Positions 1 to 64,000 of a stretch of 64,000 bases of DNA are shown here, piece by piece. The stretch is taken from the NCBI GenBank assembly GCA_949948985.1, contig CATLIG010000008.1:1-64000 (forward strand), given 5' to 3'. The stretch is from an uncultured Clostridia bacterium (GTDB taxonomy: Bacteria; Bacillota; Clostridia; Lachnospirales; CAG-274). Under the pieces are notes generated by a model. The model worked only from the letters and a program-made list of their open reading frames with translations, had not been told where the DNA came from and searched no databases. Every line of letters begins with the position of its first letter. Within the stretch, counting starts at the first letter, position 1. Both the position numbers and the translations under genes were made by a program.

Positions 1-394
1 TGATAATAACAAAATCATCAAATATAATACTGCTTCTTGTAACTTCAAGAATAGTAATTATTCCAAATACACAAACAATAATATTTCTAGGTTTCATTAA
101 AAACTTTTTTATATCATCAACAGTATCCTCAACTATTTTACCTTCCATAAGTTTTTTTCTGCAATTATAAGCATCAAAAATACTAAAAAACCAAATTATA
201 ATAAAAGCAAAAGTAAATACTCTAAAAAATATAGATGTAGCAAGATAAGAACAAGAAAAGAAAGAAAATAAAATAAACATGCCTCTTTTCATAAGACCCA
301 TATACATATGACCACATCCGGGGACAAAAGATAAAAACATTATTAAAATTTTAGCAACTATACCATAACTATGATTATTACCTCCATCAGGCAT
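1..394 (-). CDS. Small multi-spanning membrane protein, 3' end outside window
   Basis: An open frame reads leftwards from an ATG at 394 off the window edge, giving 131 codons without a stop. An AGGAG ribosome site sits 9 bases upstream of the ATG. The product begins MPDGGNNHSYGIVAKIL and has a hydrophobic segment containing PGCGHMYMG, followed by a Phe-rich membrane stretch, a short Lys-rich loop and another hydrophobic stretch. The PG-x-GH-x-Y-x-G pattern resembles the first helix of TM2-domain membrane proteins, so a TM2-like inner-membrane protein is plausible. That is inference from one motif. No function is assigned, and the C-terminal part is not visible. Confidence 0.6.
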   Translation of the reverse strand, partial: MPDGGNNHSYGIVAKILIMFLSFVPGCGHMYMGLMKRGMFILFSFFSCSYLATSIFFRVFTFAFIIIWFFSIFDAYNCRKKLMEGKIVEDTVDDIKKFLMKPRNIIVCVFGIITILEVTRSSIIFDDFVII

Positions 395-1099
395 TAAAAA
401 CACTCCTCAAAGTAAAACATCGAAATTTTTATCATAGCTTATTTCTTTAAACATAAAATTATACGTATATAATAATAAAAAGTTTATAAAAGATATTTAA
501 AAAATCGCCAAATATAAAATACAAAAATTTATAGCATTCACTGAATTTTCAATTAGAAACAAGCTTTATTAAATATTATCTATTTATCTTATAGTCCAAT
601 CAACTTGAAAATGAGCAAAAGGAAGCGAGATAAAAATTATTTTCGCAAGACAGTAGAAAGAGAGCGTAGCCGTACCTACTACTCCGACTGACTGGGACGC
701 ATAGGCGAACAGCAAAGCATAGCTTTGCGACCAACCACTAACAAATTGAAAAGGATTTTTATCCGCTGAACTTGTTCAATTTTTAAGTAGAATGACTATA
801 CATAATACTCAAAAATTTTACAAATTGTTAAACTAAATTCCTTTAAAAATCCCTATTTTATGACAATTTATAGTCTATCAACTTAAAAATATTGTTATAG
901 TAATTTGCTAAATTTTTGGTTCAAAACAATAGACTTTTTTCAAAACTACGAAATAATTATAATAAAATAATTTCTTATATATCAGTTTTTATTAAATATT
1001 ATCTGTTTATTTATCGTTTGGCTATATATAAGTTATTTGACTATATTTTTTCAAAAACAAACCTGTCCAATAACAATTCTATTATCAGACAGGTTTATA
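395..1099. repeat. Gene-free stretch holding repeat family A and D copies
   Basis: This 700-base stretch holds no convincing gene. It contains a diverged family A copy at 590-800, recognisable by its left end and by the core matching other copies, with extra bases in the middle. A fragment of a family A end lies at 868-890. A family D-like element spans 896-1026, starting TATAGTAATTTGC and ending near GGCTATA. A short inverted repeat (ACCTGTCC / GACAGGT) lies at 1062-1097, just past the noc stop codon, and may act as a terminator. A 70-codon frame at 916-1128 overlaps these repeats and is not called a gene. Confidence 0.6.
590..800. repeat. Family A repeat, copy a (diverged, with internal insertion)
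   Basis: The left end reads TATAGTCCAATCAACTTG and the right end finishes with AATGACTATA. The core shares AAAAATTATTTTCGCAAG and AAAAGGATTTTTATCCGC with other family A copies. It is 211 bp, longer than the standard 164 bp, because the centre carries extra bases including a CAAAGCATAGCTTTG palindrome. Confidence 0.7.
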
Positions 1100-1969
1100 T
1101 CAACTTTTTAAATCATTATGTTTATTAATCTTTATATTTACTTCAATAGAATTATCATTTTCATCAAATCTGCATTCAGTTTTCATACCTGATTCATTCA
1201 TTGTTTCAACAATCTGATAAATTGAATTTGTAAAAATTTTTATATCGTTAATATAAAACTTTATTTTTTGTTCCATATTTAATTTAATAAATTTTGTAAT
1301 CATCATTTCAATATCTTCTTTGTCTGTCTTAATTCCCATATATGTACGTTTTATAAGAAATTCAACAAGAGATTTTGTCTTTTTTATACTTAAATTAAAC
1401 TTTAAAACAGCATCAATAATAATCTTCAGTAAATTTTCATCTTTAATTTTTGTAAAAATCAAAGCAAATTCTTCTGATAAATTACTGTCTTTGATAATTC
1501 TTCTACATTCATATTTTAACTTAACAAGTTTAAGCTTATTAATTATAAAAGATTCTTTTTCTCCAAGAAATTCCGCCGCCTCATAGACAGTATATCCATG
1601 ATATTTAATAATACTTTCAATAGCCTCGGCAGTTTCAAAAAAATCAGTATTTTTTCTATGGATATTTTCTATAATAGAAATTACCGCACAGTCTTTATCC
1701 CCAATGTCAACAATAATGCATGGTATATAAAACATACCTATTTCTTTACAGGCTTTAAGTCTCCTTTCACCAAAAACAAGCTCATAACTGTATTTTCCAA
1801 GATGTCTTACACAAATCGGCTGTAAAACGCCAAATTGTTTTATTGATTTTGCGAGATTTTCTACCGTTTTTCTATCAAAAAAATATCGTGATTGATAAGG
1901 ATTAGGTTTAATCATAGAAACAGGAATTTGAACAATCTCGTTTTTTCTGACAATCGCCATATTTTCCAT
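1100..1969 (-). CDS. noc: Noc/ParB-family DNA-binding CTPase, Noc-like
   Basis: A 289-residue ParB/Noc family protein, which binds a chromosomal site, spreads as a CTP-gated clamp and either occludes division over the nucleoid (Noc) or segregates origins (ParB). Visible motifs are NPYQSR, GVLQPICVR, the CTP-binding GERRLKA near residue 90 and ENIHR near 110. These are followed by a helix-turn-helix whose recognition region reads INKLKLVKL; the NKL form is closer to Noc than to ParB (NSL). It lies downstream of rsmG, the usual place for noc. No parA is seen. The N terminus lacks an obvious amphipathic membrane-targeting helix known from Bacillus Noc. The ATG at 1969 has a GGGGG ribosome site 6 bases upstream. 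Confidence 0.8.
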   Translation of the reverse strand: MENMAIVRKNEIVQIPVSMIKPNPYQSRYFFDRKTVENLAKSIKQFGVLQPICVRHLGKYSYELVFGERRLKACKEIGMFYIPCIIVDIGDKDCAVISIIENIHRKNTDFFETAEAIESIIKYHGYTVYEAAEFLGEKESFIINKLKLVKLKYECRRIIKDSNLSEEFALIFTKIKDENLLKIIIDAVLKFNLSIKKTKSLVEFLIKRTYMGIKTDKEDIEMMITKFIKLNMEQKIKFYINDIKIFTNSIYQIVETMNESGMKTECRFDENDNSIEVNIKINKHNDLKS

Positions 1970-2144
1970 AAAAAGCCCCCAAATAATATTATTATCAAAC
2001 CTTTTTATAGTAATACAAAATCAGCGGATTAAATAAATTTCCCTGTTTTGCGTATACTAACATAAAATTATTATATCATAGTAATAGTCATATAAAAAAC
2101 AATTCAAAATATTCAGAATGTTTTACATATGACAAACAAATATA

Positions 2145-2172
2145 AAAAACCCTGTCATTTGATAGGGTTTTT
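2145..2172. terminator. Bidirectional terminator between rsmG and noc
   Basis: AAAAACCCT and AGGGTTTTT flank a 10-base loop, so the hairpin has an A-run and a U-run in either direction. It overlaps the last codons of rsmG, whose stop is at 2155-2157. It would separate rsmG from noc transcription. Confidence 0.65.
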
Positions 2173-2865
2173 AGAAATTTTTCCTGACTTCCTTGGATAT
2201 TTAAAAGGAGTTTGTCTTACTTTTTTTATTATAATTAAAGTATGATTAATGTAAGTAAAAGGAATATTTATTTTTTCAGTTTTTTCAATAGTACCTCCAA
2301 GAATATGAATAGCTTTTTCCGCTTCTTCAATTTCCAAATTTATATCAGGACCTTTAAGAGAAACAAACACGCCGCCTTCTTTAACAAAAGGCAGACAATA
2401 CTCTGATAAAATATTAAGTCTGGCTACAGCGCGGGATACACATACATCAAATTTCTCACGAAAAGAAATATTCTGACCCGCGTCTTCGGCTCTTGAGTGA
2501 ACACATATTGCATCAGAAAGGGATATTTCGTCAATAACCGTCTGTAAAAAATTAATTCTTTTATTCAGAGAATCAATTAAAGTAATATTAAAAGACGGCT
2601 GTGCTATTTTTAATGGAATTCCGGGAAAACCCGCTCCTGTTCCCACGTCAACAACACTTTTGTTTTTTAAATCAACAAAAGGCAAAAGAGAAACAGAATC
2701 GGCAAAATGTTTTAATAATATCTCCTTTGGTTCTGTAATAGCCGTAAGGTTCATTTTTTGATTCCATAAAAGTAATAATTCCATATACTTAAAAAAATCA
2801 CATATTTGTGAATTATCAAGAGATACGCCCATTTTTTCACAAGCGTCCGCTAAAATTTTATCCAT
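2155..2865 (-). CDS. rsmG: 16S rRNA (guanine527-N7)-methyltransferase RsmG
   Basis: A 236-residue protein of normal RsmG (GidB) length. The family methylates G527 in the 530 loop of 16S rRNA using S-adenosylmethionine. The SAM-binding motif VVDVGTGAGFPGIPLKI is near residues 69-85. Other family signatures are LLLWNQKMNLTAI near 31-43 and CVSRAVARL near 136-145. The ATG at 2865 follows an AAAGGA site and overlaps the end of the upstream small gene by 16 bases, so the two are translationally coupled. It sits in the conserved mnmE-mnmG-rsmG-noc order. Confidence 0.96.
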   Translation of the reverse strand: MDKILADACEKMGVSLDNSQICDFFKYMELLLLWNQKMNLTAITEPKEILLKHFADSVSLLPFVDLKNKSVVDVGTGAGFPGIPLKIAQPSFNITLIDSLNKRINFLQTVIDEISLSDAICVHSRAEDAGQNISFREKFDVCVSRAVARLNILSEYCLPFVKEGGVFVSLKGPDINLEIEEAEKAIHILGGTIEKTEKINIPFTYINHTLIIIKKVRQTPFKYPRKSGKISKNPIK

Positions 2866-3341
2866 AGCTTTTTCCTTTCGGCGCTGCCATTTATATTTTC
2901 TTCTTCAATACGGTATATTTTCCACTTGCTGAATGAATCAGGTTCATTGATAAGATAAAAATGCAAAATCTTTTTTTTATTTTCATCTGCCACAAAAACC
3001 GAATTAACCTTTTCAAACTTTGAAAAATAATTGTTTTTATAAGAAATAGGAATATATTTATATGACTTAATTCCGCTGAAAATTTTTTTAATCAATTCTA
3101 TATCAAGAAAAATACTGAAACGGCTTATATATGACATAGCATCGTCAAAATCATTATTAATAACAGCGTTAATAAATGATTTTGGAGTTATATTATCATT
3201 TATTAAACTAATATAAGGAGGGGTTTCGGAATTAAAATAAAATTGATGTTGTTTATAATTATGTTTAAGTTTAAGCAAAACTGTTCTTTCTCCAAAACAA
3301 AAATCATTTTGCCATGGTACAAAAAAACTTTTCTTTTCCAA
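2850..3341 (-). CDS. Unknown small protein between mnmG and rsmG, possibly NTF2-like fold
   Basis: A 163-residue protein with no family I can name. There is no signal peptide or membrane segment. A central region (about 55-75) reads PKSFINAVINNDFDDAMSY and the C-terminal third has ILHFYLINEPDSFSKWKIY. That layout, a helix with small residues and later a strand ending in xWKIYxI, is what NTF2-like small domains (for example DUF4878) look like, but this is only a resemblance. The start is a TTG at 3341 behind GGCGGTGA. It overlaps rsmG by 16 bases, so it belongs to that transcript. This slot is normally empty, making the gene lineage-specific cargo. Confidence 0.7.
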   Translation of the reverse strand: MEKKSFFVPWQNDFCFGERTVLLKLKHNYKQHQFYFNSETPPYISLINDNITPKSFINAVINNDFDDAMSYISRFSIFLDIELIKKIFSGIKSYKYIPISYKNNYFSKFEKVNSVFVADENKKKILHFYLINEPDSFSKWKIYRIEEENINGSAERKKLWIKF

Positions 3342-3439
3342 AATATCACCGCCTTTATAAAATACTTTCAGAAATATTATATTTTTATTTTAAAAAAATT
3401 GTGCGTATCCAAAAACGCCGTGCTATTTCATTTCAATAT

Positions 3440-3603
3440 TATAGTCAATCAACTTGAAAATGAGAAAAAGGAGATGAGCTAAAAATTATCTTTGCAAGGC
3501 GTCGGAGGGAGAGCATAGCCAAATGCCTATGCCGACCGACGGCAACACGGCAAAAAGGATTTTTAGCCGCCGAACTTACTTATTTTTAAGTTGATTGACT
3601 ATA
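3440..3603. repeat. Family A repeat, copy b (164 bp), overlaps the mnmG 3' end
   Basis: Ends are TATAGTCAATCAACTTG and its near-perfect inverted partner AAGTTGATTGACTATA. The core carries GGAGGGAGAGCATAGCC and CTATGCCGACCGACGG. The right end runs into mnmG and encodes its last residues and stop codon (3576-3603). Confidence 0.9.
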
Positions 3604-5456
3604 ACAAGCAGTACGCTTATATCCGCCGGAGAAACCCCCGCTATTCTTGATGCCTGTCCTACATTATGAGGTTTTATCTGACTAAGCTTTTGCCTTGCCT
3701 CAATCCTTAAACCTTTCATTTTGTAATAGTCAATATCAGGAGAAAGAATTTTTTCCTCCATTTTTTTAAACTGCTTTACCTGAATCATCTGACGCTTAAT
3801 ATACCCTTCGTATTTAATTTGTATATTAACTTGTTCCGCCACATCATAAGGTAAATCAGGTCTTAATTCATCGGCGAAACTTAAATCGTGATAATTAAGT
3901 TCGGGCCGTTTAATAAGTTCTGAAAGTTTTATTCCAGTAGAAAGAGGAGAACCTCCCCTATCCTCAATAAATCTATTTAATTTTTCATCAGGAGGGATAT
4001 TAACTTTAGAAACCCTTTCTATTTCCTTTTCAATCAAATCTTTTTTTTCAATAAATTTTTCATATCTTTCTTTTGTAATAAGACCGACATTGTATCCTTT
4101 TTCAGTAAGTCTCAAATCAGCATTGTCTTGTCTTAAAAGTAATCGATACTCTGCCCTTGACGTCATCATACGATAAGGTTCCTTACTTCCTTTTGTCACA
4201 ATATCATCAATAAGTACGCCTATATAAGCCTCCGAGCGGTCAAGAATAAGAGGTTCTTTGTTTTCAATATATAAAACAGCGTTAATACCTCCGATAATTC
4301 CCTGTGCCGCCGCCTCTTCATATCCTGATGTACCGTTAAACTGACCCGCGCTGAAAAGTCCTCTGATATTTTTAAACTCAAGACTAAGTTTAAGCTGAGT
4401 CGCGTCAATACAATCATATTCAATAGCATAAGCGGTACGCATAATACGGCAATTTTCAAGACCCGGAATAGTCCTGTACATAGCAACCTGTACATCTTCC
4501 GGCAAAGACGTACTCATACCCTGTATATACATTTCATTTGTATCCTCGCCTTCCGGCTCAACAAAAATCTGATGTCTTTCTTTATCAGCAAATCTTACGA
4601 CCTTGTCTTCAATAGATGGACAATATCTTGGTCCAGTACCGTCAATAATGCCTCCGTATAAAGGGGACCTGTCAAGATTGTTTTTAATAATCCTGTGAGT
4701 TTCCGTATTTGTATAAGTTAGATAACAAGGTATTTGTTCTCTTTCAATTTTTTCAGCTGAGTTTTCAAAAGAAAAAGGAATAATTCTTTCATCGCCCTCC
4801 TGAACAGTCATTTTACTGAAATCAATACTTCTTTTGTCAACTCTGGCAGGGGTCCCCGTTTTAAATCTGAAAATATTTATTCCAAGCTTTTTAAGATTCT
4901 GGCTAAGACCAACAGCGTTTCTTAAACCGTTTGGGCCGCTGTTTATAATTGTATCGCCATAAAGACACCGTGCCTGCAAATAAGTACCCATACATAAAAC
5001 AACCGCTTTACATTTGTAAAAAGCTCCGGATTCTGAAATAACACCCAAAACCCTGTTATCCTCTGTAACAATTTCAATAATTTCGCCTTGTTTAACAATA
5101 AGATTAGGAGTATTTTCAAGAGTTTTTTTCATTTCAGTATGATATTTAGCCTTATCCGCCTGTGCTCTTAAAGAATAGACAGCAGGGCCTTTTCCTGTAT
5201 TAAGCATACGTGTCTGTATATAAGTTTTATCTATATTTTTCCCCATTTCACCGCCTAAAGCGTCAATTTCTCTTACTAAGTGACCTTTAGAACTTCCGCC
5301 GATATTCGGATTACATGGCATCATAGCGATACTGTCAAGATTTATAGCAAACATAATAGTAGTATGTCCCATTCTTGCCGCCGCCAAAGATGCCTCACAA
5401 CCGGCATGACCTCCTCCCACAACAACAACATCAGCTTCCTGTGCGTCATATCTCAT
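3576..5456 (-). CDS. mnmG: tRNA uridine 5-carboxymethylaminomethyl modification enzyme MnmG
   Basis: A 626-residue FAD-dependent MnmG (GidA). With MnmE it installs the cmnm5 group on wobble uridine 34 of certain tRNAs. The N-terminal dinucleotide-binding motif [13 protein letters not shown] is at residues 10-22. Conserved [21 protein letters not shown] (about 52-72) and [12 protein letters not shown] (about 369-380) are present. Length is normal, but the last eight residues (IVNQLKNK) and the TAA stop are encoded by the inverted end of repeat copy b rather than by native sequence. The preceding [16 protein letters not shown] matches the family's normal C terminus. The ATG at 5456 follows TTGAGGA. 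Confidence 0.97.
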
Positions 5457-5829
5457 ACATTCCTCAACCTTTCAACACATATAAAAACCTTAATAAAACC
5501 GTAGGTTCTGCACCATACTCACTAACTTAAATGTAAAACCGCGGGCTCTGCCCACACCCGCCCGCTTTTTTGTAAAAAAGCGTGGCAAAAAACTTTAAAA
5601 TTTAAAAAATTAAAAAATCTATAAAAATTAATTTTAATCGTATTTTTCAATTTTTTTGTCTACAAATACCGTAAAAGTCTAATTTTCTTATAATTCAAAT
5701 TCTCAATAGCAAAGCGTATGCTTTGTGTTATGGGTCAAGGGACATTGTCACTTGCAGGGTGTGGGACAGCGTCCCACGGTTTTAACTTAGTTCATATGAA
5801 ACAGCGTCCCACGGTTTTTATTACAAATT
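5457..5829. repeat. Gene-free stretch with family B repeat (core 5535-5783)
   Basis: A family B element lies between mnmG and the radical SAM gene. One end is AAAACCGCGGGCTCTGCCC, followed by CACACCCGCCCGC and a TTTTTTGTAAAAAAGCG hairpin. The other end is GGGTGTGGGACAGCGTCCC followed by ACGGTTTT. Between them is AATAGCAAAGCGTATGCTTTG. Extra partial ends flank it at 5493 and about 5800-5819, suggesting more than one insertion. No gene is seen here. Confidence 0.7.
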
Positions 5830-6696
5830 TTAAAATAATGTCATCTGTCGGAAATTACTTTCCGGAAATTCTTGTAAATAATTAAATATCTCATCAACTT
5901 TGTACATAATGCCGTATTTGTCGCATTCACTTTGAAAAATTCTCATAAAGTCTTTGTTTTTTTCACTTTTGCACTCATAAGAAAAACCATATTTTTTTAT
6001 ATACATATCCTTAATGCCGTAAAAATGTTCATCAAGTTTAGAATAAAAATACTCTCTGCTTCCGTTTCTCATAGTAGTTCCAAAAGAAAAACATATAATT
6101 CCTTTTACGTCAGCATCAAAACAATATTCTAAAATAGTTCTTAAATTTTTTTCTGTATCGTTAATAAACGGAAGTATAGGAGAAAACCATACAACTGTAG
6201 GGATATTATTATCTTTCATCTTTTTCAGAGTCATATATCTCTTATAAGTAGAAGATACATTAGGCTCAATAATTCCGCAAAGTTTTTCATCAGCGGTAGT
6301 AAGTGTCATCTGAACAACCGCCTTTGCTTTTTCATTTATGCTTCTGAACAAATCAATATCTCTTTCAATTAAATCAGATTTTGTTAAAATAGAAACTCCA
6401 AAACTGTATCTGTCAATTACATCAAGACACTTTTTCGTAATCTCAATTTCTTTTTCACAATGCATATAAGGGTCTGACATAGCTCCTGTTCCAATCATAC
6501 ACTTTTTTCTTTTTCTTTTAAGGGCATATTCAAGAAGTAAATGTGCGTTTTCTTTTACCTCAATATCCTCAAAGGGATGTTTCATCTGATAACAGTCACT
6601 TCTGCTGTCACAATAAATACAACCATGAGAACAGCCTCTGTAAACATTCATTCTGTTTTCCGCAGATAAAATTCCTTTGGCTTTTATAAAATGCAT
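5830..6696 (-). CDS. Radical SAM protein of the spore photoproduct lyase-like family
   Basis: A 288-residue radical SAM enzyme. The cluster-binding motif is C-x3-C-x2-C inside YRGCSHGCIYCDSR near residues 19-32. Further family signatures are IGTGAMSDPYMHCEKE and VSILTKSDLIERDID, as in SplB-like and Rv2578c-like proteins that pair a short radical SAM barrel with DNA or unknown substrates. It is shorter than true SplB and the substrate is unknown; repair of UV-damaged DNA is not claimed. The chosen ATG at 6696 lies 13 bases after AGGAGG. An earlier in-frame codon at 6744 overlaps mnmE and would precede the ribosome site. It is downstream of mnmE in the same direction. Confidence 0.85.
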   Translation of the reverse strand: MHFIKAKGILSAENRMNVYRGCSHGCIYCDSRSDCYQMKHPFEDIEVKENAHLLLEYALKRKRKKCMIGTGAMSDPYMHCEKEIEITKKCLDVIDRYSFGVSILTKSDLIERDIDLFRSINEKAKAVVQMTLTTADEKLCGIIEPNVSSTYKRYMTLKKMKDNNIPTVVWFSPILPFINDTEKNLRTILEYCFDADVKGIICFSFGTTMRNGSREYFYSKLDEHFYGIKDMYIKKYGFSYECKSEKNKDFMRIFQSECDKYGIMYKVDEIFNYLQEFPESNFRQMTLF

Positions 6697-6728
6697 AATA
6701 AAAATTTTTCCTCCTAAAGAATTGTAAA

Positions 6729-8120
6729 TTATTTTCCAAGACAAAACTCAGAAAATATTTTATCAATAATATCTTCATCAACTTTTTCACCTATAATTTC
6801 GCCTAAAAAACCATAAGCGTCCATAAGGTCCATAGATAAAAAATCCTGAGGCATTTTATTTTTTACAGTTTCAATCACATTTTTAAGACTTTTTTCAGCA
6901 TTTATAAGAGAAGCCTTGTTTCTTTCGTTTACAGCTATAGTTTCATTATTAATATCAATTTCGCCGTCAAAAAATAAAGCTTTTATTTTATCAAATAATT
7001 CATCTATACCTTTGTATTCCTTCACCGAAACAGATATAACATATTTTTTATCAACATAATCATAAATTTTATTAATATCCGCTTTCATACCAAGGTCTGA
7101 TTTGTTTATTATAACAACTGTTTTTTTATTTTCTTTTTTAATAAACTCAAAAATATCAAAGTCCTCTTTTTCAAATATTCTTGAACCATCGGCGACAAAC
7201 AATATAAAATCAGCTTTTTTAGCATATTCCTTAGATTTTTCAACACCTATTTTTTCAATCTCATCGTCAGTTTTTCTTATTCCGGCGGTATCAATAATAT
7301 TAAGAGGCACGCCTTTTACATTTATATATTCCTCCAGTATATCTCTTGTAGTACCGGGAATATTTGTCACAATAGCTTTGTCCTCGTCAATAAGACAGTT
7401 CATAAGAGAGCTTTTTCCCACGTTAGGCTTTCCCAAAATAACCGTTTTAATACCGTCTTTGATAATCTTGCCCATATCCGCCGTATTAATAAGGTTTTGT
7501 ACAGATTTTAATAATTCCTGCGTTTTTTGACATACCATATTTCTTGACAAAATATTATCATCGTGTTCCGGATAATCAATATTCACTTCAATATGAGCGG
7601 TCATAGTCAGAATTTCTTCTCTTAGAGCCTTTACTTTTTTTGAGAGTATGCCTTCGAGCCTGTTTAAAGAAGCTCTTTCCAATAGTTCCGTTTTAGCGTT
7701 AATAAGGTCTATTACCGCCTCCGCCTGAGATAAATCAATTCTTCCGTTTAAAAAAGCCCGTTTTGTAAACTCTCCGGGCATAGCCATATCAGCGCCGTTT
7801 TTCAAAAGTACGTCAAGAACTGATTTTACTACCTTTATTCCTCCATGACAATTTATTTCAACTACATTTTCTCTTGTATATGTTTTAGGGGCAAGCATAA
7901 CAATTACAAGTACTTCGTCAATAATTCTGTTTTCGTCAACAATATTTCCATAAGTAACGGTGTGACTTTTAATATCATAAACACTTTTGTTTCCTGCGGG
8001 AATAAAAACCCTTTCCAAAACAGAAACAGCGTTTTTACCGCTCATACGTACAATAGCAATCCCCCCTGCCCCAACAGGAGTTGATATAGCGGCAATAGTA
8101 TTTTCTAAATTGAAATTCAT
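6729..8120 (-). CDS. mnmE: tRNA modification GTPase MnmE
   Basis: A 463-residue MnmE (TrmE), partner of MnmG in wobble-uridine modification. The N-terminal tetrahydrofolate-binding domain begins MNFNLENTIAAISTPVG. The G domain has GKPNVGKSS (about 222-230), DTAGIR and NKSD. The C terminus ends in FCLGK, the variant form of the FCIGK motif whose Cys is needed for modification. The ATG at 8120 has a GGTGGG site upstream; a TTG 15 bases earlier is a less likely start. The gene directly precedes the radical SAM gene, so mnmE and mnmG are not adjacent here as they usually are. Confidence 0.97.
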   Translation of the reverse strand: MNFNLENTIAAISTPVGAGGIAIVRMSGKNAVSVLERVFIPAGNKSVYDIKSHTVTYGNIVDENRIIDEVLVIVMLAPKTYTRENVVEINCHGGIKVVKSVLDVLLKNGADMAMPGEFTKRAFLNGRIDLSQAEAVIDLINAKTELLERASLNRLEGILSKKVKALREEILTMTAHIEVNIDYPEHDDNILSRNMVCQKTQELLKSVQNLINTADMGKIIKDGIKTVILGKPNVGKSSLMNCLIDEDKAIVTNIPGTTRDILEEYINVKGVPLNIIDTAGIRKTDDEIEKIGVEKSKEYAKKADFILFVADGSRIFEKEDFDIFEFIKKENKKTVVIINKSDLGMKADINKIYDYVDKKYVISVSVKEYKGIDELFDKIKALFFDGEIDINNETIAVNERNKASLINAEKSLKNVIETVKNKMPQDFLSMDLMDAYGFLGEIIGEKVDEDIIDKIFSEFCLGK

Positions 8121-8644
8121 ATATATACCCACCAATCACAAACAAAATAAGCGAAAGACAGCCGAACAACCAATTTGTTGAAACAACCCCTTTCGCCGGA
8201 AAAGCAAATTGAGGGGAAGTTTTATCTGCATTCTTCCTCTCATTAATCAAGAGCTTTAAGCAATTTCGTAAGAACTTTAGAAAAAAAATCTTATTCAACA
8301 GACCTGTCCGTCAAACACCGCAATACCGTCCGACAGAACTTTTTTTCATACATACTTTGTATGAAAAAGTATGTAATGACGATTCGCAAAAGATTTTTTA
8401 GTCATACAAAACTTAATTTTTTTTTAAATACTTTAAAAGTATTTAAAAAAAATAAATAAAGTATGGCAGAAAAACTCTGTCAGGCGTCATTTCAGATGTT
8501 ATTGAACAGGTCTATTATAGAACAGGTCTGATATTTTTTATACTTTTGGTATTTAAAATATTAAACACCTTTCGTTAAAATTTTGAATAAAATTTTATTT
8601 TTAATATACAGAACTGCTATAATTTAAATTATCTCTTATTTCAA
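8121..8644. repeat. Gene-free stretch with family C repeat (8297-8530)
   Basis: No gene is seen between jag and mnmE. The stretch contains a long family C element. Its left end is CAGACCTGTCCG and its right end GAACAGGTCT at 8504-8513, with a second right end at 8520-8529. Internal palindromes include CATACTTTGTATG and AAATACTTTAAAAGTATTT. The element separates mnmE from jag and may uncouple them. Confidence 0.65.
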
Positions 8645-9475
8645 TTATACTTCTTCTGCGTCATTTATATTTTTTTCAGACTCATCATATCTGTCTTTGC
8701 CGTAGCCATAACCGCTTTTAGAGTTATCCGGCTTATAGCTTCCTCTGTATCCGCTTTTATAATTGCTTCTGTATTTTTTGTATCCGCCCTTATAATCAGA
8801 TTTAAAATTACCGCTCTTGTAACTGTCTTTAAAATATCCGTTGTCCTTATACTCTTCTTTTAAAGTTATAACAACGTATCTTGAATTACCCTCACCCTCA
8901 CTGTGAGTAGTAACATATCTGTCATTTTGCAAGGTAGCGTGAATAATTCTTCTTTCCTTTGGATTCATTGGTTCAAGAACAACATCTTTTCTGAGATGTT
9001 TAGCCTTTTTAGCAAGTCCTATAGCAAGCTTTTCAAGTGTTTCTCTTCGTTTATCCCTGTAGTATTCGGTATCAATTCTTACATTCACAAAACTTTCCTG
9101 TTTTTTGTTTACAATAATGCTTGTAAGGTATTGTAAAGAATCAAGAGTTTGACCTCTTTTTCCTATAATAACACCCATATTATCGCCTTTTAAATTAATA
9201 TCAAGATTTTTCCCATCAGGAAAATCACAGCTAATATCCACACTTACACCTATAGAAACAAAAACCTCTCTTAAAAAATCCTTAGCGTCTTTTACAGGGT
9301 CAATCTTTACAGTTACCTTAACTTTAAAAGGTCTGCTGCCTATGCCAAGAAAACCTCTGGCTCCTTCCTCAATCACTTCAATCAAAACATCGTCAATAGT
9401 TACGTTAAGCTGTGCCAAAGCGTTGTTAACAGCTTCTTCCTTAGTTTTTCCGGTAACCTCAACGCTTTTTACCAT
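8645..9475 (-). CDS. jag: Jag/KhpB RNA-binding protein (Jag_N, KH, R3H) with Gly/Tyr/Lys tail
   Basis: A 276-residue Jag (KhpB/EloR) protein, an RNA-binding regulator linked to sporulation and cell elongation. The Jag_N domain is at residues 1-50 (KSVEVTGKTKEEAVNNAL). The KH domain is about 75-150, with its GxxG loop in IGKRGQTLD. The R3H domain follows, about 155-215, with RRIIHATLQND and RYVVITLK. Beyond it is an unusual tail of roughly 60 residues built from repeated (S/D)YKSG, GGYKKY and GSYKP units. The ATG at 9475 is preceded by AGAGGTG, which overlaps the yidC stop region, so yidC and jag are coupled. This is the usual yidC-jag order. Confidence 0.93.
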   Translation of the reverse strand: MVKSVEVTGKTKEEAVNNALAQLNVTIDDVLIEVIEEGARGFLGIGSRPFKVKVTVKIDPVKDAKDFLREVFVSIGVSVDISCDFPDGKNLDINLKGDNMGVIIGKRGQTLDSLQYLTSIIVNKKQESFVNVRIDTEYYRDKRRETLEKLAIGLAKKAKHLRKDVVLEPMNPKERRIIHATLQNDRYVTTHSEGEGNSRYVVITLKEEYKDNGYFKDSYKSGNFKSDYKGGYKKYRSNYKSGYRGSYKPDNSKSGYGYGKDRYDESEKNINDAEEV

Positions 9476-9480
9476 AAAAA

Positions 9481-10824
9481 TCACCTCTTGCTTTTCCTGT
9501 TCCTTTTTTCAGGAACTTCTTCAATAACATTTTTGGATTTAGAAGCTTCCAATTCAAGCTTATTTTCATAATATTTATTCAACGCCTGTTGCTGAACAAT
9601 CATAAAAACATTAGAAGTAATCCAGTACAATCCAACGCCGCAAGGAAGAGTGGACGTAATCCAAGCCATAATAAGAGGCATTGTAATCATCATAATTTTT
9701 TGCTGAGATTGGGCGGCTCCGCCCATATTTTTATTTTTTCGCATCATAAGCCAGCTTGAAAGGAAAGTAGTTATACCGGATAAAAGAGTAATTACAATTC
9801 CCGGAAACCCAAATCCGGCGATTTCCGTAAGATTTATACCTATACCAAAGTCCTCTATATTTTCTTTCTTTTCAAGATTTTGATTTATTTTTTCATCTTC
9901 AAAGACATTTTTTATTCTGCCCCATTTATCCAGACTGAATTTATCAAAAGCCTTAGCCATATGCTCCGGCTTTGATATATCGAATTCTTCCACATCACTG
10001 TCCGGTTCAGGATTTTTCATATCCTCCGGAATCATCTTGTACAGCTCATTTCTGTAAAAATCTCTTGCCCAAAAAATATATTTATGTTCTTTATAATAAT
10101 TTGTAAGACTATTTTTTTCATCTTCTGTCATTTTATTTAAGTCATCTTCCCTTAAAGCCGGGAACTTTTGTCTTAAAGCGTCAATATTTCCATATTTTCG
10201 CTCATACTCCTCAATGGTCTTGTTTTCTTCCGCCGTTCTTTCGTCTTCGCCTTTCTGTTTTATAACAGTGACATTGTCCATTTGTTCAATAATTTTTAAA
10301 TCCTCTTCCCTGTCATCCGCTACATTTTGAATAACAACAGAGCTTATTTCCGAATAAGAGTCATTGATAGTGTCAATAAAAGCGTAAGAATTCTGCATTA
10401 TATAGTACAAAGCAATAAATATAGGCAACTGTATAATTAACGGAAGGCATCCGCTTAAAGGGTTATAATTATGCTTTGAATAAAGCTTCTGCATTTCCGT
10501 ATTCATTTTTCTTTTTACTTCAGGGTCTGCCATATCGTCTTTGTATTTATCCTGAATTTTTTTTATTTCCGGCTGAATTTTACGCATAACCACCATAGAT
10601 TTCTGCTGTTTAAAAGCAAGGGGAAGCATAAGAAATCTAGCGATAATAGTTACGACAATAATTGTAATGCCGAGTGAAAGATTTTCAGTAAAAATATAAA
10701 CAAGATTAAAAACAAAATTTAAAATAATTCCCAGAACCCAAGATATAGGTCCCACAATAAATCCCGGTTCATCCGGAATAATCACATCTGTCAAAAAAGT
10801 AATAAAAGCTCCGATATTAAACAA
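9481..10824 (-). CDS. yidC: Membrane protein insertase YidC with enlarged extracellular loop
   Basis: A 447-residue YidC/Oxa1/Alb3 insertase, which inserts and folds membrane proteins alone or with Sec. The conserved groove arginine is R63 in TIIARFLMLPLAF. The cytoplasmic coiled hairpin is about 80-120, and transmembrane segments NPLSGCLPLIIQLPIFIALY (121-140) and LPCGVGLYWITSNV follow. Between the second and third core helices there is an insert of about 170 mostly charged residues (about 152-325), far larger than in Bacillus SpoIIIJ. The tail is basic (KRNRKSKR). There is no lipoprotein Cys. The start is TTG at 10824, 9 bases after GGGAGG. Confidence 0.95.
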   Translation of the reverse strand: MFNIGAFITFLTDVIIPDEPGFIVGPISWVLGIILNFVFNLVYIFTENLSLGITIIVVTIIARFLMLPLAFKQQKSMVVMRKIQPEIKKIQDKYKDDMADPEVKRKMNTEMQKLYSKHNYNPLSGCLPLIIQLPIFIALYYIMQNSYAFIDTINDSYSEISSVVIQNVADDREEDLKIIEQMDNVTVIKQKGEDERTAEENKTIEEYERKYGNIDALRQKFPALREDDLNKMTEDEKNSLTNYYKEHKYIFWARDFYRNELYKMIPEDMKNPEPDSDVEEFDISKPEHMAKAFDKFSLDKWGRIKNVFEDEKINQNLEKKENIEDFGIGINLTEIAGFGFPGIVITLLSGITTFLSSWLMMRKNKNMGGAAQSQQKIMMITMPLIMAWITSTLPCGVGLYWITSNVFMIVQQQALNKYYENKLELEASKSKNVIEEVPEKRNRKSKR

Positions 10825-10857
10825 TATAAAATACCTCCCAAAACGGATTATAAAAAT

Positions 10858-11067
10858 TTAAGGAACAGGGTCATACCCTCCTTTGCAAAAAGGATTGCAT
10901 CTCAATATTCTCCAAAGCGTAAGATATAACCCCTTAAAAAAACCATATTTTGAAAAAGACTCGTAAGCGTATGCTGAACAGGTAGGATAAAATCTACAGC
11001 AAGGTCTTTTAAAAGGAGAAACATATTTTCTGTAAAAATTAATAAAAAAAAGACAAATTTTTTTCAT
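10858..11067 (-). CDS. yidD: Membrane protein insertion efficiency factor YidD
   Basis: A 69-residue YidD, a small peripheral membrane protein encoded between rnpA and yidC that helps YidC-dependent insertion. The family core is complete: [24 protein letters not shown], then [15 protein letters not shown] and the C-terminal GGYDPVP. Cysteines at the usual positions are present. The ATG at 11067 is 9 bases after AAAGGAG, which itself overlaps the rnpA stop, so translation is probably coupled to rnpA. Confidence 0.97.
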
Positions 11068-11070
11068 AAA

Positions 11071-11412
11071 TCATAACTCCTTTAATAAGCTGTGCTTTTT
11101 CAGCAAATGCTTAAAAGATTTCATAATATTTTCAAAATTTTCACCATTACAGGAATTTCTTGCTATGATAACAATATCAAAACCACATTTGATATTTTCC
11201 TCCGTCAATCTGTAGCTTTCCTTAATAAGACGTGTAACTCTGCTTCTTACGACACTGATACCTACCTTTTTGCTTACGGAAATACCTAATCTGTTAAAAT
11301 TCTTTCCGTTTTTCACGACATACATAACCAAATGTCTGTTTGCTATAGATTTACCTCTGTTGTAAACAAATCTGAACTGATAATTTTTTTTTAAAGATTC
11401 TGTAAAAACCAA
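11071..11412 (-). CDS. rnpA: Ribonuclease P protein component
   Basis: A 113-residue RnpA, the basic protein subunit that helps RNase P RNA cleave tRNA 5' leaders. The start [13 protein letters not shown] and VYNRGKS are typical. The family RNA-binding signature is [19 protein letters not shown], a variant of the usual VVRNRxKR with Ser and Thr replacing Asn and Lys. Length is normal. The start appears to be a TTG at 11412; the ribosome site is weak (AGGGATTGAGAAG). It lies between rpmH and yidD as in most bacteria. Confidence 0.95.
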
Positions 11413-11500
11413 AACTTCTCAATCCCTATACTAAGAATAAAAGGTCACAAAAAGCGACCCCATAAATTGTAATAACACAAAAAAAGTATCATTAAATCAA

Positions 11501-11527
11501 GCAGACGGCTGTTTTTCAGTCGTCTGC
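11501..11527. terminator. Hairpin between rpmH and rnpA (attenuator-like)
   Basis: GCAGACGGCTG and CAGTCGTCTGC form an 11-base-pair stem around a 5-base T loop (one wobble or mismatch depending on strand). A T run follows on the plus side. In the direction of rpmH transcription the T tract is weak, so it may be a partial terminator or processing site that lowers rnpA expression relative to rpmH. Confidence 0.55.
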
Positions 11528-11638
11528 TTTTAATGCGTAACAAATTTAAAAAATCTGCTCCGCATTCATAAAACATCCTGAAAATAATTACGACAACCGC
11601 AAAATACTGTTTTACCACAATTATAAAGACTATTTTAA

Positions 11639-11773
11639 TTAAGCTGATAAAACTTTTCTGCCTTTTCTGCGTCTTCTAAGTAAAACCTTTCTGCCATTTA
11701 CTGTACTCATTCTTTTTCTGAAACCATGAACTTTGCTTCTTTGTCTTTTTTTAGGCTGAAATGTCATTTTCAT
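11639..11773 (-). CDS. rpmH: 50S ribosomal protein L34
   Basis: The chosen ATG at 11773 gives 44 residues, the standard bacterial L34 length, starting [18 protein letters not shown] and ending GRKVLSA. A GGAGG site lies 9 bases upstream. The open frame extends 17 codons further (to 11824) but those would cover the ribosome site. It is followed by rnpA, yidD, yidC and jag in the same direction and preceded by a strong promoter at 11970-11998. Its unusual place directly downstream of gyrA is discussed in the findings. Confidence 0.97.
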
Positions 11774-12122
11774 TTCAATAAACCTCCCTTTCGATTCTCT
11801 TCTATAGAAACGCCTGTAAAACAAAAATAATTTTTGAATAATTTAACTAATTTCAATTAAAAAAAACAAATTTTTAATTTCACAAATTTTTCAATAACCG
11901 TTATTTTAATTAATATTAGTGTTAAATAAGCGTTTCACTGTCTATATTCTATGCACAAGCACTTCTTTCATTATATTAGATAACAAAAATCAAGTCAAGT
12001 AAAACAATGAAAAAAAGGCTGTTTTTTTAAAATTGTAACATTTCTGTAAAATAAATGCCTTACATTTAATAAAATACAGAAATAAATTACTTTACACTAA
12101 CTGATATAGGCCGTTTATATAA
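11774..12122 (-). other. rpmH leader and gyrA downstream region
   Basis: The 349 bases between gyrA and rpmH hold no gene. They are very AT-rich and contain the rpmH promoter (11970-11998), which implies a leader of roughly 190 nucleotides. A run AAAAAAAGGCTGTTTTTTT at about 12011-12028 is a possible weak terminator for gyrA. Confidence 0.5.
11970..11998 (-). promoter_or_regulatory. Sigma-A-type promoter for the rpmH operon
   Basis: On the minus strand TTGACT (11993-11998) and a perfect TATAAT (11970-11975) are separated by 17 bases. This is the best housekeeping promoter in the window and points at rpmH. Confidence 0.75.
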
Positions 12123-14642
12123 TTAATTGTCTGTAGATAAATTATCTTCCAAAATATCAAGAGCCTGATTTTCTTCCTCGTCTTCTTCAGGTAAATCATC
12201 ATCAATATATTCTTCCTCAATTTTAGCGATACTCATTACCTTAACATTTTCTCCTACGTTAATAAGTTTTACCCCCTGAGTAATTCTGCTTGTAGTTGAA
12301 ATGTCCTTTATTCTTATTCTAATGACAACGCCATCGCTTGTAATCATCATAAGCTCTTCATTATCGTTTACCATACTCACGCCAACAAGATTACCCGTTT
12401 TATCGGTAATTTTGTAGCCCTTTGTACCCATACCGCCTCTTGTCTGCAATCTGAACTCATCGGCGTTTGTACATTTTCCAAAACCTTTTTCAGAAACAAT
12501 AAGCATTTTAAATCCGTCATCAACAACTTCTGACGCGATAACCTCGTCGCCCTCTTTAAGCTTTATAGCGTGAACTCCTGAAGCCATTCTTCCCATAGAC
12601 CTTACATCATTTTCATCAAATTTGATAGCCATACCAAATTTTGTAGCAACAAAAATCTGACTTTTTCCATCACTTCTTTTAACTGATATAAGCTCGTCAT
12701 CGTCTTTAAGACTAACAGCGATAAGACCCGCGTTTTTAATATTACCGAATTTTTGAATTTCGGTTTTCTTAATAATACCTTTTTTGGTAGTCATAATAAG
12801 GTAGTCGTCTTTAAACTCCCTGAGAGGGATAACCGCGCTGATTTTTTCATCTGAATCAAGATTCAGCAAATTAACAACAGGAGTTCCTTTAGCCGTTCTT
12901 CCGGCTTCGGGTATTTTATAAGTTTTTATCCTGTAGGCCTTTCCCTTGTTTGTAAATAAAAGTATATAATCGTGATTGCTGGATAAGAAAAGATTTTTAA
13001 CAAGGTCTTCATCTCTTGTCTGCATACCGATAATACCTTTTCCGCCTCTGTTCTGACTTTTGTATGTTGTAAGTGGCAGACGCTTTATATAATTAAGTCT
13101 TGTAAGAGTGACCACGCTCATTTCGTCCTCAATAAGGTCTTCCATATCTATTTCACCATAGTCAGCGACTATTTTTGTTTTTCTTTCATCACCGTATTTA
13201 TTTTTTATTACGATAAGTTCGTTTTTAATTACTTGAAACAGTCTGTTTTTATCGGCAAGAATAGCTTTCATCTCACTGATAAATTCCATAAGCTCTGCAT
13301 ATTCGTTTTCAAGTTTTTCTCTTTCAAGACCTGTAAGACTTCTAAGACGCATTTCAACAATAGCCGTAACCTGAGCGTCAGTAAAATCAAATCTTTTAAT
13401 AAGTTTTTCCTTAGCCTCATTTGTAGTCTGAGAGGACCTTATTATGCTTATAACCTCGTCAATATGGTCAAGGGCCTTTAAAAAGCCTTCGACAATATGA
13501 GCCCTTTTCAAAGCCTTGTCCAAATCAAATTTAGTTCTTCTTGTGACAACATCTTCCTGATGTTCAATATAACATTCAAGAATTTGTTTAAGATTTAAAA
13601 TTTTAGGCTCGCCTTTAACTATGGCAAGAAAATTTATGCTGTATGATTCCTGCAAAGACGAGTATTTGTAGAGCTGGTTTAATATAACAGAAGCGTTGGC
13701 GTCTTTTTTACATTCAATAACAACTCTTATACCCTCTCTGCTTGTCTCATCATTAAGACTTGAAATGCCATCTATTTTTTTATCCTTAACAAGTTCGGCG
13801 ATTTTTTCAATCATACGCGCTTTGTTTACCTGATAAGGAATTTCAGTAATGACTATTATTTCTCTGCCGTTAGGCAAAGTTTCTATCTCCGCCTCCGAGC
13901 GAATATTGATTTTGCCCCTGCCTGTCCTGTAAGCGCTTAAAATACCGCTTCTTCCAAGTATAGTAGCGCCTGTCGGAAAATCAGGACCTTTAATAATAGA
14001 CACAAGCTCGTCAATATCTGTATCTTTTCCCTCAAGTATACGGTTGTCAATAATTTTTATAATACCGTCTATTACTTCTGTAAGATTGTGAGGAGGTATA
14101 TTTGTAGCCATACCTACAGCAATACCTGACGAGCCGTTTACCAAAAGATTTGGAAACCTTGCCGGCAATACATCAGGCTCTTTTGTTTCACCATCGTAAG
14201 TATCGCTTAAATTAACAGTATTTTTTTCAATATCCGCCAGCATTTCAAGAGATATACGGCTCATTCTCGCCTCAGTATATCTCTGAGCGGCGGCAGGATA
14301 TCCGTCTATATTCCCAAAATTTCCATGACCGTCCACAAGAGGATATCTCATAGAAAAATCCTGAGCCAGACGAACAAGAGCGTCGTAAATAGCGGTATCA
14401 CCGTGAGGGTGATATTTACCCATTGTGTCCCCGACAATTCTGGCGCATTTTTTATATCCATTCGAAGGGTCAAGATTAAGCTCGTTCATAGCGTATAAAA
14501 TACGCCTGTGAACAGGTTTAAGACCATCACGCACATCAGGAAGAGCTCTTGCCACAATAACGCTCATAGCGTAATCTATATACGATGTTTTCATTTTCTC
14601 GGAAATTTCAACATCTAAAATTTTATCATATTGATTTTCCAT
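12123..14642 (-). CDS. gyrA: DNA gyrase subunit A
   Basis: An 839-residue GyrA, the cleavage-reunion subunit of the supercoiling topoisomerase. Landmarks are the quinolone-pocket region [17 protein letters not shown], with Thr where E. coli has Ser83, and the active-site Tyr in [10 protein letters not shown] near 120. In the C-terminal domain, blades start with the GyrA box QNRGGKG. The tail is acidic. The ATG at 14642 lies 9 bases after GGAGG. The frame stays open 24 codons upstream, but that part is a family B repeat fragment and precedes the ribosome site. gyrB lies immediately upstream. Confidence 0.98.
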
Positions 14643-14661
14643 AAAATATTTCCTCCAACTT

Positions 14662-14727
14662 AAAACCTTGGGCTCTGCCCAAACCCGCCCGCTTTTTTGA
14701 AAAAAACGGGACAAAAACTTTAAAACC
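14662..14727. repeat. Family B repeat fragment between gyrB and gyrA
   Basis: One end of family B is seen: AAAACCTTGGGCTCTGCCC, then CCCGCCCGCTTTTTTGAAAAA. Only the hairpin end remains, about 66 bp. It fills most of the gap between gyrB and gyrA and creates a false N-terminal extension of gyrA. Confidence 0.7.
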
Positions 14728-14735
14728 GTTATTTT

Positions 14736-16649
14736 TTATACATCAAGATTAGTTACATACTTAGCGTTTTCCTGAATAAATTCTCTTCTTGGCTCCACCC
14801 TGTCGCCCATAAGTTTATCAAAAATCTCATCGGCAAGTCTTCCGTCCTCAACAGTAACTCTCATAAGAATTCTTCTTTCAGGGTCCATAGTTGTTTCCCA
14901 TAACTGTTCAGGGTCCATTTCACCAAGACCTTTGTATCTTTGAATAGGCTTAATTCCATCTCTGCCTATTTTGTCAAGGATTTGCGACAGTTCATCATCA
15001 CTATAGGCGTAGTATTCTTTTTTAGCCTTTTCCACCTTAAACAAAGGCGGTTTTGCGAGATATACATATCCATTTTCAAGAAGAGGCGTCATAAACCTAA
15101 AAATAAAAGTTAGCAATAAAGTTGTAATATGAGCTCCGTCCACATCGGCGTCGGTCATAATAATAATTTTATGATACCTGAGTTTTGAAATATCAAAATC
15201 CTCGTGAATTCCGGTACCAAAGGCGGTAATCATAGACCTTATTTCCTCATTTCCCAAAATTCTGTCAAGTCTGGCTTTTTCTACATTAAGTATTTTTCCT
15301 CTAAGGGGTAAAACCGCCTGTGTTTTCGGGGTTCTTGCGTCTACGGCAGAACCTCCCGCAGAATTACCCTCGACTATATAGATTTCGCATTTTGACGGGT
15401 CTTTTTCAGCACAGTCCGTAAGCTTTCCGGGAAGTCTTGACACTTCCAGAGCCGATTTTCTTCTTACAAGTTCCCTTGCCTTTTTAGCCGCATCTCTTGC
15501 CCTTGAGGCCACAAGAGCTTTTTCAAAAATCAATTTGCTTACAGCGGGATTTTCTTCTAAAAAATAAGTGAGATTTTCCGATAAAACCGCCTCAACAGCG
15601 CTTTTTGCCTCACTGTTTCCAAGTTTTGTTTTTGTCTGCCCCTCAAACTGTGGATTTTCAATTTTAACACTTATAATGCAAGTTATGCCCTCTCTTATAT
15701 CCTCACCGGATAAATTTTTATCGCTTTCCTTCAAAAGACCAAATCTTCTTCCGTAATCGTTTACAGTTTTTGTAAGACCCGACTTAAAACCGGCAAGATG
15801 CGTTCCTCCGTCAACAGTGCTTATGTTATTGGCGTAAGTGTAGATATTTTCGGCGAATCCATCGTTATGCTGAAAAGCAATTTCCACAGACACATTGTCC
15901 CTGACGCTTTCACAATAAAAAATATCCTCATAAACAGGCACTTTATTTTTATTTATATGTTCAACAAATTCTTTTATACCGCCCTCATAATGATATACGT
16001 CTTTAAGAGGTTCTTCCTCGTTTCTTAAATCCGTAAGAATAATTTTAACCCCTTTTGTAAGAAATGCCGTTTCCTGAAGATGCTGCTGTAAAATCTCATA
16101 GCTGAATACAGTTTCTTCAAAAATTTCAGCGTCCGGTTTAAAATGAATAAAAGTACCTGTAATATTCTTTCCGCACTCACCTATTACTGTAAGCTTATCA
16201 AGAGCCTCTCCTCTTGAGTAATGCTGTTCATACACTTTGCCGTCATTGTAAATTTTAACGGTAAGCCATTCGCTCAGCGCGTTTACAACAGATGCTCCTA
16301 CGCCATGGAGTCCACCGGAAACCTTATATCCTCCTCCTCCGAATTTCCCGCCGGCGTGAAGAATAGTAAATACTACTTCAACTGCGGGAATTCCTCTTTG
16401 AGGATGAATACCTACGGGTATACCTCTGCCGTTGTCTTTTACGGATATCGTATTGTCTTTGTGTACAATAACCTCTATTTCCGAGCAAAAACCGGCAAGA
16501 GCCTCGTCAATGGAATTATCCACAATCTCATAAACAAGGTGATGCAGTCCTTTTGAAGACGTACTTCCAATATACATACCCGGACGTACCCTGACCGCTT
16601 CAAGCCCTTCTAATATTTGAATTTGATTTTCATTATATTCCGCTGACAT
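14736..16649 (-). CDS. gyrB: DNA gyrase subunit B
   Basis: A 637-residue GyrB, the ATPase subunit. The GHKL ATP site shows [13 protein letters not shown] near 40 and the lid [15 protein letters not shown] near 112. The TOPRIM part has EGNSAGGSA and the metal-binding DADVDGAHI. The C-terminal [20 protein letters not shown] is typical. Length is usual for Firmicutes. The ATG at 16649 follows AAAGGAAG. It is followed by gyrA at 93 bases and preceded by remB and recF in the classic order. Confidence 0.98.
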
Positions 16650-16961
16650 AAAAGAATCTTCCTTTCGTTGACTGTTTAAGAAAACATTGTTTTATAATTT
16701 ATCTAATCCCGTCAAAATCAGATTTTATAAAAAATACTGACGTCAATTTTAAATTTTTCTGACAAACCTGATATTTCATAGAATTAACAACATTTTCTCC
16801 GGCATTAAGCCTGAAACTTTTGCCGTCATAAAATTAAAACTTCCGTTATAAACCATTATCAGAACTGTTCTGAACTGTCGCAATACCGATTGACAAATCA
16901 TTTTTCATCTATTTTGTCTGTTCATTCTCTTATTTGGTTCTTTATAGGTTATAGAATATGT
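16650..16961. repeat. gyrB upstream region with degenerate family C repeat (16861-16964)
   Basis: The gene-free 312 bases hold a degenerate family C copy: AGAACTGTTC at 16861, CGCAATACCGATTGACA inside, and a GAATATGTCTA end at 16954-16964. The last three bases (CTA, read TAG on the minus strand) are the stop codon of remB. The remainder is AT-rich and should include the gyrB promoter, but I could not place one with confidence. Confidence 0.5.
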
Positions 16962-17222
16962 CTATTTTACAAAATTTGAAATACCTGATAATCTTTTCTT
17001 TAAAGACGACACCGACACAGACGATAAATACACCTTAGACTTGCCTTTTTTTTCGGTAATAATAGCCGACCTTTTAACTTTACCCAAGCTGACACAATTA
17101 TTATTTTTCATCATATTCTCAATAAACTCGTCATTAATTTTACCCTTCAATTTTTCAATATCAATAACGGCAATGATGTCATTAAAAAAAATACTTTGTT
17201 TTTCCCCAATATTTAAAAACAA
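16962..17222 (-). CDS. remB: RemB/YaaB family protein (DUF370)
   Basis: An 86-residue DUF370 protein. RemA/RemB proteins are small DNA-binding regulators of extracellular matrix genes in Bacillus. The start FLNIGEKQSIFFNDIIAVID and the C-terminal KVYLSSVSVSSLKKR match the family. Its position between recF and gyrB is that of Bacillus yaaB (remB), which supports the subfamily. The TTG start at 17222 is 8 bases after GGGGAG. The TAG stop coincides with the end of a family C repeat. Confidence 0.85.
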   Translation of the reverse strand: MFLNIGEKQSIFFNDIIAVIDIEKLKGKINDEFIENMMKNNNCVSLGKVKRSAIITEKKGKSKVYLSSVSVSSLKKRLSGISNFVK

Positions 17223-17558
17223 ATAATCATCTCCCCAAAAAAATTTCTCTGTACAGCAAACAAAAAAATAAATAGGTAAAATTTAAAAATTTTTTATATT
17301 ACGTAAAATCCCCGTAAACATATTAATATATATGTAAAAAGGGTTCTGACGCATATATGAAAATTTTCAGCCAAAACCATAAAAATTAATCCCTATAAAC
17401 GTGATAACTTATTTTTTTATAACCTTATTAAATTTATCAATCAGAACTGTCAATAACAAGTATATTGTTATAATCATAGTTTCTTTAAGTATATTATACC
17501 ACAATTTTAAAATTTTCACTAGTATAATTTTCAAAAAAATTTCACAAAATAAAAAAAC
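17223..17558. other. AT-rich gap between remB and recF
   Basis: 336 bases with no supported gene or clear repeat. There are poly-A/T tracts and a possible weak promoter, but nothing I would call. A 67-codon plus-strand frame at 17401-17604 is low-complexity and overlaps the recF end, so it is not annotated. Confidence 0.4.
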
Positions 17559-18644
17559 TCAGACCGTGAGTTTCACGTCTCCGTTTTCGACAAAAAACAC
17601 CTGAGTATCGGCGTTTGTCTTTTTCAAAATATCCTCAATACCCGTACAAGTTATAATAACCTGTATATCTTTTATGCTTTCAATTAAAAACGACTGTCTT
17701 TTTTCATCAAGCTCTGATAAAACATCGTCAAGGAGCAAAACAGGATTGGTTTTCTTTTCTTTTTTTATAATTTCAATTTCAGCGAGTTTTGCTGACAGTG
17801 CGGAACATCTCTGCTGTCCCTGAGAACCGTAATCCTTAGCGTCGTATCCGTTTATAATAAAAGAAACATCATCTTTATGAGGTCCCGTACTTGTAGTACC
17901 ATAAAAAATATCCTTATCCGTGTTTTTAATAAGTTTTTTCTCAAACATATCCGAACTTACGTTTGGTTTATATATTATTTCAAGACGTTCCTTACCGCCG
18001 GTAATTTTATTATGTATTTCCGAAGCCAATTCAGAAATATCATAAATAAATTTTTGTCTTTGTTTTATAATCTTCTCCCCGAATTCTGATAACTGACTGT
18101 CCCATACAAACAGAGTATCTTTAAGACTTTTATTTTTTTGGATTTCCTTTAAGAGATTATTTCTTTGTTTAAGTATTTTACAGTATTGTTTAAGATTATA
18201 ATAATAAATTTTATTAAGCTGGCACATTTCAAGGTCTATAAACCGCCTTCTTTCGGAAGGTCCGGATTTTATAAGCCTCAAATCCTCAGGAGCGAAAAGT
18301 ACAATATGCAGAAAGCCGAAAAGTTCGCCTATTTTTTTTACAGGCATATTATTCACAGCAATCCACTTTTTCATATTTTTCTTTAAATGTACATCAATTT
18401 TATCACAAGCTGTATCGTCCCGTATAATTGTTTTTATATGTGTTTCATTTTCATTAAAATTTATAACATCTTTATCCGTATGAGTTTTGTGGCTTCTTCC
18501 CGTGGCACAAAAATAAATACCCTCAAGAATGCTTGTTTTTCCCTGGGCATTATCTCCATATAATATATTTATATTTTTGTTAAAATCAATATTAACTTTT
18601 TTCAAGTTTCTGAAATTCTCTACAGATAATTTATCAATATACAT
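17559..18644 (-). CDS. recF: DNA replication and repair protein RecF
   Basis: A 361-residue SMC-like RecF, which loads RecA at gaps with RecO and RecR. It begins MYIDKLSVENFRNL. Walker A GDNAQGKTS is at residues 30-38. The signature motif appears as DYGSQGQQR. Walker B is PVLLLDDVLSELD near 298-310. The ATG at 18644 is preferred by homology; the frame extends seven codons upstream from a TTG. The ribosome site is weak (GTGTGA). It lies between yaaA and remB as expected. Confidence 0.97.
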   Translation of the reverse strand: MYIDKLSVENFRNLKKVNIDFNKNINILYGDNAQGKTSILEGIYFCATGRSHKTHTDKDVINFNENETHIKTIIRDDTACDKIDVHLKKNMKKWIAVNNMPVKKIGELFGFLHIVLFAPEDLRLIKSGPSERRRFIDLEMCQLNKIYYYNLKQYCKILKQRNNLLKEIQKNKSLKDTLFVWDSQLSEFGEKIIKQRQKFIYDISELASEIHNKITGGKERLEIIYKPNVSSDMFEKKLIKNTDKDIFYGTTSTGPHKDDVSFIINGYDAKDYGSQGQQRCSALSAKLAEIEIIKKEKKTNPVLLLDDVLSELDEKRQSFLIESIKDIQVIITCTGIEDILKKTNADTQVFFVENGDVKLTV

Positions 18645-18715
18645 AAAATTCACACGCAAAAACAAAAAATTTAATTTTCAGGAAAATAAAAAGGTTCTAC
18701 GGATGAAAATCATTT

Positions 18716-18818
18716 TTAAAGCGGTATCACCTGTCGGCATATAACTGAGATTATGCTTTCCTCTTCCGCCTTATAAAAATAATTTCCATCTCGCCTCCTT
18801 TTGCTTATTTTCAATTAC
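18716..18818. repeat. Degenerate family A repeat in the yaaA-recF gap
   Basis: The sequence CTTCCGCCTTATAAAAATAA followed by a Thr-Cys-rich CATCTCGCCTCCTTTTGC stretch parallels the inverse-oriented family A copies (g and h). The palindromic ends have decayed. This shows family A is old enough to have degenerate members. Confidence 0.5.
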
Positions 18819-18824
18819 ACCATT

Positions 18825-19031
18825 TTAATAAACCCTGACTTTTTCAAAGCCCGCAACCTCAATCTCATCTCCGGGATAAACTTTTTTACCCCTTTCAAAA
18901 ACCACATTACCATTTAATTTAACATTTCCATTAGCAATAATAATTTTAGCATCAGAACCTTGGGAAACAATATCAGCCAGTTTAAGAGCCTGAGAAAGTT
19001 TTATAAATTCTGTTTTTATTTTAATTTCCAA
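18825..19031 (-). CDS. yaaA: S4-domain RNA-binding protein YaaA/RlbA
   Basis: A 68-residue S4-domain protein between dnaN and recF, the usual place of Bacillus yaaA. The S4 core is LSQALKLADIVSQGSDAK, then NGNVKLNGNVVFERGKKVY and PGDEIEVAG. The family binds RNA and is linked to ribosome assembly. The TTG at 19031 lies 9 bases after AAGGAG. The upstream extension to 19076 is ahead of the ribosome site and therefore not translated. Confidence 0.9.
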   Translation of the reverse strand: MEIKIKTEFIKLSQALKLADIVSQGSDAKIIIANGNVKLNGNVVFERGKKVYPGDEIEVAGFEKVRVY

Positions 19032-19487
19032 AATATTTGTCTCCTTTACACGTTTATAGCAATTTCTGAAAAACACTGTAAAAAATAATTTTATTCAACA
19101 GACCTGTTATACACGGAAATCAAATTTTAAAAACCACGGGCAATTCACCCACCTGTAAAACCTAAAAAAGAGATTAATCCTGAACTTTACAACGCAAAGC
19201 TACGCTTTGCTAAATTTTTTTATTAATGTGAAAAAAATTATATAATTTTGAAAAGAGCAAAGATTCTTTTTTTTAATTAAAAATTGATTTTCGTATTATT
19301 ATAGCAATCCAATTTAATAATACACAAAAGTAGACGAAACAAAAATTATTTTCACAAGGCGACGGAAGGCAGGCATAGTCGAAAGCCTATGTCAACTGAC
19401 GGCAACGCAGTGAAAAGGATTTTTGTCCGCCGAACTTGTTTATTATTAAGTTGAATTGCTATAAGTATGGTTATTGTTTTGATGCGT
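19032..19487. repeat. dnaN-yaaA gap with family B fragment and family A copy c
   Basis: No gene is seen in 456 bases. A decayed family B fragment covers about 19120-19215 (AAAAACCACGGGCAATTC, CGCAAAGCTACGCTTTGC). Family A copy c follows at 19301-19463. The repeats separate dnaN from yaaA and recF, which are normally tightly linked. Confidence 0.6.
19301..19463. repeat. Family A repeat, copy c (163 bp, variant ends)
   Basis: The core matches family A (GGAAGGCAGGCATAGTC, CCTATGTCAACTGACGG, AAAAGGATTTTTGTCCGCC). The ends are TATAGCAATCCAATTTAA and AAGTTGAATTGCTATA, so this copy defines a sub-type with GAATTGCTATA ends. Confidence 0.85.
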
Positions 19488-20603
19488 CTATCCCTTAATT
19501 CTCAAAGGCAGGATAAGATATTTATAACTTTCCCCGTCAATTTCCTCAATAACGCAGGGACTTAAAGAAGACATAAATTTAATATTAATTTTCTCATCCT
19601 CTACAGCTTTAAGAGCATCTATGATATAACGCGGATTAAATCCTATTGTAAGGTCTTCACCTTCTGTATCCGCGTATACCTCCTCATATGACGTTCCTGT
19701 TTCGGTATTTGATGTAATAATCATTTTATTGTCCACTATTTTAAACTCAACAGGATTTTTCTTTGAATCTCTTGAAATAAGAGTCGCTCTTTCGACAGAA
19801 CTTAAAAGTTCGTGACGGTCAATTCTCACCAAAGTGGTATATTCGTTTATAAAACTTTGTTCATATTTAAAAAACTCTCCTTCAAGAAGCCTTGAAACAA
19901 CGGTGAAATCTTCCGTTTCAAAGAGAGCGTGATTATCCGTAAAATACATAGAAATCATTTCATCTTCTTTATCCGAAATAATACGGCTTATTTCGTTTAA
20001 AGTTTTCGCGGGAACAACAACGCTTACATTTTCGTTTTTATTATCAATAATATTTTTTCTGAAAGAAACCCTGAAACCGTCTATAGCAACAATATTAAAG
20101 CAATCCTCTTTTATTTCAATAAGTTCTCCTGTCAATACAGGCTTTGAATCCTCAACAGCGACAGAAAAAATTGTCTGTTTAATCATACTTTTAAAAATGT
20201 TTGATTTTACATCATATTTTATAATCTTTTCCACATGAGTAATTTCAGGAAAATCGTTACCCGGCAGGGAAAGTATTTTAAACTCAGATTTACCGCTTTT
20301 AATTATCAAAGTATTATTTTCGTCTGTTTCCAAAGTAACAATATTATCAGGCAAATTTCTTATTATCTCAAAAAAGACTTTAGCCTCAGGCGCTGCAAGA
20401 CCTTTTTCCATAATAGTAACATCATCAGTCATATTGCTTGTCTGGATAGCCAGTTCAAGATTATTAGCTGTAAGCCTCATGCCAGCAGAATCAGCAGTAA
20501 TAAGAATACATTCGAGAATTGGCATAGTTGTTTTAACAGCGACAGCTTTTGATACAACATTTATTTTAGAAAGCAATTCATTTTTTGTACAGGTAACAAG
20601 CAT
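19488..20603 (-). CDS. dnaN: DNA polymerase III beta subunit (sliding clamp)
   Basis: A 371-residue DnaN, the ring that tethers replicative polymerase to DNA. It starts MLVTCTKNELLSKINVVSKA and ends in the classic clamp C terminus YLILPLRIKG. The three repeated clamp domains span about 1-120, 121-245 and 246-371. The ATG at 20603 is preceded by AAGGAG. The open frame continues 75 codons further upstream, but that extension is intergenic DNA with DnaA boxes and no family similarity. It lies just downstream of dnaA. Confidence 0.98.
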   Translation of the reverse strand: MLVTCTKNELLSKINVVSKAVAVKTTMPILECILITADSAGMRLTANNLELAIQTSNMTDDVTIMEKGLAAPEAKVFFEIIRNLPDNIVTLETDENNTLIIKSGKSEFKILSLPGNDFPEITHVEKIIKYDVKSNIFKSMIKQTIFSVAVEDSKPVLTGELIEIKEDCFNIVAIDGFRVSFRKNIIDNKNENVSVVVPAKTLNEISRIISDKEDEMISMYFTDNHALFETEDFTVVSRLLEGEFFKYEQSFINEYTTLVRIDRHELLSSVERATLISRDSKKNPVEFKIVDNKMIITSNTETGTSYEEVYADTEGEDLTIGFNPRYIIDALKAVEDEKINIKFMSSLSPCVIEEIDGESYKYLILPLRIKG

Positions 20604-20646
20604 AAAAAAATCTCCTTTCGTGGAAAAACAAAAAAATAAAAAAAAA

Positions 20647-20878
20647 TTATCAACAAAATTCAATGTGAATAACATACATAAATAAATAATTAATTTTGGA
20701 AGTGGTTGTTGTTGTAGGGTGGAAATGTGGAAAAATGGTTCAACAATGTATGTACAAGGGAACACAGTCAAAGAAAACCCTGTGGATATACACTGGATAA
20801 CATACCCGTTTATCAACACAATCAACAAAAGAAAACAAAAAAAAAGTTACTTACAATTTACTAACACAGTTATCAACA
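20647..20878. other. oriC part 2: DnaA-box cluster between dnaA and dnaN
   Basis: Boxes matching or close to TTATCCACA include TTATCAACA at 20647-20655, 20810-20818 and 20870-20878, and TGTGAATAA at 20664-20672. TGTGGAAAA at 20726-20734 and TGTGGATAT at 20781-20789 also qualify. This arrangement on the dnaN side of dnaA matches the downstream half of the split Bacillus origin. The role is inferred from box density and position. Confidence 0.75.
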
Positions 20879-20879
20879 T

Positions 20880-21310
20880 AAAACCGTGGGACGCTGTTTT
20901 GCACTACGGAAATCAATTTTTTAAAACTGTGGGCAAAGCCACGTCAATAAACTTTAAACTTTATAACGAGAACGTGTGCTATGCTAAGTTTTTAATTCAA
21001 TTTGAAAAATTTTATATAATTTATTAAAAAAGTAAAATTTTTTCTCTAAAATTTTAAAAATTAATTTCTGTGGTTTCAGACTCTGTAAGGGACTTTTTTT
21101 CTGTTGACCCTGAACGCAAAGTATAGGCTTTGCTATTGAGGATATTAATTATCGGCAAATTTGATTACTGCCGTATTTTTCCGAGTTACAATTTTAAAAT
21201 TATTGGTAAATTTAAGTTATACCGAATTTTTTATATATTCAATATCAAAGTTTTTTTTGCACGCTTTCCGGGGAAAAAGCGGAGCGGGTGCAGGCAGCGC
21301 TCACAGTTTT
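20880..21310. repeat. Family B repeat, long diverged copy, downstream of dnaA
   Basis: It begins AAACCGTGGGACGCTG and contains a TGTAAGGGACTTTTTTTCTG stretch, CTGAACGCAAAG and GGCTTTGCTATTGAG, as in the copy at 32007. It ends GCGGAGCGGGTGCAGGC followed by AGCGCTCACAGTTTT. At 431 bp it is longer than other copies. It lies just past the dnaA stop and may supply its terminator. Confidence 0.65.
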
Positions 21311-21317
21311 AATATTT

Positions 21318-22694
21318 TTAATCTTTTTTAAGTATAGTCTCAATGTCGGAGATATTTTTAACTATACTTGGATTGGAGTTTTTTTCAAGACCTTTTAATA
21401 TATTTTCGTATCCGTTTATAACGGTAGAATGGTCTCGTCCTCCGAAGGAATTGCCTATATCAGCCAGAGGGCAGTCAAGTAGTTTTCGGCAGAAATACAT
21501 AGCGACGTGCCTTGGATATACAATATTTTTGCTTCGTCTTTTACCTTTCAGGTCGTTTACGGAAACACCGAAGTAATCGGCTACGGTGTTTTGGATATAA
21601 TCGATTGAAAGAGCCTCTTTTTCAGAATTTATTATCATATTTTTAAGGGCGAGTTTAGCTAAATCAGTTGTAATTTCTTTTCCTGTTAGCCTTGAGTATC
21701 CGCTTATCGTGGTAAGAGCGCCTTCAAGTTCTCGTATGCTTGAGGTAATTGTTTTTGCTGTAAAATTAAATACTTCTTCAGGCATTTCAATATTGTCAAG
21801 GGTTGCTTTTCTTTTGAGTATGGCGAGTCTTGTTTCAAAATCAGGAGATTGAATATCTGCTGTAAGACCGCAGGAAAACCTTGACCTCAATCTATCCTCT
21901 AAAGTAGCTATTTCTTTTGGGGGACGGTCGCTTGATATAATAATTTGTTTGTTAAGTTCCCATATAGCGTTGAATGTATAGAAAAACTCATCTTGAGTAG
22001 CTTCTTTTGAGGATATAAATTGTATGTCGTCAATAAGAAGAACATCAACTTTTCTGTATTTGTCTTTAAATTCTTTTGTTTTGTTGTTCTGAATAGCGAC
22101 TACAAGTTCTGTCAAAAAGGTTTCGCAGGAAGCGTATACTACTTTTGCGGAAGGGTTTTTTTCAAGTATGTGGTGAGCTATCGAATGCATAAGATGAGTT
22201 TTGCCAAGACCAACGTTTCCGTAAAGAAAAAGAGGGTTGTAAGCGATTCCGGGAGCGTCGGCGACAGCCACCGCGGCGGCATAGGCAAGCTGATTACTGT
22301 TTCCTATTACAAAGTTCTCAAATACGTATTTTGGATTTAAAGGGGCGGATATATATGTAGGATCTGCCGAGAAATCCTTTAATTTAGCATCGGAATTTTT
22401 TTCTTTGGAAACACTTTTTTTATTAAAATTTTCAAGAAAATCATTTTCAATATTTAATTTAATTATAATGTGAAGATTTTTTCCGGTAACTGAGGCTATA
22501 GCTTTTTCTATAAGTTCGCTGTATTGAAGAGTCACTATTTTTTCTGTTAAATCCGGATTATCTCCTGTTATGGTCAATAAAAAAGCCTCGTTGTTCATAG
22601 CAACGGGTATTAATTTGGGAAACCAAGTTGAAAAAGGTGTAGGACTCATATTTTCCTCGATAATTTTGAGAGCGTTCTCCCATATGGCGTTCAT
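21318..22694 (-). CDS. dnaA: Chromosomal replication initiator DnaA
   Basis: A 458-residue DnaA, the AAA+ initiator that binds DnaA boxes and melts oriC. It starts MNAIWENALKIIEENMSP. Domain III has Walker A GNVGLGKTHL and Walker B VDVLLIDDIQFI. Domain IV has the DNA-contact motif GGRDHSTV. The ATG at 22694 lies 8 bases after AGGGGG; the 11-codon extension upstream precedes this site. DnaA boxes flank the gene on both sides, consistent with autoregulation. Confidence 0.98.
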   Translation of the reverse strand: MNAIWENALKIIEENMSPTPFSTWFPKLIPVAMNNEAFLLTITGDNPDLTEKIVTLQYSELIEKAIASVTGKNLHIIIKLNIENDFLENFNKKSVSKEKNSDAKLKDFSADPTYISAPLNPKYVFENFVIGNSNQLAYAAAVAVADAPGIAYNPLFLYGNVGLGKTHLMHSIAHHILEKNPSAKVVYASCETFLTELVVAIQNNKTKEFKDKYRKVDVLLIDDIQFISSKEATQDEFFYTFNAIWELNKQIIISSDRPPKEIATLEDRLRSRFSCGLTADIQSPDFETRLAILKRKATLDNIEMPEEVFNFTAKTITSSIRELEGALTTISGYSRLTGKEITTDLAKLALKNMIINSEKEALSIDYIQNTVADYFGVSVNDLKGKRRSKNIVYPRHVAMYFCRKLLDCPLADIGNSFGGRDHSTVINGYENILKGLEKNSNPSIVKNISDIETILKKD

Positions 22695-22780
22695 AAGCGG
22701 TACCCCCTGTAAAGGTAAAAATGTCAATAATTTGCGGATAAATAAAAAGGAGTTGTTGAAAACTGAAAAAATGTTTATTA

Positions 22781-23092
22781 TGTGGATAACAAATAGTGTT
22801 AATAAGTGGAAAACATCAAAACAAAGAGATGAAAAAAGCGCTGAATAGAGTTATCAACAAAATCAAAAAAAAGTTATCCTCATAAAAAAGTACAATAAAA
22901 TGGAAACAATATAAGATTTAATAAAGTTATCAACAGAGTTATCAACAAAATGTGAATAACTTTGGCTCAATTTTATTTATGAACAGTAATGTAAATATAA
23001 TAACAAAAAAAATGTGGATAATCAAGAACAAAAAACAACAAAATTTAAAATTATCAACAATTACCAAATAAATGAGGATAAACTTATCAACA
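22781..23092. other. oriC part 1: DnaA-box cluster upstream of dnaA
   Basis: Perfect boxes (TGTGGATAA, inverse of TTATCCACA) are at 22781-22789 and 23013-23021. TTATCAACA occurs at 22851-22859, 22927-22935, 22939-22947, 23051-23059 and 23084-23092. One-mismatch boxes are TTATCCTCA at 22874-22882, TGTGAATAA at 22951-22959 and TGAGGATAA at 23073-23081. Ten boxes in 312 bases at the point where gene orientation switches from minus to plus make this the origin. The DNA is extremely AT-rich. The unwinding element itself was not located. Confidence 0.9.
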
Positions 23093-23564
23093 ATATACAG
23101 ATTTATTAAAATACGACATAATTTTATCATAAAATTTCCGAAACCTTACAGTAATTTCAGAAATGTCAGAAAAAAATATTTTATCAATAAATTTCTTTCG
23201 AAACTAAAAAATTACATCAATCCAAGAAAAAAATATTTTTTTTACAGGAATTGCTGTAATGATGCATTTTTGAAAGAAGTCTGTTATGTGTAATGTATTT
23301 TATTAAGAAGTCTAAAAAAATAAATATTTATATTTGACCGTAAAAGGTATACAAAAAAATAAAATTATATGTTATAATAGACCTGTGAATAACCTTTGTA
23401 ACGCCGTTTGACAGAGATTTTTCAACCATAATTTAACTGATTTTTTTAAAATACTTTCCGTGTATTCCTGCAAAATCAGGTTTCGTCCTGCAAAAAAGTC
23501 TTTTGTAAGCCGTTATTATTTAGGTTATTAAACATGTCTAAAGAAAGGCAGCGGTAAATGTGTT
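23093..23564. repeat. AT-rich right flank of oriC with family E fragment and family C copy (23378-23538)
   Basis: This gene-free flank includes a partial family E element (TTTCTTTCGAAACT at about 23200, GAAAGAAGTCTG near 23272) and a family C copy at 23378-23538, with TAGACCTGTG and AACATGTCTA ends. A promoter-like extended -10 for the rightward genes sits at the left edge of that copy. Confidence 0.55.
23370..23378 (+). promoter_or_regulatory. Extended -10 promoter element, rightward
   Basis: TGTTATAAT fits an extended -10 (TG-N-TATAAT). There is no well-spaced -35 (TTGACC at 23334 is too far). It could drive the C39 peptidase and fumarase genes, with the family C repeat inside the leader. 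Confidence 0.4.
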
Positions 23565-24653
23565 ATGAAAAAGTTGGAGAAAGCAGTTGTTTTTTTGCTT
23601 ATATTAATTCTTGTTTTTTTAAATATTATATTATTTTATGTTTTTTTTGTTTTTTCTAACGAAGAGATAAAAAGCTTTGTAAATTTTGGACAGGAAACAA
23701 AAAAAGAGGAAAAAGAAAAAGATTTTATAGCAAGGGAAATTATAATTGATGAGTATAAGGGAGAGTTTCAGGTATATCAAAATGATAAATTAATAAATAG
23801 TTTTTTCGATTATAACGAAGCTGTAGCTTACGCTTCAGGATATGAGAATGCCTCGGTAAAAAGATATAACGGTAACTTTTGGCTGTGGGATAATACTCCT
23901 CAGTATAATGTGTATACAGACGGGGAAGATAAATTCGAAGTGTTTGGAAGTTTCGCTGACGCAGCGGCGTTTGCTAAAAAACATAGCTATGCGGATATAT
24001 ATTATAGAAAGAGCAATAAATTTGTATGGAATAATCATGAGAAAATAGAGAATAAAACAATTATGGGAGTAGGACATATAAAACAGCTTCCGGAGCTTAA
24101 AAGGGGCTGTGAGGTAACAAGTCTGGCTATGCTTTTAAATTACAAGGGATATAAAACAGATAAACTTGTTTTAGCGAAAGCGATAAAAAAAGATACTACT
24201 CCTTATAATGAGATAGATGGCAAAAAGTATTACGGAAATCCCAATAATGGTTTTGTAGGAGATATTTACGACTATTCAAAAAAGGGACTTGGAGTTTACC
24301 ATAAGCCGGTATTTGCTCTTTTGTCTGATTATGCCGGAAATGATTCTCTTGACCTTACAGGCTGTGAGTTTGAGGATTTATATTATTTTATAAACAAAAA
24401 CTCTCCTGTATGGGTTATAATAAATACAAAATATGACGAGCTTCCTCAGAAAAACTTTGAGAAATGGATAACTCCCGACGGGGAAATAACAGTTACTTAT
24501 AATGAGCATTCTGTGCTTATAGTGGGGTATGACGATAAATATGTGTATATAAATGACCCTTTATCAGAATATGGATATACAAAAAAGGAAAAGACAAGAT
24601 TTATAAAAGGGTGGAAACAAATGGGCAGGCAGGCTTTGACTATAAAAAAATAA
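23565..24653 (+). CDS. Membrane-anchored C39-like cysteine peptidase domain protein
   Basis: A 362-residue protein. Residues 8-30 are a hydrophobic anchor, so the rest is likely outside the cell. Two similar units of about 42 residues follow, at 68-110 (NGNFWLWDN end) and 115-157 (SNKFVWNN end), which look like a duplicated SPOR-like fold. The C-terminal half is a C39-like (YvpB-type) domain: catalytic Cys182 in LKRGCEVTSLAMLLNYKG, His315 in EHSVLIVGYD and Asn330/Asp331 in YINDP. Such proteins are surface peptidases of unknown substrate. No ABC transporter is nearby, so a bacteriocin-export role is not supported. The ribosome site is weak. It is the first rightward gene after oriC. Confidence 0.82.
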   Translation: MKKLEKAVVFLLILILVFLNIILFYVFFVFSNEEIKSFVNFGQETKKEEKEKDFIAREIIIDEYKGEFQVYQNDKLINSFFDYNEAVAYASGYENASVKRYNGNFWLWDNTPQYNVYTDGEDKFEVFGSFADAAAFAKKHSYADIYYRKSNKFVWNNHEKIENKTIMGVGHIKQLPELKRGCEVTSLAMLLNYKGYKTDKLVLAKAIKKDTTPYNEIDGKKYYGNPNNGFVGDIYDYSKKGLGVYHKPVFALLSDYAGNDSLDLTGCEFEDLYYFINKNSPVWVIINTKYDELPQKNFEKWITPDGEITVTYNEHSVLIVGYDDKYVYINDPLSEYGYTKKEKTRFIKGWKQMGRQALTIKK

Positions 24654-24668
24654 AAGGAGAAAAAGCAA

Positions 24669-25511
24669 ATGAGAGAAATAGATATAAATGAAATTACAGA
24701 AACTGTGAAAAAACTTTGTATAGAATCAAACTGTATATTAAATAACGATATATACAGTGCTGTAAAAAATGCTGAAGATACGGAAGTATCGGAAATAGGA
24801 AAAGATATTTTAAAAAAACTTATAAAAAACGCGGACATAGCGAAAGAAAAAATGAAACCTATATGTCAGGATACGGGAATGACCGTGGTTTTTGTTGATA
24901 TAGGCCAGGAGGTACATATAAAAGGCGGAAATATTACGGACGGAATAAATGAGGGAGTAAGGCAGGGCTACAGTGAGGGATTTTTAAGAAAATCCGTTGT
25001 ATCAGACCCTTTGTTAAGGGTAAACACAAAAGATAATACTCCGGCGGTAATACATTATAATATTGTTTCGGGGGATAATATTAAAATTACTGTAGCTCCA
25101 AAAGGTTTTGGAAGCGAGAATATGAGTAAAATTCATATGCTTAAACCTTCTCAGGGAATTGAGGGAGTAAAAGATGCGGTAATGGAAACGGTAAAACTCG
25201 CGGGGTCAAATCCGTGTCCGCCTATGATTGTCGGAGTCGGAATAGGAGGAAATTTTGAGCTTAGCGCGTATCTTTCAAAAAAGGCGCTTTTAAGACCTGT
25301 TGACAGAAGCTCAGAAATTCCTCATATAAAAGAGCTTGAAAAAGAACTTTATGAAAATATAAACAAAACAGGAATAGGACCGCAGGGACTTGGGGGAAAG
25401 ACGACGGTTTTAGGCGTAAATATTGAAACTTTTGCCACACATATAGCCGGACTTCCTGTAGCTGTAAATATAAGCTGTCATGTGACAAGGCACGGAGAGG
25501 CTGTTTTATAA
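24669..25511 (+). CDS. Class I fumarate hydratase, alpha subunit
   Basis: A 280-residue Fe-S hydro-lyase alpha subunit, which with a beta subunit interconverts fumarate and malate. Cysteines fitting the [4Fe-4S] ligands are C66 (PICQDTG), C183 (NPCPPMIVGVG) and C270 (ISCHVTRHGEA). GPQGLGGKTTVLGV near 237-250 is a family signature. The ATG follows AAGGAG. Its beta partner is not next to it but 3.5 kb downstream at 28996, after two unrelated genes. L-tartrate dehydratase shares these domains and cannot be fully excluded. Confidence 0.9.
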   Translation: MREIDINEITETVKKLCIESNCILNNDIYSAVKNAEDTEVSEIGKDILKKLIKNADIAKEKMKPICQDTGMTVVFVDIGQEVHIKGGNITDGINEGVRQGYSEGFLRKSVVSDPLLRVNTKDNTPAVIHYNIVSGDNIKITVAPKGFGSENMSKIHMLKPSQGIEGVKDAVMETVKLAGSNPCPPMIVGVGIGGNFELSAYLSKKALLRPVDRSSEIPHIKELEKELYENINKTGIGPQGLGGKTTVLGVNIETFATHIAGLPVAVNISCHVTRHGEAVL

Positions 25512-25801
25512 AGGCAAAAGAGGTTATTGAGAAATATTTTTACTAATCTTTACCGTAATTGATGTAAACAGACAAAAATTTTCAAGATTGTTTTTTATTT
25601 ACGTAAAAAAGGCTTGCTTTGTTTAAATATTTTGAGTATAATTTTTTTAATGGATTACTGTTGTATTGTTTTACCGCGATAAATTATAAAATATTCAGAA
25701 AAAAAGGTTTATAGCGGATCACAAAATTTTTAGCGTGAAACAATATTTATTATAATCGTTGGTTTTGTCGTAATTTGTATTTTTGATATAGGAGATGTGT
25801 A

Positions 25802-27991
25802 ATGGACAGGAAAAAGTTTTTAAAAAGCGTCGGTATTATATTTATAATATCATTAATCTTGGAAATATTTGTTTTTAATTTCAGGTTTTTTACTCAGGCT
25901 GACGGCAACGAGATTGTTATTACTCCTGAAAATATAGATAAGGTAACCTTTGGAGATGGAATAGAATACGACGAGAATAATAAATGGACAAACGATGACG
26001 GACAGTTGAAACCATCGATTTTTATTACTGATAATAAAGAGGCCTATATTGAGTTAAATGACATAAATAAAAAAATAGACAATGTTTATATAGATATTTC
26101 AAATGTAAAAAGAAAATCTTACAGCGATAAGAAAACGGTTTATAAAATATGGGCGACAGACGAGGCGAATGCCCTTTATTTCAGTCTGCCGGAAAGAGAT
26201 GTGGTAAGAGATGTTGAAAAAAGTAAATATATAAACTTAAATTTAAGCGGTGAGAGCGAGAAAATTAAAATTGAGTTTAAAACAAAAGATAAAGAGAGAT
26301 TTGTTTTTAATGAGATAAGGATAAACGCCTCTTATCCTATGTTTTTTTCATTTATAAGAATAATAGCGGTATTCTTGATTATTCTCGTTGTTTATATGAT
26401 AAGGCCTAAATCTTGCTTTTACAAATATACGCTGAATTTAAAATCGTTAAGGCAGAAATGGGCTTTATGCGCTGTAATAATTGTTCATATTTTCGCTTTT
26501 ACGGGAATAAGCCTTTTTAATCCCGGTTTTGTAAATACAAAAATAGAGCATCATAAGCAATATCAGCAGCTTACGGATGCTATTTTGGACGGACACGTCT
26601 ACCTTGATAAAGAACCGTCGGATATTCTTAAAAATATGGATAATCCTTATGACACAAATTTAAGGAAAGAAACATTTAAGGATACGGGTGAGAAGTTCCT
26701 GTGGGACAGAGCTTATTATAATGGAAAATATTATGTATATTTCGGAATAGTTCCTGTATTAACATATTATCTGCCTTTTAAGGTTATAACGGGAAATGAT
26801 TTTCCGACTTTCGCGGGAATAGTATTTACAGCTATAATATTGATGTTTGCCGTATTGGGTCTTGTTCATAGGATAATAAAAAGGTATTTTAAAGATGTTC
26901 CTTTTTTGCTCTATATTTTATTAAGTTTCTTTTTTATAGACAGCTGCGGAATAATATATCTTCTTAAAAGACCTGACTTTTACTCACTGCCGATTATAAT
27001 GGCGGTAACATTTTCCGTTTCGGGATTATATTTTTGGATATCGTCTGTCAGATATAAGGAATATAGCTATGTAAACAGTAAAAATGAGAAAAAAGTAAAT
27101 ATTAAAGATTATAAGAAATTCGATATAGCTGAAAAAAGCGAAGAAAATATGGAATTTGAGGGATTTATAAAATGGCGTCTTTTAATGGGTTCTTTGTGTA
27201 TGGCATTGGTAGCCGGATGCCGTCCTCAGCTTTTGCTTGGCTCATTTTTGTCTATTCCGCTGTTTTTTAATATAGTTTTTAAAGACAGAAAACTTTTTTC
27301 TAAAGACAGTATAAAAGAAACATTGGTATTTATTATGCCTTATATTGTAATAGCAGCGGGACTTATGTATTATAATTATATAAGATTTGATTCGGTAATT
27401 GATTTCGGGGCGAATTATAATCTTACTACAAACGATATGACAAAAAGAGGATTTGTGCTTGGAAGGTCGGCGCTTGGAATTTTTTCATATTTGTTTCAGC
27501 CTCCAGCATATAGTCCGAGATTTCCTTTTATAAGCGACGTGTGGTTTTATACAAATTATATGGGAGTTACAATACACGAGTATTTGTTTGGAGGAATATT
27601 GTTTAATCATTTTCTTCTATGTATAAATTTGTTTGTTTTTAAATTTAAAAATTCCCTTAAACTTAAAGGACTGTTTCATTTTTGTATTATGAGTATATTG
27701 TTTTCCGTTATGATAGTTATAGCGGATACACAGCTTGCCGGACTTTTGCAAAGGTATATGGTTGATTTCGCGTGGCTGATGTTTATTCCCGGAATTATAC
27801 TTATTCTTATACTTCTGGAAAGAGTAAATGATTATCTTAAAAAACATATTTACACAGTTTTGATATGTGGTTTCGCGTTTAGCTTTTATTATGATTTCGC
27901 TACCATATTCTTTTACGGAGACAACGCTTTGTATAATACAAATCCGACTGTTCATTATTATGTTACGCATCTTGTGCAGTTTTGGCTGTAG
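25802..27991 (+). CDS. Large polytopic membrane protein, glycosyltransferase-linked
   Basis: A 729-residue protein. One N-terminal membrane helix is at about 11-27. An extracytoplasmic beta-rich domain of about 155 residues follows (DGQLKPSIFIT, VYIDISNV). After that come many membrane helices from about residue 180 to the end. The layout resembles membrane glycosyltransferases of the GT-C type or YfhO-like proteins, but I see no decisive catalytic motif and do not assign a reaction. It is followed 33 bases later by a family 2 glycosyltransferase of the type that makes polyprenyl-phosphate sugars, so transfer of a lipid-linked sugar to a surface molecule is a reasonable inference. The ATG follows AGGAG. 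Confidence 0.7.
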   Translation: MDRKKFLKSVGIIFIISLILEIFVFNFRFFTQADGNEIVITPENIDKVTFGDGIEYDENNKWTNDDGQLKPSIFITDNKEAYIELNDINKKIDNVYIDISNVKRKSYSDKKTVYKIWATDEANALYFSLPERDVVRDVEKSKYINLNLSGESEKIKIEFKTKDKERFVFNEIRINASYPMFFSFIRIIAVFLIILVVYMIRPKSCFYKYTLNLKSLRQKWALCAVIIVHIFAFTGISLFNPGFVNTKIEHHKQYQQLTDAILDGHVYLDKEPSDILKNMDNPYDTNLRKETFKDTGEKFLWDRAYYNGKYYVYFGIVPVLTYYLPFKVITGNDFPTFAGIVFTAIILMFAVLGLVHRIIKRYFKDVPFLLYILLSFFFIDSCGIIYLLKRPDFYSLPIIMAVTFSVSGLYFWISSVRYKEYSYVNSKNEKKVNIKDYKKFDIAEKSEENMEFEGFIKWRLLMGSLCMALVAGCRPQLLLGSFLSIPLFFNIVFKDRKLFSKDSIKETLVFIMPYIVIAAGLMYYNYIRFDSVIDFGANYNLTTNDMTKRGFVLGRSALGIFSYLFQPPAYSPRFPFISDVWFYTNYMGVTIHEYLFGGILFNHFLLCINLFVFKFKNSLKLKGLFHFCIMSILFSVMIVIADTQLAGLLQRYMVDFAWLMFIPGIILILILLERVNDYLKKHIYTVLICGFAFSFYYDFATIFFYGDNALYNTNPTVHYYVTHLVQFWL

Positions 27992-28024
27992 TACAGAAAA
28001 TTATAAGGAGGCTTTTGAGTACAA

Positions 28025-28972
28025 ATGAAAAAAGATATCGCGGTTTTGGTGCCGTGCTATAATGAGGAAAAAACCATAGGAAAAGTAATAGAGGATTTTA
28101 AGAAAGTTCTTCCTGAAGCTACAATTTATGTATATGATAATAACTCGACAGATAAAACTTCAGAAATAGCGTCATCTTATGAAAATGTTGTTGTAAGAAA
28201 GGAATACAGACAAGGTAAGGGCAATGTTGTAAGAAGTATGTTTCGTCAGATTGACGCGGACTGCTATATTATGATAGACGGGGATGACACATATCCGGCG
28301 GAGTACGCTCCGGAGATGGTACGTCTTGTTCTTGAGGAAAATGTGGATATGGTAATAGGCGACAGACTTTCCTCAACGTATTTTACGGAAAACAAAAGAC
28401 CTTTTCATAATTTTGGAAACGTACTTGTAAGAGGTCTTATAAACAAGCTTTTCAAAAGCGATGTAAAAGATATTATGACAGGCTATAGGGCATTCAGCTA
28501 TGAATTTGTTAAAATGATGCCAATTACATCAAGCGGTTTTGAGATAGAAACAGAAATGACAATAAACGCTCTTGATAAAAAATTCAATTTAAGGGAAATA
28601 CCTGTTCAGTACAGAGATCGACCAGAGGGAAGCGTATCAAAGCTTAATACATTTTCAGACGGAATAAAAGTTATAAAAACCATATTCAGAATGCTGAGAG
28701 ATTATAAACCGTTTTTCTTTTTTGGTATAATAGGACTTATATTTGTTCTTTTGGCGGCGGGATTTTTTACGCCTGTGCTTTTGAATTTCTTTAAAACAGG
28801 TATGGTATTAAAATTCCCTACTATTATCGTAGCGGTAGGCTGTGCGTCTGTAGGTGTTATAAGCTGGGCGATTGGACTTATTCTGGAGGTTATAGGAAAA
28901 AAGAATAAGCAGGATTTTATTATCAGGCTTAATATACTTTCAAGCAGCCGAAATAAAAAAGATATTGATTAG
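28025..28972 (+). CDS. Family 2 glycosyltransferase, polyprenyl-phosphate sugar synthase type
   Basis: A 315-residue GT2 protein. The nucleotide-sugar site starts VLVPCYNEEKTIGKVIEDF, with DNNSTDKTSEIA following and the metal-binding DGDDTYP near residues 80-86. The acceptor region has MTGYRAFSYEF. Two hydrophobic segments near the C terminus (about 230-250 and 265-290) anchor it in the membrane. This matches dolichyl-phosphate-mannose-synthase-like enzymes that load a sugar onto a polyprenyl phosphate. The preceding membrane protein is its likely partner. The ATG is 13 bases beyond GGAGG, a somewhat long spacing. Together the pair interrupts the fumarase genes. Confidence 0.88.
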   Translation: MKKDIAVLVPCYNEEKTIGKVIEDFKKVLPEATIYVYDNNSTDKTSEIASSYENVVVRKEYRQGKGNVVRSMFRQIDADCYIMIDGDDTYPAEYAPEMVRLVLEENVDMVIGDRLSSTYFTENKRPFHNFGNVLVRGLINKLFKSDVKDIMTGYRAFSYEFVKMMPITSSGFEIETEMTINALDKKFNLREIPVQYRDRPEGSVSKLNTFSDGIKVIKTIFRMLRDYKPFFFFGIIGLIFVLLAAGFFTPVLLNFFKTGMVLKFPTIIVAVGCASVGVISWAIGLILEVIGKKNKQDFIIRLNILSSSRNKKDID

Positions 28973-28995
28973 AAAAATTAAGGAAGTGGCGGAAA

Positions 28996-29547
28996 ATGAC
29001 TGTAAAGCTTGTTGCACCAATTACAAGAGATACCGTAAAAGAGCTTAAAGCCGGAGATATAGTTGAAATAAGCGGAATAATTTATACGGCGAGAGATGCG
29101 GCGCATAAAAGAATGCTTGAGGAATATGAAAGGAGTGGAAAGCTTCCGTTTGACATAAAAAATCAGACCATTTATTTTGCGGGGCCTTCTCCGGCGAAAC
29201 CAGGAGAGCCTATAGGCTCTGTAGGGCCTACGACCAGCTGTCGTATGGACGCTTATTCTCCGAAAACAATAGAACTTGGTCTTACGGTGATGATTGGAAA
29301 AGGAGAAAGAAGCAAAGATGTTATAGACGCTATGAAAAAATATAAGGCGGTATATATAGGAGCGATAGGAGGAGCGGGCGCTTTATTGTCAAATCACATA
29401 AAAAAAAGCGAGGTAATAGCGTATGATGATTTGGGAGCGGAGGCAATACACAGGCTTGAGGTTTTTGAGTTTCCGGGAATTGTGGTTATAGACAGTGACG
29501 GAAATAATCTTTATGAAACTGAATTTTTAAAATATAAAGAAATATGA
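28996..29547 (+). CDS. Class I fumarate hydratase, beta subunit
   Basis: A 183-residue beta subunit of the class I fumarase/tartrate dehydratase family. Signatures are AGDIVEISGIIYTARDAAHKR near 20-40, FAGPSPAKPGEPIGSVGPTT near 62-81, MIGKGER and IGAIGGAGALL. Its partner alpha subunit is at 24669, separated by the membrane protein and the GT2 gene, which are on the same strand. The ATG follows GGAAGTGGCGG. glmU starts 11 bases after its stop. Confidence 0.92.
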   Translation: MTVKLVAPITRDTVKELKAGDIVEISGIIYTARDAAHKRMLEEYERSGKLPFDIKNQTIYFAGPSPAKPGEPIGSVGPTTSCRMDAYSPKTIELGLTVMIGKGERSKDVIDAMKKYKAVYIGAIGGAGALLSNHIKKSEVIAYDDLGAEAIHRLEVFEFPGIVVIDSDGNNLYETEFLKYKEI

Positions 29548-29558
29548 GGTGTGTTTTT

Positions 29559-30920
29559 ATGAGTAAAACAAAGGTTGTTGTTCTTGCGGCCGGACAAGGA
29601 ACAAGAATGAAATCGAAAGTTCCGAAAGTTTTGCATAAGGTTCTTGATAAAAAAATGATTGATTATGTAATTGAGGCGGCGAAAGAGGCGGGAGCTGATG
29701 AGATATGTGCTGTCGTTGGTCATCAGAGCGCTATGGTAAAAGCTATGATAGGAGATAGTGTTTCTGAATTTGCTGTTCAGAAAGAACAGCTTGGAACAGG
29801 TCATGCGGTTATGCAGGCGGAGAGTTTTATGGGGACAGACGGAGATGTACTGGTACTTTGCGGAGATACTCCGTTAATTACGGGAAAAACCATAAAAGAG
29901 CTTTTTGACAGTCACAGAAAAGACGGCAATTCAGCGACAGTTGTATCTGTAATGCTTGACGACCCTTCGGGATATGGAAGAATTGTGAGAAATAATAATT
30001 CATTTGATAAAATAGTAGAGCAAAAAGACGCTTCCGATGAAGAAAAGGAAATTAAGGAGATAAATACGGGAGTTTATGTTTTTAAAGCGTCAGACCTTGC
30101 GGAGAGTCTTAAAGAGTTAAAAAATGATAACGCTCAGAATGAGTATTATCTTACGGACTGTCTTGAGATAATGAAAAATAAAGGTCTTAACGTAGGCGTT
30201 ATGATAGCTGATGATGAGAATGAATTTCTTGGAATAAACTCAAAACTCCAGCTTGCTCAGGCTACAAAAATTATGAAAAAGAGAATTAACGAGTATCATA
30301 TGGTAAACGGAGTGACTATTGAAGACCCTGACAATACTTATATAGGAAAAGACGTTGTTATAAAACCTGATACAGTAATACTTCCGGGTACAGTTATCGA
30401 GGGTAAGACAGAAATAGGTACGGACTGTATAATTGGACCTAATTCAAGAATTACAAACTCAATAATAAAAGATTGTGTTACCGTACAAGCATCGGTTTTA
30501 TTAAGCGCCGAGGTGGATAATTATACTACTATAGGGCCTTTCGCTTATTTAAGGCCAAATTCTAAAATAGGAGAGCATGTAAAAATAGGTGATTTTGTTG
30601 AGATTAAAAACTCTACTATTGATGACGGCACAAAAGTTTCACATCTTACTTATGTAGGTGATTCCGATGTAGGAAAGAATGTAAACTTTGGATGCGGAAC
30701 TGTAACCGTAAACTATGACGGAAAAAATAAATTCAGAACTACAATAGGAGATAATGCTTTTATAGGATGCAATACAAATCTTATAGCTCCTGTTACGGTA
30801 AAAGAAAACGCTTTTACCGCGGCCGGTTCTACAATAACCTTTGATGTACCGGAGGGTTCGCTTTCTATTGCCAGGGCGAAACAGGTCAATAAGCCGGACT
30901 GGAGAAGAGTTAATGAATAG
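29559..30920 (+). CDS. glmU: Bifunctional UDP-N-acetylglucosamine pyrophosphorylase / glucosamine-1-phosphate N-acetyltransferase GlmU
   Basis: A 453-residue GlmU making UDP-GlcNAc for peptidoglycan. The uridylyltransferase domain begins VVVLAAGQGTRMKSKVPK, with LGTGHAV and LCGDTPLI. The C-terminal left-handed beta helix has hexapeptide repeats from about 250 and the acetyltransferase region AYLRPNSKIGEHVKIGDF. The ATG at 29559 sits 7 bases after GAGGTG; an ATG at 29544 overlaps the fumarase stop and is less likely. It pairs with prs downstream, as in Bacillus gcaD-prs. Confidence 0.98.
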   Translation: MSKTKVVVLAAGQGTRMKSKVPKVLHKVLDKKMIDYVIEAAKEAGADEICAVVGHQSAMVKAMIGDSVSEFAVQKEQLGTGHAVMQAESFMGTDGDVLVLCGDTPLITGKTIKELFDSHRKDGNSATVVSVMLDDPSGYGRIVRNNNSFDKIVEQKDASDEEKEIKEINTGVYVFKASDLAESLKELKNDNAQNEYYLTDCLEIMKNKGLNVGVMIADDENEFLGINSKLQLAQATKIMKKRINEYHMVNGVTIEDPDNTYIGKDVVIKPDTVILPGTVIEGKTEIGTDCIIGPNSRITNSIIKDCVTVQASVLLSAEVDNYTTIGPFAYLRPNSKIGEHVKIGDFVEIKNSTIDDGTKVSHLTYVGDSDVGKNVNFGCGTVTVNYDGKNKFRTTIGDNAFIGCNTNLIAPVTVKENAFTAAGSTITFDVPEGSLSIARAKQVNKPDWRRVNE

Positions 30921-31001
30921 TATCTGTTTTTATTGTTTATTGCTATACGATAAATTTTATACGCTGCTGATAACGCCCGATAATTATTCCGGAGGATTTT
31001 T

Positions 31002-31961
31002 ATGATTAATTCATATAATGGAAACATTAAAATATTAAGCTGTAACGGAAACAAAATGCTTGCCGAGAAAATAGCGAAAGAGCTTGGACTTCATTTATGT
31101 GAGTCGGAGGTCACTAAATTCAGTGACGGTGAAATAAGCATAAAAATAAACGACCCTGTAAGAGAGGCGGACGTTTATATTATTCAGCCTACGTCCTCTC
31201 CTGTAAATGATAATCTTATGGAACTTTTGATTATGATTGACGCTGTAAAAAGGGCGTCGGCTGGAAGAATAAACGCTGTTATACCATATTATGGATATGC
31301 CAGACAAGATAGAAAAACAAGAGCCAGAGATCCGATAAGCGCTAAGCTTGTGGCTGATATTATAACAAAAGCGGGAGCAGACAGAGTTTTATCAATGGAT
31401 TTGCACTGTGCTCAGATACAAGGATTTTTTGATATACCTGTAGACCATTTGGTAGGTATGCATATACTTTCAGATTATTATCAGAGAAAATTTGTAAATT
31501 TTGATAATGTTGTAGCTGTATCTCCCGATTTAGGTAGTGTGACAAGGGTAAGACAATTTGCGGAAAAACTTGAGATACCTATAGCGATTATAGATAAAAG
31601 GCGGCCAAAGGCAAATGTTTCTGAGGTTATGAACATAATCGGCAATATTGATGGAAAAAATGTAATACTGGTTGATGATATGATTGATACTGCCGGTACA
31701 ATAACAAATGCGGCGAACGCTCTTAAAGAAAGAGGAGCCGTAGAGGTTTACGCGTGCTGTACTCATCCTGTGTTATCAGGAAACGCGATAGAGGTAATTG
31801 AGAATTCACAGATAAAAGAACTGCTTGTTCTTGATACGGTGGAACTGCCAGAGGAAAAGAGAATTTCTAAAATAAATCAGGTAAGTGCCGCAAAGCTTTT
31901 TGCCGACGCTATTTACAGAATTCACGAGGGACTTCCTGTATCAATAATTTTTGACAATTAA
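31002..31961 (+). CDS. prs: Ribose-phosphate pyrophosphokinase
   Basis: A 319-residue PRPP synthase supplying purine, pyrimidine, His and Trp pathways. It has [56 protein letters not shown] near 135 and the PRPP loop [10 protein letters not shown] near 226-235. Length is normal for class I enzymes. The ATG follows CCGGAGG. It closes the glmU-prs pair, and a family B repeat with a terminator-like hairpin follows. Confidence 0.98.
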
Positions 31962-32006
31962 AAGAAATAAAGACTGCGGGACGTGTCCCTCCAACATTCT
32001 GTTTTT

Positions 32007-32255
32007 AAAACCGTGGGACGCTGTCCCACACCCTGTAAGGGAGAATCTCCCTTGACCCTAAACGCAAAGTATACGCTTTGCTATTGAGAAATTGAAATAT
32101 CGGAAAAGTTGATTTTTGGGGTATTTTTAGTTTTTTAAAATTAAAAATACAATTAAATTTAATTTTTATCATTTTTTTAATATTTTCAATTTTAAAGTTT
32201 TTTACCCCGCTTTTTTACAAAAAAGCGGGCGGGTGTGGGAAGAACCAACGGTTTT
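32007..32255. repeat. Family B repeat (249 bp) downstream of prs
   Basis: The left end AAAACCGTGGGACGCTGTCC is followed by CACACCCTGTAAGGGAG and CCCTAAACGCAAAGTATACG. The right end contains the perfect hairpin CCCGC-TTTTTTACAAAAAA-GCGGG, then GGGTGTGGGAAGAACC and AACGGTTTT. Its ends are inverted relative to each other. It fills the 332-base gap between prs and the convergent unknown gene and likely terminates prs. Confidence 0.8.
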
Positions 32256-32293
32256 ATCCTTAATCTAGTGAGGATTTGAGTTTTTTTAATAAA

Positions 32294-33430
32294 TCATGTG
32301 TGAAATCCGTTTACAGAGGAGTTTATTTCTGAGTTGAGCCTGTCGCCTATTTCGCTCCATATCTTGTTAAAATCAGCGGCGGGATTTTGTGGTTTGATTT
32401 CAATATTGATATTTGGTGAAACGGTGACGCTGTCGGAGGATTTTCCGCTTAAGTGAAAGGATAAATCATCTTTCATTTTTTTAAAACCAAAATTTTTAAT
32501 GTCCTCGTCAGGAAAAATACCGTTGTTTATTTTGTGAATATTTTTTTCAAGATTGTTAAAACCTGATTTTTTAGGGATAAATTCGTTGAATATTTTTCCG
32601 TTGCTGTAATTATGTACGCCGGCTGTTTTAATAAAAGCTTTTTTTGTGTCTTTTATGCCGCTGCTGTAAAAGTTTTCTTTAAAGTTTTGATAATTACCTG
32701 TTTTTAATAAAGTGTTGGTCTGAGTATTTTTATCTTTAGCTTTTTCATATAATTTGGTATTGTTTAATTTTTCATAAACTGTATGAATGAGAGCAGTTTT
32801 GTAAATTATATTGTCTGTATTGTTTTTTTCAGGTAAAATTAATTTATCTTGTAAAATTTTTTCTTTAAAAAGTCCCTTTTGTAAATTTTTATTTGTGCTG
32901 AAAATTTTTGATGTGTTGTTTATATAGCTGTCATTAAAATAAGTTTTAAAAAATGAACTTTTGTCAGAATGTTCTTTGTTGTAATCTGTTCTAAAAAGAG
33001 GATAGTTTGATAAAACAGAGCTTTTTTTTAAATTGTCATAATTTATTTTTCCTTGATTTTGATTGATTTTTTTCTGAGGAAAACTTTTGTGTTTTGAAAA
33101 GTTGTTATCTTTTGTGTAATTGCCGGAAAATTTTTCGCTGGTTATTTTTTTATTAAAAATATTTTTTAATATCGGATTTTCTTTTTTGCTAAAAAAGTTT
33201 TTTTCATCTATATTGTTTTTAAAATTTTTTATTGTATTGTTTGATGTAATATTTTTTTCTTTTTCATCTGAAATATTCTTATAAAATTTTTTTATGTTTG
33301 AATTTTTAAAATTTTTTGGATTTATAAGCATATTTACGTTGGTAATTAAGTTGTTTGTTATGTTGTCATAATTTTTTATTTTGTTCATCATATCGCTGAA
33401 TTTTAATTTATTCTTTTTGTTTGTTATCAT
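32294..33430 (-). CDS. Unknown Asn/Lys/Phe-rich protein
   Basis: A 378-residue protein I do not recognise. Residues 1 to about 310 are low-complexity, rich in Asn, Lys, Phe and Ser, with no membrane segment or signal peptide. The last 50 residues look more ordered: SDSVTVSPNINIEIKPQNP then ADFNKIWSEIGDRLNSEI. That suggests one small conserved C-terminal module behind a disordered region. The ATG at 33430 follows GGGGAG; the frame extends three codons more. The composition may simply reflect strong AT bias on a weakly constrained protein. It is isolated between repeat blocks. No function is proposed. Confidence 0.65.
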   Translation of the reverse strand: MITNKKNKLKFSDMMNKIKNYDNITNNLITNVNMLINPKNFKNSNIKKFYKNISDEKEKNITSNNTIKNFKNNIDEKNFFSKKENPILKNIFNKKITSEKFSGNYTKDNNFSKHKSFPQKKINQNQGKINYDNLKKSSVLSNYPLFRTDYNKEHSDKSSFFKTYFNDSYINNTSKIFSTNKNLQKGLFKEKILQDKLILPEKNNTDNIIYKTALIHTVYEKLNNTKLYEKAKDKNTQTNTLLKTGNYQNFKENFYSSGIKDTKKAFIKTAGVHNYSNGKIFNEFIPKKSGFNNLEKNIHKINNGIFPDEDIKNFGFKKMKDDLSFHLSGKSSDSVTVSPNINIEIKPQNPAADFNKIWSEIGDRLNSEINSSVNGFHT

Positions 33431-33682
33431 ACTCCCCAAATCCTTTCATAAGGTTAAAAATTGTTTTGATGCGGTAAAAATTTTTGTTATAATCTTTAAA
33501 CAAATCTATTATAACACATAATAGTAAAAAAAGCAATATATTTGTTTCAAAAATGAAACTAAATTTCCTGACAGGTTCGTGGCTGTAATTAATGTTTTAT
33601 TGTAATAGTCTTCTTTCGAAACTTCAAACTTATTCAATGTATCTTAAAGCTTTCGGCATTTAAAAAACAAAATGCCTTTGAG

Positions 33683-33846
33683 TATAGTCAATCAACTTGA
33701 AAATGAGAAAAAGGAGGCGAGCAAAAAATTATTTTTGCAAGGCGGCGGAGGGAGAGCATAGCCGAATGCCTATGCCGACCGACGACAACACGGCAAAAAG
33801 GATTTTTTGCCGCCGAACTTACTTATTTTTAAGTTGATTGACTATA
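33683..33846. repeat. Family A repeat, copy d (164 bp), nested in family E
   Basis: Ends TATAGTCAATCAACTTG and AAGTTGATTGACTATA, with the core GGCGGAGGGAGAGCATAGCC and CTATGCCGACCGACG. It is exactly 164 bp, like copies b and g, and is flanked by the two halves of a family E element. Confidence 0.92.
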
Positions 33847-33907
33847 AAATATTTTTTTGTTGAATTGATGTAATTTCGTAGTTTCGAAAGAAGACCAATA
33901 GTTTGTC

Positions 33908-34008
33908 TATAGCAATTCGCAAAATTTTTAGTGCAAACCAATAAAAAAATTCTTTAATATATCAAGTTTTTGATATTTGATTGTTTATTTTTTTATTGGT
34001 TCGCTATA
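33908..34008. repeat. Family D repeat overlapping the yyaC 3' end
   Basis: Ends TATAGCAATTCGC and GGTTCGCTATA, with TTTTTAGTGCAAACCAATAA inside. The right end encodes the last residues and stop codon of yyaC. Confidence 0.8.
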
Positions 34009-34563
34009 ATTAATATTTTCGCGTATACATTTCCATAGACCGTCTGTTACAATATCCGCTATGTCCATAACGATTGAAAGACGAGTGCTTTGAAGCAGGG
34101 AGATTTCTAAAAAACCGTTTAAATTTACTATACCTGTTATAAAAATGTCACCAACTTCTCCTAAATCTTTTTTTACTCCTGCGCCGGGTTTTATAGAGCC
34201 TTTTCCGACTGTTATATATCCGATATGTTCCATTTTTCCAAGAGAAGCGTCTATAGCAATAATAAGAGGATTTTTATAAAGTTTATAAATATCGCTGATA
34301 GTTTGTTCAAGATTAACGGCGTGTACGGGATTTTTTAAAGTTCCGTATATCTCAACATTCCGTATTTTTGGAAGACGGCTTAATTTGTATCCTATAAGAG
34401 GGCCTAAACTGTCTCCGGTAGCTTTATCCGTACCTATGCATAATATTATAATTTTTCTTTTTTCTTTTTTTTGAGCTGTAAATTCTGTCAGAATGTTTTT
34501 CAGAGCATATTTAAAATCAAATAATGCTGTTTTTGCTTGAGAATCAACATAAAGACTTGCCAA
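33985..34563 (-). CDS. yyaC: Spore-specific protein YyaC (Gpr-related protease family)
   Basis: A 192-residue YyaC, a relative of the germination protease found in endospore formers. Motifs are IILCIGTDKATGDSLGPLIG near 39-58, NPVHAVNLEQT, IAIDASLGK and GDIFITGIVN. Length is normal. The TTG start at 34563 lies 9 bases after GGAG. The last residues (YSEPIKK) and TAA stop come from the end of the family D repeat. It supports a sporulating host, together with gpr at 56017. Confidence 0.92.
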   Translation of the reverse strand: MASLYVDSQAKTALFDFKYALKNILTEFTAQKKEKRKIIILCIGTDKATGDSLGPLIGYKLSRLPKIRNVEIYGTLKNPVHAVNLEQTISDIYKLYKNPLIIAIDASLGKMEHIGYITVGKGSIKPGAGVKKDLGEVGDIFITGIVNLNGFLEISLLQSTRLSIVMDIADIVTDGLWKCIRENINYSEPIKK

Positions 34564-34960
34564 AATACCGCACTCCTTTTGAGTTTAGTCAAACAGCTTT
34601 ACAGCAATTCTGTAATTGCCGTAAAAATGGATAAAAAACAAGCCGATTGACTGTAAAATTTTATAGGTTTAATTTTCCCTAAAAAACAAATTTATATACT
34701 GTAGTATTATTGTTTTGTTCTAAAAAATTTCCGTAAAATTTAAGGAATTATGAGATTTTAAAAATTATTGTGAAATATAGCTGTCAACAAATGTAAAATT
34801 AGACTGACATTTTATTTAATAGTGAATATAATGAATTTTTATAAGCCAAAATGTTATTTAAAAATTTAAATTTATCGACTTATAATGCCAAAAATTAATA
34901 GGTGTGTTATGTTACTATTGTTGTGCCAAAAAAATATTATATTCAACGGGGGTGTAAAAT
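34564..34960. other. Divergent intergenic region between yyaC and the MPN/LysM gene
   Basis: 397 AT-rich bases with no gene. A short inverted motif TTACAGCAATTCTGTAATTG lies at about 34601, similar to GAATTGCTGTAA ends seen elsewhere in the window. Promoters for both flanking genes must lie here; a TATAAT at about 34880 could serve the rightward gene but its -35 is poor. Confidence 0.4.
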
Positions 34961-36328
34961 ATGCAGGAAGAAAAAAGACATAAACTGCCAACAAATATAA
35001 AGCAGGTAGGAAGCATATCCCATGGTTTAAAAATATATGTTGAGGACTATGTATATACATATATACAGCAGTATGCGTCTTTTGCTGAATGTGATGAGAA
35101 AATAGGTATACTGACAGGAAAGAAGGAAGTTTTTGAAGGCGAGGATATACTTTTTATAAACGGTATGATACAAGGAAAGTACAGCAAGACTGAAGCCGGA
35201 ATGGAAATTCTGACAGAAAAAAGCAATAATTACATAAAAGAAGAAATGGGTAAATATTTTTTGGGAGATGAAATACTTGGCTGGGTTTATATACAGCCGG
35301 GATACGGGGAATTTTTAAACAGTACCCTTATAAATTATCATGAAAATAATTTTAAAAAATATTACAGCGTATTGTTTATATATGACCCTATAGAAAAGGT
35401 AAACGGATTTTTTTGTAAAAACGAGGTTTTGGGAGGTCTTGAGGAGGTAAAGGGTTATTTTATTTACTATGACAGAAATGAGGGAATGCACGAGTATATG
35501 CTTCAGAATAAATTTGTCAAGCAAAAAGAAACGGTCGATTACTTATTTGACGATGATTTTGAAATAAATGACTCAGAGGACAAGGAAATTATTCCTGAAA
35601 CAATAAAAGATGTTACAGTTGAAAAAATAAGAAACAGTTTTTCAAAAGATTATACAGAAAAGCCTCGTGTTGAAAAGCCTCGTACAGAAAAATCCCGTAC
35701 TGTAAGACGTAAAGGAAAAATTATAACGGAACAGAAAAAACTTGTCAATTTTCTGGGTTCGTTAAGTGCGGTTTTGTTCTGTGCCTGTATTGTAATGGGA
35801 GCAAGTATAATAAAGAATGACGACCGTATAAATAATGTTGAAAAACAAGTGGCAGCAATGGATAATTCATATACATATCTTATAAAAACTATAAAGGAGG
35901 GAAATGTGCAAAGTGTTTTTGCTGCGAAAAATGAACAATTAACAAAAGAGCCGGTTTCCGCGGCGCAGACGACGGTAAAGCCTGCCGAGCAAAAAATTAC
36001 CACGGAAAAACCAATTGAAAGCACTACAGAGAAACCTACGGAAAAACCAACAGAAAAACCAACAGAAAAACTAACGGAAAAACCAACAGAAAAACCAACA
36101 GAAAAACCAACTGAGGGAACTACGGCTAAGGCTTCGGAAGCTGTGAAGAAAGAAACAGCGGCGGAAAACAAAAGACCAGCTCAATATACTGTAAAGGAGG
36201 GGGACAGCCTTTTAGGAATAAGTATAAGATTTTATGGGACAAATAAAAAAACACAGGATATTATGTCTGCTAACAAAATAGATGATCCAAATAAAATTTA
36301 TTATGGAATGGTATTAAAGCTTCCATAA
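34961..36328 (+). CDS. MPN-like (JAMM-dead) domain, membrane anchor, TEKP repeats and LysM protein
   Basis: A 455-residue protein. Residues 20-175 look like an MPN (JAB/Mov34) domain: EKIGILTGKKEV (46-57), EILGWVYIQPGYGEFLN (104-120) and VLFIYDPIEKVNGFF (137-151). The JAMM ligands H-x-H-x7-S-x2-D fall at Y110, Q112, N120 and L123, so all are replaced, while E46 is kept; it should not bind zinc. Next come a linker of Lys/Arg-Pro units (231-246), a membrane helix (263-283), a TEKP-type repeat (about 349-388) and a LysM domain at 408-455 that would bind peptidoglycan outside. The MPN part would be cytoplasmic. Partners are unknown; a sporulation role is only a guess from yyaC nearby. Confidence 0.75.
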   Translation: MQEEKRHKLPTNIKQVGSISHGLKIYVEDYVYTYIQQYASFAECDEKIGILTGKKEVFEGEDILFINGMIQGKYSKTEAGMEILTEKSNNYIKEEMGKYFLGDEILGWVYIQPGYGEFLNSTLINYHENNFKKYYSVLFIYDPIEKVNGFFCKNEVLGGLEEVKGYFIYYDRNEGMHEYMLQNKFVKQKETVDYLFDDDFEINDSEDKEIIPETIKDVTVEKIRNSFSKDYTEKPRVEKPRTEKSRTVRRKGKIITEQKKLVNFLGSLSAVLFCACIVMGASIIKNDDRINNVEKQVAAMDNSYTYLIKTIKEGNVQSVFAAKNEQLTKEPVSAAQTTVKPAEQKITTEKPIESTTEKPTEKPTEKPTEKLTEKPTEKPTEKPTEGTTAKASEAVKKETAAENKRPAQYTVKEGDSLLGISIRFYGTNKKTQDIMSANKIDDPNKIYYGMVLKLP

Positions 36329-36346
36329 AATTCAATAAAACACAGT

Positions 36347-36499
36347 TATAGTCAATCAACTTGAAAAATGAACAAGTTCAGCGGCAGAAAATCATTTTTA
36401 CCGTGTTGTCGTCAGTTGACGTAGGGCTACGTCTATGCCCGCCTTGTAAAAATAATTTTTCGCTCGCCTTTTTGCTCCTTTTCAAATTGATTGACTATA
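36347..36499. repeat. Family A repeat, copy e (153 bp, inverse orientation)
   Basis: Ends TATAGTCAATCAACTTG and AAATTGATTGACTATA. The core runs opposite to copies b and d (GTTCAGCGGCAGAAAATC near the left end, GCTCGCCTTTTTGCTCC near the right). It lies between the MPN/LysM gene and the kinase gene. A 61-codon frame inside it is not called. Confidence 0.88.
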
Positions 36500-36557
36500 T
36501 AATGAGTTTTATTAAAAAATTTATAAAAAGTTTTATAGAATATTAGGGGGATATTTT

Positions 36558-37235
36558 ATGGATTTTTATAATATACCTAATCTTGAACAACTTACAGAGG
36601 AATTTACCCATGAAGTAAAAAATCCTGTAGCTCTTATACAAGCTAATATAGATTATATACAAACAAGCGATAAAAGCGGAGTTTATGAAAAAAATTATGG
36701 GGTAATGAAAAAAGAACTTCAAAAGATAATAAATGTGGTAAAAGATTTCGCAAAAGTTGTGTCGTCTGTCAATAATGCTGAAAGAGAAGTTATTTTTATT
36801 TATGACTTGATTGTGGATATGATAGATGAGTTCAGTACGCCTTTTGACGGTAAAAAAATATCATTTGATTTTACCTGCGATGATGAGGAATTAAAAATTT
36901 TTGGTGAATATTCAAAAATATGTATGGTTTTTTTCAATGTAATAAAAAATGCTATTGAGGCGATAAAAGATGAGGGTAAAATAAGTATAGCAGTAAAAAG
37001 AGAAAGTGAGGAAATAATAATAAAAATTTCTGACGATGGTTTAGGAATAGATAAATCTTTTTCGGAGATTGTATGCAATCCGTTTTTTACGACAAAAGCA
37101 AACGGCAGCGGACTTGGGCTGCCGATATGCAAAAAAATTATAGAAAGCCATAAAGGAAAGTTTTATATTTATAACAATGAAATTGAGGGATGTACTGTGG
37201 AAATCAGGCTTTTGAGTTTTTCAGACAGCAACTGA
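36558..37235 (+). CDS. Sensorless soluble histidine kinase
   Basis: A 225-residue protein with only the kinase core. The H box is FTHEVKNPVALIQANIDYI with H18 as the likely phosphoacceptor. The N box is NVIKNAIEAI, the G1 box ISDDGLGID, and the F/G2 region CNPFFTTKANGSGLGLPIC. There is no membrane segment or sensor domain before H18. No response regulator lies nearby. In sporulating Clostridia such orphan kinases often feed Spo0A, but that is inference. The ATG follows a GGGGG site. Its 3' end overlaps the convergent hydrolase gene by 32 bases. Confidence 0.88.
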   Translation: MDFYNIPNLEQLTEEFTHEVKNPVALIQANIDYIQTSDKSGVYEKNYGVMKKELQKIINVVKDFAKVVSSVNNAEREVIFIYDLIVDMIDEFSTPFDGKKISFDFTCDDEELKIFGEYSKICMVFFNVIKNAIEAIKDEGKISIAVKRESEEIIIKISDDGLGIDKSFSEIVCNPFFTTKANGSGLGLPICKKIIESHKGKFYIYNNEIEGCTVEIRLLSFSDSN

Positions 37236-37881
37236 AAAATTTTTCAAAAATTCCTTTTGACAATTTTTCATCAAGTTTTTTTTCAGGATGCCATTGAACT
37301 CCTGCAAAAAAGTTTCTCTTTGGACATTCAACCGCCTCAATAATAGAATCATCAGATGTTGCCGAGATATCAAATATTGGGGAAACATCGGAAAGACACT
37401 GATGATGAAAAGAATTAACTATGGCGGTATCGTTTTTTATAATATTGTAAAGAAAGCTTTTTTTACTTATGGATATTTTGTGAGTAATGTTGTTTATGCT
37501 GTTTTCTGAAATATGTCCGTCAATATGCTGGTATATATTTCCTCCAAAAGAAGTGTTCATAACCTGAATACCTCTGCATATTCCAAGGAGAGGTATATTT
37601 TTGGCAAAAGCTTTTCGGCATAGCTCCGCTTCATAGACATCTCTTTTGACGCAAAGACCGCGGGCTTTGGGGCTTAGTTTTTCTGTAATAAGATATTCGC
37701 TTAAATCGCCGCCTCCTGATAAAATAATACCATCGGCAATATCAAGAATGTTGTCGGGACTTTCATTGTAAGAAATAATAAGGCTTACTGCGCCAAATGA
37801 GGAAACGGCTTTTAAATAATCCGCGTTTATTTTGGGAAAATTATCTTCATAAGAATGAGTTATTCCTATAATAACAGACAT
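37204..37881 (-). CDS. Class I glutamine amidotransferase-like hydrolase (peptidase C26, PuuD-like)
   Basis: A 225-residue protein of the gamma-glutamyl-gamma-aminobutyrate hydrolase family. The nucleophile elbow is IPLLGICRGIQVMN and the catalytic His-Glu pair is in GVQWHPEKKLDEK. DGIILSGGGDLSEYL forms the oxyanion region. The family cleaves gamma-glutamyl amides, but the substrate here is unknown; no polyamine genes are nearby. The ATG at 37881 lies 8 bases after GGGAG; the extension to 37920 is ahead of that site. It converges on the kinase gene with overlapping 3' ends. Confidence 0.88.
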   Translation of the reverse strand: MSVIIGITHSYEDNFPKINADYLKAVSSFGAVSLIISYNESPDNILDIADGIILSGGGDLSEYLITEKLSPKARGLCVKRDVYEAELCRKAFAKNIPLLGICRGIQVMNTSFGGNIYQHIDGHISENSINNITHKISISKKSFLYNIIKNDTAIVNSFHHQCLSDVSPIFDISATSDDSIIEAVECPKRNFFAGVQWHPEKKLDEKLSKGIFEKFFSCCLKNSKA

Positions 37882-38068
37882 AAGAACACTCCCAAAAGAT
37901 TTATATAAATATTTATTCATATCAGAGTTATACTATGAGAATAAATTACAGCAAAATAATAAAAAAATAAATTTTATAAATCGCTGTAATAAATATTTTT
38001 TCTTTTATAATTCTATTACGGAATTGATGTAAGGAAGATATATATTGGGATAAAAAATATTTAGGGGC

Positions 38069-38098
38069 GGCAGTACATGGGGATGTACTGCCTTTTTT
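38069..38098 (+). terminator. Strong intrinsic terminator without an upstream gene
   Basis: GGCAGTACAT and ATGTACTGCC make a perfect 10-base-pair stem with a GGGG loop, followed by TTTTTT. There is no plus-strand protein gene upstream within 800 bases. On the minus strand the T run is weak. Confidence 0.7.
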
Positions 38099-38121
38099 GT
38101 TTTCATCGTAAAAATGAGTTT

Positions 38122-38300
38122 TACAGTCAATCAACTTGAAAATGAGAAAAATGAGGCGAGCTAAAAATTATTTTTGCAAGGCGGCGGAGGGAGAGCATAG
38201 CCGAATGCCTATGCCAACTGGCGGCAACGCAGTGAAAAGGATTTTTGTCCGCCGAACTTGTTTATTATTAAGTTGAATTGCTATAAGTTGATTGACTATA
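38122..38300. repeat. Family A repeat, copy f (179 bp, double right end)
   Basis: The left end is TACAGTCAATCAACTTG. The right part first ends as in copy c (AAGTTGAATTGCTATA) and then adds AGTTGATTGACTATA. It therefore looks like a recombinant of two sub-types or a nested end. It stops three bases before the EamA stop codon. Confidence 0.88.
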
Positions 38301-38303
38301 CTT

Positions 38304-39161
38304 TTAAGAGCTTGTTTTTTTGTTTATAAAAAACATAATAAAAGATATTCCGAAAATGATAATATATCCAAAAATACTGTAAATATCAGGCAAATCACCA
38401 ACAAATATAAACCCGAAAACAGCGGCGAAAATAACTTGTGAATAATCAAACACCGAAATATCTTTAGCAGGTGCGTTGCTGTAAGCCGCGGTAACAGAAA
38501 ACTGACCTCCGGCGGCTGCAATTCCGGCTAAAAGAAGCATAGCTGTCTGATAAAAATTCATATGAGCGTAATTAAATAAAATATATGGAAGAGTTACAAT
38601 ACATGAAAAGGCGGAAAAGAAAAATACTATTACAGGGCCTTTTTCACCTCTGTTTCCTAAAGCTCTTACCGCGGTATATGCCGCACCGGCGCCCATAGCG
38701 CCTATAAGACCTATTAAAGCCGGAAAAATATTTACGTCTGTTCCGGGTTTAATGACAAACAAGCTTCCGATAAAAGCCGCTGTTACACATAAAATCTGAT
38801 AAAGCTTTACTTTTTCCTTTAAAAAAATAAATGAAAAAATTATTGCCAGAAACGGCGATAATTTTTGGAGCATAGAAGCGTCAGCAAGCTGTAAATTGCT
38901 TACAGCGTAAAAATTTCCTAAAATGCCGATAGTTCCCGTTATGGAACGAACAATAAGGAGTTTTAGATTTTTCATTTGAGGTTTAAAACTTATCCCGCTC
39001 TTTTTTAGAATTAAACCGGCAGCAATAAGGGCTATTAAATTTCTGAAAAAGCTTTTCTGAATAGCGGGCAGTTCTCCTGATAATTTAACAAAAGTATTCA
39101 TAAGAGCGAAAAAAAATGCAGACGCTGTAATAAAAAATATTGCCTTTGTTTTTTTATTCAT
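38304..39161 (-). CDS. EamA-family (drug/metabolite) transporter
   Basis: A 285-residue inner-membrane protein with ten predicted hydrophobic helices in two EamA halves (about 5-140 and 150-280). Features are FFALMNTFVKLSG in helix 1, KSFFRNLIALIAAG, YAVSNLQLADASMLQKLSP and the second-half TAAYSNAPAKDISVFDYSQ. These are typical of RhaT/YdcZ-like permeases. The substrate cannot be read from sequence. It ends in KKTSS just beyond family A copy f. Confidence 0.9.
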   Translation of the reverse strand: MNKKTKAIFFITASAFFFALMNTFVKLSGELPAIQKSFFRNLIALIAAGLILKKSGISFKPQMKNLKLLIVRSITGTIGILGNFYAVSNLQLADASMLQKLSPFLAIIFSFIFLKEKVKLYQILCVTAAFIGSLFVIKPGTDVNIFPALIGLIGAMGAGAAYTAVRALGNRGEKGPVIVFFFSAFSCIVTLPYILFNYAHMNFYQTAMLLLAGIAAAGGQFSVTAAYSNAPAKDISVFDYSQVIFAAVFGFIFVGDLPDIYSIFGYIIIFGISFIMFFINKKTSS

Positions 39162-39637
39162 AATTAAAACTTCTTTCTGAAAAATAATATTTGTAAAAAT
39201 ATAGTTATTATTTCATATTGGTCTATTAGACTTCTTTCGAAACTTTTCAAGAATTTTTGTAATAAACTTCTTTCGAAACTCCACACTTGTAAAAGTATCG
39301 GCAGAAAAAAATATTTAATTCAATATTTATTTTTTTATTGGATTTATATAATTTAGTAGTTTCAAAAGAAGTCTGTTAAAGAGTTTGAGAATTGCTATAA
39401 GTAAATATAACACATAGTATTTATTTGTTCAAGTTAAAATTTGCTTTTTCAGGTTGTTTTTATGAAAATTAAAATTGGAAAGTTACCGCAAAAATTAAGT
39501 TACGTCTGACGAAAAAATTTCTTGGCAGACATAATCAATCAGGTTACTGAACAGGTCTATTTTTTCTATGGTTGAAAAGGGAAAAAATATGTGATAAAAT
39601 AAAATAGCTGTAAATTAAAATAATGGAGGTATGAAAA
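39162..39637. repeat. EamA-pyrE intergenic region with family E and part of family C
   Basis: Family E spans 39228-39379 (TAGACTTCTTTCGAAACT and AGTTTCAAAAGAAGTC ends, with a second internal TTCTTTCGAAACT). Half of a family C element lies at about 39479-39562 (GACGAAAAAATTTCTTGGCAG, GAACAGGTCTA). The pyrE promoter follows. No gene is seen. Confidence 0.65.
39572..39600 (+). promoter_or_regulatory. Sigma-A-type promoter for pyrE
   Basis: TTGAAA (39572-39577) and TAAAAT (39595-39600) are 17 bases apart, with an extended TG before the -10. The start codon of pyrE is 37 bases beyond the -10. The leader is too short for a PyrR-type attenuator. Confidence 0.65.
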
Positions 39638-40288
39638 ATGAGCTATAAAAAAGAATTTATAAAATTTATGTGTGAGTCTAATGTTTTGACATTTGGTGAT
39701 TTTACGTTAAAAAGCGGAAGAAAGGCTCCTTACTTTATCAATACAGGAAATTATAAAGCAGGTGAGCAAATAGCTAAGCTTGGAGAATTTTACGCTAAAT
39801 GTATAGAGGAAAACAATATTGACGCTAATGTGTTTTTTGGGCCAGCATATAAAGGAATTCCTCTTTGTGTAGCGGCGGCATCAGCTATTTATTCAAAATA
39901 TAATAAAAACGTGAATTATTGCTTTAACAGAAAAGAAGCTAAAGACCACGGAGAGGGAGGAGTTATTGTAGGACATAAGCTTTCAGACAGTGACAAGGTT
40001 CTTATAATTGAAGATGTAATAACCGCCGGAACCGCTGTAAGAGAAACTCTTCCCATATTGAAATCAGCGGCGGATTCAGAAATTAAGGGAATAATTATTT
40101 CTGTTGACAGAATGGAAAAAGGAAAAGGCGATAAATCCGCTGTTCAAGAGATTTATGAGGAATTTGGAATTAAAGTTTATTCTATAGTAACCATTGAGGA
40201 TATTATAGAATGTATTAAAGACGGAATAATTGAGGGAAAAGAATATCTTGATAAAATGATTGAATATAGAAAGACTTATGGAATTTAA
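39638..40288 (+). CDS. pyrE: Orotate phosphoribosyltransferase
   Basis: A 216-residue PyrE, which joins orotate and PRPP to give OMP in pyrimidine synthesis. It shows FTLKSGRKAPYFINTG near 20-36, FFGPAYKGIPL near 66-76, KDHGEGGVIVG and the PRPP loop VLIIEDVITAGTAVRE near 121-136. Length is normal. The ATG follows GGAGGT. It stands alone, without other pyr genes in view, behind its own promoter. Confidence 0.96.
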   Translation: MSYKKEFIKFMCESNVLTFGDFTLKSGRKAPYFINTGNYKAGEQIAKLGEFYAKCIEENNIDANVFFGPAYKGIPLCVAAASAIYSKYNKNVNYCFNRKEAKDHGEGGVIVGHKLSDSDKVLIIEDVITAGTAVRETLPILKSAADSEIKGIIISVDRMEKGKGDKSAVQEIYEEFGIKVYSIVTIEDIIECIKDGIIEGKEYLDKMIEYRKTYGI

Positions 40289-40355
40289 ATCTCTTTTTGA
40301 AAAGTCAGTATATTTTATTTGACAAATATGTAATAAAATTTTAATAATGATGAAA

Positions 40356-40384
40356 TTGAAAAGTAGTTTTTTGTATGCTATAAT
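40356..40384 (+). promoter_or_regulatory. Sigma-A-type promoter for the secreted stalk protein
   Basis: TTGAAA (40356-40361) and TATAAT (40379-40384) with a 17-base spacer and an extended TG-C. It lies about 115 bases before the start codon at 40499. Confidence 0.7.
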
Positions 40385-40498
40385 AATTATACGGAGATAT
40401 TCAAACTGACAGCAGGATTTGTGAATTGCTATAATTTTGTGATTGGAACAAAGCAGTTTTTATTGTTTTGATGAAAATTAAAGAAAGGAATGATTGAC

Positions 40499-42448
40499 TT
40501 GTTGAAAAAAATAATATCTTTATTAGCGGCTTCAATATTAGCGGTATCCGCTGTATCTTTTAACACAGCGGCAGTTTTGGCGGCTGGGGCTAACGATATT
40601 GACGGAGTTTATTTAAACGGCAGTAAGCTTATATTTCCTGACGCCCAGCCGATAATAAGCAATAGCCGTGTTATGGTTCCTATACGTACTACGGCGGAGT
40701 ATTTTGGAATGGATATAAGCTGGAATAAAGAAACAGAAACAATGACGTTTAAAAAAGACAGCCGTACAATTGTACACAAAATGAGGTCAAATGTTATAAC
40801 AGTAAACGGAGAGGCTCTTACTTTTGATACCCCGTCTATAAACTCAATGAACAGGACTTTAATGCCTGTCCGTATGCTTGGAGAAGCTATGGGTGCTGTT
40901 GTGGACTGGAACAATGAGGCAAGACAGGTTATAATAACAACTGATACTCCGTCTGTTCTTACGGCACAGCCTGATAAGACAGCCGTAAATACGGGAGAAA
41001 AAGTTCTTGTTAATATTTTAGCGTCTCCGACTGCTACAAAGGTAAAACTTGTTGATACCGATACAAATACAATGGTAAACGAAAGCGTTACATATACAGA
41101 AAATGGAGATGGTACAAAAACATTTTCTGTAAATTGGGTGCCTAACTCAAACACAACAGGTTATAAAAGCGTACAGGTATACGCCGGAAACGAGGGAGGC
41201 TACAGCGAAACAGGAATGCCTGTAAATATATCTGTAGTAGCCGATTCATCTCCTAAGCTTAAAAATTATACCGTAAGCGACTATTCTGTGGATAGAAATG
41301 ATTTTGTTGAGTTTACGGTTTATGCAAATGCCACAACAACAAAAGTAAAAATCGAAAATGATTTTAACGCTGATACAAAAGAACTTACAAGTTATACGGC
41401 ATCAGGAGATAACAGGGTTTTCGAGGGAAGAGTAAAAATGACGAAATCCGGAAACAGAGAGTTTACAATTCACGCCGGAAATGCCAAAGGCTATACAAGT
41501 GAATATCAGACAGTAACAATAGATGTTGATAAGGACAGCAGTAAAGATGACGATGATGATGACGATGACGATGATGAATGTAAAATCAAGGATATTGATA
41601 CTGATGAGGACGAAGTAGCAAAAGGCGGAGATGTGACTGTAAAAATAAAGACAACTTACGATATAAATGAGATACGTATAATGGACAATGATGATGACAG
41701 AGTAGCCAAGACAATATACGAAAAATCAAAAGATAAAAGCGACAATGAAAAAATATGGCAGTTGACTGTACCTGTAAATGATACGGGTACAAATAAATTT
41801 TATGTTTACGCTTACAGTGATGATGATGATACTCATAAAAGTTTCAGTGTAAAAGGTATAGAGTATGACGATGATAAGCTTATAATAAAGAGTGTTTCTC
41901 AGGAGGATGATGACGCTGAAGAAGGAGACGACGTCAAAATAAAGGTAGTGACGTCAGATGTGGCGGTAAAAGTTGAGGTAGCAGATAATAAGGGCGATAC
42001 GATAGATTCAACAACGTCTTCCTCAAAAAGCGGAAAAAGCCGTACATGGACGCTCACTATAAAGGACGCTCAGATGGATAAAAATTATTATATTTACGCT
42101 TTTGATGAAAACAATAAAGATGTAAAACGTAAGTTTACATTAGATATTGAGGAGTCAGAAGACCTTGAAATATATGATATTGACCTTGACGATACTACTG
42201 TAGACCTTTATGATAAAGTATATGTAACAGTAAGAACGTCTACAAATGTTGAAAGAGTATGGATTGAGGACGGCGATGACAAGAGAGTGGCTGTTGAAAA
42301 GAAACGTACGGAAAAAGATGATGATGAGTACGTATGGAAGCTTGACTTTGAAACAAGCGACACGGGAAGAATTACATATACCGTTTATGCCAGAAGTACT
42401 GACGGAGATGAGGTCAAGGAAACGTTTAAAGTAAGAGTTGAAAAATAG
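40499..42448 (+). CDS. Secreted copper-amine-oxidase-N domain protein with five Ig-like repeats
   Basis: A 649-residue exported protein. A signal peptide (KKIISLLAASILAVSAV, cleavage near AAVLAAGA) is followed by a copper amine oxidase N-terminal-like stalk domain at about 35-150 (SNSRVMVPIRTTAEYFGM, NRTLMPVRMLGEAMGAVVDW). Five related beta-sandwich units of about 90 residues follow, each ending with a (Y/V)xVYAxxxxG-like strand. An Asp run (ten in a row) separates units 2 and 3, and later units are very acidic. There is no sortase motif or enzyme core, so a wall-associated or calcium-binding structural role is inferred. The TTG at 40499 is 9 bases after AAGGA; an ATG at 40490 abuts that site. 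Confidence 0.82.
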   Translation: MLKKIISLLAASILAVSAVSFNTAAVLAAGANDIDGVYLNGSKLIFPDAQPIISNSRVMVPIRTTAEYFGMDISWNKETETMTFKKDSRTIVHKMRSNVITVNGEALTFDTPSINSMNRTLMPVRMLGEAMGAVVDWNNEARQVIITTDTPSVLTAQPDKTAVNTGEKVLVNILASPTATKVKLVDTDTNTMVNESVTYTENGDGTKTFSVNWVPNSNTTGYKSVQVYAGNEGGYSETGMPVNISVVADSSPKLKNYTVSDYSVDRNDFVEFTVYANATTTKVKIENDFNADTKELTSYTASGDNRVFEGRVKMTKSGNREFTIHAGNAKGYTSEYQTVTIDVDKDSSKDDDDDDDDDDECKIKDIDTDEDEVAKGGDVTVKIKTTYDINEIRIMDNDDDRVAKTIYEKSKDKSDNEKIWQLTVPVNDTGTNKFYVYAYSDDDDTHKSFSVKGIEYDDDKLIIKSVSQEDDDAEEGDDVKIKVVTSDVAVKVEVADNKGDTIDSTTSSSKSGKSRTWTLTIKDAQMDKNYYIYAFDENNKDVKRKFTLDIEESEDLEIYDIDLDDTTVDLYDKVYVTVRTSTNVERVWIEDGDDKRVAVEKKRTEKDDDEYVWKLDFETSDTGRITYTVYARSTDGDEVKETFKVRVEK

Positions 42449-42462
42449 AGATTAAAAAAATA

Positions 42463-42503
42463 AAGTCAAGCCTCAATAATATAATTATTTTGAGGCTTGA
42501 CTT
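42463..42503. terminator. Terminator after the secreted stalk protein gene
   Basis: AAGTCAAGCCTCA and TGAGGCTTGACTT form a perfect 13-base-pair stem. The loop is AT-rich and the U tract is short (TTATATAGG), so it is strong in stem but imperfect in tail. Confidence 0.7.
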
Positions 42504-42721
42504 ATATAGGTAAAATGTTGTAAAATGTGTAATGTATGGTTAAAAAACAGTTCTGCAACAATTCCTATATATATAGAAAAAATGTTTTATTCAAAATTTT
42601 ATTGAAAGGCGTTTTATTTTTTTAAAGTCAGGTTAAAAAATATTGAATAAAATAGTTTTTCTGTTCTCTTTTTATTCAGGAATTGCTGTAATATAAATTT
42701 TACAACATTCGGAGGTTAAAA

Positions 42722-43192
42722 ATGTCTTTTCTTGATTGGGTAATAATAATAGTTGTTATTATAGGAGCAATACTTGCGGGTCTTTATTTTCTTAATAAAT
42801 GGGCATATAAAAAAATGGATACTCAACAAACAATGATTGAAAAAATGAAAAATTCAATGAGTATTTATGTAATAGATAAAAAACGTGATAAAATTACAAA
42901 TGTAAATATGCCTAAAGCGGTTGTTGAACAAATGCCTAAAATATATAAAAAAATGAAAATGTGTTTCGTACAGGCAAAGATAGGACCGCAGATTATGACT
43001 CTTATATGCGATAAAAAAGTATTTGCCGCTATTCCCGTGAAAAAGAATATAAAGGTTGAAATCGCGGGAATATATATAGTGAGTGTTGCGGGTATGAAAA
43101 CGCCTCAGGAAATGAAAGCTATGCAAAAAGAAAAAAAAGCTAAGGCAAAAGCGGAGGCTAAGGCTGAAAAAGAAGCCAAAAAAAATAAATAG
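42722..43192 (+). CDS. Unknown small membrane-anchored protein with Lys/Ala-rich tail
   Basis: A 156-residue protein. Residues 5-26 (DWVIIIVVIIGAILAGLYFL) form one membrane helix. A soluble domain of about 95 residues follows, with ISIYVIDKKRDK-like beta strands, AVVEQMPKIYKKMKM and VFAAIPVKKNIKVEIAGIY. The tail (about 130-156) alternates Lys, Ala and Glu. I do not recognise the family. It probably faces the cytoplasm. It converges on recA with a shared bidirectional terminator. The ATG follows GGAGG. Confidence 0.75.
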   Translation: MSFLDWVIIIVVIIGAILAGLYFLNKWAYKKMDTQQTMIEKMKNSMSIYVIDKKRDKITNVNMPKAVVEQMPKIYKKMKMCFVQAKIGPQIMTLICDKKVFAAIPVKKNIKVEIAGIYIVSVAGMKTPQEMKAMQKEKKAKAKAEAKAEKEAKKNK

Positions 43193-43204
43193 CCGCAGAA
43201 ATAT

Positions 43205-43252
43205 AAAAAATGGACTGCCGCATTAAAAATTTAAAGCGGCAGTCCATTTTTT
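43205..43252. terminator. Bidirectional terminator between the small membrane gene and recA
   Basis: AAAAAATGGACTGCCGC and GCGGCAGTCCATTTTTT give a 17-base perfect inverted repeat with a 14-base loop. A and T runs at the ends allow termination in both directions. It overlaps neither coding region. Confidence 0.9.
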
Positions 43253-43255
43253 CGG

Positions 43256-44497
43256 CTACTCCTCATTAATAACTATATCGCTTAAATCATCATTAAACTC
43301 ACCAAATTCATCATCAAAATCTTCGTCTATCGCGTCTTCATCTTCAAAATCGGGAAGCTTAATAGGTTCGTTTTCATCATCGGATATTTCAGATGAACTA
43401 TTGTCGGCTGGCATTTCATTGTCGTTTTTTTGTCTGTGCTCCATTTCGTCAAGGGTGTCAAGTTCATAGTGTTTTCTTAAAGTGTTTTCAATTTCAAGGG
43501 CGATTTCAGGATTTTCCTCAAGGTATTTTTTAGCGTTTTCACGTCCCTGCCCTATTTTTTTGTCATTATATGAATACCATGAACCGCTTTTGTTTATAAT
43601 GTCAAGGTTGGCTCCAAGGTCAAGAATATCTCCTGTATGAGAAATACCTTTTCCATACATAATATCAAACTCAACAACTTTAAAAGGCGGAGCTACTTTG
43701 TTTTTAGCTATTTTAACTTTTGTTCGGTTTCCTATAATTTCAGAGCCTGATTTAAGATAATCTGACCTTCTTACATCAAGACGTATACTTGCGTAAAATT
43801 TGAGAGCACGTCCTCCTGTAGTTGTTTCATTGGGACCGTACATAGCCGCGTTTCCAATATTGGCCCGAAGTTGATTTATGAATATTAAAATACATTCGCT
43901 TTTGTTGATTATACCTGTAAGTTTACGAAGAGCCTGCGACATAAGCCTTGCCTGAAGTCCCATATGTGAGTCGCCCATTTCCCCGTTTATTTCCGCTTTG
44001 GGAACAAGAGCCGCTACAGAGTCGACAATTATTATATCAACCGCTCCTGACCTGACCATTGTTTCGGCTATTTCAAGAGCCTGTTCTCCGTCGTCAGGCT
44101 GAGAAACATAAAGTTCATCAATATTTACGCCGAGATTTTTGGCGTAAATAGGGTCTATTGCGTGTTCAGCATCAATAAAGGCGGCTGTTCCGCCTATTTT
44201 TTGAGTTTCGGCAACCATATGAAGGGCAAGAGTTGTTTTTCCTGATGATTCAGGACCGTAAATTTCGATTATTCTTCCTCTTGGAATTCCTCCTATTCCT
44301 ATAGCTATGTCAAGACTTAAACATCCTGTGGGAATTGCTTGAATATTAATATTTCCTTTGTCTTCCCCGAGTTTCATAACAGCTCCTTTTCCAAATGCTT
44401 TTTCAATCTGTTTAAGAGCGTTTTTAAGAGATTCAGCTTTACCCTCAGGGGTGGAAATATCTATTGTATTTTCCTTTGCTTTCTTTTTTTCTGCCAT
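43256..44497 (-). CDS. recA: Recombinase RecA
   Basis: A 413-residue RecA, the strand-exchange and SOS co-protease. Walker A is [10 protein letters not shown] near 73-82, Walker [18 protein letters not shown], with [17 protein letters not shown] and [10 protein letters not shown] later. The C terminus is about 60 residues longer than in E. coli and very acidic ([20 protein letters not shown]). The ATG at 44497 follows AAGGAG. It ends the rimO-pgsA-cinA-recA series but is separated from cinA by 646 bases of repeats, so it needs its own promoter. Confidence 0.98.
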
Positions 44498-44604
44498 ATA
44501 TATTCTCCTTATGTAGGGTTTTTAATAAGTGTTTTATATTATATTTTACAGCGTTTTTTTAAATTATTAAATTTATAAGAATGAGTTTAATCTAATAATT
44601 CTAT

Positions 44605-44620
44605 AACACTTTCAAGTGTT
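44605..44620. promoter_or_regulatory. Palindrome upstream of recA
   Basis: AACACTT-TC-AAGTGTT is a perfect 7+7 inverted repeat about 108 bases upstream of the recA start. It does not match the usual LexA boxes. It could be an operator or chance in AT-rich DNA. Confidence 0.3.
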
Positions 44621-44732
44621 AAATTAATTTTTCAGTTTGTTTAAGTTTCAAGCATTGATTAATCAAACTTTAATAAAATGGATATAGTGAGTAATTTTTA
44701 TTGTTTTGTATTAAAAATTCTGTGAATTGATA

Positions 44733-44896
44733 TATAGTAAATCAACTTAAAAATAAGTAAGTTCGGCGGCTAAAAATCCTTTTTGCTGTGTTGCCGTCGG
44801 TCGGCATAGGCAGTCAGCTATGCTCTCCCTCCGTCGCCTTGCAAAAATAATTTTTAATTTGCCTCCTCTTTCTCATTTTCAAGTTGATTGACTATA
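44733..44896. repeat. Family A repeat, copy g (164 bp, inverse orientation)
   Basis: Ends TATAGTAAATCAACTT and AAGTTGATTGACTATA. The core is the reverse complement of copies b and d (GGCATAGGCAGTCAGC, CTATGCTCTCCCTCCG). Its length equals theirs exactly. Confidence 0.92.
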
Positions 44897-45143
44897 AGTG
44901 GCAACGATTGACAAGAAATATTTTTGTCGTATAAAGTCTGATTTTTGAGGAAACTTTTCAAGTTTTTAAAAAATCAGGCAAAGTATGGCAGAAAATTTCT
45001 GTCAAAAGATGTCACTTATAATATTGAACAGGTCTGTTATGAAAAATCAATAAAATAATAAACAGGCAAATTTTAATAAAATATGATGTATAAAGGAATT
45101 ATTCTGTTGTATTATCAAAAAGTTCTGTAAATTATTACAAACG

Positions 45144-46367
45144 TTATTGTAATTTGTTTAATAATAGAGTCAAAACTTCTGTAACAACTCTATCTCTTAT
45201 TTTATTTCTGCTGCCTTTTAAATTAAGTTTTTTGACAGTTGTGTCGCCTTTGACAGAAACGGCTATATAGACAAGTCCAACGGGTTTTTCATCAGTACCG
45301 CCGTCAGGACCGGCTACGCCGGTTGTAGAAATACCAACGTCAGCGCCAAGTACTTTTACAATTCCATCTGCCATTTCTTTAGCCGTTTGTTCGCTTACCG
45401 CACCGTATTTTTCAAGGGTTTGTTCACTTACTCCAAGTCTTTTTATTTTGCTTTCATTTGAGTAGGAAACAACTCCGTCCACAAAAACTTTTGACGCCCC
45501 CGGATAATTTATAATTCTTCCGGCAACAAGACCGCCTGTGCATGATTCAGCAGACGCTATTGTTAAATTTTTAGATTCAAGACGTTTAACAACGGCTTCT
45601 TCCAAAGTACACTCGTCTTCGCCGTAAATATATTCACCTAATCTGTTATAAATTTCATCAATAACAGGACGCATAATATTTTCGGCATCTTTTTCATTTT
45701 TTCCTCTTGCGCTTACTCTGAAAAACATTTCAGCAGGTTTTGCGTAAGGAGCGACTGTAGGATTTTCACTTTTATCCATAATATCGGCAATTTTTTCAGC
45801 GGCGGCACTTTCGCCTATTCCGCTTAAATGCAAAACTTTAGATATAATTGTGATATTACTCTTTTTCTTTAAAAAAGGAATGACATATTCTTCAAACATA
45901 GGAGATGTTTCATAAGGCGGACCGGGGAGCATAATAAGTGTTTTGCCGTCTTTTTCAATCATACACCCTGGAGCTGTGCCGTTGTGATTGTAAAAGACGG
46001 CAGAGCCTTTAGGAACAAGTCCTTGCTTTTTATTGCTTTCCGGCATTTCACGGCCTTTAAAATAATCAGACACATTTTTAACCGCATCATCGTTTTCGAC
46101 CATTTCAAGACCAAAATATTTGCCGCCTGTTTCTTTTGTAATGTCATCGGCGGTTGGACCAAGGCCGCCTGTTGTAATTACAATATCAGCTCTTTCAAAA
46201 GCAAGTTTAAAAGCGTTTAAAAGCCTGTTTTCATTATCTCCCACAACTGTCTGATAATAAACGCCTATACCTAAAAGAGCAAGCTGTTTTGATATATACT
46301 GAGCGTTTGTATTTAAAATATCTCCAAGTAAAATTTCAGTGCCGACAGCTATAATTTCAGCTTTCAA
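45144..46367 (-). CDS. cinA: CinA (MoaB-like domain plus nicotinamide-nucleotide amidase domain)
   Basis: A 407-residue two-domain CinA. The N-terminal molybdopterin-binding-like domain (about 1-165) begins MKAEIIAVGTEILLGDILNTN-type sequence and has ITTGGLGPTADDITKE. The C-terminal CinA domain (about 245-407) shows IASAESCTGGLVAGRI and GISTTGVAGPDGGT, the NMN deamidase signature. The start is a TTG at 46367, 9 bases after AGGAGG; a TTG touching that site at 46376 is less likely. It belongs with pgsA and recA but is isolated by repeats on both sides. Confidence 0.95.
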   Translation of the reverse strand: MKAEIIAVGTEILLGDILNTNAQYISKQLALLGIGVYYQTVVGDNENRLLNAFKLAFERADIVITTGGLGPTADDITKETGGKYFGLEMVENDDAVKNVSDYFKGREMPESNKKQGLVPKGSAVFYNHNGTAPGCMIEKDGKTLIMLPGPPYETSPMFEEYVIPFLKKKSNITIISKVLHLSGIGESAAAEKIADIMDKSENPTVAPYAKPAEMFFRVSARGKNEKDAENIMRPVIDEIYNRLGEYIYGEDECTLEEAVVKRLESKNLTIASAESCTGGLVAGRIINYPGASKVFVDGVVSYSNESKIKRLGVSEQTLEKYGAVSEQTAKEMADGIVKVLGADVGISTTGVAGPDGGTDEKPVGLVYIAVSVKGDTTVKKLNLKGSRNKIRDRVVTEVLTLLLNKLQ

Positions 46368-46398
46368 AAAAATCAACCTCCTGTTTTTAAATAACTCT

Positions 46399-46490
46399 TA
46401 TAGTCAATCAACTTAAAAATAAGTAAGTTCGGCGGCAAAAAGGATTTTTAGCTCGCCTCCTTTTTCTCATTTTCAAGTTGATTGACTATA
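46399..46490. repeat. Family A repeat, copy h (92 bp, internally deleted)
   Basis: Ends TATAGTCAATCAACTT and AAGTTGATTGACTATA are both intact but the middle is gone: AAGTTCGGCGGCAAAAAGG joins directly to GCTCGCCTCCTTTTTCTC. It lies between pgsA and cinA. Confidence 0.9.
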
Positions 46491-46553
46491 ACTCATTAAA
46501 AAAATCAAACATTTTTCTCTGAAATTTTAAAAATTGATTTACGTATTATAATA

Positions 46554-47111
46554 CTAATCTTTAAATACGTCAAGATTTTTTATAATATAATCCGCGGCGG
46601 AAATAATTGTGAAAATAACAGAAAGCCATATTAAAACAGTACCTGTCCACCAAAAGAATTTTCCGTCAAAGTCAAGAAGAACAACCGTAATCATAACCAT
46701 TTGAGTAATCGTTTTTATTTTACCCCAAAATCCGGCGGCAATTACAATTTTCTTTTCTGCCGCTACAAGTCTGAATCCTGTTATAATAAATTCTCTGGCA
46801 ATTACAATGACGACTACCCACGATGGCATAATAACATTGGCGTCAAGACCAATCATTGAAATCATAGCTGACGTAACAAGGAGCTTATCAGCGAGGGGAT
46901 CCATAAATTTACCGAAGTTAGTAATCATATTGTATTTTCTGGCAATATATCCGTCAATGGCATCTGTACAGGAGGCAATAACAAAAATACTTACGGCTAT
47001 ATATTTAGCTGTGGCAATATCAATTTCTAGTTCTTTGTAAAAAATAAGTATAGCAACAAAAACAGGTATGAGCAAAACTCTGAATAAAGTAAGTTTATTC
47101 GGTAAATTCAT
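46554..47111 (-). CDS. pgsA: CDP-diacylglycerol-glycerol-3-phosphate 3-phosphatidyltransferase
   Basis: A 185-residue membrane enzyme that makes phosphatidylglycerol phosphate. The CDP-alcohol phosphotransferase motif D-G-x2-A-R-x8-G-x3-D-x3-D is complete from DAIDGYIARKYNM to GKFMDPLADK at about residues 50-78. Several hydrophobic helices follow. The ATG at 47111 lies 6 bases after GGAGTGA; it overlaps the rimO 3' end by 17 bases, so the two are coupled. Confidence 0.96.
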   Translation of the reverse strand: MNLPNKLTLFRVLLIPVFVAILIFYKELEIDIATAKYIAVSIFVIASCTDAIDGYIARKYNMITNFGKFMDPLADKLLVTSAMISMIGLDANVIMPSWVVVIVIAREFIITGFRLVAAEKKIVIAAGFWGKIKTITQMVMITVVLLDFDGKFFWWTGTVLIWLSVIFTIISAADYIIKNLDVFKD

Positions 47112-48450
47112 AGTCAATCACTCCAATCAAATCATAGTCGGACGAACTTGTGATTTTAATAAAAATAAAATCACCGGCGATAAGTTCTTCATCACTTTCA
47201 AAAAAAACAAATCCGTCAATTTCATAGCAGTCACGATAACTTCTTCCGCAGAATACATTGCCTTCATATTCAATTTTTCCCTCAATAATAACTTTTAAGG
47301 TTTTTCCGATAAATTTATTGCATTTTTCCGCAGAGATATTTTTTTGTAATTCTAAGATATAACTTTTTCGTTCTTCTTTAATTTTTTCTTCAATCTGATT
47401 TGGCATTTTATAAGCGGGAGTTCCATCTTCTCTTGAATAAGTAAATACACCCAACCTGTCAAATTTTATTTTTTGTATGAAATCAGCGAGATTGTCAAAT
47501 TGTTTTTGGGTTTCTCCGGGAAAACCTACAATTAAGGTGGTACGAAAACAAAAATCAGGCATTTTATTACGTATTTTATTTATGGTAGTTTCAAGGTTTT
47601 CTCTTGTGCTTTTTCTTCCCATACGTTTTAAAATATCATTATCGGAATGCTGAATGGGCATGTCCATATATTTACATATTTTAGGATTTTCAGAAATTTC
47701 ATCAATAAGTTCGTCTGTAATATTTTCAGGATAACAATATAAGAGCCTTATCCATTCTATGCCGTTTATAGCTGAAATTTTCCTTAAAAGTTCGGGGAGA
47801 GCTTTTTTACCGTAAATATCTGTTCCGTAGAGAGATGTATCCTGAGCAATAATAATAATTTCTTTTACTCCGTTTTGGGCAAGCATTTCTGTTTCAAGGA
47901 TAAGGCTTTCCATAGTACGACTTCTGTAGCGACCTCTTAAAGAGGGTATTGTACAGTAAGTACAGAAATTATCGCAGCCTTCGGCTATTTTTAAATAGGC
48001 AAATCCTCCGGCAGTTGAAATTTTTCTTTTAAGACTGTTGGTTTCCTGTAATTTATTGTTGTTGTCCGTAATCAGACTTACTTGTTTTTTGCCTTTGCAA
48101 ACGGACTTTATAACATCGCCTATTTTCTCAAAATCACCTGTACCAACAACAGCGTCTACCTCAGGAAGAGATTTAAAAATCTCGTCTTTATATCTTTGAG
48201 CCATACACCCTGTAACAATAATAGCTTTTAATTTTCTGTTTTTATAATCAGCTATTCTTAAAATATTGTCGATAGCTTCACTGCTTGCGTCCATGATAAA
48301 GCCACAGCTGTTTACAATTATAATATCAGCGTCGCTTTCATCAGGAGTAACAATATATCCCTCTTCCTCAATAAGACCGAGCATAATTTCACTGTCCATA
48401 AGATTTTTGTCACAGCCGAGAGATATAAAAGAAATTTTTGTATGTTCCAA
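47095..48450 (-). CDS. rimO: Ribosomal protein S12 methylthiotransferase RimO
   Basis: A 451-residue methylthiotransferase that modifies an Asp of ribosomal protein S12. The N-terminal UPF0004 domain starts KISFISLGCDKNLMDSE, with Cys ligands also in VNSCGF and VTGCMAQRY. The radical SAM site is AEGCDNFCTYCTIPSLRG near 149-166. A TRAM domain ends the protein. The RimO subtype is supported by the GCDKN start and the position before pgsA; MiaB is the alternative. The TTG at 48450 is 10 bases after AAGGG; an ATG seven codons earlier has no ribosome site. Confidence 0.93.
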   Translation of the reverse strand: MEHTKISFISLGCDKNLMDSEIMLGLIEEEGYIVTPDESDADIIIVNSCGFIMDASSEAIDNILRIADYKNRKLKAIIVTGCMAQRYKDEIFKSLPEVDAVVGTGDFEKIGDVIKSVCKGKKQVSLITDNNNKLQETNSLKRKISTAGGFAYLKIAEGCDNFCTYCTIPSLRGRYRSRTMESLILETEMLAQNGVKEIIIIAQDTSLYGTDIYGKKALPELLRKISAINGIEWIRLLYCYPENITDELIDEISENPKICKYMDMPIQHSDNDILKRMGRKSTRENLETTINKIRNKMPDFCFRTTLIVGFPGETQKQFDNLADFIQKIKFDRLGVFTYSREDGTPAYKMPNQIEEKIKEERKSYILELQKNISAEKCNKFIGKTLKVIIEGKIEYEGNVFCGRSYRDCYEIDGFVFFESDEELIAGDFIFIKITSSSDYDLIGVIDYEFTE

Positions 48451-48823
48451 AAAAAACACATCCCTTTTCATAACAATTATAACAATTCACAAAATTTTTT
48501 TCGCAAAATTTTTAGTGCGAAATAATAAAAGAATTAATTAATATATCAAGTTTTATTAAAGTTTTACTGTTCATTATTTTATTAGACCTCCTCGAAAACA
48601 TATAAAATGCCGTCTAAGCACATCTTTTTCCGATATGATTTATTAAATTTTCTTGAAATACCACTACGAGTATTACGGCGAAAATTTAATTTCGCCTATC
48701 AGCAAAATCTGCACTTATCTGTCAATTTGCTAGTTTCAGAGGAGGTCTATTGTTTCGCTAATGATTGACAAAAAATTTTTTGTCAATCATTATTAGGTGG
48801 TTTTAAACAGGTCTGTTGTTTTG
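48451..48823. repeat. folD-rimO gap: family D split by family F, then family C remnant
   Basis: A family D element starts at about 48480 (AACAATTCACAAAATTTTT, TTTTTAGTGCGAAATAATAA). It is interrupted at 48583-48749 by an element with TAGACCTCCTCGAAAAC and AGAGGAGGTCTA ends (family F), and resumes as ATTGTTTCGCTA. A family C remnant (TTTTAAACAGGTCTGTTG) follows next to the folD stop. No gene is seen. Confidence 0.7.
48583..48749. repeat. Family F repeat nested in family D
   Basis: The inverted ends are TAGACCTCCTCG and its near complement GAGGAGGTCTA. The interior has TATTACGGCGAAAATTTAAT and TTTCGCCTATCAGC. Removing it restores a continuous family D end (ATTATTTTATTGTTTCGCTA). Confidence 0.65.
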
Positions 48824-49675
48824 TTATATTTTATTTTGGCTTTTGCATGCCAAAACGCAGTTTTTCATAAGCATAGCGATTGTCATAGGTCCTACCCCTC
48901 CCGGAACAGGAGTAATAAAAGACGCTTTTTTTTCACATTCGTCAAAATTGACATCTCCGCAGAGTTTTCCGTTTTCCATTCGGTTTATACCTACGTCTAT
49001 TATAACAGCGCCGTCTGATATCATATCACCTTTTAGAAATTTAGGTTTACCTACTGCGGCAATTATAATATCGGCATTTTTTGTTTCATTGATTATATCT
49101 TTTGTCTTTGAGTGGCATAAAGTAACAGTGGCGTTTTCAGCGGTTAAAAGCATAGAAACAGGTTTTCCTACAATATTGCTTCTTCCAAGAACAGCACATT
49201 TTTTTCCTGATATATCAATTCCGCTTCTTTTTATAAGCTCAATACAGCCGGCAGGAGTACAGGCTTTCAAAACGGCGTTTCCAATACTTAGCAATCCAAC
49301 ATTAAAAGGATGAAATCCATCAACATCTTTTTCAGGAGAAATTGAGAGAAGCACTTTATCCTCATTTATATGTTTAGGCAAAGGAAGTTGTACAAGAATA
49401 CCGTTGCATTCAGGATTTTTATTAAGGCTGTCGATAAGGTCAAGGAGTTCTTTTTCAGTAGTGCCCGAGGAAAGCTCATAACTAAGGGATTTAATTCCCA
49501 CATATTCGCATGCCTTTTTTTTATTTCTCACATATACTAAACTTGCGGGATTTTCTCCTACAAGTATAACGGCAAGACAAGGATTTATAGATTTTTTCGC
49601 AAGAGTTTCAACTTCTTTTTTTACTTCGTCTTTTATTTCAAGGGAAATTTTTTTCCCGTCTATAATCTGTGCCAC
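48824..49675 (-). CDS. folD: Bifunctional methylenetetrahydrofolate dehydrogenase/cyclohydrolase FolD
   Basis: A 283-residue FolD that interconverts methylene-, methenyl- and formyl-THF. Signatures are VGENPASLVYVRNKKKACEY near 38-57 with the catalytic Lys, GILVQLPLPKHI, PEKDVDGFHPFNVG and the NADP-binding VLGRSNIVGKPVSMLL. The GTG start at 49675 is 8 bases after AAGGAG. It follows fhs by 23 bases, so fhs-folD form an operon for one-carbon metabolism. Confidence 0.97.
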   Translation of the reverse strand: MAQIIDGKKISLEIKDEVKKEVETLAKKSINPCLAVILVGENPASLVYVRNKKKACEYVGIKSLSYELSSGTTEKELLDLIDSLNKNPECNGILVQLPLPKHINEDKVLLSISPEKDVDGFHPFNVGLLSIGNAVLKACTPAGCIELIKRSGIDISGKKCAVLGRSNIVGKPVSMLLTAENATVTLCHSKTKDIINETKNADIIIAAVGKPKFLKGDMISDGAVIIDVGINRMENGKLCGDVNFDECEKKASFITPVPGGVGPMTIAMLMKNCVLACKSQNKI

Positions 49676-49698
49676 AAAAAACACTCCTTCCGGTAATT

Positions 49699-51369
49699 TT
49701 AAAATAAACCGATAATTTTTCCGTTGTCGTCAACATCAATTTTTTCTGCCGCGGGGATTTTAGGCAGTCCGGGCATTGTCATAATATCTCCCGTAAGAGC
49801 TACTATAAATCCGGCTCCGGCAGATACGGTAACTTGTTTAACGGTAACCTCAAAATCAGTTGGACGTCCTAAAAGTTTTGGATTATCCGAAAGAGAATAC
49901 TGGGTTTTAGCTATACATACAGGCTGTTTGTCAAGTCCGAGATTTTCAATTCTTTTAATTTCTTTAACAGCTTTATCAGAAAAAGAAACACCTTTGGCGC
50001 CGTAAATTTCTTTGCATACAATATTTATTTTTTCGCAAATTGATAGATTTTCATCGTATAGGTATTTAAATTCACTTTTTTTATTGTTAAGAACATCAAG
50101 AACTTTTTCGGCGAGAGCACGTCCGCCCTCTCCTCCTTTTGCCCATACATCGGATAAAGCGAAATCAGCTCCCATTGCCTCGCATTTTTCTTTAACTATA
50201 TTTATTTCTTTTTCTGTATCTGTAATAAATGAATTTAAAGTAACAACAACAGGAACATTGTATTTCTGTAAATTTTCGATATGTTTTTCAAGATTGACAA
50301 AACCTTTTTTTAGAGCGTCGGTATCTTCTTTGTCCAAGTCAGATTTTAAAGCTCCGCCGTTAAATTTAAGAGCTCTCACGGTAGCCACAAGAACAACAGC
50401 GTCAGGACTGATACCTGATTTACGGCATTTTATGTCAAAAAATTTCTCAGCCCCCAAATCAGCGCCGAAACCTGCCTCGGTAATAGTTACGTCTGAAAGT
50501 TTCATAGCGAGTTTTGTTGCTCTTACACTGTTACATCCGTGAGCAATGTTAGCGAAAGGTCCGCCGTGTATAATGGCAGGGGTATGTTCAAGAGTCTGTA
50601 CAAGGTTTGGTTTTAAAGCGTCTTTTAAAAGAGCTGTCATAGCTCCGTCGGCTTTAAGGTCTTTAGCGGTTACAGGTTCTCCTTTTGAATTATAAGCGAC
50701 TATTATTTTACCCAGTCTTTCTTTAAGGTCTTTTATGTTTTCGGCAAGGCAGACAATAGCCATAATTTCCGATGCTACAGTAATCTGAAAGCTGTCTTCA
50801 CGGGGCACACCGTTTAATCGTCCTCCCATTCCCACGACAACGTTTCTTAAAGCTCTGTCATTCATATCAAGGGCACGTTTCCATATAATACTTCTTGTAT
50901 CTATGTTAAGAGTATTTCCCTGCTGAAGATGATTATCAATCATAGCGCTCAGGAGATTATTTGCCGCTGTCATAGCATGCAGGTCGCCGGTAAAATGTAA
51001 ATTTATATCTTCCATAGGAACAACCTGAGAATATCCTCCTCCGGCGGCTCCGCCTTTAATACCCATACAAGGTCCGAGAGAAGGCTCTCTGAGGGCTACT
51101 ATTGATTTTACTCCAAGTCTGTTAAGTCCCTGAGAAAGACCTATAGTTGTGGTAGTTTTTCCTTCTCCGGCAGGAGTAGGATTTATCGCTGTAACCAAAA
51201 CAAGCTTTGCTGATTTATTTTTATCTAAAGAGTCGTAAATTTCATCAGAAAATTTAGCTTTATATTTGCCATAAAGTTCAAGGTATTCTGTGCCAATTCC
51301 GAAATTTTCGGCAATTTGTGTAATTGGAAGCATTTTTGCTTCCTGTGCAATTTCAATATCGCTTTTCAT
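49699..51369 (-). CDS. fhs: Formate-tetrahydrofolate ligase
   Basis: A 556-residue ATP-dependent enzyme that charges formate onto THF, common in acetogens and other anaerobes. The nucleotide-binding [15 protein letters not shown] is near 66-80, with [20 protein letters not shown] near 95-114 and [13 protein letters not shown]. Length is normal. The ATG at 51369 follows AAAGGAGG. It is upstream of folD. Its presence does not prove acetogenesis, since many fermenters use it for purine synthesis. Confidence 0.98.
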
Positions 51370-51709
51370 TTTAGAAAGTCCTCCTTTAAGTCGTTGTAAT
51401 GTATGGATTTATAAAAACCAAGGGACGCTGTTCCGTACCACGCGAGGGACAAAAGCTAAAGCCACTTGACTCATAACGCAAAACATAGGATTTGAATTAT
51501 CAACAAAGTTGACTTTTGGGTATTTTTAGTTTTTTAAAATTAAAAATACGATTAAATGTAATTCTTATCACTTTTTTAATATTTTAAATTTTAAAGTTTT
51601 TTGTCCCGCTTTTTTACAAAAAAGCGAGCGGGTGTGGGCAGAGTCCACGGTTTTATCATTAATTTAGTGTATATGGGAGTAAAGCTTACGGTTTTGAAGA
51701 TTAAGTAAT
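51370..51709. repeat. ftsK-fhs gap with family B repeat (51413-51654)
   Basis: A 242-bp family B copy: AAAAACCAAGGGACGCTG at one end, then CCCGCTTTTTTACAAAAAAG and GCGAGCGGGTGTGGGC and AGAGTCCACGGTTTT at the other. The hairpin (51606-51632) probably terminates ftsK. The interior shares TATTTTTAGTTTTTTAAAAT with the copy near prs. Confidence 0.78.
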
Positions 51710-54700
51710 TTATATATAATCTCGCCGTCTTTCCATATAGTCCTCATATTCATATCGGTTCATAAGAACGGCCCTTGGTTTGCTTGTGCCTGTTTCAGGA
51801 CCGACAATCCCTCTTTCTTCAAGTTCTTCTATAATTCTCGCGGCCCGGTTGTAGCCTATTTTAAATTTTCGCTGAAGCATAGAGCCTGACGCGCTTCCTT
51901 TTTTTACGACAAAGTTTATAGCCTCGTCAATAAGTTCATCAGAGTCGTCACTGTTGTCATCGTTTCCTCCCTTATCTCCCGAAGCTGTAGTACTTGTTAT
52001 TTTGTCAATAAGAGCCTCATCGTAAACGGCCGGATTGTTTTCCTTAATAAATGAAACAATTTTTTCAACATCTTTGTCGGAAATAAAAGCTCCTTGAATA
52101 CGAAGAGGCTTGTCAGAATCAACGGAAACAGATTTAAAAAGCATATCTCCCATACCAAGGAGTTTATCAGCTCCGCCCATATCAAGTATAGTACGTGAGT
52201 CTGTGGTGGATGAAACGGCAAAAGCGATTCTTGATGGGATATTGGCTTTTATCAATCCTGTAATAACATCTACAGATGGTCTTTGAGTAGCTATAATAAG
52301 ATGAATTCCAGCAGCTCTGGCAAGCTGTGCAAGACGGCATATAGCGGCTTCTACATCCTTTGAGGCCACCATCATAAGGTCGGCAAGCTCGTCAATAATA
52401 ATAACAATTTGAGGTATTTTATCAATACCGTTTTCAACACAGTAGCTGTTATAGCCTTTGATGTTTCTTGAACCTGTTTTTGCGAAAAGGTCGTATCTAG
52501 CCATCATTTCGGAAACAGCCCAGTTAAGAGCGCCAGCAGCCTTTTGAGGGTCTGTCACAACAGGAATAAGAAGATGAGGTATTCCGTTGTATACGCTTAA
52601 CTCAACAACTTTTGGGTCAACCATAATAAGCTTGACCTCATCAGGGGTTGCTTTATAAATAATACTTGTAATGAGGGTGTTTATACAAACACTTTTACCG
52701 GAGCCTGTACGTCCCGCAACAAGCATATGGGGCATTTTAGCAATGTCTGCGACTATTACGTTTCCTGTAATATCTTTGCCAAGCCCGAAAGCAAGTTTTG
52801 ATGGAAAATCCTGAAAATTTTTATCGCATATTACTTCACTTAAATATACGCTTGTGACTTCTTTATTTGGTATTTCAATACCAACGGCAGCTTTACCAGG
52901 TATAGGAGCCTCAATACGTATGCTTTTGGCGGCCAGACTCATAGCCAGATTATCAGCTAATCCTAAAATTTTGCTTACTTTTATTCCTTCGCCGGGAGAA
53001 AGCTCATATCTTGTAACAGTAGGACCTTTACTTATTTCGTTTACTTTTGCCTCAATATTAAAACTTTTAAGAGTTTTTACAAGAATTCTTGAGTTTTCGA
53101 GAATTTCCTCTCTGGAGCTTTGATTGGGAACAACCGGATTTTTTTCCAAAAAAGAAACGGGAGGAAATATATATTCTTTTTTTGGAATTTCCTTTTGAGC
53201 GGAATTTTCATTAACTAAAATCTGTTTTTCAGCCTGTAAAATTTTAGGCTCGTCCAATCTGTTTATTTCTCTTGGAACAGAAACGGTATTTGAGGAAATA
53301 TTATTTTTGTTTATATTTATTAAGTTTTTATTTGGATTTGTAAAGGCATTGTTTTCTTTTTGAGTATTAACACTATGTTTGGTTTTTTGTAAAGGACTTT
53401 TATTTTCAGATGGTTTAATGTTATTTTGTTCAATATGAAATGTCGGTTCAGGCTTAATTGATGTGCCTATATCTCCGTCGAAATAATCAAACATAGCCTT
53501 TCGCAAATTCTCATCTGTTTCCTCTTCATTATATATAAATTTGTCAGGAATAAAATCCTCGTTTTCATAGACAGGAAAAAGTTCTTCTTTAGTGGTGTCT
53601 GTATGTTCATCGTAGTTTGAAATATCAGTTTCTTCAGGGCTGTTGTGGATTTCATTTGTTTCGGAAAATGAACCGACGTCTGTATTTTCGATGTCAATGT
53701 ATTCATTGTTAAAAAAGTCATCATTGGGTATTTCATTGTCAAAAATCTCGCTGCTGGAGTTTTCATCATAAAAAATCTCATTGTCAAAACTTTGTTTTTT
53801 GGAAAATTCATTATTGTTATAATCCGTATGTTCTATGTCCCCAAAGACATATGAACTTTCGCTTTTTTCCCTATACCGTTCTTTTAAATTCTCAATAACT
53901 TTTTCCTGAAGTTCTTTTTCTGAAAGTCTGTCTTTTAAAGACGGATAGCCATATTCATTATTAGGGGTTTCAAAAGTATTTTCAGTATAGTTATAGGAAT
54001 CAGGAGAGTTTTCATAGAAATTTTCCTGTATGTTGTCGCTGTCTGCGACCATTCCGTTTATTACAATATTTTCATCATAGTTTTCATAGTCTAAAGATAC
54101 GTCTTTAGTTTCGTTTGTATTATTAAAAGCAGTATCAATATTGTTCTTTTTATTTTTATTATAAGACAAAAAAGAAGGAAGTTTGCTTTTGTTTTTATTT
54201 TTGTTAATCTCATCAATGAAAAGAGAAATTTTCATTTTTTCTTGACTTACTCTTTTTTCAGGAATATTTACACTTAATATTTTTCCGTTTTTTCTAACGA
54301 CTCGTTTCCCCATGTATTGCTTTTTTCTGTCAGAATAGTTTTTTTTTATACTTTCGGAATGTTTTGGGGTTATTTTACGATTTTTTTTTTCATCAAAATT
54401 TTCATCTGAGAAATTTTTGTTTGAAAATTCTGTATCTTCATATTCTTCATCTTCAAAGAAGTCGTCTTTTTCAAAAAGATTTTTGATTTTGAAATACGCA
54501 TTTCTTAAAAAGCTCATAAAAGATTTTCCTGTAATCATAACAACAAGAATTATGGCAAGCAAAACAAAAATAATATATGTTCCGAAGCCAAGGATACCGT
54601 ATAAGAAATTTCCTATTAAACATCCTATAAATCCGCCGTTTAGAGCGCCGCCCTCGTTAAAACAATCAACGGCTGATTTTTCGTTGTTTCCGCCCAAAAG

Positions 54701-55069
54701 ATGCATAAAGCTAATTAAAATCAAAAATAATATAATGCTTATAATAAATTTTGAAAGCTTTATTTTTTTATCATCGGAAAAAAACGCTGATGAGCAAAGG
54801 CATATTACGGCGAAAGGAAGGACATAAGCGCCTATGCCGAAAATGCCTTTTAATAGCCAGCATACTATACCTCCTAAAAAGCCTATAGCGTTATCGGAAA
54901 AAGCGGCAGCGTTTTTTCCGTTTCCTGAAAATACGCTTATAATAACAAGTATACATATACCTATAGTTATTATACTTATAATTTCAGGTTTAAGACTGTT
55001 TTTTCGGTTTACTCTGACGTTATTGTTTTTATCTGTTTTTTTAGAAGCGTCATTTTTTTTCGGAGCCAT
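51710..55069 (-). CDS. ftsK: DNA translocase FtsK/SpoIIIE with long linker
   Basis: A 1119-residue translocase that pumps chromosomal DNA at division or into the forespore. Several N-terminal membrane helices span about 28-195. A disordered Asn/Glu/Asp-rich linker of roughly 450 residues follows. The motor has Walker [13 protein letters not shown] and Walker [14 protein letters not shown], and a C-terminal winged-helix gamma domain ([19 protein letters not shown]) reads KOPS/SRS. Bacillus SpoIIIE is near 790 residues, so the extra length is the linker. The ATG follows AAAGGTG. It could be named ftsK or spoIIIE. Its promoter is 55241-55268. Confidence 0.95.
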
Positions 55070-55478
55070 TTTTTCACCTTTTTCAAATTTTTTTTATAGC
55101 GAAAAATTTTTTTAAGGAATAATCCTCAATATTACAGCAATTTCTCTGTCTATTCTAAATTTGTTGTAAAAATAAATATTTACAGCAAATTTTTAATTAA
55201 TTGATACAAATTAATTTAATTAATTGCTGTAGCATATTTTATTATACCACAATATGAAAATATTTCAATAAATAAAATGCCAACTTAACGGAAAACAATT
55301 TTGCGAATTGTTATAACAGACCTTAATGTAACTTGCAGGGAAAATAACAGACCTGTCCGGAAACTTTTAAACCGATATATGAGTATATCAGTAAAATCCG
55401 AACTCATATAAGGATTTATAGGTTTTTGGACAGGTCTGTTAAAGTTTGTGAGTGTATAAGTATTAAAAAGTATGATTA
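55070..55478. repeat. rpsT-ftsK gap with ftsK promoter and a family C-like inverted repeat
   Basis: The stretch holds the ftsK promoter (55241-55268), an ATTACAGCAATTTC / AATTGCTGTAG inverted pair at about 55132-55231, and a family C-type element at 55346-55441 with AACAGACCTGTCCGGAAAC and TTTTTGGACAGGTCTGTT ends. The latter lies just after rpsT and could act as its terminator. No gene is seen. Confidence 0.65.
55241..55268 (-). promoter_or_regulatory. Sigma-A-type promoter for ftsK
   Basis: On the minus strand TTGAAA (55263-55268) and TATAAT (55241-55246) lie 16 bases apart, with an extended TG-G before the -10. The leader to the ATG at 55069 is about 165 nucleotides and includes the AATTGCTGTA inverted pair. 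Confidence 0.65.
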
Positions 55479-55742
55479 TTAAGCCATTTTATTAACAAGT
55501 TTGTAAAGTCTTGATTTTTTTCTTGAGGCGTTGTTTTTATGATATACACCTTTTGAGCAAGCTTTATCAATAGTTCTTACAGCATCTATAAGGGCAACTT
55601 TTGCCGCCTCTTTATTGCCTTTTTGAGAGGCTGAAACAACTTTTTTAATAGCGGTCTTTGTAGCGGATTTAATCATTTTATTTCTCATAGTTTTTTTAGC
55701 GATAACTTTAATACGTTTTTTCGCTGATTTAATATTAGCCAA
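55479..55742 (-). CDS. rpsT: 30S ribosomal protein S20
   Basis: An 87-residue S20, which binds 16S rRNA in the body of the small subunit. It starts [21 protein letters not shown] and has [18 protein letters not shown] and [17 protein letters not shown], all typical. The TTG start at 55742 is 8 bases after GGAGG. It is divergent from gpr, the conserved rpsT-gpr neighbourhood of spore formers. Confidence 0.98.
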
Positions 55743-55948
55743 TGTAATTTCCTCCTAAAAAATAATATGGAACGCTGATTTTTAATCAGACAGTTATATT
55801 TATAGTTATATTTAATATAAAAGCTATTGCAAGTTTTTCCGAATATAGAGGGTAAATATTGTCGTAAAGACCACTTTTAAGCAACGTACTCAAAAGCCGG
55901 AACAAACATAAACAACATTATTTTAACTCAAAAAAACAAATAAGTCAA

Positions 55949-55978
55949 TGAATAATTTAAAAAATTTAATAAATAATA
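55949..55978 (+). promoter_or_regulatory. Candidate sigma-G promoter for gpr
   Basis: TGAATA (55949-55954) and AATAATA (55972-55978) are 17 bases apart. The Bacillus SigG pattern is TGMATA then CATWHTA, so the -10 has one mismatch. The position, about 40 bases before the gpr ATG, fits. In AT-rich DNA this could be chance. Confidence 0.35.
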
Positions 55979-56016
55979 AAATATGATACTTGAAGTTTAT
56001 CAAGGAAGGTGTTTAA

Positions 56017-57054
56017 ATGAAAAAAGAAAACAATAATGAGGAAAACATAAATTTTTCTGTGAGGACAGACCTTGCCATTGAGGCGACAGAGCTTATAATG
56101 TCTGAAAAAGAGGCGGAAGAAGACACAAGTTCCCATAGGGACGAACTTGATGGAATAGAAATTACAGAAGAAAATATAAATGATAGAATAAAACTTACAA
56201 AAGTAAGAATAACAAATGAAAACGGTGAAAAAAGCACCGGAAAACCAATAGGAAATTATATAACTATAGAATCTCCATCTATGAAAGAAAATGACACGGA
56301 AACCCACGAGGAGATAATAAAAGTTTTGAGCGAGAATATAGCAAGTCTTGCGAAATTAAAAAAGGTATCACTTATACTTGTGGCGGGGCTGGGAAACAGA
56401 TATGTGACTCCTGACGCTTTAGGACCTCTTGTAATTTCAAGAATACTTGTAACAAGACATATAACGGAAAGTCTGCCTGACCAAATTGATAACAACGTAA
56501 GAGCAGTAAGCGCTATTTCTCCGGGGGTTATGGGAATAACAGGAATAGAAACGGGTGAGATAATAAAAGGAATATGCGAAAGTATTAATCCTGACCTTGT
56601 AATAGCCGTAGACGCTTTAGCCGCCAGAAAAACAGAAAGAATAAACACAACGATACAAATGTCCGATACAGGAATAAGTCCCGGTTCAGGGGTAGGAAAC
56701 AAACGTATGGTATTAAACGAAAAGACGCTTGGAATTCCTGTAATAGCGATAGGAGTGCCTACAGTTGTGGACGCTGCCACGCTTATAAATGATACTATGG
56801 ATAAGGTTTTAAATGAGATGACGGAAAAATCAAAAAAAGGCGGAGAATTTTATAAAATGCTTAGCACTCTTGACAAAGATGAAAAATACAGCCTTATATA
56901 TGAAATACTAACTCCCTGTGATGGAAATATGTTTGTAACTCCCAAAGAAGTGGACGCGGTAATAAAAAGACTTGCCAATATAATATCAAATGGTATAAAT
57001 ATAGCTCTGCATCCCGCTATAAGCAAAGAAGATATAAATAGATATTTTAACTGA
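56017..57054 (+). CDS. gpr: Germination protease Gpr (peptidase A25)
   Basis: A 345-residue zymogen protease that degrades small acid-soluble spore proteins on germination. It starts with an Asn/Glu-rich propeptide, then NFSVRTDLAIEATEL near 11-25, whose RTDLA matches the autoprocessing region. The core has LILVAGLGNRYVTPDALGPL near 118-137, SAISPGVMGITGIETGEI and VIAVDALAARKTERINTTIQ. The ATG follows AAGGAAGG. It proves sporulation capacity better than any other gene here. Only an Asp of the A25 family has been proposed as catalytic; I do not assign residues. Confidence 0.96.
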   Translation: MKKENNNEENINFSVRTDLAIEATELIMSEKEAEEDTSSHRDELDGIEITEENINDRIKLTKVRITNENGEKSTGKPIGNYITIESPSMKENDTETHEEIIKVLSENIASLAKLKKVSLILVAGLGNRYVTPDALGPLVISRILVTRHITESLPDQIDNNVRAVSAISPGVMGITGIETGEIIKGICESINPDLVIAVDALAARKTERINTTIQMSDTGISPGSGVGNKRMVLNEKTLGIPVIAIGVPTVVDAATLINDTMDKVLNEMTEKSKKGGEFYKMLSTLDKDEKYSLIYEILTPCDGNMFVTPKEVDAVIKRLANIISNGINIALHPAISKEDINRYFN

Positions 57055-57415
57055 AATTAAAATAAGAACTGTTCTTAAACAGGGAAAATATATTAACAAA
57101 AATACCGTTAAGATAGTATTAAACAGGTCTAATAGTTTAAGAACAGCTCCGGTTTAAGAAAAACACTGATTTGTTTTTATTTATAGCGAAACAATAAAAG
57201 AAAGAATAGATTAGCTTTTTTTATAAAATCTGACATAATTTAAGAAAGTATTTTATTGTTTCGCACTAAAAACATGGGTAATTGCTATAATCAGAGTTTT
57301 TTAATTATTATTTATAGAGTACGTCTGAAAATTAAAATATAAATAAAAGTGATACGGTAAAATTATTTTGCTGTTTTCCTCTGATAGTTCATACAGTATT
57401 TAGTGTGTTTGTTTT
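57055..57415. repeat. gpr downstream region with family C fragment and family D copy (57182-57289)
   Basis: Immediately after gpr an inverted pair AAGAACTGTTCTTAAAC / AGTTTAAGAACAG (57066-57151) encloses AACAGGTCTA and may terminate gpr. Family D follows at 57182-57289, TATAGCGAAACAATAAAAG to AATTGCTATA. No gene is seen. Confidence 0.6.
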
Positions 57416-57874
57416 TTAAAGATTATTGTCGAGTTCATCATCAATGTCATCGGGAATTGAATCCACAGCAGCTTCTTTGCTGTTTTTTATTTCGTTTTGT
57501 TTTAAAAGTTTTCTCATACTTTTTACTGTTGAAATAACATAGTCAATTTCAATGGCATTAAGTCCGTGAATAAGACTTACGGCTGTTGTGTATTTTTCTT
57601 TAAGATGAAGGGACTCTGTTTTTTCAAGCATAAGTTCAGCCTCTGATTTTACGACAGTGCCTGCCGGACAGGTTATAAGCTGGTCTAAAGAAATACTGAA
57701 AAATTCAGCTATTTTACACAAATTCTTGATACTTGTACCTCTTTGCCCTCTTTCGATAAGTCCTAAAAATCCCGGCGCGATGTTAAGAATTTCAGAAAGT
57801 TCCTCAATAGTCAAATCTCTTTTTTGCCGTTCAAATCTTACATTTGAACCAATAATTTTATTATAGTCAATCAT
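57416..57874 (-). CDS. XRE-family transcriptional regulator
   Basis: A 152-residue regulator. The helix-turn-helix is at residues 5-62: IIGSNVRFERQKRDLTIEEL, then LNIAPGFLGLIERGQRGTS and LCKIAEFFSISLDQLI. The remainder (about 75-152) is mostly helical and ends acidic (DSIPDDIDDELDNNL). It resembles the SinR/ImmR group at the N terminus only. The ATG at 57874 is 6 bases after GGGGGAT. A GGAGGT inverted pair lies just upstream (57908-57923), a possible self-operator or ribosome-site hairpin. No target is known, and the gene stands alone. Confidence 0.88.
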   Translation of the reverse strand: MIDYNKIIGSNVRFERQKRDLTIEELSEILNIAPGFLGLIERGQRGTSIKNLCKIAEFFSISLDQLITCPAGTVVKSEAELMLEKTESLHLKEKYTTAVSLIHGLNAIEIDYVISTVKSMRKLLKQNEIKNSKEAAVDSIPDDIDDELDNNL

Positions 57875-58556
57875 AATTATCCCCCAGTCAAAAAATTTAA
57901 TCAATTGGGAGGTTATTACCTCCTTCTTCGCCGTACAAAGACACTTTGATGCTGATTTTAAAAAGTTTTTTCAAGCGTCCTTTTTACGTAATAAAATATA
58001 GATTTTTAAAATTTTACGCAAAATTACCAAAGCGAAAAACAAAATGGCATTACTTAAAGAAAATATATATTTATTATGTAAAAATTTGATTTAAAATTTT
58101 TAAGGCTGTCCTGAATTTGTTTTTTATCAGACTTGTTCAACAATTTCCGTGACACCGTTTGACAGACCTTTTTTCGCAACGCTTTTCTTGATTTTTGTGA
58201 AAGACTTTATGTGTATTCCAACAAAAATCAAGCTTTATATGACGAAAAAATCTCTTGTAACTCGTTGTTTTTCAGGTTATTGAACATATATGTCAATATT
58301 TTCATAAGTTAAAGACAAAGTTTACTTGTCATTGTTTTTGCTTTGTCATAATTATCACGTAATAGTTGCAGTCAGCCGATATTTCCGTAAAATAAGTATT
58401 TAAGAGGGCGGAAAACTTATTTGTATTTATTGGAATACCGTCTGTATGTGCCTTGAAAAAAATACAAGTACAAAAAGTACATTATATTTTTTATGTTTCA
58501 CATATATTATATATTATATATTATAATTTTCAATATAACAAGTATATTTTTTATTT
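57875..58556. repeat. Gene-free stretch upstream of the XRE gene with family C copy (58129-58294)
   Basis: 682 bases. The palindrome 57908-57923 and a family C copy at 58129-58294 (AGACTTGTTCAACAATTTCC, TTATTGAACATATATGTC) are visible. A TATATTATATATTATATATT tract lies near 58505-58525, just past the purE end. No gene is supported in any frame. Confidence 0.55.
57908..57923. promoter_or_regulatory. Inverted repeat ahead of the XRE gene
   Basis: GGAGGT and ACCTCC flank four bases. On the mRNA strand it reads AAGGAGGTAATAACCTCCC, so a perfect Shine-Dalgarno is paired with its own complement. A TTG in frame with the gene follows at 57904. Confidence 0.4.
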
Positions 58557-59084
58557 TCACAAAAATTTTTCAATATATTCCAAAAAATGAGCGTTTTCGA
58601 GTATTTTTGACTTTTCTTTAACATTATTTTCCATATTTTTCCTGTATTTTACTATTTTTTCGTTTGTTTTTTCATCAAAACTTCCAATTATTTGGACAGC
58701 AAGAAGGCCAGCATTTTTAGCTCCGTTTATTGCTACTGTGGCAACAGGTATTCCTCCGGGCATTTGTACTATTGAGTACAAAGAGTCAACTCCGCTTAAC
58801 GTTTTTGTTTTAACAGGAACGCCTATTACAGGCAAAGATGTAATAGCGGCTGTCATTCCGGGAAGATGCGCGGCACCGCCTGCGCCTGCGATAATAATTT
58901 TAAGTCCTCTTTCTTTTGCCGTTTTAGCGTAATCATACATACAATCAGGAGTTCTGTGAGCGGAAATAATTGTGATTTCATAAGGAATATCAAATTCTTC
59001 CATAATTTTTGCCGCTTCCTGCATAACGGGCAAATCAGAATCGCTTCCCATAATAATTCCGACTATAGGTTTATTATTATTCAT
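58557..59084 (-). CDS. purE: N5-carboxyaminoimidazole ribonucleotide mutase PurE
   Basis: A 175-residue class I PurE, a step of purine synthesis. Signatures are [20 protein letters not shown] near 8-27, [16 protein letters not shown] near 38-53, [20 protein letters not shown] and [24 protein letters not shown] split over about 91-114. Length is normal. The ATG follows AAGGAG. It lies 15 bases after the secreted-protein gene on the same strand, an unusual pairing, and no other pur genes are near. Confidence 0.97.
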
Positions 59085-59099
59085 ATTAAATATCTCCTT

Positions 59100-60662
59100 T
59101 TATTCTTTTCTGTAATCGGTTATTCCTTTAAGGTCCATATAAGCTTTTTTGCTTTCCATAAGGTAATTTATTGTTATGTTATTTATACCGTAGCCGTTAA
59201 GTATTGATTTAAGCTCAAATAAATCATTATAAGTAAGAGAAGGGTAGTCTACCATAATGTTTCCGGTACCTTCGTACATAAGAGCATAATTAAGATTTCC
59301 GTCCGCAAGAACCCATTTGTATTTTGTATTATCTATACCTTTAAGCATTTTACCCGCAAGGTCATAATATCTGGAGTCTTTTGTTTCATTATAAAGATAA
59401 TATAAAAAGTTTATTTCATTTACCTGATGATTTAAAGAAACGTGCGTTCTTTTGTATGCCTCACAGGACGCATTGGGAGCGTAATCTTCTACAAGCCATC
59501 CATCGCCTGCCTCATAATGATTTTTCTCAGCGTGTTTTAAAAAATATTCCCCATATTTTACAGCGCCGTCAAGAAACGGCTGATAACCACATTTTTTGTA
59601 AGCAAAAATAAGATTTATGGCAAAATCTGTTGAAAAACGGGTATCATAAAAATTCTCGGATATTCCGAAATCTGATATAAGCCACTGAGATGACGGTCCT
59701 GTTGCCCAAAAACCTTCTTCGTTTTGATTTTTAAGGCAGGTATATGTCATTACAAAACCTAAATCTTTTGTCGCCGGACAGTCACCGTGTCTTATAAAAG
59801 ACGCTCCTGTATAATTAGCGGGGTGTCTGTACAAAACATTTGCGCCTGACGGATTGTAATTTGATGGTGTGGGAAAATAGTATCCGTCCCAGGACCAGCG
59901 TCTTTCAACAGAGAGGTCGTGTACTTTCAGATAATTGTAATATTTTTGAGTAGACCAGTCAATTAGTTTATTAGGCGATTGCAGGCACCATATTTCACCG
60001 ATTCTTGAGGCATTTTGAGGAAAGCTGAATGTAATTATATAGTTTTCTCCGGACTTAGAAATTGAGATGGGCATTTCCTCTTGTTTCATAACCTCTAAAG
60101 TATTGTTTGTAAATAAATTGTTATAAACGGCAGGAACGCCGATAACAGCGCTGTTTGTATCAGTGTTTATAAAAAGGGTCGTTTTAACATTGGAGAGTTT
60201 TGAAAGGTCGCTTGTAAGAACCCATTGTTTTGTCAAAGGGTCTAAATATCTTATTTCAATTTTATTTCCTGGAAGAGAAACAGAAGATGAAAATCTTTTT
60301 CCGTCAACTGTGTTTTTAAAAATGTATCTTCGAAACCAGTAAAAGTCACCGTTTCCAAAATACATATTTTTCTGGTTAGTAACGGCATCGGCGTTTTCTG
60401 TCGTTACAATTTCCTCAAAAGGATTAAAAGAATCAGAATTGTCCGGAGAGTTTAATGGAGATTGGGAATCAGCGGAACCAACGTTTGTGTTATTATTTGA
60501 ATAGTCGGTGGCATAAACTTTTTTATAAAGTCCCAAAGGCTCGTTTTCGGCAAAGTTTTCAGCAAAAGCGAAATTATTGGCGGCAAATAAAGAAATAAAT
60601 GTCATAATAAAAAGCCCCGCTGAGAAATGATTTGTTTTTTGTTTTATTCTATTTGATTTCAT
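59100..60662 (-). CDS. Secreted protein with putative alpha/alpha-toroid C-terminal domain
   Basis: A 520-residue exported protein. A signal peptide occupies about 1-35 (HFSAGLFIMTFISLFAANNF, AFA cleavage). An Asn/Ser-rich spacer (about 45-75) follows. Residues 80-215 look like a beta-rich domain (YWFRRYIFKN, ISKSGENYIITFSF). From about 270 there are helix pairs such as FAINLIFAYKKCGYQPFLDGAVKYG, split in two here, and YYLYNETKDSRYYDLAGKML, like six-hairpin or glucuronyl-epimerase-type toroids. A sugar-active role is inferred only from that. The ATG at 60662 follows GAGGA. It is upstream of purE on one likely transcript. Confidence 0.7.
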   Translation of the reverse strand: MKSNRIKQKTNHFSAGLFIMTFISLFAANNFAFAENFAENEPLGLYKKVYATDYSNNNTNVGSADSQSPLNSPDNSDSFNPFEEIVTTENADAVTNQKNMYFGNGDFYWFRRYIFKNTVDGKRFSSSVSLPGNKIEIRYLDPLTKQWVLTSDLSKLSNVKTTLFINTDTNSAVIGVPAVYNNLFTNNTLEVMKQEEMPISISKSGENYIITFSFPQNASRIGEIWCLQSPNKLIDWSTQKYYNYLKVHDLSVERRWSWDGYYFPTPSNYNPSGANVLYRHPANYTGASFIRHGDCPATKDLGFVMTYTCLKNQNEEGFWATGPSSQWLISDFGISENFYDTRFSTDFAINLIFAYKKCGYQPFLDGAVKYGEYFLKHAEKNHYEAGDGWLVEDYAPNASCEAYKRTHVSLNHQVNEINFLYYLYNETKDSRYYDLAGKMLKGIDNTKYKWVLADGNLNYALMYEGTGNIMVDYPSLTYNDLFELKSILNGYGINNITINYLMESKKAYMDLKGITDYRKE

Positions 60663-60687
60663 AATAAACATCCTCATTTATAATAAA

Positions 60688-60716
60688 TTTTTACAACAGC
60701 ATACAAAAATAGTCAA
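60688..60716 (-). promoter_or_regulatory. Candidate promoter for the secreted-protein/purE unit
   Basis: On the minus strand TTGACT (60711-60716) and TAAAAA (60688-60693) are 17 bases apart. The -10 matches four of six positions. The distance to the ATG at 60662 is 25 bases. Confidence 0.4.
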
Positions 60717-60940
60717 AGAATTTTATTATAAGTATAACATTATATCTCGGCAATGGCAACTTTTTTTTATTAAAAATTGAAACAGAGCGTTTTTTCTGAT
60801 ATAATTAAATTATAGCTAAACAATAGAATAATACTACAGTAAATTTTTATAAAATATGATATATCTATATAAATTAAGGTGAATTATAGTCAATTAGTTT
60901 GAAAATGAGCAAAAAATATGTTTATTAAAAATAAATCAGA

Positions 60941-61014
60941 TATAGTCAATCAACTTAAAAATGAATAGTTTTCATATCGTTTCATTTTATCCATTTTCAA
61001 GTTGATTGCTTGTA
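60941..61014. repeat. Miniature family A element (74 bp) upstream of recX
   Basis: Ends TATAGTCAATCAACTT and TTTCAAGTTGATTGCTTGTA are retained, while the core is replaced by GAATAGTTTTCATATCG. It is the shortest family A derivative in the window. Confidence 0.75.
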
Positions 61015-61031
61015 AAAAAGCGGGTGATAAG

Positions 61032-61652
61032 TTGAAAATAACCAATATACAAAAACAAAAGAATAATAACAAGAGATATTCTGTTTTTATCGACGGGGAG
61101 TTCGCTTTTGGACTTGACGAGGTAGATATGCTGTACTATAAGCTTTTTGAATGTGATGAAATATCGGAGGAAAGATTTAATTTTATAAAAGAAAATGTTA
61201 TTTTTGCAAAAGCCAGAGATACGGCGGTCAAATATTTAAGTTTTAAGGCCCGCACGGAAAAAGAAGTGCGTTTTAAGCTTAAAGAAAAGGAATATACTGA
61301 CGATATAACCGATAAAGTTGTTTCTCTTTTGAAAAAATACAATTATATAGATGATTATAAATATGCAGGCTGTTTTTTAAGGGATAAATTTAACCTTAAA
61401 GGATTTGGCACAAACAGGATTCGGTATGAACTTAAACAAAGAGGTATAGCAGAGGATATAATTGAAAAGGCAATTTGTGAGAATTATATTGATGAATCTG
61501 AAAAAGCTGTTGAGTTAATCGGAAAAAAATATGGGTTTTGGAACTATGATTTAAAAGAAAAAAAGCGTATAGAAGGCTTTTTGACAAGAAAAGGCTATTC
61601 CTTTTCAGTGATAGAAGATGCTTTTAATACAATAAAAGAAGAAAGAATATAG
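61032..61652 (+). CDS. recX: Regulatory protein RecX
   Basis: A 206-residue RecX, which modulates RecA filaments. It begins MKITNIQKQKNNNKRYSVFI and has ALRYLSFKARTEKEVRFKL-like core (KYLSFKARTEKEVRFKLKEK), YIDDYKYAGCFLRDKFNLKG and GTNRIRYELKQRGI. The start is a TTG at 61032; the frame extends ten more codons into the repeat at 61002. The ribosome site is weak (GCGGGTGATAA). It is 8 bases upstream of the TPR gene, so the two share a transcript. recA is 16.5 kb away. Confidence 0.93.
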   Translation: MKITNIQKQKNNNKRYSVFIDGEFAFGLDEVDMLYYKLFECDEISEERFNFIKENVIFAKARDTAVKYLSFKARTEKEVRFKLKEKEYTDDITDKVVSLLKKYNYIDDYKYAGCFLRDKFNLKGFGTNRIRYELKQRGIAEDIIEKAICENYIDESEKAVELIGKKYGFWNYDLKEKKRIEGFLTRKGYSFSVIEDAFNTIKEERI

Positions 61653-61660
61653 GTGAGAAA

Positions 61661-63163
61661 ATGTACAGAAATCAAATAAACAGACTTAGAAAGACTTTTT
61701 CTGAGGCATACGATAATGATGATGTTATTAAGGCGATATTAACAGGCGAAAGAATATTAAAATTATACAACACGAATAAAGGCTCTGATACTTTATTTTT
61801 TTCTGACGATGCTTATAATTTAGCGTGCGCTTACTCAAAAGAGGGGCGGTTTTCAAAGGCGGCGGCACTTTTTAAAAAATCAGCCGATATAGTGGAAAAA
61901 ATTCATGGGAAAAATCTTGATTACTCAAGAATAATAACTAATTTAGCGGTAGAGCTTGGGTATATGGGGAAAATTGACGAGGCTATTGATTACTTTAAAG
62001 ATGTATGCAAAATACGGGAAAATATTATTCCAGAGGGGCATACAGAATATATAGACAGTCTGTCAAATCTGGGAAGCGCTTTTTATAATGCCGAGGACTA
62101 TGAGAACGCTCTTAAATACCATAAAAAAGCTCTTTCTCTTAGAGTGCGTAAAGACCTTGATTATATTGATAATCTTAATATGATAGGCTATGATTACGAG
62201 GGAAAGAACGATTTGGAAAATGCCTGCGAATATTTCATATCAGCTCTTGATTTGCTTAAAAAAGTTAAGGGAGGACGCTCTGACGAGTATCTTAAAAATG
62301 CTTATTATCTCGCTTTTATTTATGAAAAGGCAAAAAATTATATGGAAGCGAAAAATTATTATGAGCAGTCTGTGGAGCTTATAAAGGTTTTTGCCGGCGA
62401 AACTCACCCTTACTACGCTGAGGCTCTGAATAAACTGGCCAATACCCTTTTACATCTTGGAAATCAGAATAAAGCGTTGACGTTAAGAATAAAAGCTTTA
62501 AATATTATTAAAAATATTGTTGGCGAAAATCATCTTTATTATGCGTCAAGTTTAAAAAATATAGCGGATATTTATTTTCAGAAAAATGATTTTACAAGAG
62601 CAAAAAAAATGTACAGGGAAAGTATTGAGATAAAGAAAAAAATTTTAGGAGAAAACAGCGAGGAATACATAAGAGATTCGGCTATGCTGGCGAAGACATA
62701 TATCAATACTTCCGACTATGAAACTGCTGAAAGTATATTATGCTCTTTAAGCGAAAAATCGAAAAAAAATAAAGATTTGTATATATCTATACTTATAGAC
62801 CTTGCTTTTATATATGTTAAAATGTCAGATACCACAAAGCTCTACTCAATATACAAGGAATTTGAGAGAACAGAGCCAGGATTAAGTTTTGACGAGCTGC
62901 TTGACAATATAAGAGAATTTGCCGCTAGTATGAATATCTCCGCGGAGGAACTTGAAAAAGCATATTCATCTTCAAAGGAAACAAATGAAGTTATTAAAGA
63001 AAATGCGGACGATAATTGTAATGGTGAGGAAAACAAAAATTTGTTTTCCGGTATGAATAATTACGGTGAAATGGAAAATATGAGTTTGTTTAGTGATATG
63101 GATAATTACGGAAAAGCGGGGGATATGAAATTGTCTGACGATATTGACGTGCAGGAAGAATAG
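61661..63163 (+). CDS. Tetratricopeptide-repeat protein
   Basis: A 500-residue soluble TPR protein. From about residue 45 to 400 there are eight or more 42-residue TPR units of the kinesin-light-chain type, for example YSRIITNLAVELGYMGKIDE, EYIDSLSNLGSAFYNAEDYE and YYASSLKNIADIYFQKNDFT. Such proteins are scaffolds. The last 50 residues are different: acidic, with two similar units NLFSGMNNYGEMENM and SLFSDMDNYGKAGDM. No enzyme domain is seen. The ATG follows AGGTGAG, 8 bases after recX. A strong terminator follows at 63186-63232. Function is unknown. Confidence 0.85.
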   Translation: MYRNQINRLRKTFSEAYDNDDVIKAILTGERILKLYNTNKGSDTLFFSDDAYNLACAYSKEGRFSKAAALFKKSADIVEKIHGKNLDYSRIITNLAVELGYMGKIDEAIDYFKDVCKIRENIIPEGHTEYIDSLSNLGSAFYNAEDYENALKYHKKALSLRVRKDLDYIDNLNMIGYDYEGKNDLENACEYFISALDLLKKVKGGRSDEYLKNAYYLAFIYEKAKNYMEAKNYYEQSVELIKVFAGETHPYYAEALNKLANTLLHLGNQNKALTLRIKALNIIKNIVGENHLYYASSLKNIADIYFQKNDFTRAKKMYRESIEIKKKILGENSEEYIRDSAMLAKTYINTSDYETAESILCSLSEKSKKNKDLYISILIDLAFIYVKMSDTTKLYSIYKEFERTEPGLSFDELLDNIREFAASMNISAEELEKAYSSSKETNEVIKENADDNCNGEENKNLFSGMNNYGEMENMSLFSDMDNYGKAGDMKLSDDIDVQEE

Positions 63164-63185
63164 AACTGTTTCGGAACAAGTCTGT

Positions 63186-63232
63186 AAAAAATGAGCCGTG
63201 GTACTGAATAATCGGTACCACGGCTCATTTTT
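63186..63232. terminator. Terminator after the TPR gene
   Basis: AAAAATGAGCCGTGGTAC and GTACCACGGCTCATTTTT form a long perfect stem with an 11-base loop. T run in the direction of the TPR gene and A run on the other side, so it also could serve the minus strand. Confidence 0.9.
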
Positions 63233-63248
63233 ATACCAAAAGTCTGAC

Positions 63249-63406
63249 AGAACTGTTCGATAATCTATGCAATACCGTCTGACAACTGATTTTCCGACAT
63301 ACTTTACTTAATTTTTTTTTAATACAAAGTTACTGCGAAAATTAAGTTTAATCTGACGAAAAAATTTCTTGTCAGACGTCATTACTCAGGTTACCGAACA
63401 GGTCTA
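63249..63406. repeat. Family C repeat (158 bp) containing the pepF stop codon
   Basis: Ends AGAACTGTTCGATAATC and CCGAACAGGTCTA. Internal CGCAATACCGTCTGACA-type sequence (GCAATACCGTCTGACAAC) and GACGAAAAAATTTCTTGTC match other family C copies. The right-end CTA (63404-63406) is the TAG stop codon of the minus-strand peptidase gene. Confidence 0.78.
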
Positions 63407-64000
63407 TTGAATTTTGTCAAGAAGTCCTTTGAATACTTCCATAGCGTCCTCTATAGGCTTTGAAACTGACATATCGACTCCCGCCGTCTTTAGGAGGTCT
63501 ATAGAATATTCGGAAGAACCTTTTTTTAAAAACTCAAGATAATCAGACGCTCCGTTTTCTTTTAGTATTTTTTGGGAAAGAGCTATCGCCGCCGAATAGC
63601 CTGTGGCGTACTGATATACATAAAACGCGTTATAAAAATGGGGAATTCTTGCCCATTCACGGTCTATTTCATCATCAATCACAATATTGTTCCCGAAGTA
63701 TTTTACGTTTAATTCACGATATATTTTACATAATCCGTCAAAGGTAAGGGTTTCACCTTTTTCTACAAGCTCGTGGGTAATAAGCTCAAATTCGGCGAAC
63801 ATTGTCTGCCGGAATAAAGTTCCCCTGAACTGCTCAAGAAAATAATTTATAAGGTACTCTCCAGCATTTTTATCTGTTGTGGTCTTTAAAAGGTATTCCA
63901 TTAAAAGAGCCTCATTTACAGTGGAAGCCACCTCGGCGACAAATATAGTATAATCGCCGTATACATACGGCTGATTTGACCACGTATAATGGCTATGCAT
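63404..64000 (-). CDS. pepF: M3-family oligoendopeptidase F, C-terminal part
   Basis: 198 codons are visible; the gene continues beyond the right edge. M3 peptidases are cytoplasmic zinc metallopeptidases that cut oligopeptides. The visible segment starts MHSHYTWSNQPYVYGDYTIF, which is what follows the HELGHAMHSHY zinc motif, so the first residue here is internal and not a start codon. FVAEVASTVNEALL carries the third-ligand Glu region and YQYATGYSAAIALSQKI is a conserved C-terminal helix. It ends GLLDKIQ at a TAG that lies within a family C repeat. Confidence 0.92.
   Translation of the reverse strand: MHSHYTWSNQPYVYGDYTIFVAEVASTVNEALLMEYLLKTTTDKNAGEYLINYFLEQFRGTLFRQTMFAEFELITHELVEKGETLTFDGLCKIYRELNVKYFGNNIVIDDEIDREWARIPHFYNAFYVYQYATGYSAAIALSQKILKENGASDYLEFLKKGSSEYSIDLLKTAGVDMSVSKPIEDAMEVFKGLLDKIQ

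Follow-up and report, generated by a model that had tools for sequence, protein, structure and literature searches.

The window, as the whole 64,000-nt stretch of DNA analysed here is called, carries on the forward strand an ORF (34961..36328) that starts with ATG, is open throughout and encodes a protein of 455 aa. An N-terminal MPN (JAMM-fold) domain (about residues 13-164; 34997..35452, +) is directly followed by a conserved element, GYFIYYDRNEGMHEYMLQ (residues 165-182; 35453..35506, +), a hydrophobic membrane helix (about residues 263-284; 35747..35812, +), a TEKP-repeat spacer (about residues 352-388; 36014..36124, +) and a C-terminal LysM domain (residues 409-455; 36185..36325, +). The LysM domain matches PF01476 with 38.2 bits against a cut-off of 20.9 (E = 1.3e-9) and is present in 68 of 71 members from the order. 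"The order" here means the one, probably Lachnospirales, to which the window's genome is assigned among a collection of 84,980 species genomes. The spacer corresponds to the Pfam PT disordered repeat, and Thr/Glu-rich spacers take the place of the TEKP repeat in homologues. An antisense ORF at 35650-36171 arises mechanically from the TEKP repeat and was set aside. From the charge bias flanking the membrane helix, the N terminus is predicted to be inside in 25 of 26 members of the window's family, so that the MPN domain should lie in the cytosol and the LysM domain outside.

Divergently upstream lies yyaC (33985..34563, -), a GPR-like sporulation gene (DUF1256, E = 2.6e-56). Downstream, a gene at 36558..37235 (+) encodes, according to its domain matches, a soluble HisKA-HATPase kinase without a sensor domain, which is a candidate partner. 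Both neighbours are as the original prediction had named them, and its layout of MPN domain, one membrane helix, spacer and LysM is borne out by profile searches, structure model and fold comparison. Between prs and yyaC the window contains a Lys/Asn-rich ORF of 381 aa (32297-33439, -) with no Pfam match.

MPN fold and the former JAMM site

Pfam and NCBIfam detect no MPN domain in the window protein. Searched with the single sequence, phmmer matches Rpn11 only weakly (E about 0.2), and a profile of 20 homologues improves this to 0.0014; with 65 sequences in the profile, the E-value falls to 2.4e-11 against the Caldiarchaeum protein and to about 4e-8 against its yeast counterpart. The full-length AlphaFold model built from 20 sequences is poor outside the domains (mean pLDDT 61.6), and for this reason a deeper alignment of the domain was used. 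The resulting model from 65 sequences has a mean pLDDT of 93.1 and a pTM of 0.89, and matches 6fju_B with Z 18.5 and 2.4 A over 155 residues. Foldseek and VIA-align group the domain with the MPN domains of Rpn11, BRCC36 and CSN, the best Z of 18.5 being common to BRCC36 of BRISC and Caldiarchaeum Rpn11. By fold, the domain is a member of the MPN/JAMM superfamily.

The former JAMM motif (35288..35329, +) reads Y110, Q112, N120 and L123 for H, H, S and D in an alignment of about 80 homologues, and Glu46 (35096..35098, +) is the sole JAMM catalytic position kept. The motif of active MPN+ metalloproteases, E...HxHx7Sx2D, is absent from the window protein. Our scan for close relatives in the 84,980 species genomes yielded 22 loci, 21 of which reach the gene start; all 21 have the MPN domain, membrane helix, Thr-rich spacer and LysM, and E46, Y110 and Q112 are invariant among them. 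Since layout and these three residues are conserved across homologues, the observation stands well above chance. With an MPN fold, no JAMM ligands and Y110 and Q112 invariant in the close homologues, the domain resembles an MPN-minus pseudoenzyme in fold and sequence. The original prediction had assigned the MPN fold from the pattern of residues, which proves right, as profile, model and fold matches agree, and alignment to Rpn11-type MPN proteins shows its residue readings to be exact. The two refuting outcomes it had named did not arise: the structure model adopts an MPN fold, and the homologues have the same N-terminal MPN domain, the dead motif being conserved among the close ones.

Compared with JAMM deubiquitinases of the Rpn11 type (Caldiarchaeum 6fju/6fnn, yeast), the window protein has the same fold over ~155 residues (Z 18.5) and the same motif spacing, but reads GWxYxQPGYGxxL where Rpn11 has GWYHSHPGFGCWL, all metal ligands and the catalytic Ser being replaced. 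It is furthermore fused to a membrane helix and LysM, and has an extra C-terminal strand-helix motif. MPN-minus pseudoenzymes such as Rpn8, CSN6 and relatives likewise combine the MPN fold with lost JAMM residues and are kept for protein contacts; they are soluble subunits of eukaryotic complexes, paired with an active MPN protein, whereas the window protein is bacterial and predicted to be wall-anchored.

The extra motif, GYxIYYxKNxxMxxY, is the conserved element right after the MPN core. It occurs in 69 of 71 members from the order and in none of 10 members from outside it, is modelled with high confidence as a strand plus a helix, and is a candidate docking site.

Among the about 80 sequences compared, the site can be written as a string of positions 46, 110, 112, 120 and 123. 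EHHSD is confined to members of ubiquitin-like operons, and EHCSD is found in family f25. Families f91, f106, f87 and f4 have EHQSD, EHQTD, EHQSE/EHQTE and EHQMD, several families EHQNY and EQQNY, family f104 EYQTL, and the window's family EYQ(N/S/K)(L/H/I/V). Family f2 has almost no motif residues left, and two of its members have deletions in the core. The strings form a decay series from EHHSD over EHQSD/EHQTD, EHQNY/EQQNY and EYQNL to nothing recognisable. In a tree calculated without the site columns, all sampled members from the order form a single branch with a support of 99, separate from the relatives whose site is intact. Taking the intact site as the starting state, a polarity which we infer, the second zinc His was probably lost first, to Gln, and the remaining site drifted later.

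Relatives with an intact site in ubiquitin-like operons

A profile search recovers the protein in 276 of 392 genomes of the order. In a class-wide sample it is present in 17 of 391 genomes: nine from the window's order, six from outside it with an intact site, and two with the HxC site of family f25. Relatives that combine the MPN-membrane(-LysM) layout with an intact H-x-H...S..D site all came from outside the order. Their six genomes are represented by loci L052-L056 and by a short contig behind L029/L043, and a Prok-RING_1 gene adjoins the JAB gene in all six. The five loci with long flanks (L052-L056) also have a YukD-type ubiquitin-like protein, a ThiF-family E1 and an E2-type protein nearby. 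Prokaryotic ubiquitin-like systems of this YukD-E1-E2-RING kind have been surveyed (PMC1779556).

The JAB proteins of these Clostridial operons match the window family with E = 9e-24 in profile-profile comparison and share its order of MPN domain, membrane helix and LysM in 5 of 8 sampled intact members. They differ from it in their intact E/HxH/S/D site and their place in a conjugation operon, both of which the window protein lacks, and, unlike the window family, they have no GYxIYYxKNxxMxxY and do not lie beside yyaC. In several operons there are two JAB-membrane proteins, of which a single one has LysM: at L052, L054 and L055 two such genes flank the RING gene, LysM is found only in the downstream one, and the upstream protein may form a pair with it. 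At L053, the YukD-E1-RING-JAB operon includes an E2 (UQ_con) gene with a C-terminal FHA fusion (11538-13277, -), beside a predicted trypsin-like protein in a Pfam-checked cluster. The f25 proteins (L057:704-1867 and L058:8990-10156) are MPN-membrane-LysM proteins with HTCP, the second His being replaced by Cys; their genes lie outside any ubiquitin-like operon, that of L057 beside an apparent ethanolamine-utilisation cluster. Our literature search did not find LysM, JAB domain and ubiquitin combined in this sense.

The class-wide sample includes 18 genomes from the window's order, and none of these has Prok-RING_1. The window's genome, whose assembly is 94.8% complete, contains Prok-RING_1 only below the cut-off, no YukD match, E1-like matches that are distant (only 29-33% identical), and no match to JAB PF01398, a model that also misses the window protein. 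No Ubl, E1, E2 or RING gene neighbours the window locus, which thus does not belong to a YukD-E1-E2-RING operon. The ubiquitin-like system appears to be gone from the order.

Sporulation, gene neighbourhood and promoter

The sporulation gene spoIVA (PF09547) is present in 273 of the same 392 genomes of the order. It co-occurs with the pseudo-JAMM gene in 258, while 18 genomes have only the pseudo-JAMM gene, 15 only spoIVA and 101 neither (phi 0.80, Fisher p 1.5e-57, for a single marker and with shared ancestry uncorrected). Incomplete assemblies account for many of the discordant genomes, and some members may be too divergent to pass the profile cut-off. Judged by this one marker, uncorrected for phylogeny, the gene is found with the sporulation set and rarely without it.

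Synteny was counted over the retrieved loci, which are not a random draw. yyaC is one of the widely conserved sporulation genes (PMC3533761). In the window's family, 21 of the 22 loci that could be tested have it next to the pseudo-JAMM gene; in the order's other families the count is 24 of 45, and among operon-type and f25 relatives it is zero. Within the family the kinase gene is the next one downstream in 24 of 25 cases, elsewhere in the order in 10 of 45. As a universal partner the kinase was rejected, being absent beside the gene in most other families, and no candidate partner accompanies the gene at all loci compared. DUF5711 and CvpA take the place of the kinase in 20 of the 45 loci outside the family. 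A recurrent group yyaC / pseudo-JAMM / DUF5711 / CvpA is seen at L047-L051, L114, L115, L119-L121 and L124-L133, where DUF5711 and, in nearly all, CvpA come after the pseudo-JAMM gene, often directly. At L119 and L121 (family f87) a gene resembling glycogen synthase is directly downstream of it. The region upstream at L123 contains VSIHAPARGAT repeats in its translations, suggesting a CRISPR array.

The predicted promoter of the window gene (34875..34918, +; TCGACTTATA / ATGCCA / 22 nt / TACTAT) has a long spacer as in spoIIG and two half boxes spaced by 10 bp. TTKRCA and TANNAT with a 21-nt spacer are found upstream of 64% of window-family genes versus 1% of controls. A normal sigma-A promoter with a 17-nt spacer was rejected, as the 17-nt spacing gives no peak and the sole peak is at 21. 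A matrix trained on 12 family promoters scores 8 or more in 36% of genes of other families, a value that no control promoter (of 178) and no shuffled sequence (of 450) attains. With the spacer fixed at 21 nt the matrix misses the window promoter, because its spacer measures 22 nt; once the spacer was varied, the window copy outscored all 78 controls, and none of 300 shuffles reached its score. Spacers of 21-22 nt with 0A boxes at -35 mark the Spo0A-activated promoters of spoIIE and spoIIG. spoIIGA of the same family has the same 21-nt spacing peak, its matrix score as a control being modest and only modestly above background (p = 0.006). The half boxes form a clear tandem pair and look like the 0A core TGTCGAA (PMC3485338) read in reverse complement, with an imperfect match to TTCGACA. 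Box and spacing together suggest that the gene is probably controlled by Spo0A; other regulators that bind tandem repeats are possible.

A putative wall-bound adaptor of sporulation

That the MPN resemblance is due to chance, or the ORF a decaying pseudogene, has next to no probability: the domain escapes Pfam and NCBIfam, but the gene is kept in hundreds of genomes with no stops inside the match, and chance resemblance is rejected by the strong profile and fold matches together with the high-confidence model. The domain could still act as an enzyme, binding metal through other residues, or still bind a ubiquitin-like protein. For this speak Glu46, invariant in the close family, Gln112, invariant there and in most other families, and those members in which the second His alone is replaced, E, H, S/T and D being retained. 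With Y110, N120 and L123, however, the window protein no longer has a zinc site that can be recognised, f2 members retain almost no motif residues and in two cases have lost parts of the core, and the window's genome, at 94.8% completeness, has no YukD match; retained activity or ubiquitin-like binding is thus very unlikely.

The best explanation, given the dead but conserved MPN domain, the fixed new motif, the membrane anchor, the wall-binding domain and probable expression at the start of sporulation, is in our judgement a wall-anchored adaptor acting at the sporulation stage and derived from an isopeptidase of a bacterial ubiquitin-like system, a reading that is somewhat more likely than not. 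As originally proposed, a link between the inside of the cell and peptidoglycan may reasonably be inferred. The ancestor would have resembled the MPN-membrane-LysM isopeptidase of the YukD, E1, E2, RING operons. In the window's order the conjugation system would have been lost, and the active site would have lost its second zinc His to Gln and decayed further, while the new C-terminal strand-helix GYxIYYxKNxxMxxY became nearly invariant. Spo0A, acting on a sigma-A promoter with a long spacer (21-22 nt), would switch the gene on as sporulation starts. With the N-terminal domain in the cytosol and LysM on the peptidoglycan outside, the conserved face would hold a cytosolic partner at a wall-bound site; in the window family, the soluble histidine kinase encoded downstream would be the first candidate for this partner.

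Two special cases of such an adaptor are conceivable. The LysM-membrane-MPN protein might be the sensing half of the neighbouring soluble kinase, with LysM reading the state of the peptidoglycan and the signal passing over the pseudo-JAMM domain and the kinase to Spo0A; this would amount to positive feedback, since the operon itself would be under Spo0A. Both the H-box-like start of the kinase, FTHEVKNP, and its HATPase domain are intact while a sensor is lacking, and in the 24 of 25 family loci where it follows directly the gaps are often of few bases. In the window, however, the gap is 229 nt, and most other families have no adjoining kinase, yet the gene persists there together with sporulation, which leaves a split sensor possible but doubtful. 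The protein might also sit in the membrane surrounding the forespore, with its LysM domain on the cortex or the germ-cell wall and its MPN domain turned towards the cytoplasm of mother cell or forespore, where it would hold a coat or engulfment protein. LysM occurs in spore coat proteins such as SafA, whose profile TIGR02899 matches the window protein weakly, and the close tie to sporulators and to yyaC points the same way. SafA and SipL share LysM and the link to sporulation with the window protein, but in the latter a membrane helix precedes LysM, for which an outside position is predicted, and to our knowledge SafA and SipL have no MPN domain. Against a tether in the spore envelope stands the promoter pattern, which suggests early expression driven by Spo0A and not by a late compartment-specific factor, and the tether remains a tentative idea.

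For the adaptor in general, the gene being kept almost only in the spore-making species of the order, a tag-removing enzyme seems therefore to have turned into a protein of spore formation. The wider proposal is that in a whole order of gut spore-formers a wall-anchored deconjugating enzyme became a dead, Spo0A-controlled adaptor from peptidoglycan to a cytosolic sporulation partner, with intermediates of the decay still living; to this we would give an even chance. Inactive MPN proteins are scaffolds in eukaryotic complexes such as the proteasome lid and the signalosome, and a bacterial MPN pseudoenzyme fixed to the wall and tied to sporulation would, if true, be a separate case of the same repurposing, for which intact ancestor-like systems and intermediate stages would be available for study. 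GYxIYYxKNxxMxxY is a defined motif that can serve as bait for finding the partner. The gene itself, which most sporulating genomes of a large order carry and which neither Pfam nor NCBIfam reveals, is an unannotated sporulation candidate.
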